Of a DNA stretch of 64,000 nt, positions 1 to 64,000 are shown piece after piece. The stretch lies in NCBI GenBank assembly GCA_014871385.1, contig CM026423.1, positions 3,228,408-3,292,407 on the forward strand, given 5' to 3'. The translations under genes were made by a program, and so were the position numbers. Origin of the DNA: Ceratodon purpureus (Eukaryota > Streptophyta > Bryopsida > Pseudoditrichales > Ditrichaceae). Under the pieces are notes generated by a model. It did no database searches. It worked only from the letters and a program-made list of their open reading frames with translations, and was not told the DNA's origin. Position 1 is the first letter of the stretch. Every line of letters starts with the position of its first letter.

Positions 1-32
1 GTTCGTTCGGGTTGCGTCGGAGGAGGAGCGAG

Positions 33-2910
33 ATGGTGAGGTTGACAGCGGATTTGATTCTGCGCTCGCCTCACTACTTCAATGCGGTTCGCCAGCGGGA
101 GCTCGACCTGCGGGGTATACCTCTCAATCGCCTTGTTTTTCTTCCTTTTAGTGCTTTCGTCTTCATGGATCAGCCCCTACATGAATGTGAAATTTGACAT
201 TTAATGTGATGATCCTTGTGAACGAGCTCAAGGCATGCGGTATAGTTTTTATTGAACATGAATGTGCGTGTTCTCTTTCTCCCAAAGAATGTGATAGAAC
301 ACCAGAAATGGAAGTCGTCCTTGCCGGCAGCAAGGATTGCTTTATTGATAATAGTCGACCCGTAGAATTGGCCTGGGGATTTGGTTTTGTTAGTGAATTA
401 TGAATGTGTGGATATGCACATCGTCTTATTACTTCAGTCCTTAACACTTTCGTTAGTTCTTAGTTTTCGTTATACGAGAAATTATCTACTGTCCTTCACT
501 AAGGAAATCCTAAGCGCAACGTATTTGCATTGGCTCGAAGTATTGGATAGAGTATGTCAACTAGAGATCTTGCCGTGGTATTAAAACAAACTCTGATAAC
601 CGTTTGGCTTGGATTACGCAGGCAATAAAATTGGAGTTATTGAAAATCTTGGGGCCACAGAGGTACAACATCTGAGCTTGAGCTTAAATATTCTAGTCAA
701 GTGATTTTGGTATTTCTGGTATGCCTTGTGACGGTGGTTGATGTATGGTTGCCTGCACATGTCGGATGGTTGATTATTTTATTTTACATTATTTTATGAA
801 GAAATGTTCTCTTTTGGTTCGAAACTTGGTACCCGACACGTGAACTTATCGTCCGGTTGAATGTGCAGGACCAATATGCAAGCATTGACCTATCAGACAA
901 CGAGATAGTGAAGCTTGAGGGTTTTCCACATCTGAAGCGTCTAACTACTCTTCTTGTGAACAACAATAGAATAGCACGCATCAACCCTAATATTGGAGGT
1001 AATTTTCAGAGTCCAGGAGACAGTGAGACGTCAGTGAAGATCTCAGGTTGTTGCGATTTTCTGTATTTCACTGTCTAAACTAGGTGCACAATTTTTTTGA
1101 ATATGTGATTATCAATGGAATGTTTTGTGGTCCAGTTTTAAATGACATGGATCCTTGTAGGTGATTTGGTCATTGTGAACTGCTGTGTAATTTCGTCTTG
1201 ATTTATTTTGTTTGAAATTGTGTTTACGGTTTAGGGTTTAGCTTCATTTGGGTGTTCACTTGTATGATTTACAACTCTTAATTGTAGGATGTTGTGTTTT
1301 TCGTTGTTCTCCTCACCACAGAGGAGTACTCTGTGACTGAATATAGTCGATAAGCTGTGTAGAACTTGTGGTTGTGCAGCCGCATTGCCAAAGCTGGAGA
1401 CATTGGTGCTCACAAATAATCGGCTTTCAAATCTGGTGGACGTTGACCACCTTGCGACACTTGTGAATCTGCAGAATTTGTGCCTGCTGGACAATGTAGT
1501 CACGAAAAGGCCTAACTACCGGTTGCACCTGATTCACAATCTCCCGAAGCTTCGACTTCTTGACTTCAAAAAAGTGAAGTTGGAGGTACGTACGAAGCCT
1601 CGGTTTTTTATCTGCTCCTTGTAGTAGTTGCTCTAGTTCCACATAGAAACCTCGGTTCCTGCATCTGTCAAGTCGTGTGATTGAAGGGGATGTAAAGGTA
1701 AGTTTAATTTGATTATAGTCACTCATTTTGTGCAATGCAGGGCTCTGCTTCCGTGGAATAAAGTTGCCCAGCTGGATGGTGATGGAGCTTGTTTTGGAAT
1801 CAGCATACTAAGCGTTTTTGGTCCGTCTTGTAATGGTTCTGTTAAAGAACATGCAGAGATCACCTTCATAATTTTATTAGAACAGTCACTTAGTTATTCC
1901 GCTGAGCTGTTTCGTTAACTGTCTTCTCGTCTTTTTTATGAGGTGTTGTATTTCTTTGCTGCAGGAAAGGGAAGAGGCTATGAAGCTGTTTGCAACTGAA
2001 AATGGTCAGTCAGCCAAAGCTCCAACTCCGTCCTCGGCAAAAACTTTTGTCCCTGGTGAAATCCCTACTGATAATAGTCCGGAGACTCTCCCTGTTGAAG
2101 TAGAGGAACCTTCTCGGAAAGGGCCCACTCCAGAACAGATAGTAGCTATCAAGGTAACGTATCGTGAGCTATGAAGCTTTTTCTCTTTCTATCTATGGTA
2201 AGATTTAGATGCTCTTTGCAGTTCAAAAATGCCGTCTCTTGTGATCTTCGTAATTGACAGCGATAGTACCGTACTTCGATGGCAGGTTGATGCATCAGAG
2301 GATAGACAAGTCAGCGTGTAAGACATGTTTTGTTTGTTTGCTATTTCTTGTGAGATTCATTTCTGATAATCATCCCTTTTCTTGTGATCCAGACTGCCAT
2401 TGCAAATTCTCAGACACTCGAAGAAGTGGTCAGGCTTGAAAAGGTTCTTGAGCCTTCCCCCTGTCCCAAGTGATTATGCTTTTATCTTTTTATTCTTTCT
2501 TCTATGTGCAATGTAACTCAAATTTGTATAATGTTTAGTTGAGTACTCTCTGCATGCACTGACATCAATCCTTTCTTTGCAGGCTCTTAAGCTAGGACAA
2601 TTACCTTCAGACCTTGTGCTGCCTGGGGACGATGCTTTAAGAAAATCTACAACAGAGACCAGCGCTACTGTTCCGCCAAGTTCTGAGCATTCTGAAGAGA
2701 CCTCTGCAATGGACGAGGTATTATTCTCCTCATCTTGCTCTGGACCTTAATGATGACCATGGTTTTTAACTTCTTAATGTTATTAAGTGTAGTAAATATA
2801 TTCAAGATGCACAAGATGATAGAATGGCTGTAGTAGTTATTTATCAACTTAGGAGGGATTATAGCAGATTATGCTGATAATTATTGCTTGTTTTTTCTAA
2901 GCAGGGTTAA
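33..2910 (+). CDS. U2 small nuclear ribonucleoprotein A' (U2A')
   Basis: Leucine-rich-repeat protein of the U2 snRNP; with U2B'' it binds stem-loop IV of U2 snRNA in the spliceosome. I read eight exons: 33-114, 622-662, 869-998, 1380-1585, 1965-2153, 2393-2443, 2583-2717 and 2905-2910. All have GT/AG borders, phases agree, and the sum is 840 nt (279 residues plus TAA). The start MVRLTADLIL followed by RELDLRG is the family N-terminus. The LRR part carries SDNEIVKLEGFP, LLVNNNRI and LVLTNNRLSNL, and the LRR cap region has NYRLHLIHNLPKLRLLDFKKVK. The acidic, Pro/Ser-rich C-terminus is slightly longer than in animals and Arabidopsis (about 250-255 residues). The final coding exon is only two codons (Gly-stop), which is unusual but splices in phase. 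Seen: exons and motifs. Known: family role. Identity very likely; the last exon is the least certain. Confidence 0.93.
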
Positions 2911-4448
2911 GTGCGAAGGAGAATATCGATGGTGTTAGTGTTTGCCACGAACATTGAAATTCTTTGTAGAAAGCTGGATCCATTCCATCTTTGCCAGGTT
3001 TGTTGTCCAGCTTTGCCGTTGAGTGCACCGCTTGATAAAGTGATTGAGCTGAGCGCTGAGATCAGTTGTTGCCATCTAAATCCAAAAATCTTTTACTCAA
3101 GCCTTCCTTCAGTCCCAATGAGTGTGTGACGTTAGAATATAATTCTTTGGCTAGCATTGCTCTAGATTCTACTATTCTGATAGCCCACATATGCAAGTGG
3201 GATGCTCCTTTCTTCATTCTTCTAGCTTAGTATACTGATTAATCCACAATTCCGCAAGACACCTGACCTTTATCAGGACAGTGGCTGAGAATTCTCTTAC
3301 ACTAGTGAGCATTATTTCTTCCAAAATATTAAACATGTGTCGTGTTTCATAAAATGTGCAATTACGCTTGTGACACCAGGGTTAGAGTTTTCGTGTTGAA
3401 GGTAAAAGGTGGAGGGGTTAGCTTTTGATGAACAGTCTCTGCTAATGACTGCTAAAGACCACTTTACACTGGAGTCTGGTCCATTTCAAATGAGGTCCAA
3501 AATTCCCTTCTAGTGGATTTGACTTTGAACTCGGGAAGTTGAGCAGAACAGTGTAAAGCCGTTGGGTCAAACTTGAAACGGTTAAAACCTTCACTAAAAT
3601 CAACACCAGTACCTTCAGTTAGCCATAATTCTCCCAATATTTGAAATTTGACAAATTTTGAAGGTGACATAGACAGGTAAGGGCCGCTTTAAACCTAGAG
3701 GTCGGGCCAATTCGTTGTGTAAGAGGCCTGAAATCTCAATTGTGATTAGCATGAAGGTTGTAACTGGCCCCAAATCCCAAGGCCGTTTTGATGTAATGAA
3801 TATTTTCAGGCCGTTTTGATAGTATGAATTATTCAAATATGCATTTCATAATTACGCAATATCGCTCCAGCTTGAATGCTATATTGGGTGCACTCAAAAT
3901 CAAAGGCTAATTCTTGGACTCAATGCCAATATCAGACTTCAGTAAGAGAATAATTAACTATTATGAATACACGTCTGAGCACAGTAGCATAAATACTAAG
4001 AAATAAGGCATAACCCTCCAGAGTACTTCATTTTCACGACGGCCATCAGCAGAAAAGGGTTCAAATTAAGAGTCCTGCCAATAACGACAGCCACATATCC
4101 AAATCGGGATTGTTGCAATCAAAGCCAGAAGATGAATGGTACGAAAACTGCTCCACTAAATGTCCAACTAAGCCAGTCAAGTATTGAAGCCTGTTCTATA
4201 AGGTCGGTGCAATACAGGGAATGCTCTACAGCCACCTCTACGTTTAAACTGGAACCTCTCCAGGATGTGAAAAGCCCGGGTCAGCTGTCACTTGCAAGCA
4301 CGTACATTTACTATGCCAGTTGAAAAGCGCCAGGAGCTGTCACCTCCAGAAACTGCAATACAGGGCCTCCTTCGAAGATAATCTATTCACAAGTCGATAA
4401 GAAAACAAACGAGATTACACTAGCATCAAAGATCATCCCTAATGCCTT
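2911..4448. other. Convergent intergenic region between U2A' and SCE1
   Basis: It holds the 3' UTRs of the two convergent genes. Small reading frames here look like chance. I see no RNA gene or complete mobile element. Confidence 0.5.
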
Positions 4449-6850
4449 CTAAATTGGTGGTGGGTATTGCTTCGCTTGCTGCCTTACACGTCGCTTGTAT
4501 TCAACTGGATCCTGCATGCAAACACCACCCACGCCCAATCTCTTGTCAGATGAGCTGGAAGTATCCGACAGCAGTAACTGAAAAACGTTGAACTTGAACG
4601 GGGGCCGGGGCTTTTGAGCAAGTGCTACAATTTGGTCTACTGTACAACTGTACCATAACGTAGCATTCAATTTCAAACTAGTACAGTCAGAGAAGGTATC
4701 AGTACAGTCAGAGACGATGTCAGGAATTAAACCAGGTCGTTCCGAACTTCAAAGCTTTGAAAGGCCGACATGTGTGGCATATATACCTGAATAAAAAGCT
4801 GATAAGCTTCGGTCTGAGCGGGATCTGCAGGGTTTGGAGCATCGAGCAGCTCCTGAATGCCGACAAGGATTTGCTTCACTGTGATAGCCGGTCTCCAACC
4901 CTGCCAACCAGACTCAATACTCGGTTAAGGTGAAAAAACAAAACAACAGTGTAAATTATATGCACATGATAAACTACACTGAAAGTAACTTTCCGTAGAG
5001 ATGCTTGCTGAGAAAATACACGAACAGACAAAATAGATAAAGCATTGAGAAAAAGAGAAGCACTTTCAGGAAATAGCTTTGAGGATTTCAAACGATACCA
5101 GAGATATACTGGAGAAAGAACAATCTAGACATAACTATTGACATGGACTGAGAGACGTACAGAGTCTTCGTTGAGAATAGATAGGCAAACTGTGCCCGAA
5201 GGATAAACATTGGGGTGAAAGAAACCCTGTGGAAACTTGCACTTGGGAGGTTTACTGGGGTAATCTTCGCTGAAGTGAATTGCTACAGGGTAAAACCCGC
5301 CTTCCCAGTCGGTCTGCCAAGATCCAATCAGAAACGCGAATTAGAATGCCAAAAGATAGCAGTAACCTCACTCTAGGAGATTTTAACACTTCGTTGTGAT
5401 GATCGACAACGACGTTCGCCGTTTTCCTTGTGATAGTAAGAAGGGCATTTTAAACGCGGGTGCGTGTATATCCTAATCAAACAGGTAGTTAGTAATATGT
5501 GACTACCCAGACGGTATCAACTTACGCCAAAATGAAACGTTCCCAGTACAAGCAACCCGAAATTCACTAATATCCAAGATAACTCAATAGTGGTTGCGGA
5601 TGAAACGAGGCTCCAAATATTGCCAATGCAACATCTACAAATAAGACAACCACATACTAGCAAGGTTTGGCAGATTAAATAAGGACGATGTCTAAAGCAG
5701 TCTCGAATATTATGCCCTTAATCCACCAAGAACTTGCTCGGGTTTCCCGCAATACTTGACTACCTCACAAGAAGTGCAGCAGTGGGACTATGACATTTAT
5801 ATTTCATGGAAGACCTGTAAGTGAAAGAGCATACCCCAACTTTTCCAGGTAAAGTACACTGCCAGATCATCAGGTTGAGAGCTCCATCAGCACCCGTCTC
5901 AGGCCTTGCCACAAACCCCTGCCATCATCGAGCTCACCCATTGAGACAATTGATCCAAGCTGGTGCAACAAGATTAATTATACAAACATAACCTCACGAT
6001 AATTATTACATCTCACACACAAAAAGGAAGACAATACTAACCAGGCAAGGACTCCCAGACATTCAAATGAACCCACCATGTCTGAAAACCCAAGAAATCT
6101 CTGGACTCAAAAGGGTACGAAAGGGAGCCCAACGACAACAGCACTAATAAATAAAAAGTCATCCTCAGCTGAAAAATAACTAACGTAACCTTCATCGAAA
6201 TCCGGCTATCACAAAAGACGCGAAAACAGAGCGCAAACATGACATAACATGAAAAGATACACACATTTCAGTTTTCACAATTCCACAACTGACACTATTC
6301 CACGACAAATACCACCGCAGCTGTAGTAACTCCGCTCAAATAAACCCCATTCCTCCACATACCTCTCGAAAAACCCATGACTCACATAAGTAGGATCAGA
6401 TCAAGAAAAATAAAAATAAGCAACGAAGAGCACTCAAACGACGAAACTCCAAAATACTACAAAAATTAAAAATTAAAAAGACAACGATCCAGCAGAAGAA
6501 AAGGAACAGAAGAAAGAGTAACAGCAAAACCCAAACCCCCGAACAAAGCAACCCCCAACACTCCGAAACAAAAAAACCACTGCCACAGAAAGAAATGCAT
6601 ACACGCACATCATACGAAGACGCTCCAAAGCACAACAACACCAGTCGCGAGAGAGAGAGAGTGAAAAAGCCGTACATAAGAGCGATGGAAGAACGACTAG
6701 GGTTAGAAGAACACAAGGAGCGAGGCAGAGGCGACAGAGTACGAGAATCGAAGCGAAAAATGGCAGAGTGGAGAGCAGTACGTGGGGGTGATTCTTCCGC
6801 CACGCCTTGCGCTCCTCCGCGAGACGGCCGCGCGCAATTCCTCCCGACAT
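4449..6850 (-). CDS. SCE1: SUMO-conjugating enzyme E2 (Ubc9/SCE1)
   Basis: The SUMO E2 accepts SUMO from the SAE1/SAE2 E1 enzyme as a thioester and passes it to lysines of target proteins, chiefly in the nucleus. Five exons on the minus strand: 6850-6782, 5918-5835, 5313-5161, 4900-4787 and 4511-4449. They have clean GT/AG borders and total 483 nt, giving 160 residues, the exact length of plant and animal Ubc9. Exon 1 reads [17 protein letters not shown]; exon 2 [19 protein letters not shown]; exon 3 [30 protein letters not shown] with the catalytic cysteine in TVCLS; exon 4 [19 protein letters not shown]; exon 5 [20 protein letters not shown]. No key residue is missing. The segment from the end of exon 1 through exon 2 is repeated in inverted orientation at 9286-10272. 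Identity is nearly certain. Confidence 0.97.
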
Positions 6851-6910
6851 GGCTGCTCGTCCTCGACCTAACCAGCGCAACCTCGCTCCGTCTCCTCCAA
6901 CGCTCTCGCG

Positions 6911-6934
6911 CGCTCTCTCTCTCTCTCTCTCCCT
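6911..6934. repeat. (CT)n microsatellite in the SCE1 5' leader/promoter
   Basis: A CT run (GA on the SCE1 strand) lies 60-85 bp upstream of the SCE1 start codon. Pyrimidine or GAGA tracts are common in plant 5' leaders and core promoters. A smaller GA run lies inside SCE1 intron 1 near 6649-6662. Confidence 0.75.
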
Positions 6935-7003
6935 CTGCGTCTGTTTTCCTCTCTCGCCAGTGTTTTCGCATTTCACTCAACTCCCGCGACACGATCACTC
7001 AAC

Positions 7004-7470
7004 CCCGTTACAGCACCCGAAATGCGCCTCTATCTGCAACTTTTCTTCATTTCACTCCGCTTGATGTACTTGGCATGTAGATGGTGATGGTTTTAGGTGC
7101 GACTATTTATATGGGTATCGTACACGGGAGACCAACTGAAGGAGGAGATTACCGAAACCCGTTATGGCGGTTTCGATCACGCGTTTTGTGGATTTTTGAG
7201 GGTCGTGTGTACAGTAGTTGTAGATGATGATGGCATTTTGTTTTTTAGTTGGGTGACGGTTTTTGGTGTGAAGTGCTTTGGTGTGTTGGAGGGAGGGAGA
7301 CCATGTGAGAGCCAGAACCCGTTACAGTGCACATAGGCGATTTTATCAGCAGATTTTGCAGATTTTAGTTTTCCGTTGTGCTGTGGGGGTAGATGTTGGT
7401 TGTGACGGGATTGTGTATGTGACAAGTTTGTGTATAGCCCGGCTCCATGGAGAGTTTTCTCGTTTTCAGT
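7004..7470. repeat. Degenerate ~157-bp tandem repeat (3 units) upstream of SCE1
   Basis: Three units begin with CCCGTTA at 7004, 7158 and 7318, spaced 154 and 160 bp. The first two share, in the same order, a GTAGATGRTGATGG-like block and a GGGAGACCA block; the third shares the start and the GTAGATG block before fading near 7470. Units 1 and 3 are most alike at their starts (GTTACAG.GC followed by GCG and a T-rich stretch). The array lies directly upstream of the SCE1 leader, so it is probably promoter sequence. Related units occur in inverted orientation at 8940-9235. Confidence 0.6.
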
Positions 7471-8939
7471 TCTCACGCTACCTATTAGCGTGGGGGGGCG
7501 AAACTGTGGGCCCAGGTGGCTAAGACCGTGCTCTCGGGCGTCGTGCCAACGCTGTTCATTTCCCGTTTGTGGGCGCAAGCCTTTTTTAATATTTTAAAAA
7601 AATTTCTTCTTTAAATTTTTTTGTGGCTGGCCATTAGAATTGCATAGTAGTGGATGTCCTACAAAGTTTGAAAAGAGAGTCCATAAAAGGGGGCATCTTC
7701 TTCATCATCAACTTCTATCCAATTCCTTAGTGGATACTAGCAAGGTGGATACTAGCAATCATCTCTAATTGGTGAAGTGGCAATACTTTTAGATTTGGAG
7801 AGAAACTTGTTCTTTAGCATATATCAATGTTTAGTGTTTCTAAGTCATTTGAGACCTTTTATATTTTTTTGGTTCAAAATTTTAATTCCATAAATATATT
7901 TTATCAAAAAATAATAATATTTTAAAATATCAATATTTGTTTCAAAAGTGGCAATCATGTTATGGTACTACAGGAATTAAATTAAGTATTCATGTATGTA
8001 AACATGAGATAACTTGTTCTTTTTTCAAATCCTAATTCTTGCAATCGTCTTTGCCTCTCCCTTTATCTTATATGCCTTTATCAAGCTGCGAGTCAGAACT
8101 ACATTGGACTCACGCATATGACATGATTCCGCCCCGCCATCCACCATCCGCCAAATTAGGTAGCGAAACATGGTTGGCGGAAAATTTGTGTATATTACCG
8201 GCAGCAAGCAGCCACGCATATGCTCAACTACCTCCACCACCCAAGTCACGCCAACCCAGTGAATAGGTTGGTTCTATAGACCCGTTTCTACTTCCACGGT
8301 GTAAGGTAGAGACACATATAGTCGACCAGGTACCCATAGTCGATCAGGCTTGATTTCTAGATTCTGAAAGTACAGATGTACTCAATTTGTACATTAAAGT
8401 AGATTATCGACTTCTGGGTCGGAAGCACTTTTCACTTTGAAAAATTGTACAAATTTCAATATTGCTCAAAAATTTATTTTTAAATGACCATACGTTGAGA
8501 ACCCTATTTCTCTGTACAGGAAAATAACCTCATAATATTCCGCCCCAAAAATGTCTGAAAAATCGCTTAAATGGTCGACTTTAGGTTCCTCTACCTTATC
8601 ATGGATAGAGAAGAGAGTCTCTAGACTGAGATAACTTAGGCCGAAATTGCCTAGAACCATGCTTTGCGGTAAGAACCGTCATTAGTAGGTAAATCGGGGA
8701 GCGAAAATGCAACAATGAAAGGAGAATGACGAGGTACAACGCCATGGCAGAGAACTAGTCGGAAGAAGACGGACGGACAACATAAAGTTGGAAAATGAAA
8801 ATGGTGCATGTCCGTAAGGCCATTGACTCCACTAGAGTCACTTTCCAACTTCACAGAGATAGGATCTACAACTTCCAGCTAATGTCATGTGGATTTCCAG
8901 AGCGTGGGCCCCACCCCCGGACTGTCAAAAGAGAAAATT
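7471..8939. other. Spacer between the arms of the SCE1 inverted duplication
   Basis: AT-rich single-copy-looking DNA. A 16-bp tandem duplication (GTGGATACTAGCAA core) lies near 7730-7760, and two TAGTCGA-type direct repeats near 8320-8345. I see no gene. Confidence 0.4.
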
Positions 8940-9235
8940 CACCCCAGAGATCGCAAATGTAGATACGGGTCTCGCCGCTTCCCCACACCCAGAACCGTCA
9001 CGAGCGCCATCTACCCGAGCCGTACATAATACCCCAAAATCACTAAAAATCGTTAATAAAACCGCCTTTGCGCACCGTAACAAGTTCCAGCACTTACTCC
9101 TCAGTTGCTAGGAGCTCCACACCTAAAACAGGTACAGAATCTAAAACCGTCTCCATCTACCAGGTCATCAGACCGAACCACAAATCTCTACCAAAGCAGC
9201 AGATAAAGGCGCATTTATGCGCTGTAACGCGTTTG
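8940..9235 (-). repeat. Mirror copy of the SCE1 upstream tandem units
   Basis: On the minus strand, two units start with GTTACAGCGCATAAATGCG (from about 9226 downwards) and GTTACGGTGCGCAAAGGCG (about 9080 downwards). Each contains a GTAGATGG block, and the first has GTTTTAGGTG. They are collinear, in inverted order, with the units at 7004-7470, but by eye only about 70% alike and with altered spacing. Confidence 0.5.
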
Positions 9236-9285
9236 GGCCTTCGTCTTCCTGAAGTCGAGTGCGGAAGAAACAGTGGAGATCACCC

Positions 9286-10272
9286 CCACGTACTGCTCTC
9301 CACTCTGCCATTTTTCGCTTCGATTCTCGTACTCTGTCGCCTCTGCCTCGCTCTTTGTGTTCTTCTAACCCTAGTCGTTCTTCCATCGCTCTTATGTACG
9401 GCTTTTTCACTCTCTCTCTCGCGACTGGTGTTGTTGTGCTTTGGAGCGTCTTCGTATGATGTGCGTGTATGCATTTCTTTCTGTGGCAGTGGTTTTTTTG
9501 TTTCGGTGTGTTGGGGGTTGCTTTGTTCGGGGGTTTGGGTTTTGCTGTTACTCTTTCTTCTGTTCCTTTGCTTCTTCTGCTGGATCGTTGTCTTTTTAAT
9601 TTTTAATTTTTGTAGTATTTTGGAGTTTCGTCGTTTGAGTGCTCTTCGTTGCTTATTTTTATTTTTCTTGATCTGATCCTACTTATGTGAGTCATGGGTT
9701 TTTCGAGAGGTATGTGGAGGAACGGGGTTTATTTGAGCGGAGTTACTACAGCGGCGGTGGTATTTGTCGTGGAATAGTGTCAGTTGTGGAATTGTGAAAA
9801 CTGAAATGTGTGTATCTTTTCATGTTATGTCATGTTTGCGCTCTGTTTTCGCGTCTTTTGTGATAGCCGGATTTCGATGAAGGTTACGTTAGTTATTTTT
9901 CAGCTGAGGATGACTTTTTATTTATTAGTGCTGTTGTCGTTGGGCTCCCTTTCGTACCCTTTTGAGTCCAGAGATTTCTTGGGTTTTCAGACATGGTGGG
10001 TTCATTTGAATGTCTGGGAGTCCTTGCCTGGTTAGTATTGTCTTCCTTTTTGTGTGTGAGATGTAATAATTATCGTGAGGTTATGTTTGTATAATTAATC
10101 TTGTTGCACCAGCTTGGATCAATTGTCTCAATGGGTGAGCTCGATGATGGCAGGGGTTTGTGGCAAGGCCTGAGACGGGTGCTGATGGAGCTCTCAACCT
10201 GATGATCTGGCAGTGTACTTTACCTGGAAAAGTTGGGGTATGCTCTTTCACTTACAGGTCTTCCATGAAATA
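9286..10272 (+). pseudogene. Inverted partial duplicate of SCE1 (end of exon 1, intron 1, exon 2, start of intron 2)
   Basis: This block is the reverse complement of about 5800-6792. It includes the last codons of SCE1 exon 1 (HPH), all of intron 1, the whole 84-nt exon 2 (10154-10237, both splice signals kept) and about 35 nt of intron 2. I noticed only a handful of differences, mostly single bases, over ~990 bp, so it looks recent or recently homogenised. A chance 75-codon frame inside intron 1 is identical in both copies. The catalytic-cysteine exon and all later exons are absent, so it cannot encode the enzyme. Just before the block, GCGGAAGAA resembles the preceding exon 1 codons, so homology may continue leftward. 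It ends ~190 bp upstream of the cap methyltransferase start, in the same orientation, and may contribute to that gene's promoter or leader. Confidence 0.88.
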
Positions 10273-10464
10273 GGGATGTTTAGGGAGGTTTATAATGTTG
10301 GAGAGATGCTTACTGAGTTTGGGTTTATGGTTTTTGTCGATGGTGAATCATTTGGAGTTTTTGATCGGATTTAGGGTTTTCACGTAGTTTGTTGGAGAGC
10401 TGATGTTTTTCTATGGTTTGGGTTGTGGCAGGCGTTGTTGGGAACTCTGGTTGACGTTGTGGAG

Positions 10465-13400
10465 ATGAAGAGAGGGCGGGAGTTTGAGACATCAGCGAAT
10501 CCTGCCTCGAAACCTCGGCTCTCTCGTATGTTGTCTCTCATGAGAAGATTTGGCGTTGTTTCTGAGTTTGATGACGGGCTCTGCTGTTACCCCCTTGTTT
10601 TTGAGGTGTTGGAGGTTTGTCTTTTGGCAGGCGATGGCACACCTGAGAGAGTGCGGCAAGTTGCAAATCATTACAGTGCCCGACCCAATCAGACTCGGGA
10701 GCAGAGGGAGGCGAGCCCTATTATCCATCTGAAGAAACTCAACAATTGGGTACTGCTTCCGTCCGTTTTAATGTTGTTGCCAAAATCATGGATATATTCT
10801 AGTAGCAATACTTATTTTGTAATGCCGTCGATTGATAGCGTGTGTGTTTCTGTGCAGATTAAGAGCGTCCTGATTCAAATCTATACCCAAAGGGGAGATG
10901 CAGTCATTGATATTGCTTGTGGAAAGGTGCACAACTTCTAACAACGTCTTCAATGTGCCATCTCAATCTCATGAAAGCCTACTTCTACTCGGGATGTCAC
11001 AGGATGATAAGGTTTTTACCTTTTCACATGTATAATTGTGACGAGTAGGATGTGGTGTTATGATTTAGGGGGGAGATCTTATCAAGTGGGACAAGGCGTC
11101 AATTGGATACTACGTTGGTATTGACATTGCTGAAGGCTCGGTATCTCTTCTTACCATGCCCATGAGGAATATATAATACGCATATTAATATGGAGAAAGT
11201 CACTTTTTTTGCTTCAGAGGCTGGTAGCTTTCCGTTCTAGTTGATGGAGAACGATGCGATGTTCAGTTCCTTTGATAGCAATCTGCTTCTAGAAGCTCCT
11301 CTATCGATTCGATTCAAGTAGTGTTGATTTCATGTTGCACATGGCAGATTGAAGATGCGGTAAAGAGATACAATGGAGACACTGACCATGCGCGTGGTCG
11401 TAGAAATTTTTGCTTTCCAGCTAAACTTATTTGTGCCGATTGTTTTGAGGTAAAATGTTCTCTCTAGTGTTATTTCGAGTGTTCTTCCTTTCAAGTTCTC
11501 AGTTGTTGGTGTGCCACCTTGTAACTGTAGTTCCACGTCATGAACTAGTGTTGATTTTGCACGTCAATTTTGACATTCGCGTCAGTTTTCACTTCGTGCC
11601 ATTTTTTATATCTCTTACTACTGTTGTAATTAGCATTGTCATGGATTCGCGTAGCAGAGACTTGAAATGGATTGGTGTGCACTCGCGTCTATTGATTAAT
11701 GAGACTGAATTGGTTTGTCGGGCATCAGGTTGATCTTGAGCCAGTTCTCAAGGATGACGGTCTCTTTAATGTCTGCAGTGTACAGGTAACATATATCACA
11801 TGAATTGTTAATTTGGTGTGTGCACTAGACATAAATGGTTGTAGAAACTATTTTGAATTTTCACATGTCAAATTCGACAGGTGATAATCATTGATTTCAT
11901 TGGATAGCATTCTAGTGTTTCTATGAAACATTTCCAGATTCCTGTTCCATTAATGGCCTCTTTACGTATTGAAACACATCCGTGCTTTTGGGTCGGGATT
12001 GAGCTCTTAAATTGGTTACTTAGACAATCTGTAAGAGGGTGGGTCTTGTTCAAACAGTTTGCAATGCACTACTCGTGGGACACGGAGGAACGCGCACGGA
12101 GAGCTTTGCGAAATGTCTCTGCTATGCTTCAGCCGGGAGGATGCTTCATAGGCACCATGCCAGATGCAGATGTCCTTGTTCGCAAACTACGTGATGGTTG
12201 ATTCTCAACTCCGAAATACTTGAATTTTATAGAGACTGCTTGTCCCTCCACTAGCTTCTAATTCAAGGATCTGCTCATGTGATCCTTTTCTCTTAAAATG
12301 GAATAGCAACGGAGTTGACATAGTTTGACTTGCTGATGCGTGAAACAGCTGATGGGCTTGAGTTTGGAAACAAGGTCTATCGGGTGCGTTTTGACGAAAA
12401 CTACAGTGACAAGGTACTGAACTATGAAACTTTATTATTGAGCACTTTCCGTATGTATATTTTTAGTGTTGTCAAATCAGAATAGAACTTCTGATATGTT
12501 TTTTGTTAAATTCTTCAAAGATGTGGACAACAGAATTATGACTGCTGATCTATGTTTTGAGAATCTGAATTTCGCCGTTAATGTGCAGCATTTCCCTTCA
12601 TCAACACCTTATGGAATACAGTACGAGTTTCATTTGGAGGTATAATTCAGCTTTCTTACCGGATGTATATTTGGAATGGTTTTCATGTGAAGCAGTTGTG
12701 AGAACACGTGAAGGCAATACTGTAAGATGTCCACTTCGTGAAGTGTTGATGGAGTCCACTTCTGTCGCATTTGTGGACACCTCAATTTTGGTGTTATTTG
12801 AACCATATGTCCTCCATATCAGAGGTTTGGAACATTTTCGCTCTAGAAAATCACGCTGCTATTTTGGAAAGCGCTGAGGTGAACACGCTGGTAGCAAGCT
12901 GGAGATGCTTTTTTCGCAACTTCAGTTTACAGACAATCATACTCGCTCTGTGGTGCGTGCAGGATGCTGTGGATTGCCCGGAATGGCTCGTCCCCTTCCA
13001 GTGCTTCAGAGCTTTAGCCGCAGAGGTACACCCAGAGCTCCTTTTCCTACTGCTGAAGTCAGATACCAACCTATTTACATCAAGTATGCTTATCATATAG
13101 TATTTGGAAAACGATGTCCTTTCTGTCAAACTCTTAAATTCTGTTGAATCGGAAGATCTAGGGCAGTGGTGAGGAATCATTTCTAATTGTTTACATGTAG
13201 GGAAGACTTATAATGTAAATGAATAATTACTGTGGACAATTGACTTGTGCAGTATGGACTGGAGCTTGTGTTTAAGAGTAACTTCCACTCATTCGTAAAA
13301 CAATATTGCCAACAGAAGGACTTCGCAGATTTAATGCGCAAACTGGGAGCGCTTGGTGATCCTGGTAGTTGTCCATCTTTATCCAGATGAAATTTTTCTT

Positions 13401-13940
13401 TGTTGACATATGCATTTCAACGATAACAGCTTGAGTTGTTACAATGCGATCTGTGCTTTGAATGGTCTCTGTTCCCTGTTATTGATGGGATTGTATTTGT
13501 ACTTTGGAAGCTGTCGGCGACAGTATAACAGATGATGAGTGGGATGCTGCGTATATCTATCTTGTCTTCGTATTTAGAAAGGTAATATCCCTGTGATTTT
13601 AGGACTAATCTAGCTCAGAAGAGTTTGCCTGATCACTTGCTGCCTTACTGTGAGAATCAGTATATGCATCATGAGGGACTTGGATGCATCACGCTTGTGT
13701 TGGCTGGAAAATTCATTATTCCCACCGGTTGCTGCTGGCTTTCTTTAGTGAGATTAGCTATGCTCTCATTTTGCCTGTGCAAGATTAAGGTTCTCATTGA
13801 TGATGATTGTGTTGTCGGAATTCTAATGTGAAGGTCTTCTGTTGGCTTTGACATGACAGAGTGGAAACAAACCACCTCGGCCAAAAACGCCAAGGGGGAC
13901 TTATAAAATCATAGCGCCTGAGGAAGTCATCTTCCTTTAG
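10465..13940 (+). CDS. mRNA cap guanine-N7 methyltransferase
   Basis: Methylates N7 of the guanosine cap on nascent mRNA with S-adenosylmethionine, in the nucleus. Thirteen exons: 10465-10525, 10631-10749, 10858-10926, 11069-11140, 11348-11449, 11729-11785, 12058-12196, 12349-12413, 12589-12639, 12963-13025, 13253-13364, 13511-13581 and 13860-13940. All phases agree; the total is 1062 nt (353 residues). Motifs: NHYSARPNQTREQREASPI and HLKKLNNW; SAM motif I DIACGKGGDLIKWD; YYVGIDIAEGSIEDA; QFAMHYSW; GGCFIGTMPDADVL; late DAVDCPEWLVPF. I chose ATG 10465 because it gives MKRGREFE, like the plant family start MKRG, and no earlier in-frame ATG exists. An acceptor-like TGGCAG just before 10431 suggests an upstream non-coding exon. 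Length fits the plant family (~370). A possible 3' UTR intron lies near 14009-14198. Confidence 0.95.
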
Positions 13941-16900
13941 CAGTGATTTCGTCTTAAGCCTATTCTTTCCACCTTGTTTGGGTCAACAGTCAAATTTGCT
14001 TTCCATGGTAATTTCTGCACTCCCAGTTCCCTTTTTGCTCAAGTTTTCATTTTATTTTTTATCAGGAGTATGCAATGATTTTCAACTTTCGTAGTATTTC
14101 TTCTCCTTACCATCATGGCAAGTCATCTTCTACAAAAAGTATTACATTTCTTCATCAAGGTAAGTAATTACTTATATGATACGTTTACTGCATACAGGAT
14201 GATGAAGCAGCGAGGCTGTACTGCAAACGGCCAAGCGTCTTGAGACTGTTTGGGCGTCTCAATAGGTGCATCAGGATGGAGTTGGCATGAGATGTGATTG
14301 GAGTTTTATTGAATTTATGGAGCTCCTACGCATTAAAAAGCATGTTTTGGTATCCAAGGGGTTACGCATCACGAGAGCGAATTTGAGTACCTACTCCTTT
14401 GTAAAATATCGGATGCATTTAGTTCTGCAGTAAATTATTTGCAGGAAACATCTTTTTGAAATGTATCATAACTTGGTCAGTGAAATATGAGATCCCTTGG
14501 TTTAACGTGCGTTGTAGTTTGTGTCGAGCTAGTTTAGTGCGGATTTCTTGAATTCTAGGTACACTCTAGATCGGCAGTGATGGCTGGTAACTTATTCACA
14601 CGGTATTCGACACTTCAGTATAGGGCTCAGTATAGTTGCTCTTCGTGAAGTTACCTGAATTTCTTCCTTTGAAGGATAATCCAACGCAAATTATAGATTC
14701 ATTTCGAGTTGGCTTATATGGATGTATCGTTTAGATTTGCGGATACAGCTGTAAGAATTCAAAGAAACAGTACAAAATCAGCTTGACATGGACAGTCGGG
14801 TACAAGCTGGTTTTTGGATCAATTTGAGATTTGTGGGAACTTTGGAAGGCCAATTGAGAATACGGTATTTTCCTTTTATTTTTTGAGGAGGAAATTAGGA
14901 AATTCGAATATCTTCAAGTTTTGTTAATCCAAAGTACAGGGAACAAGGAAATTATTTTAAAAATAAGTCAAGACTTAAAATAGCCAACAAACTTAAAACA
15001 TATAAGTGAGCTTAAGTAAGCTTTATGGTTGCATGCTTATATATGAGAACTTTGAAATAGAATATTTGTAAGATACTTATCAAATACCAAACATAGAATA
15101 GACAAATTACTAAATGGCTATCTCTACTAGTTAACCTTTAATTTTCATTTATACATGGATTTAAAATATACTTGCATTAATGGAATAACCAGCTTTTAAA
15201 GATTGTCTAAGTGGACATTCCATTGGGTTGCATTTGTGTTAAATGTTGGATTAAATTGCATTGAGATACTCTTTTATTTTATATTGAGAATAATAGCACA
15301 AGGTTGTTTATTGAAATCAAGATGTACAATGGATGCTACTTAATTATGTAAAAATTATTATTAGGATTTTCCATAAATATTGCAAAAGGCCTTTATAACA
15401 AACCATAAGCATTAATTGATTCGGGCATATATCTAGGGAACATTTAGGGTTTTAATAGAATCTTCAAGGTTTCTAAGATACATGGTTATGTAGGTTTTTC
15501 AGGATTTTAATACAATCTACGAGTTTCAAGTAAGGTATGCACAAAGGATGTACATGAGCCAAAAGTCAAGGTCATGTTCTGGTTGGGCAGATTTGATGGG
15601 CTTGTAAAATTTGAACAACACAATTTCAAACGGATCCAACGGTGGAGAATTGTCTAGGGTTGGAATCGCCACCATTTTTGTTAGATATTAGTGGTTGCAT
15701 GCGTCTGTAGCGATTCCCATGCACAATTTCAGGTCCTTTGCTTTTCGTAGTGGTGACGAGAATAACAAGGTTTTAGAGAGAAAGGAATGGGTCACGCCAA
15801 GTCTTAGTGGAGCAAGCGTATCAATAAATCCAAAGTACTCCGGGTGAAACATGAGAGGAAGAGAAGCAAGAAAATCAGGGCATGAAATAGGACGTTACAA
15901 GAAGCAAGATTTGAAAGTACCCGATCTTAGCAGACATCGCCTATTGACGATAGTGCCAAATTAAGAGAGTTGAGCTCTATATTGGTGAATTTCCAAATGG
16001 CAGTGGCTCGCAATGTGGCGAGCTTGCTTATACTTTTAACGATTTGATTTGTAGTAGAATTTGGACTACCACCGTTCAGTATTAGAGAAATTTTTGGAAC
16101 AATCCTTGCTTTAACCGGCTATTCCAGAGGCTATTGTCAAGAAAGATGAAAGAGAGTTATGCCAAGTGGTCTGTAATAGGATCACTGAGGCATGGTCACG
16201 CAAGTACATAGCGTGGAAAGTGGTTGAAGCAACTATTATTTTAGTGGTAGACTCTAGGACCGTGCAAGCACCATCAAATTGCATCGGGATGAATTGTTGC
16301 ACACTTAGGAGGGAAGTTCTTTGAAAACAATTGTTGAACATAGAAGAGCAATGAGTTTCTTTGGGCTAAGAATGACCGTAAAAGAAGGAAAGATGCTTTA
16401 TTGTATGAAACTCTCGATGTTGTAAGGTGGTGGATTGAAGAAACATGTGTTAGCTCTTTGAAGAAAGACATCTGTCGCAAGCGCGTTGGCATCCGAAAAT
16501 TCATCTCTTATGCCGGCTACTGGCTCGAAGAATTAGAGGTATATGTCTAAGTCATAGCATCATGTGCTGCTTTCATTGGAGTACTGATGTAGAAATCAAT
16601 CTCCATTGTTTTGAACCTTCTCAGGCGTTGTTGCTTTTGGTTTTATATCAATGTGATAATCCTGATGAGTATTGGTGAAACATGTGTATCAGTTAAAAAG
16701 ATGTACCTAGGATTTTAATCGTAATGTTATTTGTGTTGATTTCATGTGTATGTGCTGTCCTAGCGTTTGGGCTTCATGGAAACTGTAGTTCAGTTTGTTA
16801 TTCCTACCTCTGTACAGCTTCGAAGGGTATATGTTACAAAAGTTTTTTCCCGCTTCCAAAATGGCTACCATAATAATTCCATGTCAAGTGGTCTTTCTTG

Positions 16901-17300
16901 TGAACAAGAAATTCATTTTGAAACTTTGTTTTATTCTTTCTTTTATTTCCATTGATTCCATTGTTAGTATATTCAAGTTGCCGCACTTATTTTGCTCCTT
17001 TCCGACATACTATTAGCCGTGCAATGCAATCCAAAGCCAAATTGTTATAATCATGTGTTTAGAAGATATGGATATTTACAATTTCTTCAAGTTATTTGCA
17101 TTTGGAAGGTTCCATGGCTTCATTCTTGAATTTTAGCGATTCGAGCTCTAAACATTTGTGCTCTAGAGGTTCCGAGTTCCGGACTCTAGCCACGCTATAT
17201 GCAAACCTAAATAACATGTTGGTTCATGTTTGGCAAATTAGTACTTCCAGATATTTGGAAACCGATATTTCAAGAGGCTAAAGAAAGCCGCTTTCTTAAA
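13941..17300. other. 3' UTR, then AT-rich intergenic DNA
   Basis: After the cap methyltransferase 3' UTR (to roughly 14.5 kb) the sequence is AT-rich and non-coding, apart from a decayed reading frame near 16.1-16.55 kb listed separately. I found no TIR pair or RNA gene. Confidence 0.4.
16125..16550 (+). pseudogene. Decayed, unidentified coding remnant
   Basis: Two plus-strand stretches read like protein in different frames. One gives RELCQVVCNRITEAW and WKVVEATIILVVDS. The next gives RAMSFFWAKNDRKRRKDA, then DVVRWWIEETCVSSLKKDI and GYWLEELEVYV before a stop. A frame change and stops separate them. I do not recognise the family; a transposon-borne gene is plausible because the flanks hold no host gene. 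Confidence 0.35.
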
Positions 17301-17321
17301 AACCTAATGACTTCGCGAAGA

Positions 17322-17535
17322 AGGCGCGCAGGGGCGAGTTGCGGAGGAGCAAAGTCGTAGCAGGGGTGCCGCGAGGCGCAAGGAGCGGAGCTGCAGACGC
17401 GCAAGGGGCGAGTCGCGGAGGTTGAAGAGAGGGTCAGCTGCAGAGGCGCGCGGGGGCGAGTTGTGGAGGCGAACATTTCTGGAGGCGCAAGAGACGAGCT
17501 GCGAGGCGCGAGGGGCGAGCTGGGGAGGAGCAACA
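17322..17535. repeat. GC-rich degenerate tandem repeats
   Basis: A purine- and GC-rich block made of five or six irregular units with the core GGGGCGAGYTGYGGAGG and GAGGCGCRMGRGGCG. It marks an abrupt change from the AT-rich DNA on the left to the GC-rich 17.3-23 kb island, and may be the upstream region of the gene at 17776. Confidence 0.6.
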
Positions 17536-17775
17536 ACAATTCTGCTTCGGACTTCGGTGAGGTAAGCTGCTGGTTTTCAGCTCTCTCCTCCGAGCCTCCT
17601 CGCATGGTTTTTTTTAATTAGCTGTTGGAGTGAATCGGCCATGGTGTATTCGGAGTAGACAGTGGTTCAGCCATGGCCGCCGGAGTCCTTAGTTCTACAG
17701 GATTTTTGGAGTGAAAATGTAACTAGTCTAATCCGCAAGAATAATACCCTGTCCGTTTCTCTCCTTTCAGCTGCC

Positions 17776-19819
17776 ATGCGCGATCCCCCAATCGTAAAAC
17801 GTGTTGTTTTTGCACTACCAGCGCCAGGGATGTCGAGCCGTAGGAAGGGAAAGGCCGCGGCTTCTCGGGAGGAGGATCGCACTGAGAAGAAGGAGGCCGT
17901 CGTGAAGAAGGAGGTCGCGGAGCTTGCTGACAGCAAGGAGGATGCCAACGATGTTGAGACGCCATGGGATGATGCGTTCGACTTGGAGGGCTTACCCCCT
18001 GCACTTCATGGACAGCTCCACCACCTCGCCCCATTTCTGCTGGGTAGGCAGGCTGCGGATTACGATGAGGACTTCTTCGCCCGCACCTTGCAGCTCTCCA
18101 ACAAGGGGTTGAAGTTCAGTGACCTCAACAGCGAGAAGCACTACAGGAAGAAGGACTTTATCTACAGATGGCCAGAGCGTTCTTCTGGTCGGCACTACGT
18201 TGCTGACTGTGAGGATCCGGAGGCCCAGAGGAAGTACTTGGAGATGTACCGGTGGACCTATGGAGGTGGCCCCGACAATTGGGCATTCGGGACCACCTTC
18301 CTTCGGGCTTGCCACCTCTACTTTGAGGAGGGCGTGGATGTCAACTTCGCCCAGAAGGCGGAGGCAATTGTGAAGGGGCGCGAGAAGCTGCCAGGGCGTA
18401 ATCCGCAGAAGTTGACACCCCCGGCCTTGAGGGAGCAGATTGAGGCCATCATCGACTTCCTCGCAGGCCACGTCCCCGGTGCTGTCAGCAAGGGCAAGGG
18501 AGGAGGGGCGGCTGCGAGCGGAGGAGCCAAGGCAGTCGGAGCCACCTCCAAGGCCATCACGGCCGCGGAGGCGAAGAAGGCAAGGGGTCCTAGATCCGTG
18601 CCCGCCCCTGTCAAGGCCGTGGTGGAGAAGAAGGCCGTGGCTGAGAAGAGGGCCGTGACGACCCCTGTTGCCGCTGCCATCAAGGTGCAGCCCTTGGTGG
18701 CAACGGATCCGAAGCAGGTCCTGGAGCAGCAGCGCCTCAAGAAGCAGTCCTTGGAGGCGGCACTTCTGAAGGTGGAGGCCAGCCGGGACCGCGTGATGGT
18801 CGACCTTGCAACCCAGCGGGACTACATCAGGGCCAAGGAGGCCGAGGAGTCTAAGCTCTACGACGACATCTTCTCCGCTCGCGAGGCCGCCAAGAAGGCC
18901 GCGGCTGATGGCAACGATCAAGAGAAGAGGCGCTTTGATCAGGCGGCCCGCTTAGGCCAAGACAAGCTGGGGCTTGCAAGCAAGGCACTCCTTGAGGCCC
19001 AGGCCCGCATTGACAGGGTCTACAAGAAGTTGGAGGAGATGGAAGCCGATGAGCAGAGACGGCATGCTGAGGTCTCCGCGCTGACAGCGGAGATCTCGGC
19101 CTTGGAGTTGGCATCAGCTTTCTTGCGGCCAAAGATGGTGTTGGCTCGTTACCCCCGGGAGTTCCAGGTGTTGCCAATAGCCCTCAACGACCCATGCCCC
19201 TTCTGCGAGCGTTACTTCGTTGACACCTGCTGCGTGCCTTTGTTCTGCGGCTGCTTGGCACATCCTCATTGTATGTTTGAGGCAGTCTTCTCTCAAGACG
19301 CCCGATGCCGTCGATGCGAGCGGGGGATGACTGGAGGGTGGCTTGGGCAGTGGGGCTTTGACCTTGACTCCAAGGCCGCGGAGGAACTACGCCTCACGGA
19401 GGAGATCCTTCTAGCCGAGCCCGCTTCACCACGTGCTGGCAGCAAGAGGCCCGCTGCCCCCTCAGTGGCCGCGCTTCCGTGGAAGAAGGCCAAGGGCGAC
19501 CAAGGTTTGTGGCCCCTCAACCCATCTACCCATTTCTTGTTGCCTGCCTCATTGTTACATTTACATTTTCTTCTTTTCTAACTCTTGTTTGTTGCCAGCA
19601 ACTGCAGAGGATGCTCTCCCCGACTCAGACTCCCTGGCGTTCGATCCCACGCAACGCTCTCCTCAGGAGACCCAGGCAGCCCTATCTGGAGATGGGAACA
19701 AGGACTCATCCGCCACCACGCAAGGACCACGTGAAGCAGAGAAGAACGAGGACGACACCAGCATGGAGGGACTGTCGAGCCTTGTTGAGGCAATTGCCAC
19801 AAAAGCAGCCGTGGAGTAG
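17776..19819 (+). CDS. Coiled-coil protein with RING-like zinc finger, unknown family
   Basis: The frame is open from 17662, but the first in-frame ATG is 17776, just after an acceptor-like TTTCAG; ATG 17830 is an alternative. Exon 1 is 17776-19504; a GT-AG intron 19505-19598 joins in phase (G|CA) to exon 2, 19599-19819 (TAG). Total 1950 nt, 649 residues. Layout from ATG 17776: Lys/Glu-rich head (1-60); a globular part with YDEDFFARTLQLSNKGLKF, HYRKKDFIYRWPERSSG and FLRACHLYFEEGVDVNFA (about 75-230); Ala/Lys-rich linker; long coiled coil (about 310-450); RING-like Cys/His cluster CPFCERYF, CGCLAHPHC, CRRC (about 475-515); acidic C-terminal tail. RING fingers usually act in ubiquitin ligases, so a ligase role is only a guess. 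GC content is far above that of neighbours. It may be a gene of a mobile element; I do not recognise it. Confidence 0.7.
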
Positions 19820-21070
19820 ATTCCCACCTTGGATAGTTTTGTAGGCCGGGTTAGGGGTTTGCTGGCAACGACTTTTGGTCCGGACTTTTATGGGCCACCT
19901 TTCTTAAACTTTTCCGAACTTGAAAACAATTTGCCTCTGGACTGCCATGTCTCTTTGAAAGATATGGCATTCTTGTAACCCTTCCTTTTTATTCGCAACT
20001 GTATTTCTTCTTTATTGTGGACTGCCGACAGCAAGGGCTGCTCTTTAGCCGCCATTTTATCTTTCGAGCTGTTGTTCTCTTCAAGCCCGCGCTGTCTGAG
20101 AGCATTGTGCCCTCATCGAAGTTCTTTCCTTTGTATTTCCCTTCTTCTATGCAATCAGGTTGCATTTTTTATTTCACCGCTGGTATTTTTATTTTTTTCT
20201 TATTTCATTATTCGCCACCATGGTTCCTTTCAATTTTGGCCATTGTTGTTATTTACCATCTGCGACCTACTTCATCTCTTATGTACAACTGTTTTTTATT
20301 TTTATCTTGTTCTATTAGAATCAAGCGTGGTTCTTTTTTTATTTGCAATCTTCCTTTTTTCCTCTTTGTTGGCACCAAGGGCTGCATTGTGCCCGCCATT
20401 GCTAGTTCAGAGCACCAGGTTCACGAAGGAGCCAGCCTCTTCGGAGGAAGTAACAAACTTTACATTCCTTCCTAATTACTTCATATTTGTCAAGTGCCAA
20501 ACTCCATTTTGTGCCTCTGAAGGGTCATGTGCTCTATTGTATGCAATTGTTTTTCTTTTCTTATTTTGCTCTGGCAGCAGGCTCCACCGTCAATGGCGCC
20601 ACCACAAGTTCGAAGTAATTTTGCGATTCAGACCCAGGCCCTCTGAAACCCCGGCCATTCTTCAGACTTCTTGTATTTTATTCTATTTTTCATTTTGCAC
20701 CCTAGGATTCACCACTGGTAATTGTAACTGTTTTTCTTTTCTATTTCCGCTGGCAGCACGAAGATCAAGGGTACTTCAAATTTGCCTCTATATAACACGT
20801 TAATAGAGGATGTCCCACAGAAAGTCCTGAATGGTAAGCAAAACCACTACCTGAACTCGCTAACGACTTCGCGAAGAACCTAATGACTTCCCACATACTG
20901 TGACTACCCATCCCCGAAATCACTTTTCCTACAGCTCCACAATCTTCATCCTTTTGGGAACCGTGACATCCGCAGCTGTAAGGTGTCTCTCATGGCGCTG
21001 GTTGATCTGCATCCAACAAATCCTGTCATTTTCGTTTGCTGGCAGCAAGGAGCTCTGAATAGCCAATTCC
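19550..21070 (+). repeat. Serial splice-acceptor-like modules downstream of the RING gene
   Basis: At least six stretches combine a T/C-rich tract with a GGCAG- or CCAG-type end and a CA-starting 'exon'. The acceptors lie near 19598 (the real intron end of the RING gene), 20031, 20372 (GGCACC variant), 20579, 20757 and 21047. The modules near 20000-20060 and 20345-20410 align visibly: GCAA, T-rich tract, CAAGGGCTGC, then CCGCCATT. Those at 20540-20600 and 20720-20770 share the tract TGTTTTTCTTTTCT. This looks like a diverged intron-exon unit duplicated in series, perhaps alternative 3' exons. Confidence 0.45.
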
Positions 21071-21100
21071 CAACACATCTAAACGACTACATGAATTCGG

Positions 21101-22267
21101 CTAGACTCGTACCTTTTTCTCACGAACACCGTTGGCCTCTATCAAAACCAGGTTGTACTGCCCAGGTACATCATCTCCAAGTGCCATTGCAATTTCGTGC
21201 CGCAGGTGGGATACTGGCCAACCCTTGCCAACTTCGAATGTTGGCAGCAAGTTCCCCCTAAACATACAAGACACTTCCACCATCACCTCCTCTGGTAGGT
21301 GATCCAACGCTTCCCACTGACTGTTGGCAGCCCCCCTATACCTTGTATACATGAGCCTGGTGTATAATGTTTGTCTTCCCACGTGATAGCGGAAAACAAT
21401 GCTGGTCCTGTTGGCAACGCACTTGATGACATCTTGGCCAATGTGGAACTTCTCGTTCCACCCTGGGTTCATTAGACTGCTCAGCAGAGCCTCGGATGGA
21501 CTACTCAAAACAAACAATGTAGGTGTCCGCCTAATGCTGTCAGCAGCTACCGCAAACAAATCAACCATAACATGGATTGGCATAAACCATTGGTGGTGGA
21601 CGAAGCTGCTACCAGTTGTTGCTTTCATAGCATTTGCAAAATCGAGAGTGAGCTTTGTTCTAAACGCCTCAGATGTGTGCTTGTCTGGCAAAGGCCACTC
21701 CACATCGTTGAACCCTGGAAGCGGGAGTGCTTCAACCTTCCCGTACAGCGTGTCACCTGTTGGAAGCAAATATAGACCACCAAGGAAGAATGTACCTATG
21801 TCCAGCAACTCCGCGTGGCTCTGTCGATTCCGTGTTGCCTCCCCAATCTCAACATGGAGCACAAGAATGGGACCAAGGATAGATGCAGGATGTACCCAAT
21901 CCTCCGAAACCGACGCGTATAGGTAGTTTGCCATTCCCAATTTGGTTGCTGCCTCCGCAGGATCCAAGCGCAGATGCCTTGGCTGATATGCATGTTGCAC
22001 AAGCACCTTATCGAGGTCGCATGCTCCATGCTCCGTGGAGATCCAAGAGAAATCTTTGATCTGCGCTTTGAAGGCCCCCCGAAAATTTTCTCCACCATGT
22101 CGCCTTGCCTCTCTACCCCAAGGCCCATCCGACGCTGGTTGTAGCATAACCCATGAATCACGATCCACCCTCATGGGGATCCAGTTGCCCTCCAAGTCTT
22201 GAGTATTATGCAGAATGACACTCTGTACGAGGGAGTTTGGCCGTGAAGCCATACCACTAGAATGCAT
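21101..22267 (-). CDS. Unidentified 388-residue protein
   Basis: A single long minus-strand frame (ATG 22267; a second ATG at 22252) with balanced, protein-like composition. Segments include DLEGNWIPMRVDRDSW, HAYQPRHLRLDP, ASILGPILVLHVEIG, LLDIGTFFLGGLYLLPTGD, HHQWFMPIHVMVDLFA, NRTSIVFRYHVGRQ and GKGWPVSHLRHEIAMALGD. The last ~55 residues (FRGNLLPTFEV, then WPVSHLRHEI and QYNLVLIEANG) vaguely recall a ubiquitin-like beta-grasp pattern, but this is only a visual impression. There is no signal peptide or clear membrane segment. It converges on the RING gene within the same GC-rich island, so both may belong to one mobile element. I do not recognise the family; it could also be an internal exon of a larger gene. 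Confidence 0.55.
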   Translation of the reverse strand: MHSSGMASRPNSLVQSVILHNTQDLEGNWIPMRVDRDSWVMLQPASDGPWGREARRHGGENFRGAFKAQIKDFSWISTEHGACDLDKVLVQHAYQPRHLRLDPAEAATKLGMANYLYASVSEDWVHPASILGPILVLHVEIGEATRNRQSHAELLDIGTFFLGGLYLLPTGDTLYGKVEALPLPGFNDVEWPLPDKHTSEAFRTKLTLDFANAMKATTGSSFVHHQWFMPIHVMVDLFAVAADSIRRTPTLFVLSSPSEALLSSLMNPGWNEKFHIGQDVIKCVANRTSIVFRYHVGRQTLYTRLMYTRYRGAANSQWEALDHLPEEVMVEVSCMFRGNLLPTFEVGKGWPVSHLRHEIAMALGDDVPGQYNLVLIEANGVREKKVRV

Positions 22268-22928
22268 GAAATTTTCGACTGTGAACTCAAAAACTTACAA
22301 ATGCTGTCGTCGCTGTCATCAACCGCCAGAACTACACGCTGTCAACACACCCTCCGCCATCACGAACGGCTAAAACCTGCGTCCACGGCCTCGCAACCAG
22401 GGTACGACTTACCCTAAAACCTCATCCCGAAACCCCAATTCCCAACTCAGGTACTCTCTCCAACCTATGTGGATGGCAGACCGCTGGCAGCGTTTGGAAG
22501 ACCACTATAGCTAAACCCTAAATCTCTATTGCACAATGCGTGACCATCCACAACCGAAATCGAACAACTTCGCCCAGCTTTTGGAGGCCTCCACCGCTCC
22601 ATCCTGCTTGACAACGCAACGACGACAACTCTCACAGGGGAGCGCATGAGGTTCGGAATGACCGTTGGCAGCATTTCGACATCAACACCTTGTGCACGTT
22701 GCATCTCAAAGGGGGAGCGGCAATTCGATTTCGGTTGGTGGCCTGTGGAGTCAGTTTTGCAGGAGTTCATAAAGCCCACCACCGCTGACACCCTTCTGCA
22801 ATGCTCGAATTCCGTGCGCGAAGAGGCTCCGTTCTCGACCTGCGGGACTACACGCGCGGGGGAGGGAAGCCTTCCTGCGCGATTATTGGCCGGACCCCCC
22901 CATTCGCGATTTGGCTCGCTTTTGGCGA

Positions 22929-22955
22929 CCTGCTGGCACCATTGGTGCCAGCAGG
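22929..22955. repeat. Perfect 13-bp inverted repeat (27-bp palindrome)
   Basis: The arms CCTGCTGGCACCA and TGGTGCCAGCAGG are separated by a single T. It carries on both strands the CTGG-CA core that recurs across 19.4-22.9 kb. It could be a terminus, a binding site for a dimeric protein, or a hairpin. Confidence 0.8.
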
Positions 22956-23059
22956 TAAAGTGCACGGGCATGCCAAAAATTTTGGCACAGAAAACATGGA
23001 AAAGGCCCGTTGGAGACCCCAAACTTCTCCTAATGAGTACTTACAAACATCCGAAATAT

Positions 23060-26000
23060 TAACATAATTCTCCAATTTTCCTGTTGTGGTACAGCTAGAC
23101 TTTTATACAAGCTTCAAGGCCTCACACAGTCACCTGAAGGTATTCCTTTTTTCATTTCAACAGTAATGTCTCTTCTTTGTGAGGCGCCTCCGTGACTTCA
23201 ATAGTTGTTGTTGCCCGTATCATATGAAGATGGCTGATATAACAATTGGCTTTAATAAGATGAGGGCTTCCAAGTTTCACCTTGACATTGATTACAAGTT
23301 GTGTAGCTGTAGATGCGAGAGCGTTTGCTTATATATTAGAGTTGGAAGAGAAGTCGAAGGCGCTGTCATTTGTCAAGTCAAGCCACACACGTGCCGTCGC
23401 TCTACTCATATGTGGGAGGAGAGCCTATGCCCACAACTTCTGGACAATGAGCGGCATGAATTGAAGTGCGTGCAAGGTCGGTGGGCTTTGTGGATTTCAT
23501 CTAGCTTATACTACTCTACAATGGAGAAGTGGATCCCAAAAACACCAAAGAGATGGAATGGAGGTGATTTGAAATGGTCACTGCCAGGAAGACTAAACAA
23601 GGTAGTTCAAAGAAGGTTGTGCAGCCTCAATACAAGCAGTTAACGCCGCAGGTTTCCTTGAGTAGGCTGCTTTGATAGTGCATGAGTTTGTTCGACATCA
23701 ACACATGGCATGATGGCAAGATAGCCAGTTCAAGGATGGTTTGATTAAGTTGCAACATAAGAAAGTATTCTCACTCATAGACTTTGCCGAGAATTACTCC
23801 TTCAAAGGACATGATGAGATTCAGTTGATGCACTGATATAATTTCCAGATTACCATTCATGTCTATATCATGTACATGTATCAAAGACAAAAACTTCAAT
23901 CTGCAGGATCTCAAGTCAAGACGTTTAAAGACAGACTACTTCTACTATGTCTCTGACAACCCCAAGCATGATTCCTTGTTTGTCCAATATTGCTTGAATC
24001 TCTATTGTAGCATGCAAAGGGAGTGAGGAGACGCATCATTTAGTTAGACGAGTGTGCCGCCCAAGTCAAAGGAGTTACTGCCTCATTCTACATAACAAGA
24101 GTGGAGAATTTATACCTTAAGTGTCGATTGCTTGCAAATTGTGCTTTTGCTTGCTTACAAATTGTGCTTCAAATTGAAGGGTTACACTTGCTATTGTGTT
24201 TTGATTAATACTTTGAATTCAGATTGATAGGTATCCTTCTCTAGCTGCCTCTGTGGACCTACCAGATGGATGTGCCATAGATTGGCATTTCTGAGGTACA
24301 TGACACGGTAAGGGACCTCACAATAGTACACGTGGATGTCTAAAATATAGTATTGGAAAATAGCAACTACGTCGTGACAGCAAGAAGCTACATGGAGCAG
24401 CTGACATGGTTAACTACTTCAAGAAAGCAATGAATCAACCCAATGGAGCTTATCTAGCTGCAAGGCGACTAGTAGACCTTTAGTTCATTTTGATTGGCAA
24501 GATAGAGGTAAATGCCAAAAAACCACAATGGGGTGTGCAACAGTGAATGGCAGCCCAAGCATGCACTCTTTTTTGAAGTGTCGGCCTTCAAAATAATACG
24601 CTCCTACAGGTTTGAGACTTCCTATATTTTTGTTCCTTCTGTATTTACCTCGAAGGGTCTCTTGTGTGAATGCCGCATTTGTAAAGCCTTAGAAGGTTGT
24701 CACCCTTATGCCAACCTCAACGGATGAAGCAATACATGATGAGGAAGATTTGGATCAAGATTGGGTAGTTGAAGATGATAGTCACGAACTGACACTAACG
24801 TTGAATGTCAGTGATCACGTTGTACTATTGGCTGACCCAAATGATCCAAATTTGAAGGTCCAACTGAGTTCTTTGTGTTGCTATGCATGAAAGCGATATA
24901 CGTTGTAGAAGAGGAAACTTTGAAGGATGCATGGGGTGACGTGGTCAAGAGATCATATGAAGTGGTTGAATGATTGTGTTACAAGCAGCATGATCTAAAG
25001 CCAAATTTCTACATATTATTGGATAGAGATGGCTTCGCTAGAATTTATTTACACTTAGTGTGTGCCTCATAATTTAGCATGAAGTTAGCAAAACACAAGC
25101 ACTGTCCAAATGAGTCCTTTTGACCATTATGCTAAAATGGGACAATTTTGGAAATTTATAAAAAATATTCATTTAGAAAGTAGAATCTTCCAAAAATTTG
25201 CACAAATCAATTTCAAAGAACACTTAAATAGTATGTGTACCTTAATTCTATAATGGTGACATGAGAGTACTATTTGAAATTTCTATAGTTAAGATGTAAT
25301 ACAAGGGGCAGTCTTTATCTAGTGGGACGATCCTTTCTTTTGGACACCCCAATGGGGCTACACCCATGTACGGTTTAATAGTACGCACTATATAGCCTTA
25401 GCATTTGAAGTTGTTGGTATTAGATTCTTCCACCCCACTTGCAAATTAAGAATGTGTGCGATGCACAATGACACGTGGGTTCCAGATGAGAATTTCTCAG
25501 AACAAGGAGTTTGAAAACCAGTTTCCTCATATCTTGAGTGAAAACCAACTTGACAGTAAAACTGCGCCTGTGGATTCATGCCGATGATGATTGGCTTGAC
25601 TGGAGCGAAATCTTCACCAAGTGGGGACCTCTGCCTCGTATCAGACAGGCGCTGATTCAGTACCGCATGAGCTTTCTCATGTTGCCTGTCTCTTGCTTCA
25701 AAATACGGCTGGACGCGCAAAATCAAGCGGCCGCAGAGGATCATCGTGACAGACTCGGGGATCATGATGTCCTTATGACTTAGAACCGATCAGCTCTGAA
25801 ACCGGAATACGATCGAGATCCAAAAGGAATGTGAGAAGCAGCTCGAGTCCTTCGCAGCTGGCAGAGCAGGCAGAGTGACGCAACCACCGAACTGACCCTG
25901 GTACTTAATCTACACAGCGCTAGCACTTGGAACAGAGGAAGAAACAGAGTACACGAGGCGGATGTGAAGAACCAAGGTCAGGTGTGCAAGGATCGATTCA

Positions 26001-27732
26001 TGCAGGCAGGCATTCTAGCAAACAGCCGATCTGATCCAGAGGTGAGCCAGCCGTACTGTACACAATAAGACGGCAGGTGATACAACTACAGTTCCCGAGT
26101 AATCTAAGGTGTTGTGCTACATCTTGCGTCACCTTCCTGCGCCACGAGCTCCATGTGACCGCTTGCAGAGTTTTCGGTTTCTTCTTTTCCTGTTTTCCCT
26201 CAGAATTAGTTTTAGGCGCAGATGACTACAGTATCTTCATGCTCTTCCAGAGTGGTTCCAGCTTCCAAGGTCCGAATGCGGACCTCATTACCACGTGGGT
26301 CGGCGCCCTCCCTCTGTGTTCGTCACGGGATTTGCCGCTGGTGGCCTCATCGTCCTCTTCAAAAAAATACAATATAAGAGTATCATTTCCTCGTAGCATC
26401 AAGTTTTGTGTGCTTGCAGATGGCCCAGCTTACTCATATCTAATTCCTAGGTTTGATCAGTAGATGAGCTCAATGGTCAAATTACAACTCTAGAAAGGAA
26501 GAAAAAACTGAACCAAGCCATTTGCTAAAACTCTAGCATTGGCAAAAAATAACGTCTGACGGTTAAATTATGATAAATTAAGTATCCTCAGTTGCTTCTC
26601 CGAGTTTGCTGTGTTCAAGTTGCATGTGTACATTTTGTAAAAAATTGTAATACAAGCGTGGTTGACCTGGACTGGGTTCAGTAACCAGTGTCAAGGAGAA
26701 CCTCCTAGCAGCCAAATTGGTTCACGTTTACTAGATCACAAATCTCGTGAATCCTGTCAAGGCGTTGGCATAACCCGTTTAGGAATCTCCTTACCGACGG
26801 TAGACTATGTCCGGCTCCAAAGAATCGAACGTCACAATGGATTAAAGACAGCATGATCTGAATAGACAACGTCACAACGGTGAAGTTCTCCGGTAGAGAT
26901 ATATAAAATGAGTATAAGTCGGCTGCAATTGACCTGTTTGGTAGAGTTTGGATCGTGCGAGGTGCGATCTGCACCAGTGTGTCTCCGAATCAGCCGAGAG
27001 TACGGCTCATTCAGCGATTCGCTGTGCCGCGCTAATTGTGAACTTGGGCGTTGCCAAAGAAACCAAAGTATTCAAGGTTGGTTCCACTTATGTATGCGTC
27101 GTGCCTTGTCTGCCTCAGTGGTGGACCGAATGATTCCCATAGCTTCTGCGAGCACGGGGAATATAGGATCCCACACATCCAAAAATGCGAGGCAATCAGA
27201 TCCGGGGCTATTTTCATGGCACTTGGTCTCGGCGTTGTTCCTGCGGAACCAGACAAGAGCAAGCTCCAAGCCTCTAGTGTTTGATGGATGTTTATCCTGC
27301 TGCCCTGCCACAACATGGGAGTATTGTGTGTGACACGATCATCATCGTCTGCCCTCCCACAATATCCTTCCGGCAGCTAGCGGTGGGCTCAGGTCTAGAA
27401 CTATTTCTTCTGAATCTCTTTTCCATTGTTTTTCATTTTAATTTTATTTAATTTTATTCTTTTAAGAGAAACGAAACAGTATCTCGTTGTAAGAGAAACA
27501 GAAATACAGACCGGGTCAGCCACATTGGTTTTAAATTTTAAATAACGAAGTTTTAAGATTAGATGAAGTGTATTGGTTTAAAAATCAAATCTGAATCAAT
27601 CTTGAGCCAGATTAATCCTAAAACGACAATTCCTTGCCTGATACCACACCCAAAATCTCTTTTAAACTCCATTTTAAGCACAATTATTTTTTTAATTAGC
27701 TTTAGCACTATTCTGAAGAAGTATAGATTTCT
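23060..27732. other. Mixed region with broken, unidentified coding remnants
   Basis: Scattered short frames read like eroded protein without any clear gene. Examples on the plus strand: KFHLDIDYKLCSCRC near 23270-23315; LKSRRLKTDYFYYVSDN near 23905-23955; RYPSLAASVDLPDG near 24230-24270; MVNYFKKAMNQPNGAYLA near 24406-24460; GLLCECRICKALEGCHPYA near 24657-24712. Together they suggest one old element of about 2 kb (23.2-25.0 kb) of unknown family. Frames at 25.4-27.3 kb gave no recognisable domain. Confidence 0.35.
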
Positions 27733-27736
27733 TTAA

Positions 27737-28650
27737 CCCCTAAAGTTCCTTGACTATGTTTCACCAAAAAACACTCCAAAACTGCCATTTCCAATGTAAA
27801 AAGCATGAATGACTAAAAAACAATTTTTTTCTAATTCTAATTGTAAGATCTTCAACTAGATTATTCTGATAGACAGCTCAAAAAATTTCAATACAATCGA
27901 CCGTAGAGATTAGAAGATTATAGCAATTGAAATTTGAAAACAAACTTTTTTGACAAGATTTTTGTCTAGGTTGACACACTCTAACTTTTTTTTTCTTAGG
28001 TTTTTTGCATTATAGATTGTGGAGGTTTTGATGCATGTCAAAGAAGACTAAGTTAGCTAATTTCATTTAAAAAATTACTCTCAAAAGTCAAGTGTAGCAT
28101 GTTGAAAACAATATTTTTATTAAGTTGAATACACAATAATGCTAAATCTTTTTTTTTTTCTAGAAATTCCATAATTTAATAAAGTCCCAATCTAAATGGT
28201 CAATGTAAAGATTGATGTCCACCCTTTCACTGAAAAAAAGAAAAAACCTAATATAATATTTTTTCTAACTTTTATGAAGGAAAGAAGAAGTTTTTTTAGT
28301 ACACTGCCCGAAACGATGAGAAAACTTTGATATTTTGTGGAGTGAACATTATGCACTCAAAGTCGTTTTTTTTTGGAAACCTCAAAGATGACATCATGAA
28401 GTATTTATAGAAATATTCTCAGAGGTAATTGGTATATTTAGCATGGCTGCCCGAATTGCCCATTGAGCAGCTTTTTCCACTTCGGGTACAATGACTATAT
28501 GTCCAATTCAAAAAAAAATTAGATTCCCTCAAAGTTCTTGTTATGGCCTATATTCACAAAAAGTTTCAAAAAATCTTGACTTCAATTGAAGTCACAGGTA
28601 CATGCCCGAATTCTAAAAAAGTCCATTCTAGGACTATGGTCCTTTAGGGG
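27737..28650. mobile_element. Non-autonomous piggyBac-like MITE (subfamily B)
   Basis: Flanked by TTAA at 27733-27736 and 28651-28654. The ends are CCCCTAAAGTTCC and, as reverse complement, CCCCTAAAGGACC: a 9-bp perfect terminal repeat. The 914-bp interior is very AT-rich and non-coding. TTAA target duplication with CCC-type ends is the mark of piggyBac elements. Confidence 0.8.
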
Positions 28651-28654
28651 TTAA

Positions 28655-30100
28655 GGTGTTTGGTTTGGCATTTTAAAAATCCGATTTCATGCAATGGAGT
28701 ATAAGATATGAGCATGATTCTCCCAAAATAAAACCAGGTCCAAGGTGTTGGGGTTGACGTTTAAGGGTTATAAACTTATATGGTGGGTTTTGCAATTTGT
28801 ATTTTAAGGTTGAAGGTCCTAAAACCACCAACTTAAGGATTTTGAGCTTTTTTTGGCAGGGTTGTTTTTGGATTATATTTTATCCATGTAGAAAAGAAGT
28901 TTTTTCACAAAATACAAATTTTTTCAAATTTTTATTTCCAATATTCAAATAGATACAAATTTTCTAAGATAAAAGTACTTAATGATCTAAATCTGATATG
29001 TAGGTTTTCTTAAGTCCAAACAACGTTGAACTATCTCTAGTTCCTCAACTCATCAGAAAGTGTGAATCCCAATTATCGTAAACCCCAATCTTTACCATTA
29101 AAATGAAAAGTATCATGATTCATACAACTAAATTTGTGAGTCTAACTTAGTCAAACTTGTGAGTAACAACAATCCGAAACCGCCACTACATGTTCAAATT
29201 CCTTAGTGGGTTCATCATGTGGATTGTGTCATGCCTCGCTAAAAGGCGTGTCTCGCTCCGCTTGCTCCCGCATTGGCATCCTTCCTTTCTAGCGCGTTCT
29301 TGCTTCCGGTCCCGCGCAGTACTCTTGCTCAACTCTGTCGCCCTGCAACGATGTTGCAATGGCTCATCCCAGTCCATCTCCAAACAACCTCCTTCTTTTT
29401 GTGTTGATGTATTCTAGGAATGGCTTTGTGGGATTGTAAGAACTTGGAATTGTATTTGTGTAATGGGCCTCGTAGAATGTAGATTTACGACAAATTCAGA
29501 GAGAGAGATGAGGCCATTTGAGGGCAATGGGATAAAGAACTGCACATGGAGAGCTTGTGGTGGGGGAAGGAGGGTGGTAAGGTAGAGAGTACACGTCCGG
29601 CATGAAGGCGGAAAATTGCAATGATGGTGTGTGAAGGTTTTGGTCTTGGAAGGCGACCCCCTATGCAGAAGCCTTCCATGTCCACGACTCCCATGCCTGA
29701 AGCCCTTCCTCCCCATTTTGGCATACATCCATATTCTCGGGCAATAGTCAACTTGTGGTATAACTTTTTGGACACACTAATTAGGTTATTTTTATTTAAA
29801 ACCTCCAAAGTTCGAGTAATTTGTTCATTTCGGTCAAATAAAAATACTCTAAAATTTAAAAAATGGAATTTTGCACCTCAATGGAATCAAATTGTATTTT
29901 TCCAAAGAGTTTATATTAAAAAATATATATTTTTGAATCCATTCATAGATGTATAAACAAATGCTGAATTTTGGGATTTACAAGTTGCATAGTGCACAAT
30001 TCATTAAGTTTTTAATATTAAAATAAATTATTTTGTACTCTTCCGGGTTGATAAGATTTATTCCAATGGGTCATTACAACTTTCAGATCTAGAAGGATAC
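28655..30100. other. AT-rich intergenic DNA
   Basis: No gene recognised. Frames at 29.2-29.95 kb on both strands overlap each other and show no family features. Confidence 0.35.
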
Positions 30101-30496
30101 CCGATGGACACTAGGGTGAATGGATCCCGGGTCAAACTTTATAAACCGGATGACGTTCGCGAGGACGCTCACGGGTGAAAAAGGGGTAATGTGGAAAGTG
30201 ATTTCCACGGTTGGCACGCCGGAATACTAATTCCGGTAGAAAAATGATAAAAATTAAAAAAAATTGTGTTAGGAACACGGAAGTACTACTTAGATAAATG
30301 AAACAACCGGTTAAGACGGTTGGCTGAATAAATAAGAGAACCGGAAGGTCAGCCGGGTGAGATCCGGTCGCCTGAGTCCAAGGAGAGGGAGCACCGTCCA
30401 TGTGACGGAACCCTGACACAGCGGACTTAAGGTAACCGCCGGAGGGTGCGATTCACGCGGGAAGATTGGCTGCGACCATTAAAGCGCCGCCGGCCG

Positions 30497-30575
30497 CGAC
30501 CGTCCAATGATGAAAGGCTACGACCGTCCGTCATGATGAGCTATGAACGAGCGGGAAGGAGTGCAGGTATAAAAG
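30497..30575 (+). promoter_or_regulatory. TATA box and upstream direct repeats of the 624-residue gene
   Basis: TATAAAAG at 30568-30575 lies about 200 bp before ATG 30777. Two copies of CGACCGTCC followed by an ATGATGA-like stretch start at 30497 and 30521 (24-bp spacing), just upstream of the TATA box, where activator sites often lie. The promoter assignment is inferred. Confidence 0.55.
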
Positions 30576-30776
30576 AAGGAAGAGCAACCGTGCTCCACCT
30601 TTCTTTTGTCATTTTGTGGCGCGCTGGATCCTTGTGTTCCTCGGCGGAGTGCGCAGTTAGGGTTGTGACGGTAGGAGAGAGACGGTGAGACGGAAGTGTT
30701 TCCGTTAGTTGAGGGATTGTGGTGAGGATCGTGCGTGCAGGTGCTACCGGAGTGACAGTGAGGAGGACTTAGCAGG

Positions 30777-32651
30777 ATGGGTAGAAAAGGGAAAGAGTCG
30801 GCGGAGGAGGGACAGTTGTTGAAGGTACAACGGGTCATGTCGTTGACGCCGGCAGACGACGGAGAATGGGAGCTCCTCCGGACCACCTTAGATGTCATGG
30901 GCTGTGCGTTACTATTGGACAAAACGTGGGGGTGGAAACATTCCCTTCCGGCACAGGAGATCCTCGTCAAGAACCCCGACAATCGAGGAACCATCCGGGG
31001 AGAACCGGAGCAGTGGACGGCACAAGACTGGAGGGATACGTACGGCTTCACCAACGTTGGGGAGGTCTCGGCACCGGAAGCCCGGGACTTTGTGTGGACT
31101 TATATCACGGGGTTCGGAGACAGGAGAGAGGGGTGGGACCTGGACGACATCAAGGATCCGAGAGCCCGGAGGGTAGTAGGGTTTATGAACCCTATTTTCC
31201 ATCCGGAAAAGCCCAAACGGATCACCATCAAGTGGGCGTCTATTTTCCTCGGAGCAATGGACGGTGAGTTCTCCGTAGACTGGGGCCTTATGATAAAGAC
31301 GATAGTCGACCGGCAGGTAGCCAACCTCCGGAAGACCAAGAAACAGGCCACCTACCTTCCGTCTTTCCTCGTCCACCTCTACCGTCACCAGGGGCTGTTG
31401 AATCCTAAGGAGATCGTGGAGTATGACGAACTGAAGAGCATGCAACGGTACGCTGAACCGGAAGAGGTGTCTGATCAGGACGATGATGATGATTGTATGG
31501 AGGTCTCCCCCACGCCGGTTAAGAGACCCCGTCCCAACCCGGAGAAGGGACAGCCGTCCGGATCACCTCGGACTCCCACCCCGACCAAGCAAAACCTGAA
31601 CAAGGAAGTCTTCAAACCCACCGGACCACCGGAGCATACCGGGGACCCGTGCCAAGACTTAGTCAACCTTTCGGAGCAGGTGTCGGCGTATGCCCAGTTC
31701 CTACAGTCAACTAGGCAGCTGGAGGGCCGGTTGGCGAAGGAGGTAGTTTCCCTTACGGGCTCTAACCGGTTGGAAGAATGCCTGATTATCCTTCGCAAGC
31801 ACCGGGACCTAGCCAGTCTACAGGCCAAGCACATTGACCAGATGGAGCAGTACCGGGAGAGGATCAACAAGCTCGAGCAGGAGGTACATGATGCCCAAAG
31901 GGACTTCAATGACGCCCGTGACCGGGCAGCCCATGCCATCCAGTCGGTTGTAGAGGTCAAGGCCACCTTAGCCCTTCTGGTGGATGTGGCCAATCAGTGC
32001 GCCGTCTACCAAGCCTTCTTGACCCGCCAACCGGATCCGGCTCGGAAGTTGATCGTGAAATTCATGCACGACCGGACGCAGGTGATGAGGGACACTTGGT
32101 TGCAGATGAGGCACTTCGTGGAGATCATCAGTGCCGGAAAGGACGGCCCGTCAAGACCACCAGAGCCACCGGCAGATCGAGAGGAGCCCAGACCATCGGC
32201 ACCAACCAGGGGACCGGCACAGGTGCCACCTTCAGCCTCTCCGGTACAGTCGACCATCCGGCCAGTGCAACCGGAGTCAGGACAACCGTTGGAGGATCCT
32301 ATCCCGGATACCTTGGACAGTTTGCACAATCCGCCCACCCTGGCTGGAATTGAGACTGTTAACCCCGGGAACATCTCTTTGGAACCGGACCAAGGCCCAC
32401 CACCGGAAGACTTTGTTCCGGTACAGGGATCTCCGGAACATCTCCAGGTGGATCTCAGCGCAATTCCGGTGGCTGCACGATCTCCCTCCCCGGCGGTTCA
32501 AGCAGGACGAGCCTGGAAGGCCATCGACCAGCCGGCAGCTGATACCCCGGAAGAAGGCCCCTCGCTGAAGAAACTGAAGAAGGGAGCACAGAAGAAGGAA
32601 CGGCCGGATGGAACCCGGCACAGCCCACGGTTCGATAAGAACAAGGAGTAG
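30777..32651 (+). CDS. 624-residue coiled-coil protein resembling mobile-element genes
   Basis: Single uninterrupted frame from ATG 30777 (MGRKGKESAEEGQLL) to TAG. N-terminal globular part (about 15-215) includes DWRDTYGFTNVGEV, FVWTYITGFGDRR, VVGFMNPIFHPEKPKRI, SVDWGLMIKTIVDRQ and YLPSFLVHLYRHQGLLNP. The order 'W, then VDWG..I...V, then K...YLPSFL..L....G' recalls the domain called 'putative plant transposon protein' that accompanies plant elements; this is recognition by eye. Then an acidic linker, a coiled coil (about 300-400, LEQEVHDAQRDFNDARDRAA), and a Pro/Glu-rich tail ending in basic residues. GC content (~57%) and dense CCGG differ sharply from the AT-rich flanks, which suggests insertion. 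Architecture resembles the 17.8-kb gene (globular head, coiled coil, tail), but I see no direct sequence match between them. Function unknown. Confidence 0.65.
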   Translation: MGRKGKESAEEGQLLKVQRVMSLTPADDGEWELLRTTLDVMGCALLLDKTWGWKHSLPAQEILVKNPDNRGTIRGEPEQWTAQDWRDTYGFTNVGEVSAPEARDFVWTYITGFGDRREGWDLDDIKDPRARRVVGFMNPIFHPEKPKRITIKWASIFLGAMDGEFSVDWGLMIKTIVDRQVANLRKTKKQATYLPSFLVHLYRHQGLLNPKEIVEYDELKSMQRYAEPEEVSDQDDDDDCMEVSPTPVKRPRPNPEKGQPSGSPRTPTPTKQNLNKEVFKPTGPPEHTGDPCQDLVNLSEQVSAYAQFLQSTRQLEGRLAKEVVSLTGSNRLEECLIILRKHRDLASLQAKHIDQMEQYRERINKLEQEVHDAQRDFNDARDRAAHAIQSVVEVKATLALLVDVANQCAVYQAFLTRQPDPARKLIVKFMHDRTQVMRDTWLQMRHFVEIISAGKDGPSRPPEPPADREEPRPSAPTRGPAQVPPSASPVQSTIRPVQPESGQPLEDPIPDTLDSLHNPPTLAGIETVNPGNISLEPDQGPPPEDFVPVQGSPEHLQVDLSAIPVAARSPSPAVQAGRAWKAIDQPAADTPEEGPSLKKLKKGAQKKERPDGTRHSPRFDKNKE

Positions 32652-33720
32652 AAGTAGGATAAGGACCGGATAAAATGGCAGCGACTAACGATGGGGCTCA
32701 AGTGCACTCGGCTGTCAATCCGGATAGATAGCGGCAGTAACTAGGAATAGAAGGCGGCCACCGGTCCGGGATTCCCGGATCCGGAATTTTTGGATCTCGG
32801 TTGGCCACTTGGTTGCTTTAGGATCGATAGGTTTTAGTATTTATGGTGGACGTTTTTCCAAGGCCGGGGCCTTGTTTTGTACGCCGTTTTGTTGTTGCAA
32901 TTGAGAATATACTTTTGGATTTGTTGTGTCGACCGGCTGACTGACGGGTCCGTTACCGTAATGGTTTGTTGGTACTATTGTCTTCAGTAGTGTTCCGGAG
33001 GAGTGTTGAACAGTAGGATAGTTTGGAGAACGCCCGGAGAGATTGGGAAGGTGTCAAGCGTCGAGTGTTGACAGTTTTCAGTCCCGGAAGGAGCCTAGAG
33101 GGGAGGAGAGACGTACTGCAGCAGGGCTGGTAGTCTTAAGGACACGGAGGGCCGTGTGTACACCGGGATCCGGAAACGGACCGGTCGCTTCCTATAGATG
33201 GGATAAAAGCCGGACCTCCTACTGCAAACCAATCCGGAAGGGAGATGATATAGTTAGGATACCGTACAACCGTAAGGTGATGTCGTTGTAGTATGATTTC
33301 CGTATCCATAACCGGCACTGAGTAGCTATCCGGACCGGTACCTAGCCATACGGAAGGAACTTTCCACTCTCCACTCTCCGGGTGGTAGATAGGAACAGTG
33401 GGGTGTCCAGCCACTTTAAGTCACGGGACGGTGGAGAATCCAGCCACTTGAAAGGATAGACGGATCAGTGGGAACCGGCCACTAGTCTAAAAAGCCGGAA
33501 AATAGGAACGAGGCAAAAACTACCGGACCAGGCCGACCGGTAGTGAGACGAAAGACGGTTGGATTAGGGTGGTGATTTCTGTTATGATCTAAAAGGAGGA
33601 AAACTATAGGTCTTCGTGGGAACGAACACGGAGTGGTTTACTTTGGAGAGCAATTAGTGTCAATTAAGTGCCTTCCGGAGGAATACGGTTACCACGTCGT
33701 GCTACAACAACGTCCATCTG
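32652..33720. other. 3' flank of the 624-residue gene, same CCGG-rich composition
   Basis: The CCGG-rich composition runs from about 30.1 to 33.7 kb, so the inserted unit is probably around 3.6 kb. I could not find paired termini or target duplications. Two 'ccagccact' repeats lie near 33407 and 33442. Confidence 0.4.
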
Positions 33721-33935
33721 TGAATTCATTTCCAATGTCCAGCTCACAGTTTAGGTCTTGGTAATCTTCATCTCTTCAGCTACTACACGGCCTCCCCCTC
33801 TTGTGAATGATAAACGGCACCTCAATGTTCATTATATTGTCAGCAATGATTTTTTTGGCATGGAATGTGTGCATTTTTGTCATAGAAGAGTCTAGAGTGT
33901 GCGTGGATTGGAATGTGAATGCATGACTTCAGTAT

Positions 33936-34636
33936 CACTAGTAGAAAAGGGATGCACCTACACCAGGCAACTACACCGAAAACAGACTTTGGTGTTCATG
34001 ATTTTTAGTAAGTGATTTCTGATTGGTGGAAGGCAGTTATTGGTGTAAACAGATTCTGAACAGTTAGCGCTAGACTCTATTACTGTTTGCCTAGGCGGAA
34101 ATGGAGCCACCTGGCATGGGTGTGTCCCACTGGCACCTCAAGACTTTGGAGCAAAAAGTCCCATATGCATTGTTGTGCAAGGAGTCACTCCTCTAGTATA
34201 TATAAACTCTCAGTCCCAAGTCTCCACACGCACACAAGTGGATGATGTTTGCAGTGCGAACCATCCCTTGACATAGACCATGTCTATCAACCTCAATCAT
34301 CCAGCTATGTTACAAATCCAAATTTAAATTATATAAAAATGAACACTGTAGTCAGGTTAAACTGCAAAACAATTGCAGTGTTGTTTCACTTACTGTAACC
34401 AGCTGGATATGTTCTTTTACCTTCGAATTCAAATGCACACCACGTGATGGGCCAGGCGTTTGGCATAATAGTGGGGACCACCGCGGGTTCGACCCCTCCA
34501 CTAGATAGTCCGCAAATAAGTGTGTCAAGTGCCGATTTATACCGAAATGAATTTCAACTACACCATTTTGAAAAGCCCAGATTAGGTCTGTTTTTGGTGT
34601 ACATTTTAGTGTAGTTACACTCCTTTTCTACTAGTG
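33936..34636. mobile_element. CACTA (En/Spm-type) MITE, 701 bp
   Basis: Terminal inverted repeats begin CACTAGTAGAAAAGG and are perfect for 15 bp; similarity continues into CTACAC. A 3-bp TAT duplication flanks it (33933-33935 and 34637-34639), as expected for CACTA elements. There is no transposase. The interior at about 34450-34515 holds a tRNA-like stretch with GGTTCGACCCC. Confidence 0.9.
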
Positions 34637-34639
34637 TAT

Positions 34640-36999
34640 GTACCAAATTGTGCGTACACCAACCACACACCGTGATGCCCAAATGGGGAAACCACATACT
34701 CTATTTTTCATATTCCACCTACAGACAAGTATTTTGAACAATATCTTTTACACTCCAAAACCAATTTAAGCTCCATTCATATTTTTATTTTTTGAAACAA
34801 ATTGAAAATATCAATTGCAAGGGAAAAAAAGGGAACAAGCACCCTAGTCGAAGATCGGCCAAGAGAAGAACTTTGACACAGGACATAGACCAGACAGAGA
34901 CTCAATGGACTCGGACCTAGCTAGCAGTAAGATTATAATTGTACACATCCCTAAACAGAGGGCGGTAAGTGTCAAGAGGCCCTGAGAGTGTCTATTGAAC
35001 CTTTTCCTCAAGGGGAGAGTAAGAAGCAAAGACGCTATTGCTACACCATTGCTTGATGAAGTCAGCCTTGGATTTATCAGCCTTGGCCGGTTCCTTCCGA
35101 GCCCGCTTTTGCAGCTTCTGCCAGGCCATTCGACCGTAGTCCAAGATTCCAAGCCAAAATTTCTGGTATGTCTTATCATCGAGCCACACGATCCTGTTGA
35201 ACACAACATTATTCGTGCAAAGCTAAATAGTCCAGAGGACTACCCCTCAAAGCGAAGCCCAAATAGAGCCAAGGCTTTTAAACTTACACAGCGCCATTCA
35301 TACTGAAAATGCATGACACATAAAACCTCAGCACTTGGCAACCTAAACCAAGCACGAGATCCACAATTCACAAAATTTTGACATTGCATGTGGCGGTTCT
35401 GGAGAGAGCTACGTGTTACTTATGAAGGTGCTAGTGGTTTTAGGACATCCAACCTTCTATCTTTTTGTTCTTCTTCATATGAAAGTCTGCTCATAGTTAC
35501 TTAGTTAGTATGCCAAGAATCCAAACATGTGAGGTTCATTGTATCTTGACTTAGTTGAGTTGATTTTGGAGTGGTTTTAAAGAAAAATCAAACAACACAT
35601 GAACATGAACATTCAAAGCAGCGTAAGATAAATCTATTAAAATACAATAGTGTGGTTTTCTCCAAGAAGGTTGACTTCCCATTACAAGATGTAAAGGATA
35701 TCAAATTCTCATACACAAAGTACAAATATTTGGCACTAAATTTCATAAAAATTGTTACAAGACAACCATTTTGCAAGTTATTGGGTTTTGGACTATATTG
35801 TCTTTGGTGTAAAAGTCTTAAATTTTACTCACAGAAAAAGTTTTATATGGAAAATGAAATTTGTATAAACATTTATATGATTCTTCACTGTAAAAGATTT
35901 ATGAGATTCAAAACTTCATGAATGAAAAATTTATATTTATTGTGTACTTGTATAAGTGAAGTCTTGTTTCCATTAATCTTAAGTACAACAATTCTTGTGG
36001 ACCTCTTTATCATCAGCATGGGTCTCAAATTGATAGTGGGAAGTTGACACTGGGCGAGCATGAAGCCCTGCATGGACTTTGGCATTGAAGTAATATGGAA
36101 GAGGGAATTGATGTTGGTGTTGTGGAGCAGTCATGCGTGCTTCATTGTCAAGAAGATGAAATGGGGTGAATGGTCCCTTTTTAGAGCCCATGTGAATGAA
36201 GGGGCAGTAACATTGTGGAAAAAGAGCTTCAACCAAGGTGAATATTTTGTTTGCTCTATCACCTTACTCATACACGACATTAACTAGGAGGTGTACCTTG
36301 ATTTATACTTTAAATCTAGATGCTTGTATTCACATTATTTGTATTCATGTAGCTTTAATTAATAAAATGAACAAAGCAGATGAAAAAGGTGGGATGCTAA
36401 AGATAATGGTTTTTTCTTCATTATGTTTTCATCCTTCTCTCACTATTCTTTAAAGGTTGAAGTTCATCTTGTAATTCCTTTTTTGAGGCGATGAATGAAA
36501 AAACTCATAAATTCATTTGATTCTTTTTGCCAATTTTTACAACATCATGCAAAATTAATTATGTAATTGGAACATTTTTGTCAAAAACCTTTTTTGCAAA
36601 GACGATAAACAAAGTTTATAAGTAACATAGAATGTAACATTTTAATAAATATTACATCAATGTTTTTGGTATTAAAAACCCTATTCTATTACTCTCCAAT
36701 CACTGAACATTCTTTAGGAGTTGGAGTTGGTTGTTTTCAAAGTAACAACACCTTAAACCTTGAATTTATAAAAATATTGGAATCACATAATCATCTAAAA
36801 TTCAACTATAATATAAAGAAGAAAATATACTTATTGGTATGGAATTATATAGTAAAAATACATTGACAGATGAAAGAATTGATGGTGTTTTTTCTAATAA
36901 AATTTTATGCGTTCACCATTAAATGCCTATTCAATCTTCTTAGATTCTAATTTCAACCATGTCCTTTCAAGATCATATTCAATACTTAAAATTGTTTTA

Positions 37000-37057
<58 letters not shown>

Positions 37058-38060
37058 TTATATATGAGACATAGGAGTTAACATGCAGATTGAAATAGGT
37101 TCAACATTATTTAATGTTTATTTTCTTTCAGACAAACAGACAAGGAAATAACATGCCATGATACCTTCTGCCACTCATATCTCAGGACTAACTTACATAC
37201 AATATTATTTACTGTTACGTGTCCCTTGAGGCTTATTATCCGTAGTCCTTAGCAAAGGTACCCATCACAAGGAATAGCAGGCTCTCCCGGTCATGCAGAT
37301 AAAATATAAAACTATCGAATTCCTTATGTTGTGATACATGATAACTTGGGAATTGCAGACACAGTTCAGATCTGCTGAAGGATCGTAATTAGTGAAAGAC
37401 AAGCCTGCTATGTGTACCTGATTGAGTCAGGTGGCTCGATTGCAATCTCTGGCACAGATCATACTTGCCTGCAGGCAGGCGAACAAAGAATAACCAGAGT
37501 ACCTGAGTAGTACCACACCCAATGTTAAAACCAACAGATGGGTTAAACCGAAGCGAGCCGTAGCACAAGTACTGTAAAATTAGCTGGCAAAACATGCCTG
37601 CGCTGGAGGACTCACAGCACTTCCATTGCCTTGGAACCCTGGATTTGATTGCAAGCAGAGCTGTAGTCATACACTGTCAGCGGCTGTCAAAGTTCTGGAA
37701 AAACAAGGCGGAGGTGACAAGTATAACGACCCATCTCCATATGAACCAGGTGAATCTAGAAGGACCAGAATATGATCAATTTGTGTCATAAGAGGTCAGT
37801 AGCCGAGTCAGTGCCTCATGCTAATTGTTCAGATGATTATTTCCATTTACCAAGTAACCAAGCTGCGGTGGCATTTCAGCAACATCCGAATTCTGATGTT
37901 GACCACTGTGGTCATCAAACTTGAGGTCAATTATCTGACATGCTTGTACTATCATTCGATTGCTCAAGAAGGACAATATTACCTACACAACTGCTGGATG
38001 AGTTGACGTACGAAGCAATTTGAGCAACTATGTAACACCTTTTGATAACCTTTGAGAATT
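34640..38060. other. AT-rich intergenic DNA
   Basis: No recognised gene. A minus-strand frame at 35204-34992 reads like protein (IVWLDDKTYQKFWLGILDYG) but is short, isolated and unidentified. Confidence 0.35.
37002..37066. repeat. (TA)n microsatellite
   Basis: About 45 bp of pure TA followed by TTTATA variants. Likely variable in length between individuals. Confidence 0.95.
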
Positions 38061-38064
38061 TTAA

Positions 38065-38818
38065 CCCCTAAACGCCTAAACGACCAAAAACTGGTCGTTT
38101 TCATTTTTCCAAGTTCCAAAACTGTCATCCAAATGACAATTTTTCATCCATTTTTTTTTTACGTGGTAAAGTTGAGAGAGATCTATCTAACCTCATTAAA
38201 AAATTCTCAAAATAATAATTTCATGAATTTTGATGCCTCTTTAAAGTCAAAAAGATCAATACCGTGTGTGTATTCAAAAATTCCTTGATACAGACAGCTG
38301 AAACATAATTTTGACTATCGGGATGATATTTTTTGCAGTTGAGGTAAACCAATGAAATGTAGTTTGGCAAATCTGTTTTCCAGTCCAATTTAAAATTTTG
38401 AAAAATACCTAAAACTGAGTGATTTATAGCTCGTATAAGATGAAGGGGTATAACCGTGGCTACTTCTTGATTTTCCACGGTTTTAGGTTTTTTCATCATA
38501 TTTTTTATTTAAAACATAATTTTTGAGCACGGTAACTAATATAAGGTTTTTGGTTGTCATATTCATCTATGGTAAATATTTCATAATTTTTTAGTATAAC
38601 CTATATTTGATATGAATTTTCTTTGTTTGTTTTGATTTGAAAATTTATATTAATTACATTTTGAAACATTTAATTTTGATAAAATTATTTCTTGTAGATA
38701 ACATGTGTATCTAGCTAAGAAAAGTTTAAAATTCATATTTTACATTATTTATAGTAGCAGAATAGAGCATCCAAAGTCAAAGTCTATTTCCGTGGTCATA
38801 GGCTCAGGCATTTGGGGG
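38065..38818. mobile_element. Non-autonomous piggyBac MITE (subfamily A), 754 bp
   Basis: Flanked by TTAA at 38061-38064 and 38819-38822. The left end CCCCTAAACGCC, then a CGACC...GGTCG inverted repeat, matches the left end of the coding piggyBac at 52011. The right end (reverse complement CCCCCAAATGCC) matches that element's right end CCCCTAAATGCCC. The interior is AT-rich and non-coding, so this is probably a deletion derivative of the coding element or a close relative. Confidence 0.85.
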
Positions 38819-38822
38819 TTAA

Positions 38823-39628
38823 CCCCTAAAGCGTCATATCAACAAAAACGTGTTGATTTAAGTCCAGTCAAGCTCTCCATAAGTCAATTTTCACAAAATG
38901 AAGATGTAATTCTGTTTTCTAACAAGACCATTCATGCTTCACAATTCATCATACTTTAGGAGATATTTGCAGTTAAAATAGGAAAACACTATTGGGGCAT
39001 ATTGAAATTTGCCCAAAACTGCAGCATATGCTCAAAATCTGCCCACAATTAATTAGATCACAGAAACTTCAAAAATTCACCAAAATTTGAGATTTTATAT
39101 TTTTTCAAGTTTTTTTTTGTACATGTATATAAAATTTGAAGGCATGATCTGATTGCTTAGATTTTCAATCTAATATTTTTCCATATGCCTTTTTCACTAT
39201 AATAAAGCCGCCTTTGTTTTTGAATTTCAGCAGACCTCCTTATGAAAAGCAAGCATTTCTTTAGATTTCATAGGTCATATGAGGGAAACAAGTGCATGGA
39301 CAAATTCCTAATCCATCTAGGAACGATAATTTGAAGAGCCCCACGTCAAATTTACTTTTGAAATTGATCTTTTTGCTCACAAAACCCTTGAAATCCATTT
39401 TGCAAGAAGGAGAGAATTTTTTTTTCTTCCAACTTTGAACATTATGATCTCACCAACGGTAAGGAGTTTGAATCTAAGATTTTGATTTCATATACATGTA
39501 CAAGTAAGGTAGTAGATTCTACGGTTATTCCCCCCAAAATACATCAAAACTTAAAAAGTTACACCTTGTATTGAAAAACTCGAGTTTTGAGGGTTTTTGG
39601 TAGTTTTGAGGCTTTTAAAGTTTAGAGG
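38823..39628. mobile_element. Non-autonomous piggyBac-like MITE (subfamily B-like), 806 bp
   Basis: It starts CCCCTAAAGCGTC immediately after the TTAA that ends the previous MITE, and ends with reverse complement CCTCTAAACTT before TTAA at 39629-39632. The two elements therefore share one TTAA. At its right edge TTTAGAGGTTAACCTCTAAA (39621-39640) is a perfect palindrome, which may mark a third, mostly lost element end. Confidence 0.7.
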
Positions 39629-40043
39629 TTAACCTCTAAAGGATTAAGTGTTTGTTTCATAAGCTGGGAAGGATGGAATGACGGCAAAACTTGTTTTTCT
39701 TGAGTTTAGAGACCACCAAGCTCTTACACACCAAATATAGTGAGACCACCAAGTTCTTCCTTGTCTCCCCAACTATTTGAAGAAAAAAATAATAATACAA
39801 TAAAGCAAAACTTTTGGTATCTAAGTCAAATACCGGATGCCTTCACAAATAACTCTATTTTTTTATGGGACATTTTTTTGGGAACACAAATGAAGGAACT
39901 TCATTGCAGAGAGAAATCAGTGGGAACTTTTGGAAGTGAAGCTATGAGCTCTAAGCAGTGAAGATAAGCAGGGCCCAGGCTCTAGCATAGCAGCACCAGC
40001 GTTTTTTTTTACTGGCTAATATTCGCCATTGCCCGACCCCTCT

Positions 40044-40093
40044 CAGGTGCAGGCGAATACCCTGGGGGGATGAACCAGGGTATCTGCACCTGG
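40044..40093. repeat. Strong imperfect hairpin near the hAT copy 1 left end
   Basis: Arms CAGGTGCAG...ATACCCTGG and CCAGGGTAT CTGCACCTG pair over about 18 bp with one 4-nt bulge and a short G-rich loop. Absent from the matching part of copy 2, as far as I can tell. Confidence 0.6.
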
Positions 40094-40687
40094 GGGGCTA
40101 TAACGTAACGTCGGAGGGGACTAGGCGAGACACTTAAGTGCCCCGACACTCTCCATCGTGGGCCGCCTTGGAGATCGCGCTGGGTCACGTCGCGCCGGAT
40201 TCTGCTTTCCCCCACTCTCCATGTCGCCTCATCTCTCCCAAATATAATCAGAAGGAGCCAAGTTTCTCCTACATTCTCGGATCTTCTTGCCTGCATTTTG
40301 CTCGTTGCTCCCGTTTAGCATTGCCATCTCCGAGTTGGGCATTGCTGCTTGGCGCCACCTGCATGTTAGCCTGGATTGTTATAGTTTCCGCAGGCTTTTG
40401 CAGTGGGTGTTTGCTGAATTGGGATCGAGGGAAGCGAATTAGCAATTGGAGGCTGAGTATATGAGAGCGCAGCATGGAGGGAGTTCCTCACCTTCCTCAT
40501 AGGGTTCTGGGTTTTTTGGTGGATTGTTATTGGGTTTTGCATGCGGTTTCTGGCTTGTGTTGTGCGGGCTGGGTGTTGGAGACGGGGATGAGCTTCAGGG
40601 TTGTATTGTGCGGGCTGGGAGTTGGAGACGGGAATTGTTTGAGCACTTTATTTGTTGGTTAATGCGAGTTCAGTTGTTGGTTTAACA

Positions 40688-43140
40688 TAACGCCGAAGGT
40701 TCACAAGATACAGGCCCCCCTCCGTAAATATCTTTACGGGGGGCGCGCCCCACCTGAGGCTGTAGAGACTTATGCACCGTTCAATTTTGCACAAGTGAAG
40801 GAGGAGCTCGGTTTGGCAGAGCTGCAGGTGGACTCCGACTGCAATGTGGATGAGGAACGCTCTACTCCAAGGAAACCGAAACTGCAAGATTGTGTGGTGG
40901 TGGGCGAATTGACTGTGATGGAGGCTGAGGCGAGGAGAAAGAGACGGAAGAACTATGGTGCAGAGAGACATTTTCAAGACTCCTGGGCCGCGAAACTCCC
41001 TTGGGCGGAGAGTGTCATGGGCGTGGGTGGGACAATTACTCAAGTCAGATGTAAAATCTGCACAGACATAGAGGGTCGGGAGAAGCTCTTGGTGCCCAAG
41101 ATTGATGGGCTCTTCAAGCACGCGGGTCGCAGACGTGCGATGGTGGACATGGGTAAAGTCAAGCGAGGTGAGTACTACTACTTGAGTCAGAAACTCAGAA
41201 TCAGCACATAAAAAACGAAAGAGTCTGGTTTGCTAAAGGAGGGCAAACAGTCATCACTAAGGTCCTCGCTGGAGTCACAAAGGAGAGACGTCGGAAGGGT
41301 GTTCAAATGAAATGTTGTTTGCATATTTTGATGCATGGGAGGCCAATGGGCGAATATTCCGCCATACAAAATCTGCTTGCTTCCCTGATTGTACCAGACA
41401 TACCGCGTAAGCACTGGAGTCAAGGGGCGGGGTGGGACTTCGCAATCGCAATGGCTCAGGTTTGTTCCGATTAGTTGAAGAGAGGAGTTGCCAATGCTCT
41501 GTATATCTCTGCCTCGGCAGATGAGGTCACCTCTGTAGACAACCAACAGTGGCTCTCGATTCACGTGTATTATTCAGTCAATTACTCTCGTGAGTCTCAC
41601 TTGATCTGCATTCGCACGGTTGAATGTGATGCCAATGCAGCCAATCTCACAGAGATGATTCTTGACCAGCTCGGGTGGCATGGGGGGATTTCGGGAATTG
41701 AATTGGCACAGAAATTGATCTGCTTTGGGGCAGATGGTGCCGTTGTATTCCAAGGCAGTCGCAGTGGTGTGATTTTGAGATTAAAATCTACCTACTCTCC
41801 TTATGTCATCGGAGTTCATGATTTTGCTCACAGAACTAATCTTGCGGTGGAGGCTCTCTCAGGGTTACCCTTTGTTTAGAAGCTTGAGAGGTTGTGCAAA
41901 AACTTGCACCTCTATTTCACGGGATCCCCCAAGCGCCATTTGGCATTGCTTAAACTTGCTGAGATTGTGGAGACAGAGGGGCTGAATATTTTAAAGCAAG
42001 TGCAGACCCGTTGGATCTCACTTTTGGAGCCCCTCAAACGGATTCAAGGCGAGTACAAGGCCCTAATTGCAAAATTTGGAGAGGACGCTCCTAAGGAGCA
42101 TGCTGCGAAGGCTAATCTGTCACGTCTCCTTGATGTGACCACTCTGTTCGCCCTCCCCTGTATCCTCCCCTTGCTAGAGTCTATACAGTCCTTGATAAAA
42201 TTTGCTCAGTCCCGTCACGTGTTCGTTTCTGATTTTATTGCCGTTGTGAAAATCTGCCAGCATGAAATCTTCGAAATGTATGTGGATAGTGGGACCCAAT
42301 TTTCGGTGGCTCATTTTGAGCTGTTTCATGACGTTGTTTCAGATCACAGTCACACCATTCAGCAGGAATGGGTGACTGATCTCAACGATGGAAACGAGAC
42401 GCTGGCTTTTCGTATCAACGACCACACACATGCGGCACATTATATGGACCCTGTTTCAGGTCTTTCTTGCCTTGTATCTCGGAGTGACTTCGATGCAATC
42501 CTGATTTCGGTGAAGGGCCAGTGTACCGCAGCCGCGGAGATGTTGATTTCTCAATTGGAGAAGAGATTTCCCGATTCTGAGATTATGGAGGCTTTGGGAA
42601 TAATTTTCCCCCAGTACTGGTTACAGGACAACTTACAAGTGTGACGAGCTCTTTCGTCGTCACTTGGAGGTTATTAAATCGTGGTTTTGTACCATGCGCT
42701 CCATAGGCAATGTTGCTCATGAGAATTTCAAGCAGGTCACCCTGCCTTTGGACTGGCACCTTCTATCGTTGCAGTAGTGTTTATTCAAACTGACCATGAA
42801 GGGGAACGCAAAAAAGTCCATGGAACCTCCCCACGACGTGAACCTTGTTACGAGACTATGGCAACGTTTGAGCTGCAATGCCTTGCTTTCAAACAAACTG
42901 TCTGAATATATGAATTTGGCTAACATCGCTGTGACCGCTGTGCTGGGTTCATGCGAGGATGAGCGAACTTTTTCGACACTAAGCTTTGTAAAAAGCAAGA
43001 TTCGGAACCGGCTTGGAGGGAACCTTGACACTGCCATACGTCTTTTTTCTCAGACCTGGTATGATCTTGAGTCGTTTCTCTACGCCGTAGCATTCGACCA
43101 CTGGAGAGAAGCGAGGGAGAGGCATGGGAAGGCCTTCTGA
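40688..43140 (+). pseudogene. Broken hAT transposase, BED finger type (ZNF862/C17orf113-like)
   Basis: Cut-and-paste transposase remnant. In order: a head with KIQAPLRKYLYGGRAPP (its start ATG now reads ATA compared with copy 2); a BED-type finger (VRCKICTDIEG, then FKHAGRRRA); the core with ADEVTSVDNQQWLSIHVYY, KLICFGADGAVVFQG and GVHDFAHRTNLAVEALSG; and the hAT dimerisation region (GSCEDERTFSTLSFVKSKIR). Broken by at least three in-frame stops (near 41473, 41877 and 42776) and frameshifts near 41190 and 42630. In copy 2 the first two stops are sense codons (R and Q), so these changes came after the copies parted. Non-functional. Confidence 0.85.
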
Positions 43141-43242
43141 GCGTATTAAGCTCTTCTGTCTCCATAAACTTTGCAAGCTTGTTGTGCTGAATTGTTTGGG
43201 AATTTTACCATAAATTTTACTAACTTGGTGGGGGTCGGTGGG

Positions 43243-43299
43243 ATTAGACACTGCGTTTGGGCAGGCTCTTCGGAGCGGGGTTCAACTCCCCTGTCTAAT
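43243..43299 (+). other. tRNA-like block in the 3' part of hAT copy 1
   Basis: ATTAGAC (43243-43249) pairs with GTCTAAT (43293-43299) as a 7-bp acceptor-like stem. Just inside is a T-arm-like hairpin, GGGG-TTCAACT-CCCC, whose loop fits TTCRANY and which overlaps a B-box-like GGTTCAACTCC. A GCTC-TTCG-GAGC hairpin precedes it. At 57 nt it is too short for a normal tRNA (D and anticodon arms are lacking). Conserved in copy 2. Confidence 0.5.
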
Positions 43300-43655
43300 T
43301 GGTTTCAGTTTTTGTGTTTTAGTCGTCACTTGTACTTGTATTATTTTCCATGTGATTTGTTAGCCAAATCTTTGTGTTTGGTTAAAATGAAGAAGCCAAA
43401 TATTCGGTTATTCGTAAAAGGAGGAAGCCAAAACTGCATCTTGAAATGTGTATAGTTTGCCAGTACTTGGATTCTCCAAAAATCTCAGAGTCGCCAATCT
43501 AAACCCCCCCATACATTAAACTATAGACACTCCCCATGTCTAATATTCTGTTCTGAGCCAATTACCCTCCTTACGCACATTATGATTCGACAGTCTGGCA
43601 GTCACTGTAAAAAATACCATGCCTTTCGCTCACCCTCCCATATGAGGGAAAAAAA

Positions 43656-45279
43656 ACGCTCTGCAGCACAATCCGGGGAGTTTTTTGGATTAACCGGATA
43701 TTAACCTACACTTTTAGAAACCAACCGGATTTAGGGGAAAAAATTCGGCTAAGCCTTTAGAAAATGGAGAATATTCTCCAATTTTCCCTTGAAATGATCG
43801 GATATTTTCCTACGATTTTGAAATCAATTCGGCAATTCTCAATTTCAACCGGCTAGGTCGTAACTAAATGCCGGTACTCCCCGTTCATTGCTCTGCAGCA
43901 CTTGTCTTGAGGCTAAATTGCAACCCAGCCGCCACATCACTTAAAATACCGTTTATCATGGCGGGCAGTCCACGCCCTTGTCTGCCAATATTAAGAGGCC
44001 ACTTTTCAGGCTCTAATTTGCATTTTACATGTCAGGAATTAGCACTGAACATCGCCGAACTGAGGATCTCCATGTGACTGTGAACAGTAAAGTAAACCCA
44101 TACAGTTGTGCATGCAACTTCCCTTCTTACCCAACTGTGAAAAGTAAACTTCCCAACTTGTTTTCTACTTCCATAGACAAAGATTCATAGACGCTTATAT
44201 CACATGATTGCTACCTCCTGATGCTCTAACATTCTGGATCAAGAGCAGTTTATCGCCACTGAGTTGCATGGTGAATGTCAAGTTAGTTACAACAAGTGGG
44301 TGTTGACATTGGGAAATTCTGTTAGTTTAGATAAGAAAACGATAAGAGACAACATCATGGAGTACTATCAATAAGCTATAGAGTTGAAACTGCATGATGA
44401 AGTTTTGGCGTATGAGACAAACGCTAGAGAAAAAGGATCACACTGATCGCCACCCACTCGGTTCTAGAAATAGTGGAATGAACACCCCAGAGGGCGGCAG
44501 TCGTTTACAATGTCGGCTATTTAATAGACGAACCAAAATTAGAGTAAGAGCATTATTTCAATATCATGCACATTAATTACATAATATTTTGATAAACAAT
44601 TGCTGTAGTATACTACTGCTTGATAATGCTTACAGCAAGTCGAAATGTGATCAAAAATCGATATAGTCAAAGTGTTTGACATACTTCCAAGTTTCAACTG
44701 AGGTGAGAAGAGAAAGAGGACAGGGTGGGACACAAAATATGATAATTGAATGGAACCACACTCGTTGAAGGGCTTATTAACTTGCCTCTTCAATTAAGCG
44801 TTTTGCATTAAACGCAGTGGCAGCAGGTTACAACGTAGGAGCATTACTTCGGTTGCATCCATAAATCGAAGGTTTTTAAGTGGTACCAGGTGGTGGCAGC
44901 CGAAATGGGAAGGATCAAAAATTGTCAAGAGCTCTCATGTAGTTAAACTACCTCAAAACGTAAGGTTTATGTGTGCAACTCTCATGGTCTACCGCCGACC
45001 AATGCGATCGATATAAAGTAGTATAGCAGGGGGATGTCGCGCGCCTGTCATGTTGCAAAAAAGTAAGGGAAAAGGAAAAACTAAAATCCCGATGAATCGA
45101 CTCAAACTCGGCAAAATTTGCAGACTATAGTCAAGACCCTTCCACTCTCAGTCTATACATCCGCATGTTGGTAAATAATCCGTGGGTTGGTCGCTAGCTT
45201 ATGAATGTCGTGTAGCCCAAAAAATTGTCTTACTCGATCCGAAGATGTGTTGTTGCATTCCTGCCTCACTCTAGCTCCA
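43656..45279. other. Intergenic DNA between hAT copy 1 and CYP78A
   Basis: Includes the 3' UTR of the P450 gene at its right end. No other gene or element recognised. Confidence 0.4.
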
Positions 45280-47153
45280 TCACACCACACTGATCAGACG
45301 ACGAGAAGCGACTGATTGCAAAGGGTTCACCATCTCCGACGACAGCTTCAAAACCTCGGTCAAGTCTACGAACGTCGACGGAGCCGCAGTCCATTCGAAG
45401 TTATGCAACAGCTGCGCTACCCACAACTGCACCGTCGCAAGGCCAAGCGCACGACCGGGGCATACACGGCGACCAGCTCCAAATGGTGCCAGACGAAGAT
45501 CGTTCCCTCGAACATCAATGTCCTGGCCCCCTGCCGACGGCAAAAACCGCTCAGGATTGAACACGTCCGGGTTTGCCCACACCTGGGGGTCGTGCGTGAT
45601 AGCCCACATGTTCACCATGGCAGTGGTGCCCGCAGGAATGGTGTGTCCAGCGACACAGACATCTTGGGTGGAGAGACGCGCCCAGGAGAGGAGAGGGCCG
45701 GGCGGGTGATGACGCAGGGTTTCCTTGATCACTGCCTGAAGGTAGGGCAACCTAGAAAGCTCGCTCTCGAAGGAGGTGATGCAAGTGGTGACATTACGGC
45801 CAAATACGGAGTCGAGCTCGTGTTGCACTTTCCGTTGAATCTCAGGGTGAAGCACCATCTCCGCCATAATCCACTCCGTCAGTATGGCAGTCGTGTCAGT
45901 GCCGCGGAAAATCATTTCCTGCAAAATGAGAAGAACGCCGGTGCATTGATTAAACTATGGTTATGTTTAGGTCCTCAGGGGACAAGTGATGAGTTGTAAC
46001 CCTAAAATTGATTACGGATATCTAGGACAGGTTGCTACAGTCAAATCGGATTATTCCACTTGCAAAAAGAAGAGGAATCACATGGAAGTAGTGATGGTGA
46101 TGGGCTTACCCAGAGTACGGCGATCATATCCTCGTCAGCGAGCTTCTCGTCGCCGCCCAAACCAAGCAACACGTCGACGAAGTCCGTTTCGTAGGACTCG
46201 CCTGACTGCGCAGCTTCGTTGCGTCTCTCGCGGTGCTCATCGATGATTTTCTGCACAAAAGCTGTGACTCGCGGTACGAGCTCCGCGCAGCGCTGATGAA
46301 TCCGCTGCGCGTCGAAACACTTGAGGGCTGGGAGGTGATCGGCCCAGTTGAAGGCCCCGAGCAATTCAAATCCCTCTCGGACCATAGCGTTGAGATGTTC
46401 GGCTTCCTCGGACCCCGACGCGAAGTCATAACGGCGCCCAAAGACGCTGGCCATGATATTGTTCAAAGAAGCTCGTTGCAAGTGGTCACGAACCTGCACA
46501 CTTCCTGACGTCACAACGTCACTCTCGATGGCATTGCGCATGCGCTCGACCTCGGCCAGTCGCGCCTTCTCGTGCGCCGCAATGCGCTTGGGTGCGAACA
46601 AGTGGTTGGCCGCGATTCTTCTCAAGCTGCGCCAGTAGTCACCATGAGGGGCAAACCCAATGGCGCGTCCGAAGAGCAGCTGCTGGGCCGACTGCTTCAG
46701 TGGACGATCTGCAAATGCCGAGCTGTGCAGAATCTCCCGCGCAGTATCAGGCTGACTGGCAATCACGACCCGCGTCTCACCAAAACTGAGCGCCATCAAC
46801 CCAGTCGCCTTGTACCTCACCGCGAGCTCCGCCAGGCGCCTGTGCGCGAGCCCACCCATCTCCATCAAACTACCGATCACCGGATAACCTCTCGGACCAG
46901 GAATGGTCTTCGGACCCCTCACCCGACCCCACGACGACCCCCCGGGCGCAGCCCAGCACACCAACAAACCACAAGCACTTATCACACCCAACACCAACAA
47001 GATCAACAACCCATTCACGTTCGTATACCCCAACGCCTCCTCTATCGACGATCTCCCTTGCTTCACTAGCATCGGCACCGCCAAAAACCACCATCCTCCC
47101 ACCTGACCCCCAGCTGAATCCATCTCACCACACACAACCACCTCTTCTCTCAC
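45280..47153 (-). CDS. Cytochrome P450, CYP78A family
   Basis: Haem monooxygenase anchored in the endoplasmic reticulum. CYP78A enzymes of land plants affect organ growth through an unidentified mobile signal; the substrate is uncertain. Exon 1 is 47153-46110 and exon 2 45918-45280, with a GTAAG donor and TTTTGCAG acceptor in phase 0, at the usual CYP78A intron place. 560 residues from ATG 47153, or 550 from ATG 47123. Features: hydrophobic anchor [19 protein letters not shown] (about 50-70), proline hinge [12 protein letters not shown]-helix IFRGTDTTA (the family's version of AGxDT), ExxR as KETLR, FNPERF, and haem loop [14 protein letters not shown] with the ligand cysteine. All hallmarks are present, so it looks functional. 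The N-terminal start is the only doubt. No TATA box was recognised. Confidence 0.95.
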
Positions 47154-50100
47154 GATACAACCTCTAAAACTCCTGTATCATGAATACAGAAACAAACTCC
47201 CGCACTCACTCACTCACTAGCTTCTCTCCCCGTAATTGTTCCAACAATCTCCAACTGGTCGATGATCTAGACACCTTAAACTCTGCAGCTAGATGTCTAG
47301 ATAACAAGAGAATGTGAACTCTACCGACCACCGCCAGTCGAGTAGATTGGCTCAGGAGTGATAACACTAGACGTGATAGGACAAGTGAGAAGACAAGTGA
47401 GGAGAGATCACAGCGAGGTGAGACTAGTCAAGTGGATCGATATCGATGATCGATGATCGATACATGTGCAGGAAGTCGGAAGCGGCGAGAGGGAAGAGGA
47501 TTGGATTGGAATGAGAATGAAGGTGAGGGAGGGAGGGGAATGAGGAGTGATGGAGAGATGGAGAGACGAGGGACGCTTTTAGAGTGTTCTGTTGCGCTTC
47601 CAGAGCAGCTGATTATAGTACTTGGCGAGTCTCCAAGGCGGCGGAGGCAGCGACGTCCTTAGAATACCATAACTTAAATCAAACTGCTCGCTCTGACTGC
47701 GTTGCCTTCGTTTTGATGCCGCCGCAGTGCCGCAGGGATGCACAGTACTCAGTGATGCAGTCTGTCTGTGCTCTGGACCATGTCCACAGTTGCTTGCTGC
47801 CTGGCATGATCTCCGGCGTGGAATTTCGTTTTTGTTTTCTTAAAATTCTTTTGTTTCTGAGATAATATAAGTTATTGCTCTCTTTCTCTAAGTTTTTATA
47901 TTGCGGTGTTGGAGAGCGTGGGTTTTATGACATAAATTACTTACTCGGAGAAAATTACTGTAGAGTGGAGTGGGTACTGTCATCCCAGTAACCTAGATAC
48001 TTCTATTTGCGGTCTTGTAAGGAAAATAATCTTAGGTGATTGACTTTAATGGAATGGGTTGTGTGATGGAAACAATCAAATCTGATTTACATTCGAAAAG
48101 ACCTGCCTGACGGAAAACCCCCCTGCGTACAGGTCTTCACCCGTTGCTGCTCCAAAAAATATTTTTAAAATAAATAAAATCTGATTTTCATTAATTGACA
48201 CTCTCTTTGTTCTCCTTCTTACTATTCAATTTGTTTTCTTTGAACCAAGTATATTTTATGATGAATCCTTTATTTTCTGAAGGCCCATGACCTTTTTCAA
48301 GGAAAAAAACATCATTGCTTTTGATGTGCCATAGGTATAAACTGAAGTGATAAATGAAAATCTCAACTGTACAATCTTGTAGTATATATGTTGTAAATGA
48401 CGTGGATCAAATTCGGATTCATTTGGCCATATATTGCAAGATTGTATTGTTTTATTCTTGAAATAGGATTCTAAAATATACCTATCAACACATTAGGTGA
48501 ATTTTTTTTTCAAAACTACTCATTGCAAATGAAAAAAAAATCAAACTTTGAAGTTGTTTGAAATCATTATATAAACACATTGGTACCAAAAAAACTCTTG
48601 AAAATTTTTGGTGTGCCCTAAACTGGCCTTGTCAAAACGTAGCCCAAAAAGTGACCTATTTGATCTGAAAACAAAAAGTATCGAAAACAGACACTCGCTC
48701 TTAAATGCTTAAACATTCATTACAACTTGGATTGAGATGAAAATACTACCATAATAACGAGACTTCAAGAGGAAACTATTCCAATAATGTTTATTGAGAA
48801 CGGACATTGGATGAAGGATTAACAAGCCCCCCAAGTTGTAGCCATCAAAATGCACAAAACCTGTCCAAAATTAAAACGCATGTTTTCAAATAATTCCCAA
48901 AAATTCACTACATTTTGGATTGATCTTGATTTTTTACTACACAAACTAGACATCATGAGGAGAGTTTTCTAGAATTTCAATCAAATCAAACAATGTATAC
49001 AAAAGTTGGAGTTCTTCAAAGGTGAAAGTACTTCAAAAATTGTCCAAACAAAAGACGTCGAGGCAGTTAGGGGTTAAATTTCTTGACATTTTTGTGAAAA
49101 TTTATCATAGAATTATCATTATTTGGGAAAAAATTACAATTAAAATAACAAAAAATAGAATCTTATTCAATACTACTAAAAAAGATATGTGAATTTTTCA
49201 AGAGAATTTTTTCACAACATAGATTGAAAGATCATAGGAATTATTTCTATTTTTGCCTCACAAGAGTAATCTGCTTTTTACTGATGATCTTGGTATGAAA
49301 ATTTTACACAATTGATGGTTTGTATCCTTGAAAATAAAAGATCTTTGTCATAAGGATTATAATCTTAGATGTAGGACAGTGTTGTAATGGATGGTGGTCC
49401 AAAGTATTCATAAAATTTATTGTATATTATAATATATACTATAAAGAAATAGTGTATATTTGTCCCTTTGTTCATGCGTTAGTCACAAACAAATTCCACA
49501 AAATACCTTGAATAAAACCTTATTTATGTGTCTTTTCAAAATATTCTCTATAGTTTTTATTCCTTGAATGGTTATTTGTTTATTTTTATATAAATTCTTC
49601 AATCATTTTCAATGCATTTTTTAACAAATCTTCTTATTACATGTTTTTATATATCTTCACACAATGCACATTATGAATGCATTCATAATTTCTTTCTAAA
49701 AATCGTGAAAATTAAATAACTTCTTGGAAATTTTACATATTTCTAGAATGTAAAATATAAACCTAACACTATTAGTCAAGTATCATCAAGTGAAGAAATA
49801 TATTGACAAATGTTATATATAATTATGTGTATGTTTTCACAAAATATACATTTTAATATGCATTGTTTTTTTCATTTTTTTAAAAAAATACAAAATTATT
49901 TATATCAAATAAAATAGAACTAAAATTTTATAATTATAGTATGATGTTAATAACTTGGAATACTTGATTACCTTATCTGTAGAAAAATACTTGAATAGAA
50001 TGAATGTACGAGTTTTTCTTAAGATGTTGTTTTATAATGGTTTATAGAAATGAGTTGCCCATTTGTTTCACATGATTCCAAATTCCAATGTGCGGATAGA

Positions 50101-50811
50101 AATTATTTAGTTTCAAAATAATACCTACTCATCAAAAATAAGGTAATAACTCAATTCTTAAACTACACAAACACTTGTGTAATTGCATATTTCACTTGAT
50201 TTTGAAACTCATACCATGGAAGAAAATTGTTGGACAAACTAATTTTTATTTTATAGAATTAAAGCTAAAAAGATTAATTGTATATAATGCAAATGAATTT
50301 TTTTAAAGCAATTTCAGTGCAAAATGTTAAGTATGTTACACGATAGACTTGAATAAATTATTTTTTAGTGCAACAAGATGTATTGCAAAGCGACCATCAT
50401 TGCTGTATTCAATGGCACCAGTTGTTAAGGCTGACGGAGCACATCAAAATGTACAATCATGGGTTTTGTGAAAGAAACTGCAAGTTTGTGCCAAAAACCT
50501 CGCGAAGCAATCAGAAGATGGTAAATTGAAACTAAACAGAGCCTGGTTGAAACAAGAAAAGTATGGCAAGTGCTTGCTGGGGTTTTTGAGATGATAATTG
50601 TTCTTATCTGTTACATTTAATGTGATTCAAATGTCTACTGTTAATATACATGAAGCCCATCAGTGGTTAAGTTAGTGGCTGCACCATAGCAATACAATAT
50701 GTAGCTGATAGTATGATAGTACACACTCACACCCCCATTTTGCATGACTTTTCATGTGGACTATGTTCAATGGGTACTAGATAGAACTACCTGTATATGT
50801 GCCTTTAATCC
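47154..50811. other. CYP78A 5' region, then AT-rich intergenic DNA
   Basis: The first ~600 bp upstream of the P450 is of mixed composition, with a CACT run near 47205-47217 and clustered ATCGAT near 47437-47460. From 48 to 50.8 kb the sequence is strongly AT-rich and non-coding. Confidence 0.4.
49061..49077. mobile_element. Lone piggyBac-type right end
   Basis: AGGCAGTTAGGGG followed by TTAA (49074-49077) resembles the subfamily A right end (GGCATTTAGGGG-TTAA). I found no left partner within about 1 kb upstream, so this is a truncated element or a chance match. Confidence 0.4.
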
Positions 50812-50815
50812 TTAA

Positions 50816-51658
50816 CCCCTAAAGGAAGGAGGGGTTTTTCCACAGTTTTTCAGTACCTACCGTGCCATTCTTGTATCTTCCAAAGTGAGACAAATTTGAG
50901 AATCACCATAAGCAATTTATCTGTAAGATCTTTGAAAATAGTGGGTTACCAAAATCTGTACAAAATTTTGGGTTTAGAGAAGCATCGGATTGGGAGATAA
51001 TAACGTGTGAAGTTTGGAACATTAGTGAATTTCTGAAATACTAACAGTGAGTTTCCGAGTTTGACTAAAAAATTGCTACTTCAAAAATTTATAAAAACTT
51101 GGCAACTAAAAGCTAATTCTCTTTTCTAATATGTTAGGAACATGCATAGTTTTTTTAAGATTTTTTCCAAATTACCTATTTGGAGAAAATGTGTTTGACA
51201 TAAGTGTCACTCTGAATTTTATTTTTTTCAACATGGCATTTTTTGGCAAGTTTTAACTTAGGGTTTCTGATAAATCCAAAACAATGAAGTTATAAAGTAG
51301 TGGTCATACAAGCATTCCCCAAAAAAAAATGCTAAAAAAAAAAAAATCCCTCAAATAGAGTTCTTCATTTCAATGCACAATGTGCTCAAAGTGCAGTTAA
51401 AACATTTTCAGTGTAGAAACACTAACTTCACTATAGAAACACTAACTTCATCGTAGAAACATAGGATCGACTCATGTTCTTTCTTTTTTCTAAAATCAGG
51501 GTTTCACTTTTTCACTCAAATTTTAGCGTATTATTATTGCCAACTTGATTCTAAAGAGGTTAGGAACATAAAACACTCAAATCCGACCCTTCTAGGGCAT
51601 TTTATTGGGTTTTCAATTTCTGGCGCAACCCAAAAGTGGTTGCTTCGTCCTTTAGGGG
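50816..51658. mobile_element. Non-autonomous piggyBac-like MITE (subfamily B), 843 bp
   Basis: Left TTAA at 50812-50815 then CCCCTAAAGGAAGG; right end CGTCCTTTAGGGG followed by TTAT instead of TTAA (51659-51662), a one-base change in the target duplication. The terminal repeats match for CCCCTAAAGGA. The interior is AT-rich and non-coding. Confidence 0.75.
51407..51466. repeat. 20-bp tandem repeat, three units
   Basis: Units start at 51407, 51427 and 51447 with the pattern TTCANYRTAGAAACACTAAC; the third decays at its end. It lies inside the MITE at 50816-51658. Confidence 0.85.
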
Positions 51659-53072
51659 TTATGTGTGTACAATAAAGATCCATGGGTACAATAAATATGT
51701 GGTAATATATTTGGCATTTGCTACCAACAAGAAGCTCTAAATTGGGGTTTCAATGGCTCGTAAGAACTACAACAAAAATATGTTATGATGTTTAGGGGTT
51801 TGTAGTATGTGTTAATGGACTAACTATTGTAAAACACATAGTTGGTACATTGTATAGATTTTGTAAAACATAAGTTTAGGTTTTGATGATTAATATTAAA
51901 CCGGTAATTGTTGCAGCGTCCAAGTCATAGAGGTTTGACCATGAAGATCCAATTTTCCTTCATGGCCTGTCTCATTGCAATGAAATATGTTGGATTTGAT
52001 TCTAATTTAACCCCTAAACTCCCAGGCGACCGAAATGTGGTCGCGGCCTATTTTGGGCAGTCAATTGTGAATTCACATTTAGTGGTAAAATCTCCAAATT
52101 TTGTGTGTCAATCTGATTTTTTGAGAGGAATCGCGTGATGTAATTTTTTTTGGAAAATTATTTATGTAGTAAAAGATATAGACCCAAACAGGTAAAAAAT
52201 CTCAACGTGGGCAGGCAGGGACCAATGGGGGAGCTTCTGCATTTCTGCCCTTGTGAAAATTCAAGTGACCAGCTGAAATGGGGCATGGAGAAGGGCAGCT
52301 TGTGCTTTTGTCAGAATAGTGGGTTCCATTGCCAAATAATGGGATGACATCATCCCTCACATCTCATTGGTGCAAAAAACGGTTTAGGAGGTCATGCAAG
52401 GTCATGTTTCATAGTGCTATGACAATGGCCAGTGGACAGAGCTGTGAGTGACAACAAGAGCACCTAAACTTGCAAAATCTGAGCTGTGCAAACACACAAA
52501 TTGCAGTAAAATCCAAATAGCCACAGCCTACTTAGCAACTAGATTGACAGGTGCAGTCCAAAAAAACAAGAGACAATAATGAAAGACGGCCACAAGGCTT
52601 GGATTAGTCTCAAAATGGTGGCTGCAAATCAAATTCCAAGACAAGGAGTACAAATTTGTAGAAAAAGGACCAGAGGCTCATCAATTACAGCCAACACGGG
52701 ACCATGTTGCAGCCACCAAAATACTAATGACCTGCATCTACACCAACGAAAAAATCTGCCTCAACAAGTCTATACCGAAAACTGGAATGAAATAAGGGGG
52801 GAAGCAGGCACAACAGAGACGGGAGGAATCAGTCACACTGAGAGGGGGCTTGCAGTAAGTGAGAGTACATGCAAGGGCGTAGAACCAACAAGGGGGTTCA
52901 GAGATCATGAGGGGCTCGGTAAGGAGGCTGCGGTAGTTTTAGGACCAAGGAGTGGAAGAAAGGGCGAGGACCAGGGGATCGGAACTTACGCTGCGCTGTT
53001 AGTAATCAGGGGAAGGGTCGAAGCAAGGGTCGATACCAGGGGGCGACGTTGCGACAGTCTGTCAACACAGAC

Positions 53073-55988
53073 ATGGCATCAGCACCTGCGGAGGGCGGAA
53101 TGCGAGAGGCAGTCGGCGACTGCTGGGAGGGTGACGCGCCGTCGGGGAGGCCGGGGGCGTCGACTGCGACAGGAAGCTCGTCGCGGGGGAGGGGGAGAAG
53201 GGGTCGGGGGGGTGCATCAGGCCGAGGACGGGGCAGACCCGCTGCTCACGTCGATGTGGGGGAGACTGCAGCTGCTCCCCAGACTGCAGCTGGTCGTGAG
53301 AGAGGGCGGGGGGGCCGACGCGGCACTGGCACAAGGAGGGGAAGACGCCCATTGAGCACACCACCTCCTACAACAGAAACAGCCCCAGAAGAACCGGTAA
53401 GTTATTTCACCAACCCACAAGAGCACATGGGAGAGGAAATCTATATAGAGGACTATGAGGAGGGGGGGATAGGAGAACCGATGACTGATTTCATGGAAAG
53501 CCAAGAGGAGCAACTAAATCTAGCAAGAGAGAGCAGTTGCGATGAAGACAGTGAAGACTCTTTTGATGAAGGAATGTATTCAGAGGCACATGAGATGGGG
53601 TTAGAAGAGATCTTACCTTGGCCTCCAGAGCTTTTATTTTGTCCACAAAAAAAAAACAAGAGAAAGAGAGATGTGGAGAACTATGTGGAGGGGCAAGGAA
53701 GAGTGGGAGAGCCTGGAGCAAGGGCGGGGGAAGAGAGGAGCGGCATAGGCGATGAACTGAGAGCTGCCGGGGAGAGCTCCGCGATGGGAGAGAGAGGCAC
53801 GACTGCGGGAGAGCGCCGAGAGAGGTCGCATGCAGTGGATGGGGGAGAAGACCCCGAGCCCGCCAACGGTCTGCCGAAGGGGTGGACAGGGACGCAGGCA
53901 GAGCCCGGGAACGGGGAAAGGGGCGGGGGGACTCGGCCCGTGCTTGTCCCCGCCAACGAGGCTACGGATGTGAGGACGGGGGCGGGGCTTCAGAGCCCCC
54001 ATGGACGCCCGGGTCCCGGCACTGAGGCCAGGCAAGAGGCCGGGGCCGGCTTGGGGGATGACGGGTTGCTTGAAGAGAGCGGGGCCCGGTTTCAGCCCCA
54101 ACGGGAGTTCCCAACCCCTGGCTCAGAGCATGGGGCCGACTCTGATTTCGAAGTTGCTGGTAGGGGGGGGACGCCTTCGAGAGAGAGGGGCACAGTGCCT
54201 GATATTCAGACAGTTATGGGGACTGGGGGTTCACAGAGAGGTCCACATATTGCACCACTCAATCAGGGTCAGCAAAGAAGGCAAAACCGAAGGTATAGTC
54301 CAATTAGAAGGCCTATTATAGCACCAGAATTGAGTGATGCCACTGACTCTGATGAATCTACTGGGGATGAATTTGATGTTGCAATTGATGGTGAAGGCCT
54401 CGATCCTACAAGTGTCAAATATCGGTACCGGGATTCAACATGGGGCACTTCAAATCACACTTATGAACCGCATCGCATTCAGTGTTGTATGAGAAGTGGG
54501 GCTAAAAAAGATTGGAGGAGAATGCCGTCTTTTATGACATTATTTCATATGTTTTGGCCGTTGTCTTTGTTGAGGACTATTGTCGGGGAGACAAACCGTT
54601 ATGCCACAGAGGTGGATGGAAATGGGATTTCTCGTGGAGGGGATAATTGGGAGCCGCTAACCGTGGCTGGGTTGAAAGTATTTATGGCAGTGATTTTGTA
54701 TATGGGTATGAAAAGGCAACCAAATGTACGAAGTTACTGGATGATGAAACCGTCATTTTTCCATTGCCCAACTATTAGCAACCTCATGTCTAGGAGGAGG
54801 TTTGAATTATTGACAAAGTGTTTACATCTCACAAACCCGACATCGTACATTGATGATCCTCTTTTACCAGGTTATGATAAAATGCGGCAAGTGAGACCCG
54901 TTATGGACATTGTGAGGTTGAATTTCATGAGGGCATGGCAGTTGGGGCCATTTCTCACAATAGATGAAATGATGATTCGGTATAAAGGTAGTTATTGCCC
55001 TGCCCGACAATACATGCCTAAGAAACCTCAGAAATGGGGTATCAAGGTGTGGTGCTTAGCAGATTCTATATCAAAATTTGTATATAATTTTGATATCTAT
55101 TGTGGGAAAAATAGAGATGCAACTAGGAACAATGATGGAGATGTAGAGCCCGTACGCTTACCTCGGGGAGAATCAAGACTTGCCCATGATGTTGTCATGA
55201 AATTGATGGAAGGAAACCATGGGAAGGGTCATTGTGTAGTTATGGACAATTACTTCACTAGTATTGGCTTATTTGAAGAGTTGGCTAATTTGGGGACTTA
55301 TGCAACCGGTACAGTACGAGTCAATCGAGTTGGTTTGCCTCTTGCTTTCAAGAATGTGAAGGACTTCAACAAATTGCCACAAGGGTCACTGGCATGGAGG
55401 ATGCATGAATCACGGGGAATTGCAAGTGTCATTTGGAAGGACAAGAAGGCCGTAGTTCTTTTATCCACCCATGCTTTACCCATAGAGTATCCTTGCATGC
55501 CCATCACAACCGTTCCACGAAGAAATGGCGCAATCAGAGAGAATGTGCCATCGAGTCCTATTCATCATGAGTACACTACTTTTATGAGAGGGGTTGATGT
55601 GGCAGATCAACTACGTGCATCATATACGTGCCAAACTCGTTCGCACAAGTGGTGGCATAGACCATTTTTTTTCCTTCTGGACCAAACAATTGTCAACATG
55701 TATATCTACTATTTGGCAATTTTGGGGCAAGGGCGGATTAGAAGAGCACGTATGACACACCTCCAGTTCAAGACAAATTTCTGTGAAGCTCTCACATGCA
55801 ACTGGCCTCGTAGAAGAGAAGATGAGCCTATGCGCGGTGCTGCAATCCATGTTCCTAAGTGGACTAATTTGCGCCGAATTTGTGTGGTGTGCACCACAAA
55901 GAGGTGTAATTATTATTGTGAACGATGTGAGAACAAATATATGTGCCTGAACAAAGGATGCTTTGAGAATTATCACACTCGAGGTTGA
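53073..55988 (+). CDS. piggyBac-type transposase
   Basis: DDD transposase of the DDE_Tnp_1_7 type, which cuts and pastes at TTAA. The frame is open from 53049; the first ATG is 53073, giving 971 residues. Residues ~1-430 are low-complexity Arg/Gly/Glu-rich, without a known fold. The transposase core begins near 465 (FMTLFHMFWPLSLL). Catalytic aspartates by alignment to Trichoplusia piggyBac: D631 in TIDEMMIRYKG, D725 in VVMDNYFTS, D842 and D845 in GVDVADQL. Other family motifs: YMPKKPQKWGIKVW and SHKWWHRPFFFLLD. The C-terminus (about 935-970) is a Cys/His finger, CVVCTTKRC, YYCERC, CLNKGCFENYH, like that of other piggyBac transposases. The core is intact with no stop. A GTAAGT at 53397 could act as a donor, so the GC-rich head may be spliced. 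The usual family length is about 550-650, so the head is extra. Confidence 0.9.
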   Translation: MASAPAEGGMREAVGDCWEGDAPSGRPGASTATGSSSRGRGRRGRGGASGRGRGRPAAHVDVGETAAAPQTAAGRERGRGGRRGTGTRRGRRPLSTPPPTTETAPEEPVSYFTNPQEHMGEEIYIEDYEEGGIGEPMTDFMESQEEQLNLARESSCDEDSEDSFDEGMYSEAHEMGLEEILPWPPELLFCPQKKNKRKRDVENYVEGQGRVGEPGARAGEERSGIGDELRAAGESSAMGERGTTAGERRERSHAVDGGEDPEPANGLPKGWTGTQAEPGNGERGGGTRPVLVPANEATDVRTGAGLQSPHGRPGPGTEARQEAGAGLGDDGLLEESGARFQPQREFPTPGSEHGADSDFEVAGRGGTPSRERGTVPDIQTVMGTGGSQRGPHIAPLNQGQQRRQNRRYSPIRRPIIAPELSDATDSDESTGDEFDVAIDGEGLDPTSVKYRYRDSTWGTSNHTYEPHRIQCCMRSGAKKDWRRMPSFMTLFHMFWPLSLLRTIVGETNRYATEVDGNGISRGGDNWEPLTVAGLKVFMAVILYMGMKRQPNVRSYWMMKPSFFHCPTISNLMSRRRFELLTKCLHLTNPTSYIDDPLLPGYDKMRQVRPVMDIVRLNFMRAWQLGPFLTIDEMMIRYKGSYCPARQYMPKKPQKWGIKVWCLADSISKFVYNFDIYCGKNRDATRNNDGDVEPVRLPRGESRLAHDVVMKLMEGNHGKGHCVVMDNYFTSIGLFEELANLGTYATGTVRVNRVGLPLAFKNVKDFNKLPQGSLAWRMHESRGIASVIWKDKKAVVLLSTHALPIEYPCMPITTVPRRNGAIRENVPSSPIHHEYTTFMRGVDVADQLRASYTCQTRSHKWWHRPFFFLLDQTIVNMYIYYLAILGQGRIRRARMTHLQFKTNFCEALTCNWPRRREDEPMRGAAIHVPKWTNLRRICVVCTTKRCNYYCERCENKYMCLNKGCFENYHTRG

Positions 55989-56879
55989 AAAAAGGTTTGT
56001 TTTCTACACTTGAAACATGTATTTATTTTTTTGCTCAAACTTGAAATGGTTGTGGTCCATGTTAGAACTTAGTACTTCTTCTTTATTTCTCAACTCCTTT
56101 ACTCTTCATAAATTTATATTTATATTTTTAAAATTTTCCCTTGCTTGAGAGAAATCATTTTCCTTTATGTTGTCCTTACATTTGAGGTTTTGTACCCTAA
56201 TTTTTTCTGACATTGTAAGTGTCATTTCTTTCTTTCTTATCGTTACACTCGAAGTTCTATTTTCTAGTGTTTATTCATAACATTACAAATTTTATAACCT
56301 CATTTTTTTTGGACATTGGCACTTCTATCTCATATTGTTTTTTTCCCTACATCCAAAATTCTATTTACCTCTTTTTTTTTGGACAATACAATTTTTTTTA
56401 CTACATTTGGACTTTTATTTCATTTGGTCTTTTATTACATTTGGATTTATTTTCCCTACCTTTTCAAATTACATTTGGACTTTCATTTGCGTCATTTTCT
56501 TTTTACATTAGAACTCTAATTTCCTTTCCTTTTGGCTTACAACAACAATTTCCTTTTCTTTTTACTCAAACATTAGAATTCATATTTATCTTCTTTATTA
56601 CAGTATAACATCTTACGTTGATCTGATTTTCCTACAATATAAATCTTCTTTCCCTAAATTTTCCTTACATTCAAACTATCATTTCTTGATTTATCCCCTC
56701 ATTTCTTTTTAAGATTTTTTAATTTCTTTTTAATTCTTTTTGAAGACTTTCTGTTCTCAGTTCATTATTTAGTTTCTCTAAATTTTATTTTTTATTTTCC
56801 TATGTTTCCGGTCATCGGAGCCTGATTTTTTATTTTATTTTATTTTTTTTTTTCATACCAGATCATATGTCTTTGACAG

Positions 56880-57265
56880 TGACCAAAGGGAAACCAGTGA
56901 GCAATCTCCATAACAAGGACTTAAGCCACCAAGGGGGTGGGGAATGGAGCCACAACTTAGGCCGGGGTCCAATAGGGGAGCAAGAACGCAGAAAGGGCAA
57001 GGGGATGCTGGCGGCCCCAAGGCTGCGACAGAGCCTGATCCCGGGCGGAGGGCGGGCGGGTGGGTCTCCCCCGCAGCGGCGACCACGGGCAACGTTGCCC
57101 GGTGCTGCTGGAGGGCGGGGCCGGGGCCAGTCACGCAGGGGGCGGGGATAGAGTGCATCGCGGGGGGCGGGAGGAGAACGAGAGGCAGGACGGGGGCAGG
57201 GGGGGGGAACGGGAGGAACGATGGGTGCGGGGGGGGCGGGGGGGGGGGGGGTAGGAAGGGGCAGG
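56880..57265. other. G-rich block inside the piggyBac 3' non-coding part
   Basis: An abrupt GC-rich island in T-rich DNA, ending in long G runs near 57227-57251 that could form G-quadruplexes. Its composition resembles the transposase head-coding region (53.1-54.1 kb), but I could not align them. Overlapping frames on both strands look like composition artefacts. Confidence 0.4.
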
Positions 57266-58047
57266 AGCTGATTCAAAATTGAATCTAGGCAGATGGGATC
57301 CCATGACCTCGGACAGGCTGTCCTATCCAACTGCCAAGGCGATGGTTCACCCACTTTCTGCACCCTTTCCCAACATACACCCGCTGCCCACCTCTTTTTC
57401 TCAACTTCTTTACTCTCTAAGCTATCAGTTTTGATCTTGTCTTTAGTTTTTACTTTTTTAAATTTTTTTTTTTTCCTATATTCATAACATCGTAAAATGA
57501 TTACCTTGACCGTTGGGATTGACAAAATTTTCATTTCTATTGTCTCAATGAAGTGCTTGAAAAATCACAGTGTATGTGTGTGTTGTTTGACCCCCTCCCA
57601 AATATGCATTTTTTTGAAAATGCTACACATATTATTTCACGCTCATATTTGGTACATATACCACCTACCTCATGCTTTCAAACAATTTTGACTTGTCGAA
57701 GTCCAAAAACTTCAAAATGTTTGCATTTAGTTCAAAAAACGGTCACATTCTTCACTGGGCAGGGTCCAAAAAAAAAAATCAGCCCAATTCATACGTTATA
57801 ATCTTTTTATTGAAGAAGAATCAACGGTCAAAAATTGGTGACATCATGCATGGTGGAGTTAGTTATGAGATCATACGGTCAAAACCTACAAATTATTCGT
57901 CAAACATCCACCGGAGGTTAAATTATAGGAAGGGGTCTAAAATCACAGTTTTATGGTTCCAAATGTCTTGGGCATTTAGGGGTTAAGTCCACATTTTGCA
58001 CTAAAAATCTTAGTGTAGTTCTGGATTGCAAGCATTTTAGTGGAACT

Positions 58048-58100
58048 AGTCTCTTCTTCTTTTTTTTTTTCTTTTTTTTTTCTTTTTTTTTTCTTTTTGG
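58048..58100. repeat. Poly-T/C tract
   Basis: T runs of 9-10 broken by single C residues, followed by a short G run. Probably a simple repeat. Confidence 0.85.
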
Positions 58101-58519
58101 AGGGGGGGCACAAATGTAGAATTGATATGATTTTTAACCAATAAAATCACTGCAAAAATAATATAGAATAATAATTCAACCATTAAATGCCTACAACTGA
58201 TATTTGGATTTTTTCTAATATTGAAAGAATATGATCTTTTAATAAAGGAGTATTCAAGAGTCCAAATTCACTTTTACTCATCTCTAATATACAATGAGAT
58301 TGTACAAATGAGATTTTTATATGCCCCTTTTGTTTTACACATATGACACTTTAAAAACAATGGTGTGTTTTGGTTCAGAAAAGCTGGAGTTTTCAAGGAT
58401 TAAACATAAAAGCAAAAATCATAGAGGATAAGTAGATTTTCATCTTTGCATGTACAAGTTGGATATTTTTGTCCACGATATAGGAATTGTTAGCAAAATT
58501 AAATGGAATTTCAAATTAA

Positions 58520-59418
58520 CTCCTAAATTCCTAGGCAAGCAAAATGTGGTCGCTAGCTATTGTGGGCAAGGTTCCATAGTGTCAAAAATAGTTTTCAAGT
58601 TTTAATATTTAGTGTGTGAATTTTCGAGGTCATTATGTACATTCCAAGCTTTTTTTCATAAGATTTGGTTCTGTAATGCAAAAGTTATGAATGGTTGACG
58701 GTTTTGAATCTCAATGCAGGTAACCAAAAAAACATTCAAATATGCTTTTAAAAACAATTAGAAATATCATCATTTTGTAAAGATTCATGTTTGAATAAAA
58801 AGCTTTGATTTAGTCTATTCCAACAGTTAAGGTAAAAGATATGCCAAGTCATGTTATGCGGGCAGTTTGGTCAAGAAACTTTAACAGCTCATTTTGAATT
58901 CAATTTTGACAATTTTTCAAAAATTAAAAAAAATAAAATTTTGGTTATGTATCACATCATTTTTACTGTTGAAAATGACATCATCCACTTATATGTAAAC
59001 TTAAATAGCAATTTAGTTTTTCTTTTTATTCTACATCTTATTTTGATTTAGATATCTTTTGAAAATGAAAATCTAAGTTTTTCCTTTTGATATTATTTTT
59101 GTAGATTCTCAAGTTATTTTTCAAGAAAATATAGAGATTCCCATTCCAAAATTTTTAATATAATTTTATGAAGATTCATTGAAGGTGAGATATCAACTTT
59201 TTGAAGAGTTGAAAAGAAATTGTTTTCAAACTTAAATCAGTACGATTTTGCAATTGATTTTGTTTTTTACCTCTGAAAATTTGGAAAAGAATGTTCCAAT
59301 AAGTTAGCTATAGGATCCTACGTTTGAAATTGCAAAACAATGTCAAAATACTAATTCGCTTCAAAAGGGAGTGTTGAAAGGCAATTTTTGATGTGAATTC
59401 ATTGTTGGCATATGGGGG
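58520..59418. mobile_element. Non-autonomous piggyBac MITE (subfamily A), 899 bp
   Basis: TTAA at 58516-58519 and 59419-59422. Similarity to the coding element's left end runs for about 50 bp: CTCCTAAATTCCTAGG, then AAATGTGGTCGC and TGGGCA in the same order and spacing. The right end (reverse complement CCCCCATATGCC) matches the coding element's right end. AT-rich and non-coding; likely mobilised by the same transposase family. Confidence 0.87.
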
Positions 59419-59969
59419 TTAATCTCTTCTATCAAGTTGGTATGAAGAGTAAAAGTTCAAAGTTGAAATTGATTGACATAGTAGATTAAACATAACTTGA
59501 TATGAAAATTTGACTAAACTTTGACTTCATTAATCCCTTTATCATTTGTGGATATTTAAATGATATTACAAATTTATGAAGGTTTGGATGGAATGGGGCA
59601 AAAGAGTGAGAATTTAGACAATTGTGCAATTTTTTCTGCCTCACATAAAAGGGTGAGCAAAAGGCGCTTCTGACCTCAAAGTGCTAATTGCGAGACTGTT
59701 GATGTTTATTCTACTGTAAGGAGGGTCATTGGCTTACAACAAAAAACTATATGTGGGGGGTGTCTATAGTGAAATCTAGAGAGCGGCTTAGGTTGGCAAA
59801 TTTTACAGCCTTCTAGAAGCAAAGTACTGGCGACATTCACATCTCTAACCGTGCCGTTTTGGCTTATTCATTTCAATCAAACTGATGTTTTGGCTAACAC
59901 ATCACGTGAAAAATAATAGTGTAATACAACATAATACAAGTGAAAATTAATAAACAAAAAATTCAAGCA

Positions 59970-60024
59970 ATCAGACAAGGAGTTGAACCCCGATCTGAAG
60001 AGCGTGCCCATTGTAGTGTCTGAT
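59970..60024 (-). other. tRNA-like block in the 3' part of hAT copy 2
   Basis: Read on the minus strand: ATCAGAC (60024-60018) pairs with GTCTGAT (59976-59970), and the T-arm-like GGGG-TTCAACT-CCTT is kept through G-T pairs. Relative to copy 1 one stem pair changes from T-A to C-G on both sides, so pairing is preserved. Confidence 0.5.
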
Positions 60025-60159
60025 CTCACCCACCTCCACCAAGTTACTAAATATTATGATAAACTTATGCAAGAATTCAGCGCATGAAACTTGCAAAAAT
60101 TATGAAGACATAAGAGCTGAATAAGCTCATTGTGCCGTCCCATGGCTCTCCTTTGCTTC

Positions 60160-62570
60160 TCTCTAGTGGTCGAAAGCAACACCGTTTCTAAAGGAACGAT
60201 TCTAAGTCATACCATGTTTAAGAGAACAGTCCGATGGAAGTGTCAAGGTTGCCCCCCAAACGATTCCGCACCTTACTTTTTACAAAACTTAGTATAGAAA
60301 ACGTACGTTCATCCTCACAAGAGCCCAACACCGTCTTGATAGCAATATTGGCGGCTTCATCTACTCGGACAACTTGTTGCCGAGCAGGGCGTTGCAGCCG
60401 AGACGCTACCAAAGTCTAGTCATAGGGATAATATCGCCGGGGGGGGGGGGGGGGGGGGGGGGGGGCTCAAGTGACTTTTTTGCATTCCCCTTCATGGTCA
60501 GCTTGAAGAGGCACAATTGCATCCACAGTAGATGCATGTCCAAGGGAGGAATAACTGCCTTAAATTCCCATTGGCCATGTTGCCCATCGATCTCATGGTG
60601 CAAAACTGTATTTTTATGACCTCCAAATGCTGAGTCTAAAAACTCGTCACATTTATCTTATAACCAATACAGAGGGAAAATAATTCCCAGGGCCTCCATA
60701 ACCTCGAAGTCAGAAAAACGCTTGTCAAGCTGTTGAATCAACATCTCAACCGCGGCGGTGCACTTCTCCTTTACGACGGTTAGAATAGCTGTGAGGTCAC
60801 TGCGGGGAACTGATTGTGGGCGGCCTCAAAGAGGGTCCACAAAGTGGGCAGCATGTATGTGATCATTCACACCAAATCCCAAGGTCTTGGCTCCATCATT
60901 CAGATCAGTCACCCATTCCTGCTGAATAGTGTGAGTGTGGTCTGAAACCACGTCGTGGAAGAGCTCAAAGCGACAGACTTCAATGGCAGTGCCACTGTCA
61001 ACATACATTTTGAATATCTCATGTTGACATATCTTCACTGCGACAATAAATTAGAGACAAAGATGTAACAAGACTGAGCAAACTTGATTAATGAGTGAAT
61101 GGATTCAAGCAAAGGAAGGATATAGGGCAAAGCAAAGACCGTCGTCACGTCAAGAAGACATTGGAGGTTTGCCATTGTAGTAAGTTCCTTACCGGCGTCC
61201 TTAGCAAATTTGGCTATGAGATCCTTGTACTTGCCTTGAATTCGTTTGAGGGGATCAAGCAGGGAGATCCAATAGGTATGCACCTGCTTTAGAATATTGA
61301 GCCCTATGTCTCCACAAGTTTAGCGAGCGCCAAATGGCGTTTAAGGGATCCTGCAAAGTACGAGTGCAGATTTTTGCACAACCGTTCTAGCTTCTGGACA
61401 AATGGCAAGCCTGATAGAGCCTCAACAACAAGGTTAGTTCGATGAGAAAAGTCCTTAACACCAATGACGTAGGCGACATAGGAGCTTTGTGACTGGTGAG
61501 TCATTCCACTACAATTGCTTTGGAATACAGCAGGACCATTTGCCTTAAAGCAAATTAGCTTCGGTGCAAGCTCTGTTCTAGATAGACCCCCATGCCAATC
61601 GATCTGATGAAGGATCATTTCTGTGAGGTTGGTTGCATTAGCATCACAATCAACTCGACGTATACAAATGGGATGAGAATCCCTTGTGTAATTCATGCTA
61701 TAGTATATGTGAACAGAGAGCCACTCATGATTATCGATTCTAGTGACCTCATCTGCTAAGGCCAAGATGAACAAAGCCTCTGAGACTCCTCTTTTCAACC
61801 TATCATCACATACTAAAGTCATCGCACAAGCAAAGTCCCACCCCGTCTCCTGACTCCAATGCTTCTTAGAAATTTCAGCGGCATTGACAAACGCAAACAA
61901 CTTCTACTTATCAGAATATTCCGCCATCAGCTTGCCATGCATGACCACATTTAGGCAGCACTTCATCTGCACCATCTTCCGACGCTGTACTTCGTCACTT
62001 CAGCCAAGACCTTGGTAATCACCGTATGCCCTCCCCTTGCAAACCACACCCGCTCATTCTTTATGCGTTGATTTTGACCCACGTAATAATACTCACCTCT
62101 CTTCACTTTCCCCATATCCACCATAGCTCTCTGACGACTAGCATGCTTCAATAGACCGTCGATTTTCGGCACCAAGAGCTCCTTCCAAACCTCAACTTCC
62201 ATGCAAATTTTGCATCGCACTTGCGTTCTGGTGCTACCAACGCCCACTACAGATTCCGCCCAGGGGAGCTTTGCGGCCCAAGAGTCCTGGAAATGCTGCA
62301 TGGCATTGTAATTCTAGGTTGCCTTTACTTCCGCCAAGGTCACCGCATCCACCACAATATAGTCGGGGATTTCGGGTTTTGCATGAGTGGAGCGCTCCTC
62401 GTCGACAGTGCAGTTGGAGTCAGGTTGCGGCTCCTTGAAATTTAGCTCTTGCTTCACCTGCAAAAAATTCAAAGAGTTATCACTATCTATATCTACGGTG
62501 TTAGGTGGAGCGCGACCTCCGCAAAGAAATTTACAGAGGGGAGCCTGAATTTTGCACACTGCGGGCGCCA
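60160..62570 (-). pseudogene. Broken hAT transposase (ZNF862-like), copy 2
   Basis: The frame keeps an ATG (minus strand, about 62570; MAPAVCKIQAPLCKFLCGG). It then shows the BED finger (VRCKICMEVEVWKELL, LLKHASRQRAMVDMGKVKRG), the core (ALADEVTRIDNHEWLSVHIYY, FSHRTNLVVEALSGLPFVQK) and the dimerisation motif (GSCEDERTFSILSFVKSKVR). Coding is split over several frames (62570-62314, 62301-61963, 61900-61304, 61283-61035, 61038-60826, 60603-60218), and a 27-G run interrupts it at 60439-60465. Non-functional. Confidence 0.83.
60439..60465. repeat. 27-base G homopolymer
   Basis: An uninterrupted run of 27 G inside the hAT copy 2 remnant, where copy 1 has ordinary sequence (PPHDVN). Likely slippage expansion; its true length is uncertain in any assembly. 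Confidence 0.9.
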
Positions 62571-63107
62571 TGACCCTAAACGAACCTCTCCCGACGACTC
62601 TATTGGAACGCATAGCAAGATCGCCAATTTCCACCCCGCACAAAACAAGCAGATTGCAACACATAAATTCCAAGTCCAATACACACAAAATCCAAAACCC
62701 AGTACTGAGGTAAGAAACTTCCTTCATCGTCGTCGCTCATATACTCCACGGGTCAAACTTGAAACCTCATCTGCACCTGCCTATTCACTGACACTGTCCT
62801 CAATTGCGCTGCCAATTCAGTACACCTCCGCTCAAAAGTCTGCACACAAACTAAAACTAAACAAGTATTCAGAATGTGGCACCAAGGAGACAGAAAATAA
62901 ATGGACATGGCACCAAACAAAGACAGAGGAGAGAAATGCTGGCTGAGATCCCCAAATGCAAGATCAGCAATGGCGATATTGGATTAAAATGGGGGGATCC
63001 AATTCACTATTGGAAATCTGGTAGTGCTACACCAAGCCAGTCAACCACGGCTTCGGTTGGGTGTATTCAGCCCTATACTCAGCTCCCACTACACCTGCTA
63101 GACTTGA

Positions 63108-64000
63108 CTAGTGGCGAGTACACCCTGCTACAGTCTCAAAGTTTAAATGCGAGGAAACCAATCCAAGTTTGGTAATTGTGAACATGTCTCTACAATTTTC
63201 GAGTCTGAAAGCACTAGTGAATCGACAATTGAGGTGGCCCACACTGAACAGTGAAGCAGGTTTACTTGAAATAGGGGATGCTCTGTCCGTTGATGACATG
63301 GTAGTTTGTGACCCCACCGGCAGCCGCCCTGACCTGTCGTTGATACCATGTGCGAAAATATCACAGGGTTGATATCCCCCATAGCATGAAGCTGCCGCTG
63401 GTGGCCGGCGAGGATCCTGACGATTCTGTGCACTGTCCATCAAGCTCTGGGAGAGCGTCTTGCGCATCCGGCTGAGCTCCGCTTCCAAGCTCCGCAGCCT
63501 ACTCTCGGTCGCCTGGTAGTCCGCTTTCGGAGGAGGGGCTATCTCCTTCTTGACGGCCGTGTTGTGTGACGCTACGGTCGTGTTGTGTGACGCTGCGGCG
63601 TACATGACATCGTCAATGTAGAGATCGTTGTCCATGTCGCGGAATGACGAGCCCATAGATCGGAAGGAGTCTTGGGTGTACTTACATGTGTGGTGGCGGC
63701 CTGAGTTCCCAGCGGAAGGGTAGGAGGACAGAGGAGCCGAGTTAGGAAGAATGGAACGGCCATGGCTGTGCGAATCAGGGTGTTCTCGGAACGGCTGCGC
63801 CGCGGATTCGAGGTGAGAGTTTAGTACCGACCTTGTTTGCAGCTGCTGCATGAACATTGCTTGCACGACCATCCGCAGCGGCATCAGGTCGTTCTGCACC
63901 GCATGTGCGCACGCCTCTTGCGAGAGCTTCTGGCAGTTTAGAGTTCGGCACACGGTCAGCCGCTCCTCTTGCGAGGTGCTCGGGTGAGCCTTGAGGAATA
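63108..64000 (-). CDS. NPH3/RPT2-family protein, C-terminal part (cut by the window edge)
   Basis: Plant-specific BTB-NPH3 proteins act as CUL3 ligase adaptors or scaffolds, for example in phototropin signalling at the plasma membrane. The frame enters from the right edge (KAHPSTSQEERLTVCRTLNC, then QKLSQEACAHAVQNDLMPLR and VVQAMFMQQ), the diagnostic end of the NPH3 domain. It continues with a Ser-rich linker and a coiled coil (ATESRLRSLEAELSRMRKTL), as usual in this family. The BTB domain and start lie outside the window. The true 3' end is uncertain: the frame stays open to 63108, but a good donor CAG|GTCAGG at about 63334 may end this exon earlier. hAT copy 2 begins within ~150-350 bp of the 3' end. 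Confidence 0.85.
   Translation of the reverse strand, partial: FLKAHPSTSQEERLTVCRTLNCQKLSQEACAHAVQNDLMPLRMVVQAMFMQQLQTRSVLNSHLESAAQPFREHPDSHSHGRSILPNSAPLSSYPSAGNSGRHHTCKYTQDSFRSMGSSFRDMDNDLYIDDVMYAAASHNTTVASHNTAVKKEIAPPPKADYQATESRLRSLEAELSRMRKTLSQSLMDSAQNRQDPRRPPAAASCYGGYQPCDIFAHGINDRSGRLPVGSQTTMSSTDRASPISSKPASLFSVGHLNCRFTSAFRLENCRDMFTITKLGLVSSHLNFETVAGCTRH

Follow-up and report, generated by a model that had tools for sequence, protein, structure and literature searches.

The window, that is, the whole stretch of 64,000 nucleotides analysed here, lies in contig C3 of the moss Ceratodon purpureus, and all genome searches were run on this one assembly (362.5 Mb, 151 contigs; contigs are given C numbers and loci L numbers below). 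It contains an element of the piggyBac type with one long transposase gene, and the features of this element are listed in Table 1. TTAA is present on both sides (52007-52010 and 57983-57986, read from the letters of the window), and the terminal inverted repeat (TIR) comprises 18 nt, 16 of which pair. A short TIR with a CCC start, as in the piggyBac superfamily, is present. The flanking TTAA and the matching terminal repeats proposed in a first, sequence-only reading of this DNA were confirmed by these data. Kolobok is another superfamily that uses TTAA.

Table 1. Features of the piggyBac element in the window (positions are those of the whole stretch).
Feature	Position	Strand	Remarks
Whole piggyBac element	52007..57986	+	TTAA at either end; 5,976 bp plus second TTAA
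Left TIR	52007..52024	+	TTAACCCCTAAACTCCCA; 89 exact genomic copies, window copy included (hand count)
Left-end block, about 400 bp	52007..52406	+	high conservation; free of ORFs of 100 aa or more
Imperfect palindrome	52026..52044	+	GCGACC-N7-GGTCGC; adjoins left tip, nt 20-38 of element
Transposase gene	53073..55988	+	single uninterrupted frame, 971 codons
N-terminal conserved block	53526..53636	+	RESSCDEDSEDSFDEG (aa 152-167) to WPPELL (aa 183-188)
DDE_Tnp_1_7 domain	54537..55697	+	Pfam; aa 489-875
Catalytic D631	54963..54965	+	D268 of T. ni piggyBac (profile alignment)
Catalytic D725	55245..55247	+	D346 of T. ni piggyBac (profile alignment)
Catalytic D842	55596..55598	+	D447 of T. ni piggyBac (hand count on sequence alignment)
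C-terminal Cys-rich finger	55881..55979	+	aa 937-969
Right subterminal motif	57944..57952	-	AAAACTGTG; form typical of the family is close to AAAACTGCSATTT; at nt 35 counted from right end
Right TIR	57969..57986	-	TTAACCCCTAAATGCCCA; pairs with left TIR

Transposase and conserved ends

The transposase gene starts with ATG at 53073 and is terminated by TGA (55986-55988); an alternative TTG start at 53049 would extend it to 979 codons. DDE_Tnp_1_7 is the sole Pfam family that exceeds its cut-off in the 971 aa protein (259.9 bits versus a cut-off of 22.4, E = 5.3e-77), and an NCBIfam search of the transposase gave no match. When solved structures were searched with the single sequence, piggyBat was found with E = 1.8e-25 and T. 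ni piggyBac with E = 2.7e-21; with a profile of 11 moss copies the values were 1.4e-48 and 1.9e-46. Whether the protein might fall outside piggyBac had been named as a check, and these matches place it inside and identify it as a piggyBac transposase. The three catalytic Asp residues are unchanged in all 11 aligned moss copies, as are C937, C940, C949, C952, C958, C963 and H968 of the C-terminal finger, which aligns with the Cys-rich domain of piggyBat and for which a zinc-binding role is predicted. The uninterrupted 971-codon frame, the DDD residues and the Cys finger described from the letters alone all held up, and ends, frame and Pfam score bear out the main claim of that reading, an intact piggyBac element in a land plant.

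The core of the protein is under strong constraint: dN/dS relative to the window copy was 0.056 for L010, 0.086 for L013, 0.073 for L014 and 0.079 for L015. For the N-terminal 430 aa the same four pairs gave 0.34-0.63, a weaker constraint than in the core, with an uncertain alignment. No Pfam match was found in these 430 aa, including the conserved block that runs from RESSCDEDSEDSFDEG to WPPELL. This block is recognisable in subfamilies A (which includes the window copy), B and C, in a comparison that covered these three, and the 115 aa around it gave at least 145 genomic matches, self included, among the 150 of 192 candidates that were scored. Many of these matches sit in long transposase frames. 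Papers are cited here for the excerpts available; according to one of them the N-termini of the superfamily are non-conserved (PMC11707139), whereas the moss copies retain this block. It is acidic, with Ser residues, and in T. ni piggyBac and piggyBat the loss of N-terminal casein-kinase sites leads to higher activity (PMC11707139). Our guess, by analogy, is that the block might have a role akin to that of these sites.

Conservation is also seen outside the gene. In the left 400 bp, every 100-bp step shows 89-99% identity to the left ends of L014, L015 and L016, at a core dS between window copy and relative of 0.78 for L014 and 0.94 for L015. Identity to the same three loci is 67-86% over the last 480 bp of the element and 36-58% over positions 53707-54306, and much of the region 3′ of the transposase gene fails to align. 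Two further frames, one of 258 aa upstream (52579-53355) and a reverse one in the 3′ region (56863-57534), are mostly poorly conserved, with the stretch at about 52507-52606 as an exception. The region 56900-57260 after the gene is rich in GC and in G runs and resembles the N-terminal coding part in composition; its conservation is poor.

All six arm pairs of the imperfect palindrome that adjoins the left tip are formed in the window element, a score reached by 0.047% of window positions. Scoring covered the ends of subfamily A and the short elements described below, and at least five of six pairs were found in 7 of 8 long subfamily A copies and in 23 of 30 loci with an exact TIR, which share descent and are thus not independent. 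In piggyBat, an imperfect palindrome close to the left tip is bound by two Cys-rich domains (PMC11707139), and because of this analogy we propose the moss palindrome as a candidate binding site of the Cys-rich domain. At the opposite end, a form of AAAACTGCSATTT was present in all 11 right ends compared. It lies at nt 35-36 in subfamily A, in L022/L024 and in one short element; in subfamilies B and D it is found at nt 43-45, which places it roughly one helical turn deeper in the element.

Relatives, short elements and subfamilies in the genome

Searching the genome with the protein gave at least 55 matches, among them a group at 61-87% identity, a second set at 45-57% identity and short pieces. 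Many members of the second set lack stops and have frames of roughly 900-1,000 codons. In nine matches, 850 or more of the 971 residues are aligned with an identity of at least 71%; five of them, window included, are free of stops, and four of the eight other long relatives contain stops. With the Pfam model, the best 116 of 998 candidates scored all reached at least 253 bits (cut-off 22.4). By our own count 93 of these 116 were stop-free, a share that is biased upward because the best-scoring candidates were counted. The DDE_Tnp_1_7 search matched none of 14 control genomes, from which we draw no inference, and among 56 pattern matches in IMG/VR and 94 in bacterial and archaeal genomes none was confirmed as a relative.

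Complete elements were sought by pairing 26 left-end matches (from 42) with 25 right-end matches (from 39). For 17 of the 26, window included, a same-strand right end was found no more than 7 kb away. These 17 two-ended loci, 16 of them besides the window element, are 5.0-6.7 kb long and are distributed over eight contigs. Nine left ends remained unpaired; four of these have a right end at a distance of 12-29 kb and five have none.

The ends themselves are far more frequent than their reversed controls. The inner 14 nt of the TIR, CCCCTAAACTCCCA, occur in 98 exact copies (reversed control: 6), of which 89 are preceded by TTAA as compared by hand. TTAACCCCTAAACTCCCA with up to two mismatches was found at 1,636 places versus 30 for the reversed pattern, a count that takes in both ends because the right end differs from TTAACCCCTAAACTCCCA by two positions. 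For exact TTAACCCCTAAA, the end common to subfamilies A, B and D, 9,407 copies were counted versus 128 for the reversed pattern, and with at most one mismatch it occurs 13 times inside the window (0.39 expected). The first 100 TTAACCCCTAAA places all lie on C1; 62 of them make up 31 convergent pairs of neighbours, and 38 are unpaired. Of the 31 pairs, 19 are 823-934 bp long. Elements of similar length were seen when 30 loci with an exact TIR were taken from the 89; all 30 lie on C1-C4, and the window locus is one of them. Of the 30, 21 measure 900-933 bp, carry both window-type ends and have a pairwise identity of 80-98.5% (median 92.6%). Because of their size these elements of about 930 bp are taken as non-autonomous. 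One of them matches the window element over 54 bp of the left end (93%) and over 28 bp further inside.

Sharing of one TTAA by adjoining elements was considered as an unusual feature and rejected, since the exact sites number 28 (56 rows; none in the control), only about twice the chance estimate of 12, a rough hand figure from 4,700 elements and TTAA density. At C1:26.68-26.69 Mb two 100% identical copies of 5.3 kb (L034 and L035) stand head to tail with one common TTAA, an arrangement that may derive from tandem duplication or from the assembly.

A tree built from 18 moss cores plus two partial PDB sequences separated subfamily A, a neighbour (L022), subfamilies B, C and D, and a divergent subfamily E. 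Subfamily B appears as two clusters without a supported join. The two animal sequences are on very long branches, and the tree gives nothing firm on origin. The end scan did not find common ends for subfamily C, and none were seen for subfamily E, represented by L076 and L077; the identity between L077 and the window copy is 32%. The sequence-only reading had suggested a distinctive plant lineage. Bearing on this are the several subfamilies, the ends shared by A, B and D and the N-terminal block of A, B and C; the comparison with other organisms covered two animal sequences. L076 and L077 (96.9% identical, on C10 and C3) have a GVDTQDQ motif and an extra stretch ahead of the Cys finger, and the common TTAA end does not mark the limit of their similarity. 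They could be domesticated or have other ends.

Insertion site and age

The flanks of the element were joined at a single TTAA and searched against the genome. This search returned the two halves of the window itself, numerous hits on a different repeat in the leftmost part of the query, and seven matches that crossed the joint, one of them by three bases. Five of these seven were aligned; each spans the junction, with small gaps at most, and the identities are 72-78% over lengths of 72-139 nt. The junction reads TTAA in L069 and TTCA or TTGA in the other four. Since five older repeats elsewhere run unbroken through the joined flanks, the window element is an insertion, and it entered a TTAA within an old, decayed repeat. 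The age of this host repeat sets only an upper bound on the age of the insertion.

The closest matches to the window copy reach 86% for the protein over a long stretch, 94-95% for the left end and 92% for the right end. At core sites where L013 and L014 agree, the branch of the window copy carries 24 synonymous changes and 5 that are non-synonymous, and the corresponding core counts on the L010 branch are 12 and 8. With a core site ratio of 1280:343, neutral change would produce nearly four non-synonymous changes per synonymous one. Five changes per 1,280 sites correspond to about 0.4% (roughly 0.8% allowing for small numbers, by hand estimate), and the value of about 0.4% is an upper estimate of divergence since insertion if selection ended at insertion. 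The scarcity of amino-acid changes on the branch of the window copy suggests that it was recently inserted.

L010 and L011, the nearest relatives of the window copy, are on two contigs; between them, 48 of the 5,313 sites aligned are different and six indel runs occur. Part of this closest pair is already dead, because the frame of L011 is interrupted. Decay of the methylation type was rejected as a finding for L011, since its C-to-T changes (2 CG, 2 CHG, 4 CHH) are too few.

Higher identity was found in subfamily D, in a comparison of the right-hand part of the copies. Over about 2,880 nt the copy on C5 is 100% identical (rounded) to two copies on C1 and 99.3% identical to the copy on C6; subfamily D is the younger. 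The C5 and C6 copies terminate at TTAACCCCTAAA, the C1 matches stop there or within nine bases, and 1.3 kb of flank past the right ends gave no match between copies. Because near-identical copies stand at unrelated sites, piggyBac elements must have moved very recently within this genome. The suggestion of recent activity can thus be retained for the superfamily in this genome, on the subfamily D copies and L010/L011, while for the window copy itself the branch pattern makes it likely. The count of near-identical copies that had been called for was similarly split: subfamily D copies are effectively identical, and no locus that was fetched comes nearer to the window copy than 85-88% in DNA.

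Interpretation and relation to known piggyBac elements

We consider it very likely that the window harbours a full-length, probably autonomous transposon of the piggyBac superfamily, which belongs to a large moss lineage and was recently inserted into the TTAA of an old repeat. In the mechanism we infer, the C-terminal Cys-rich domain of the transposase would bind the left-tip palindrome and the right subterminal motif, and the triad D631/D725/D842 would cut the element. Pasting into another TTAA would then leave TTAA on both sides, and short elements with the same ends would be non-autonomous copies that are moved in trans. Such transposition may continue at present.

An intact frame, strong core constraint and the lack of a near-identical copy would also be expected from a domesticated piggyBac-derived gene that kept a host function and lost its mobility. 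We give hardly any credence to this view: both TIRs and TTAA are intact, the left end is conserved although it lies outside the gene, and 16 further two-ended loci exist. Moreover, the constraint was measured between copies at separate sites, as expected of transposase lineages that persist by movement. With its ends and TTAA intact, uninterrupted paralogous sites and numerous copies dispersed over the genome, the element therefore looks mobile and not domesticated. That the window holds an old, dead copy which kept its frame by chance, in a family that has long been immobile, is very unlikely. The closest intact relative is at a core dS of 0.24, and none of the loci fetched exceeds about 88% DNA identity over a long stretch, which fits such a copy, but 5 non-synonymous versus 24 synonymous core changes on the window branch and other piggyBac copies that are 99-100% identical at different sites do not.

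piggyBac has been described mostly from animals, and this would favour recent horizontal arrival from an animal or another eukaryote over a long-resident plant lineage. Several subfamilies, with identities down to 32%, and thousands of ends point to long residence instead, and make recent arrival unlikely; an older transfer or several arrivals may have occurred. A broader reading goes beyond the transposon in the window and sees a deep piggyBac radiation, resident in plants, whose members still move at present and which forms a major class of DNA transposons in this moss. It would include several autonomous subfamilies, ends common to at least three of them, an N-terminal acidic block without Pfam match, a displacement of the right-end sites between subfamilies by roughly one helical turn, and dependent short elements in the thousands. 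We think that this broader reading could equally well prove right or wrong.

The best solved relative is piggyBat from Myotis lucifugus (PDB 9c0f), to which the profile match spans the core through the Cys-rich domain. Like the moss element it has the DDD triad and TTAA, together with an imperfect palindrome close to its left tip (PMC11707139), but it has about 572 aa instead of 971, a palindrome of unrelated sequence and an animal host. T. ni piggyBac (PDB 6x67/6x68) shares the core domain and the triad, and also has TTAA, a short TIR and asymmetric subterminal repeats (PMC10140906); it differs in its length (2,472 bp, 594 aa) and in its end sequences, and its Cys-rich domain is structurally unlike that of piggyBat (PMC11707139). 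Surveyed animal elements share TTAA and TIRs mostly below 20 bp, at element lengths of 1.23-9.51 kb (PMC10813416). Their intact transposases have 503-1,316 aa, most of them 503-675 aa, so the long moss protein alone is not new (PMC10813416).

For plants, piggyBac is stated to occur in passages of two papers that do not name moss (PMC10813416, PMC10140906). In C-Fern it is known as a line of a repeat table, with 1,230 pieces and 122 kb (PMC6890710), and it was annotated in Tisochrysis lutea, a haptophyte alga rather than a land plant (PMC5963040). Further excerpts contained "piggybacking" only (PMC10619864), the piggyBac tool as untried in P. patens (PMC5505980) or piggyBac as a vector (PMC13325672). 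A description of moss piggyBac was not found in the excerpts searched; Repbase was outside this scope, and an earlier annotation is possible. Relative to these excerpts, the moss elements represent a new, large plant lineage of a known kind.

The piggyBac system is a widely used gene-transfer tool of animal origin. A native, recently moving plant piggyBac, if true, could provide a plant-adapted gene-transfer system and a natural case for how mosses silence or tolerate piggyBac. It would also mean that a superfamily not listed for plants in the available passages of a 2008 plant survey (PMC2528002) resides on a large scale in the genome of a land plant.

In the window, four more short elements with piggyBac-type ends were seen, at 27733-28654, 38061-38822, 38819-39632 and 50812-51662. 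The ends of the first resemble those of subfamily B, the second and third have one TTAA in common, and the fourth stops 344 bp upstream of the piggyBac element described here. Just downstream of this element, from 58516 onward, a degraded left end of the family of about 930 bp is recognisable (TTAACTCCTAAATTCC... AAAATGTGGTCGC). About 5 kb upstream of the element, a cytochrome P450 frame is located on the minus strand (46041-47153; Pfam p450, 85 bits).
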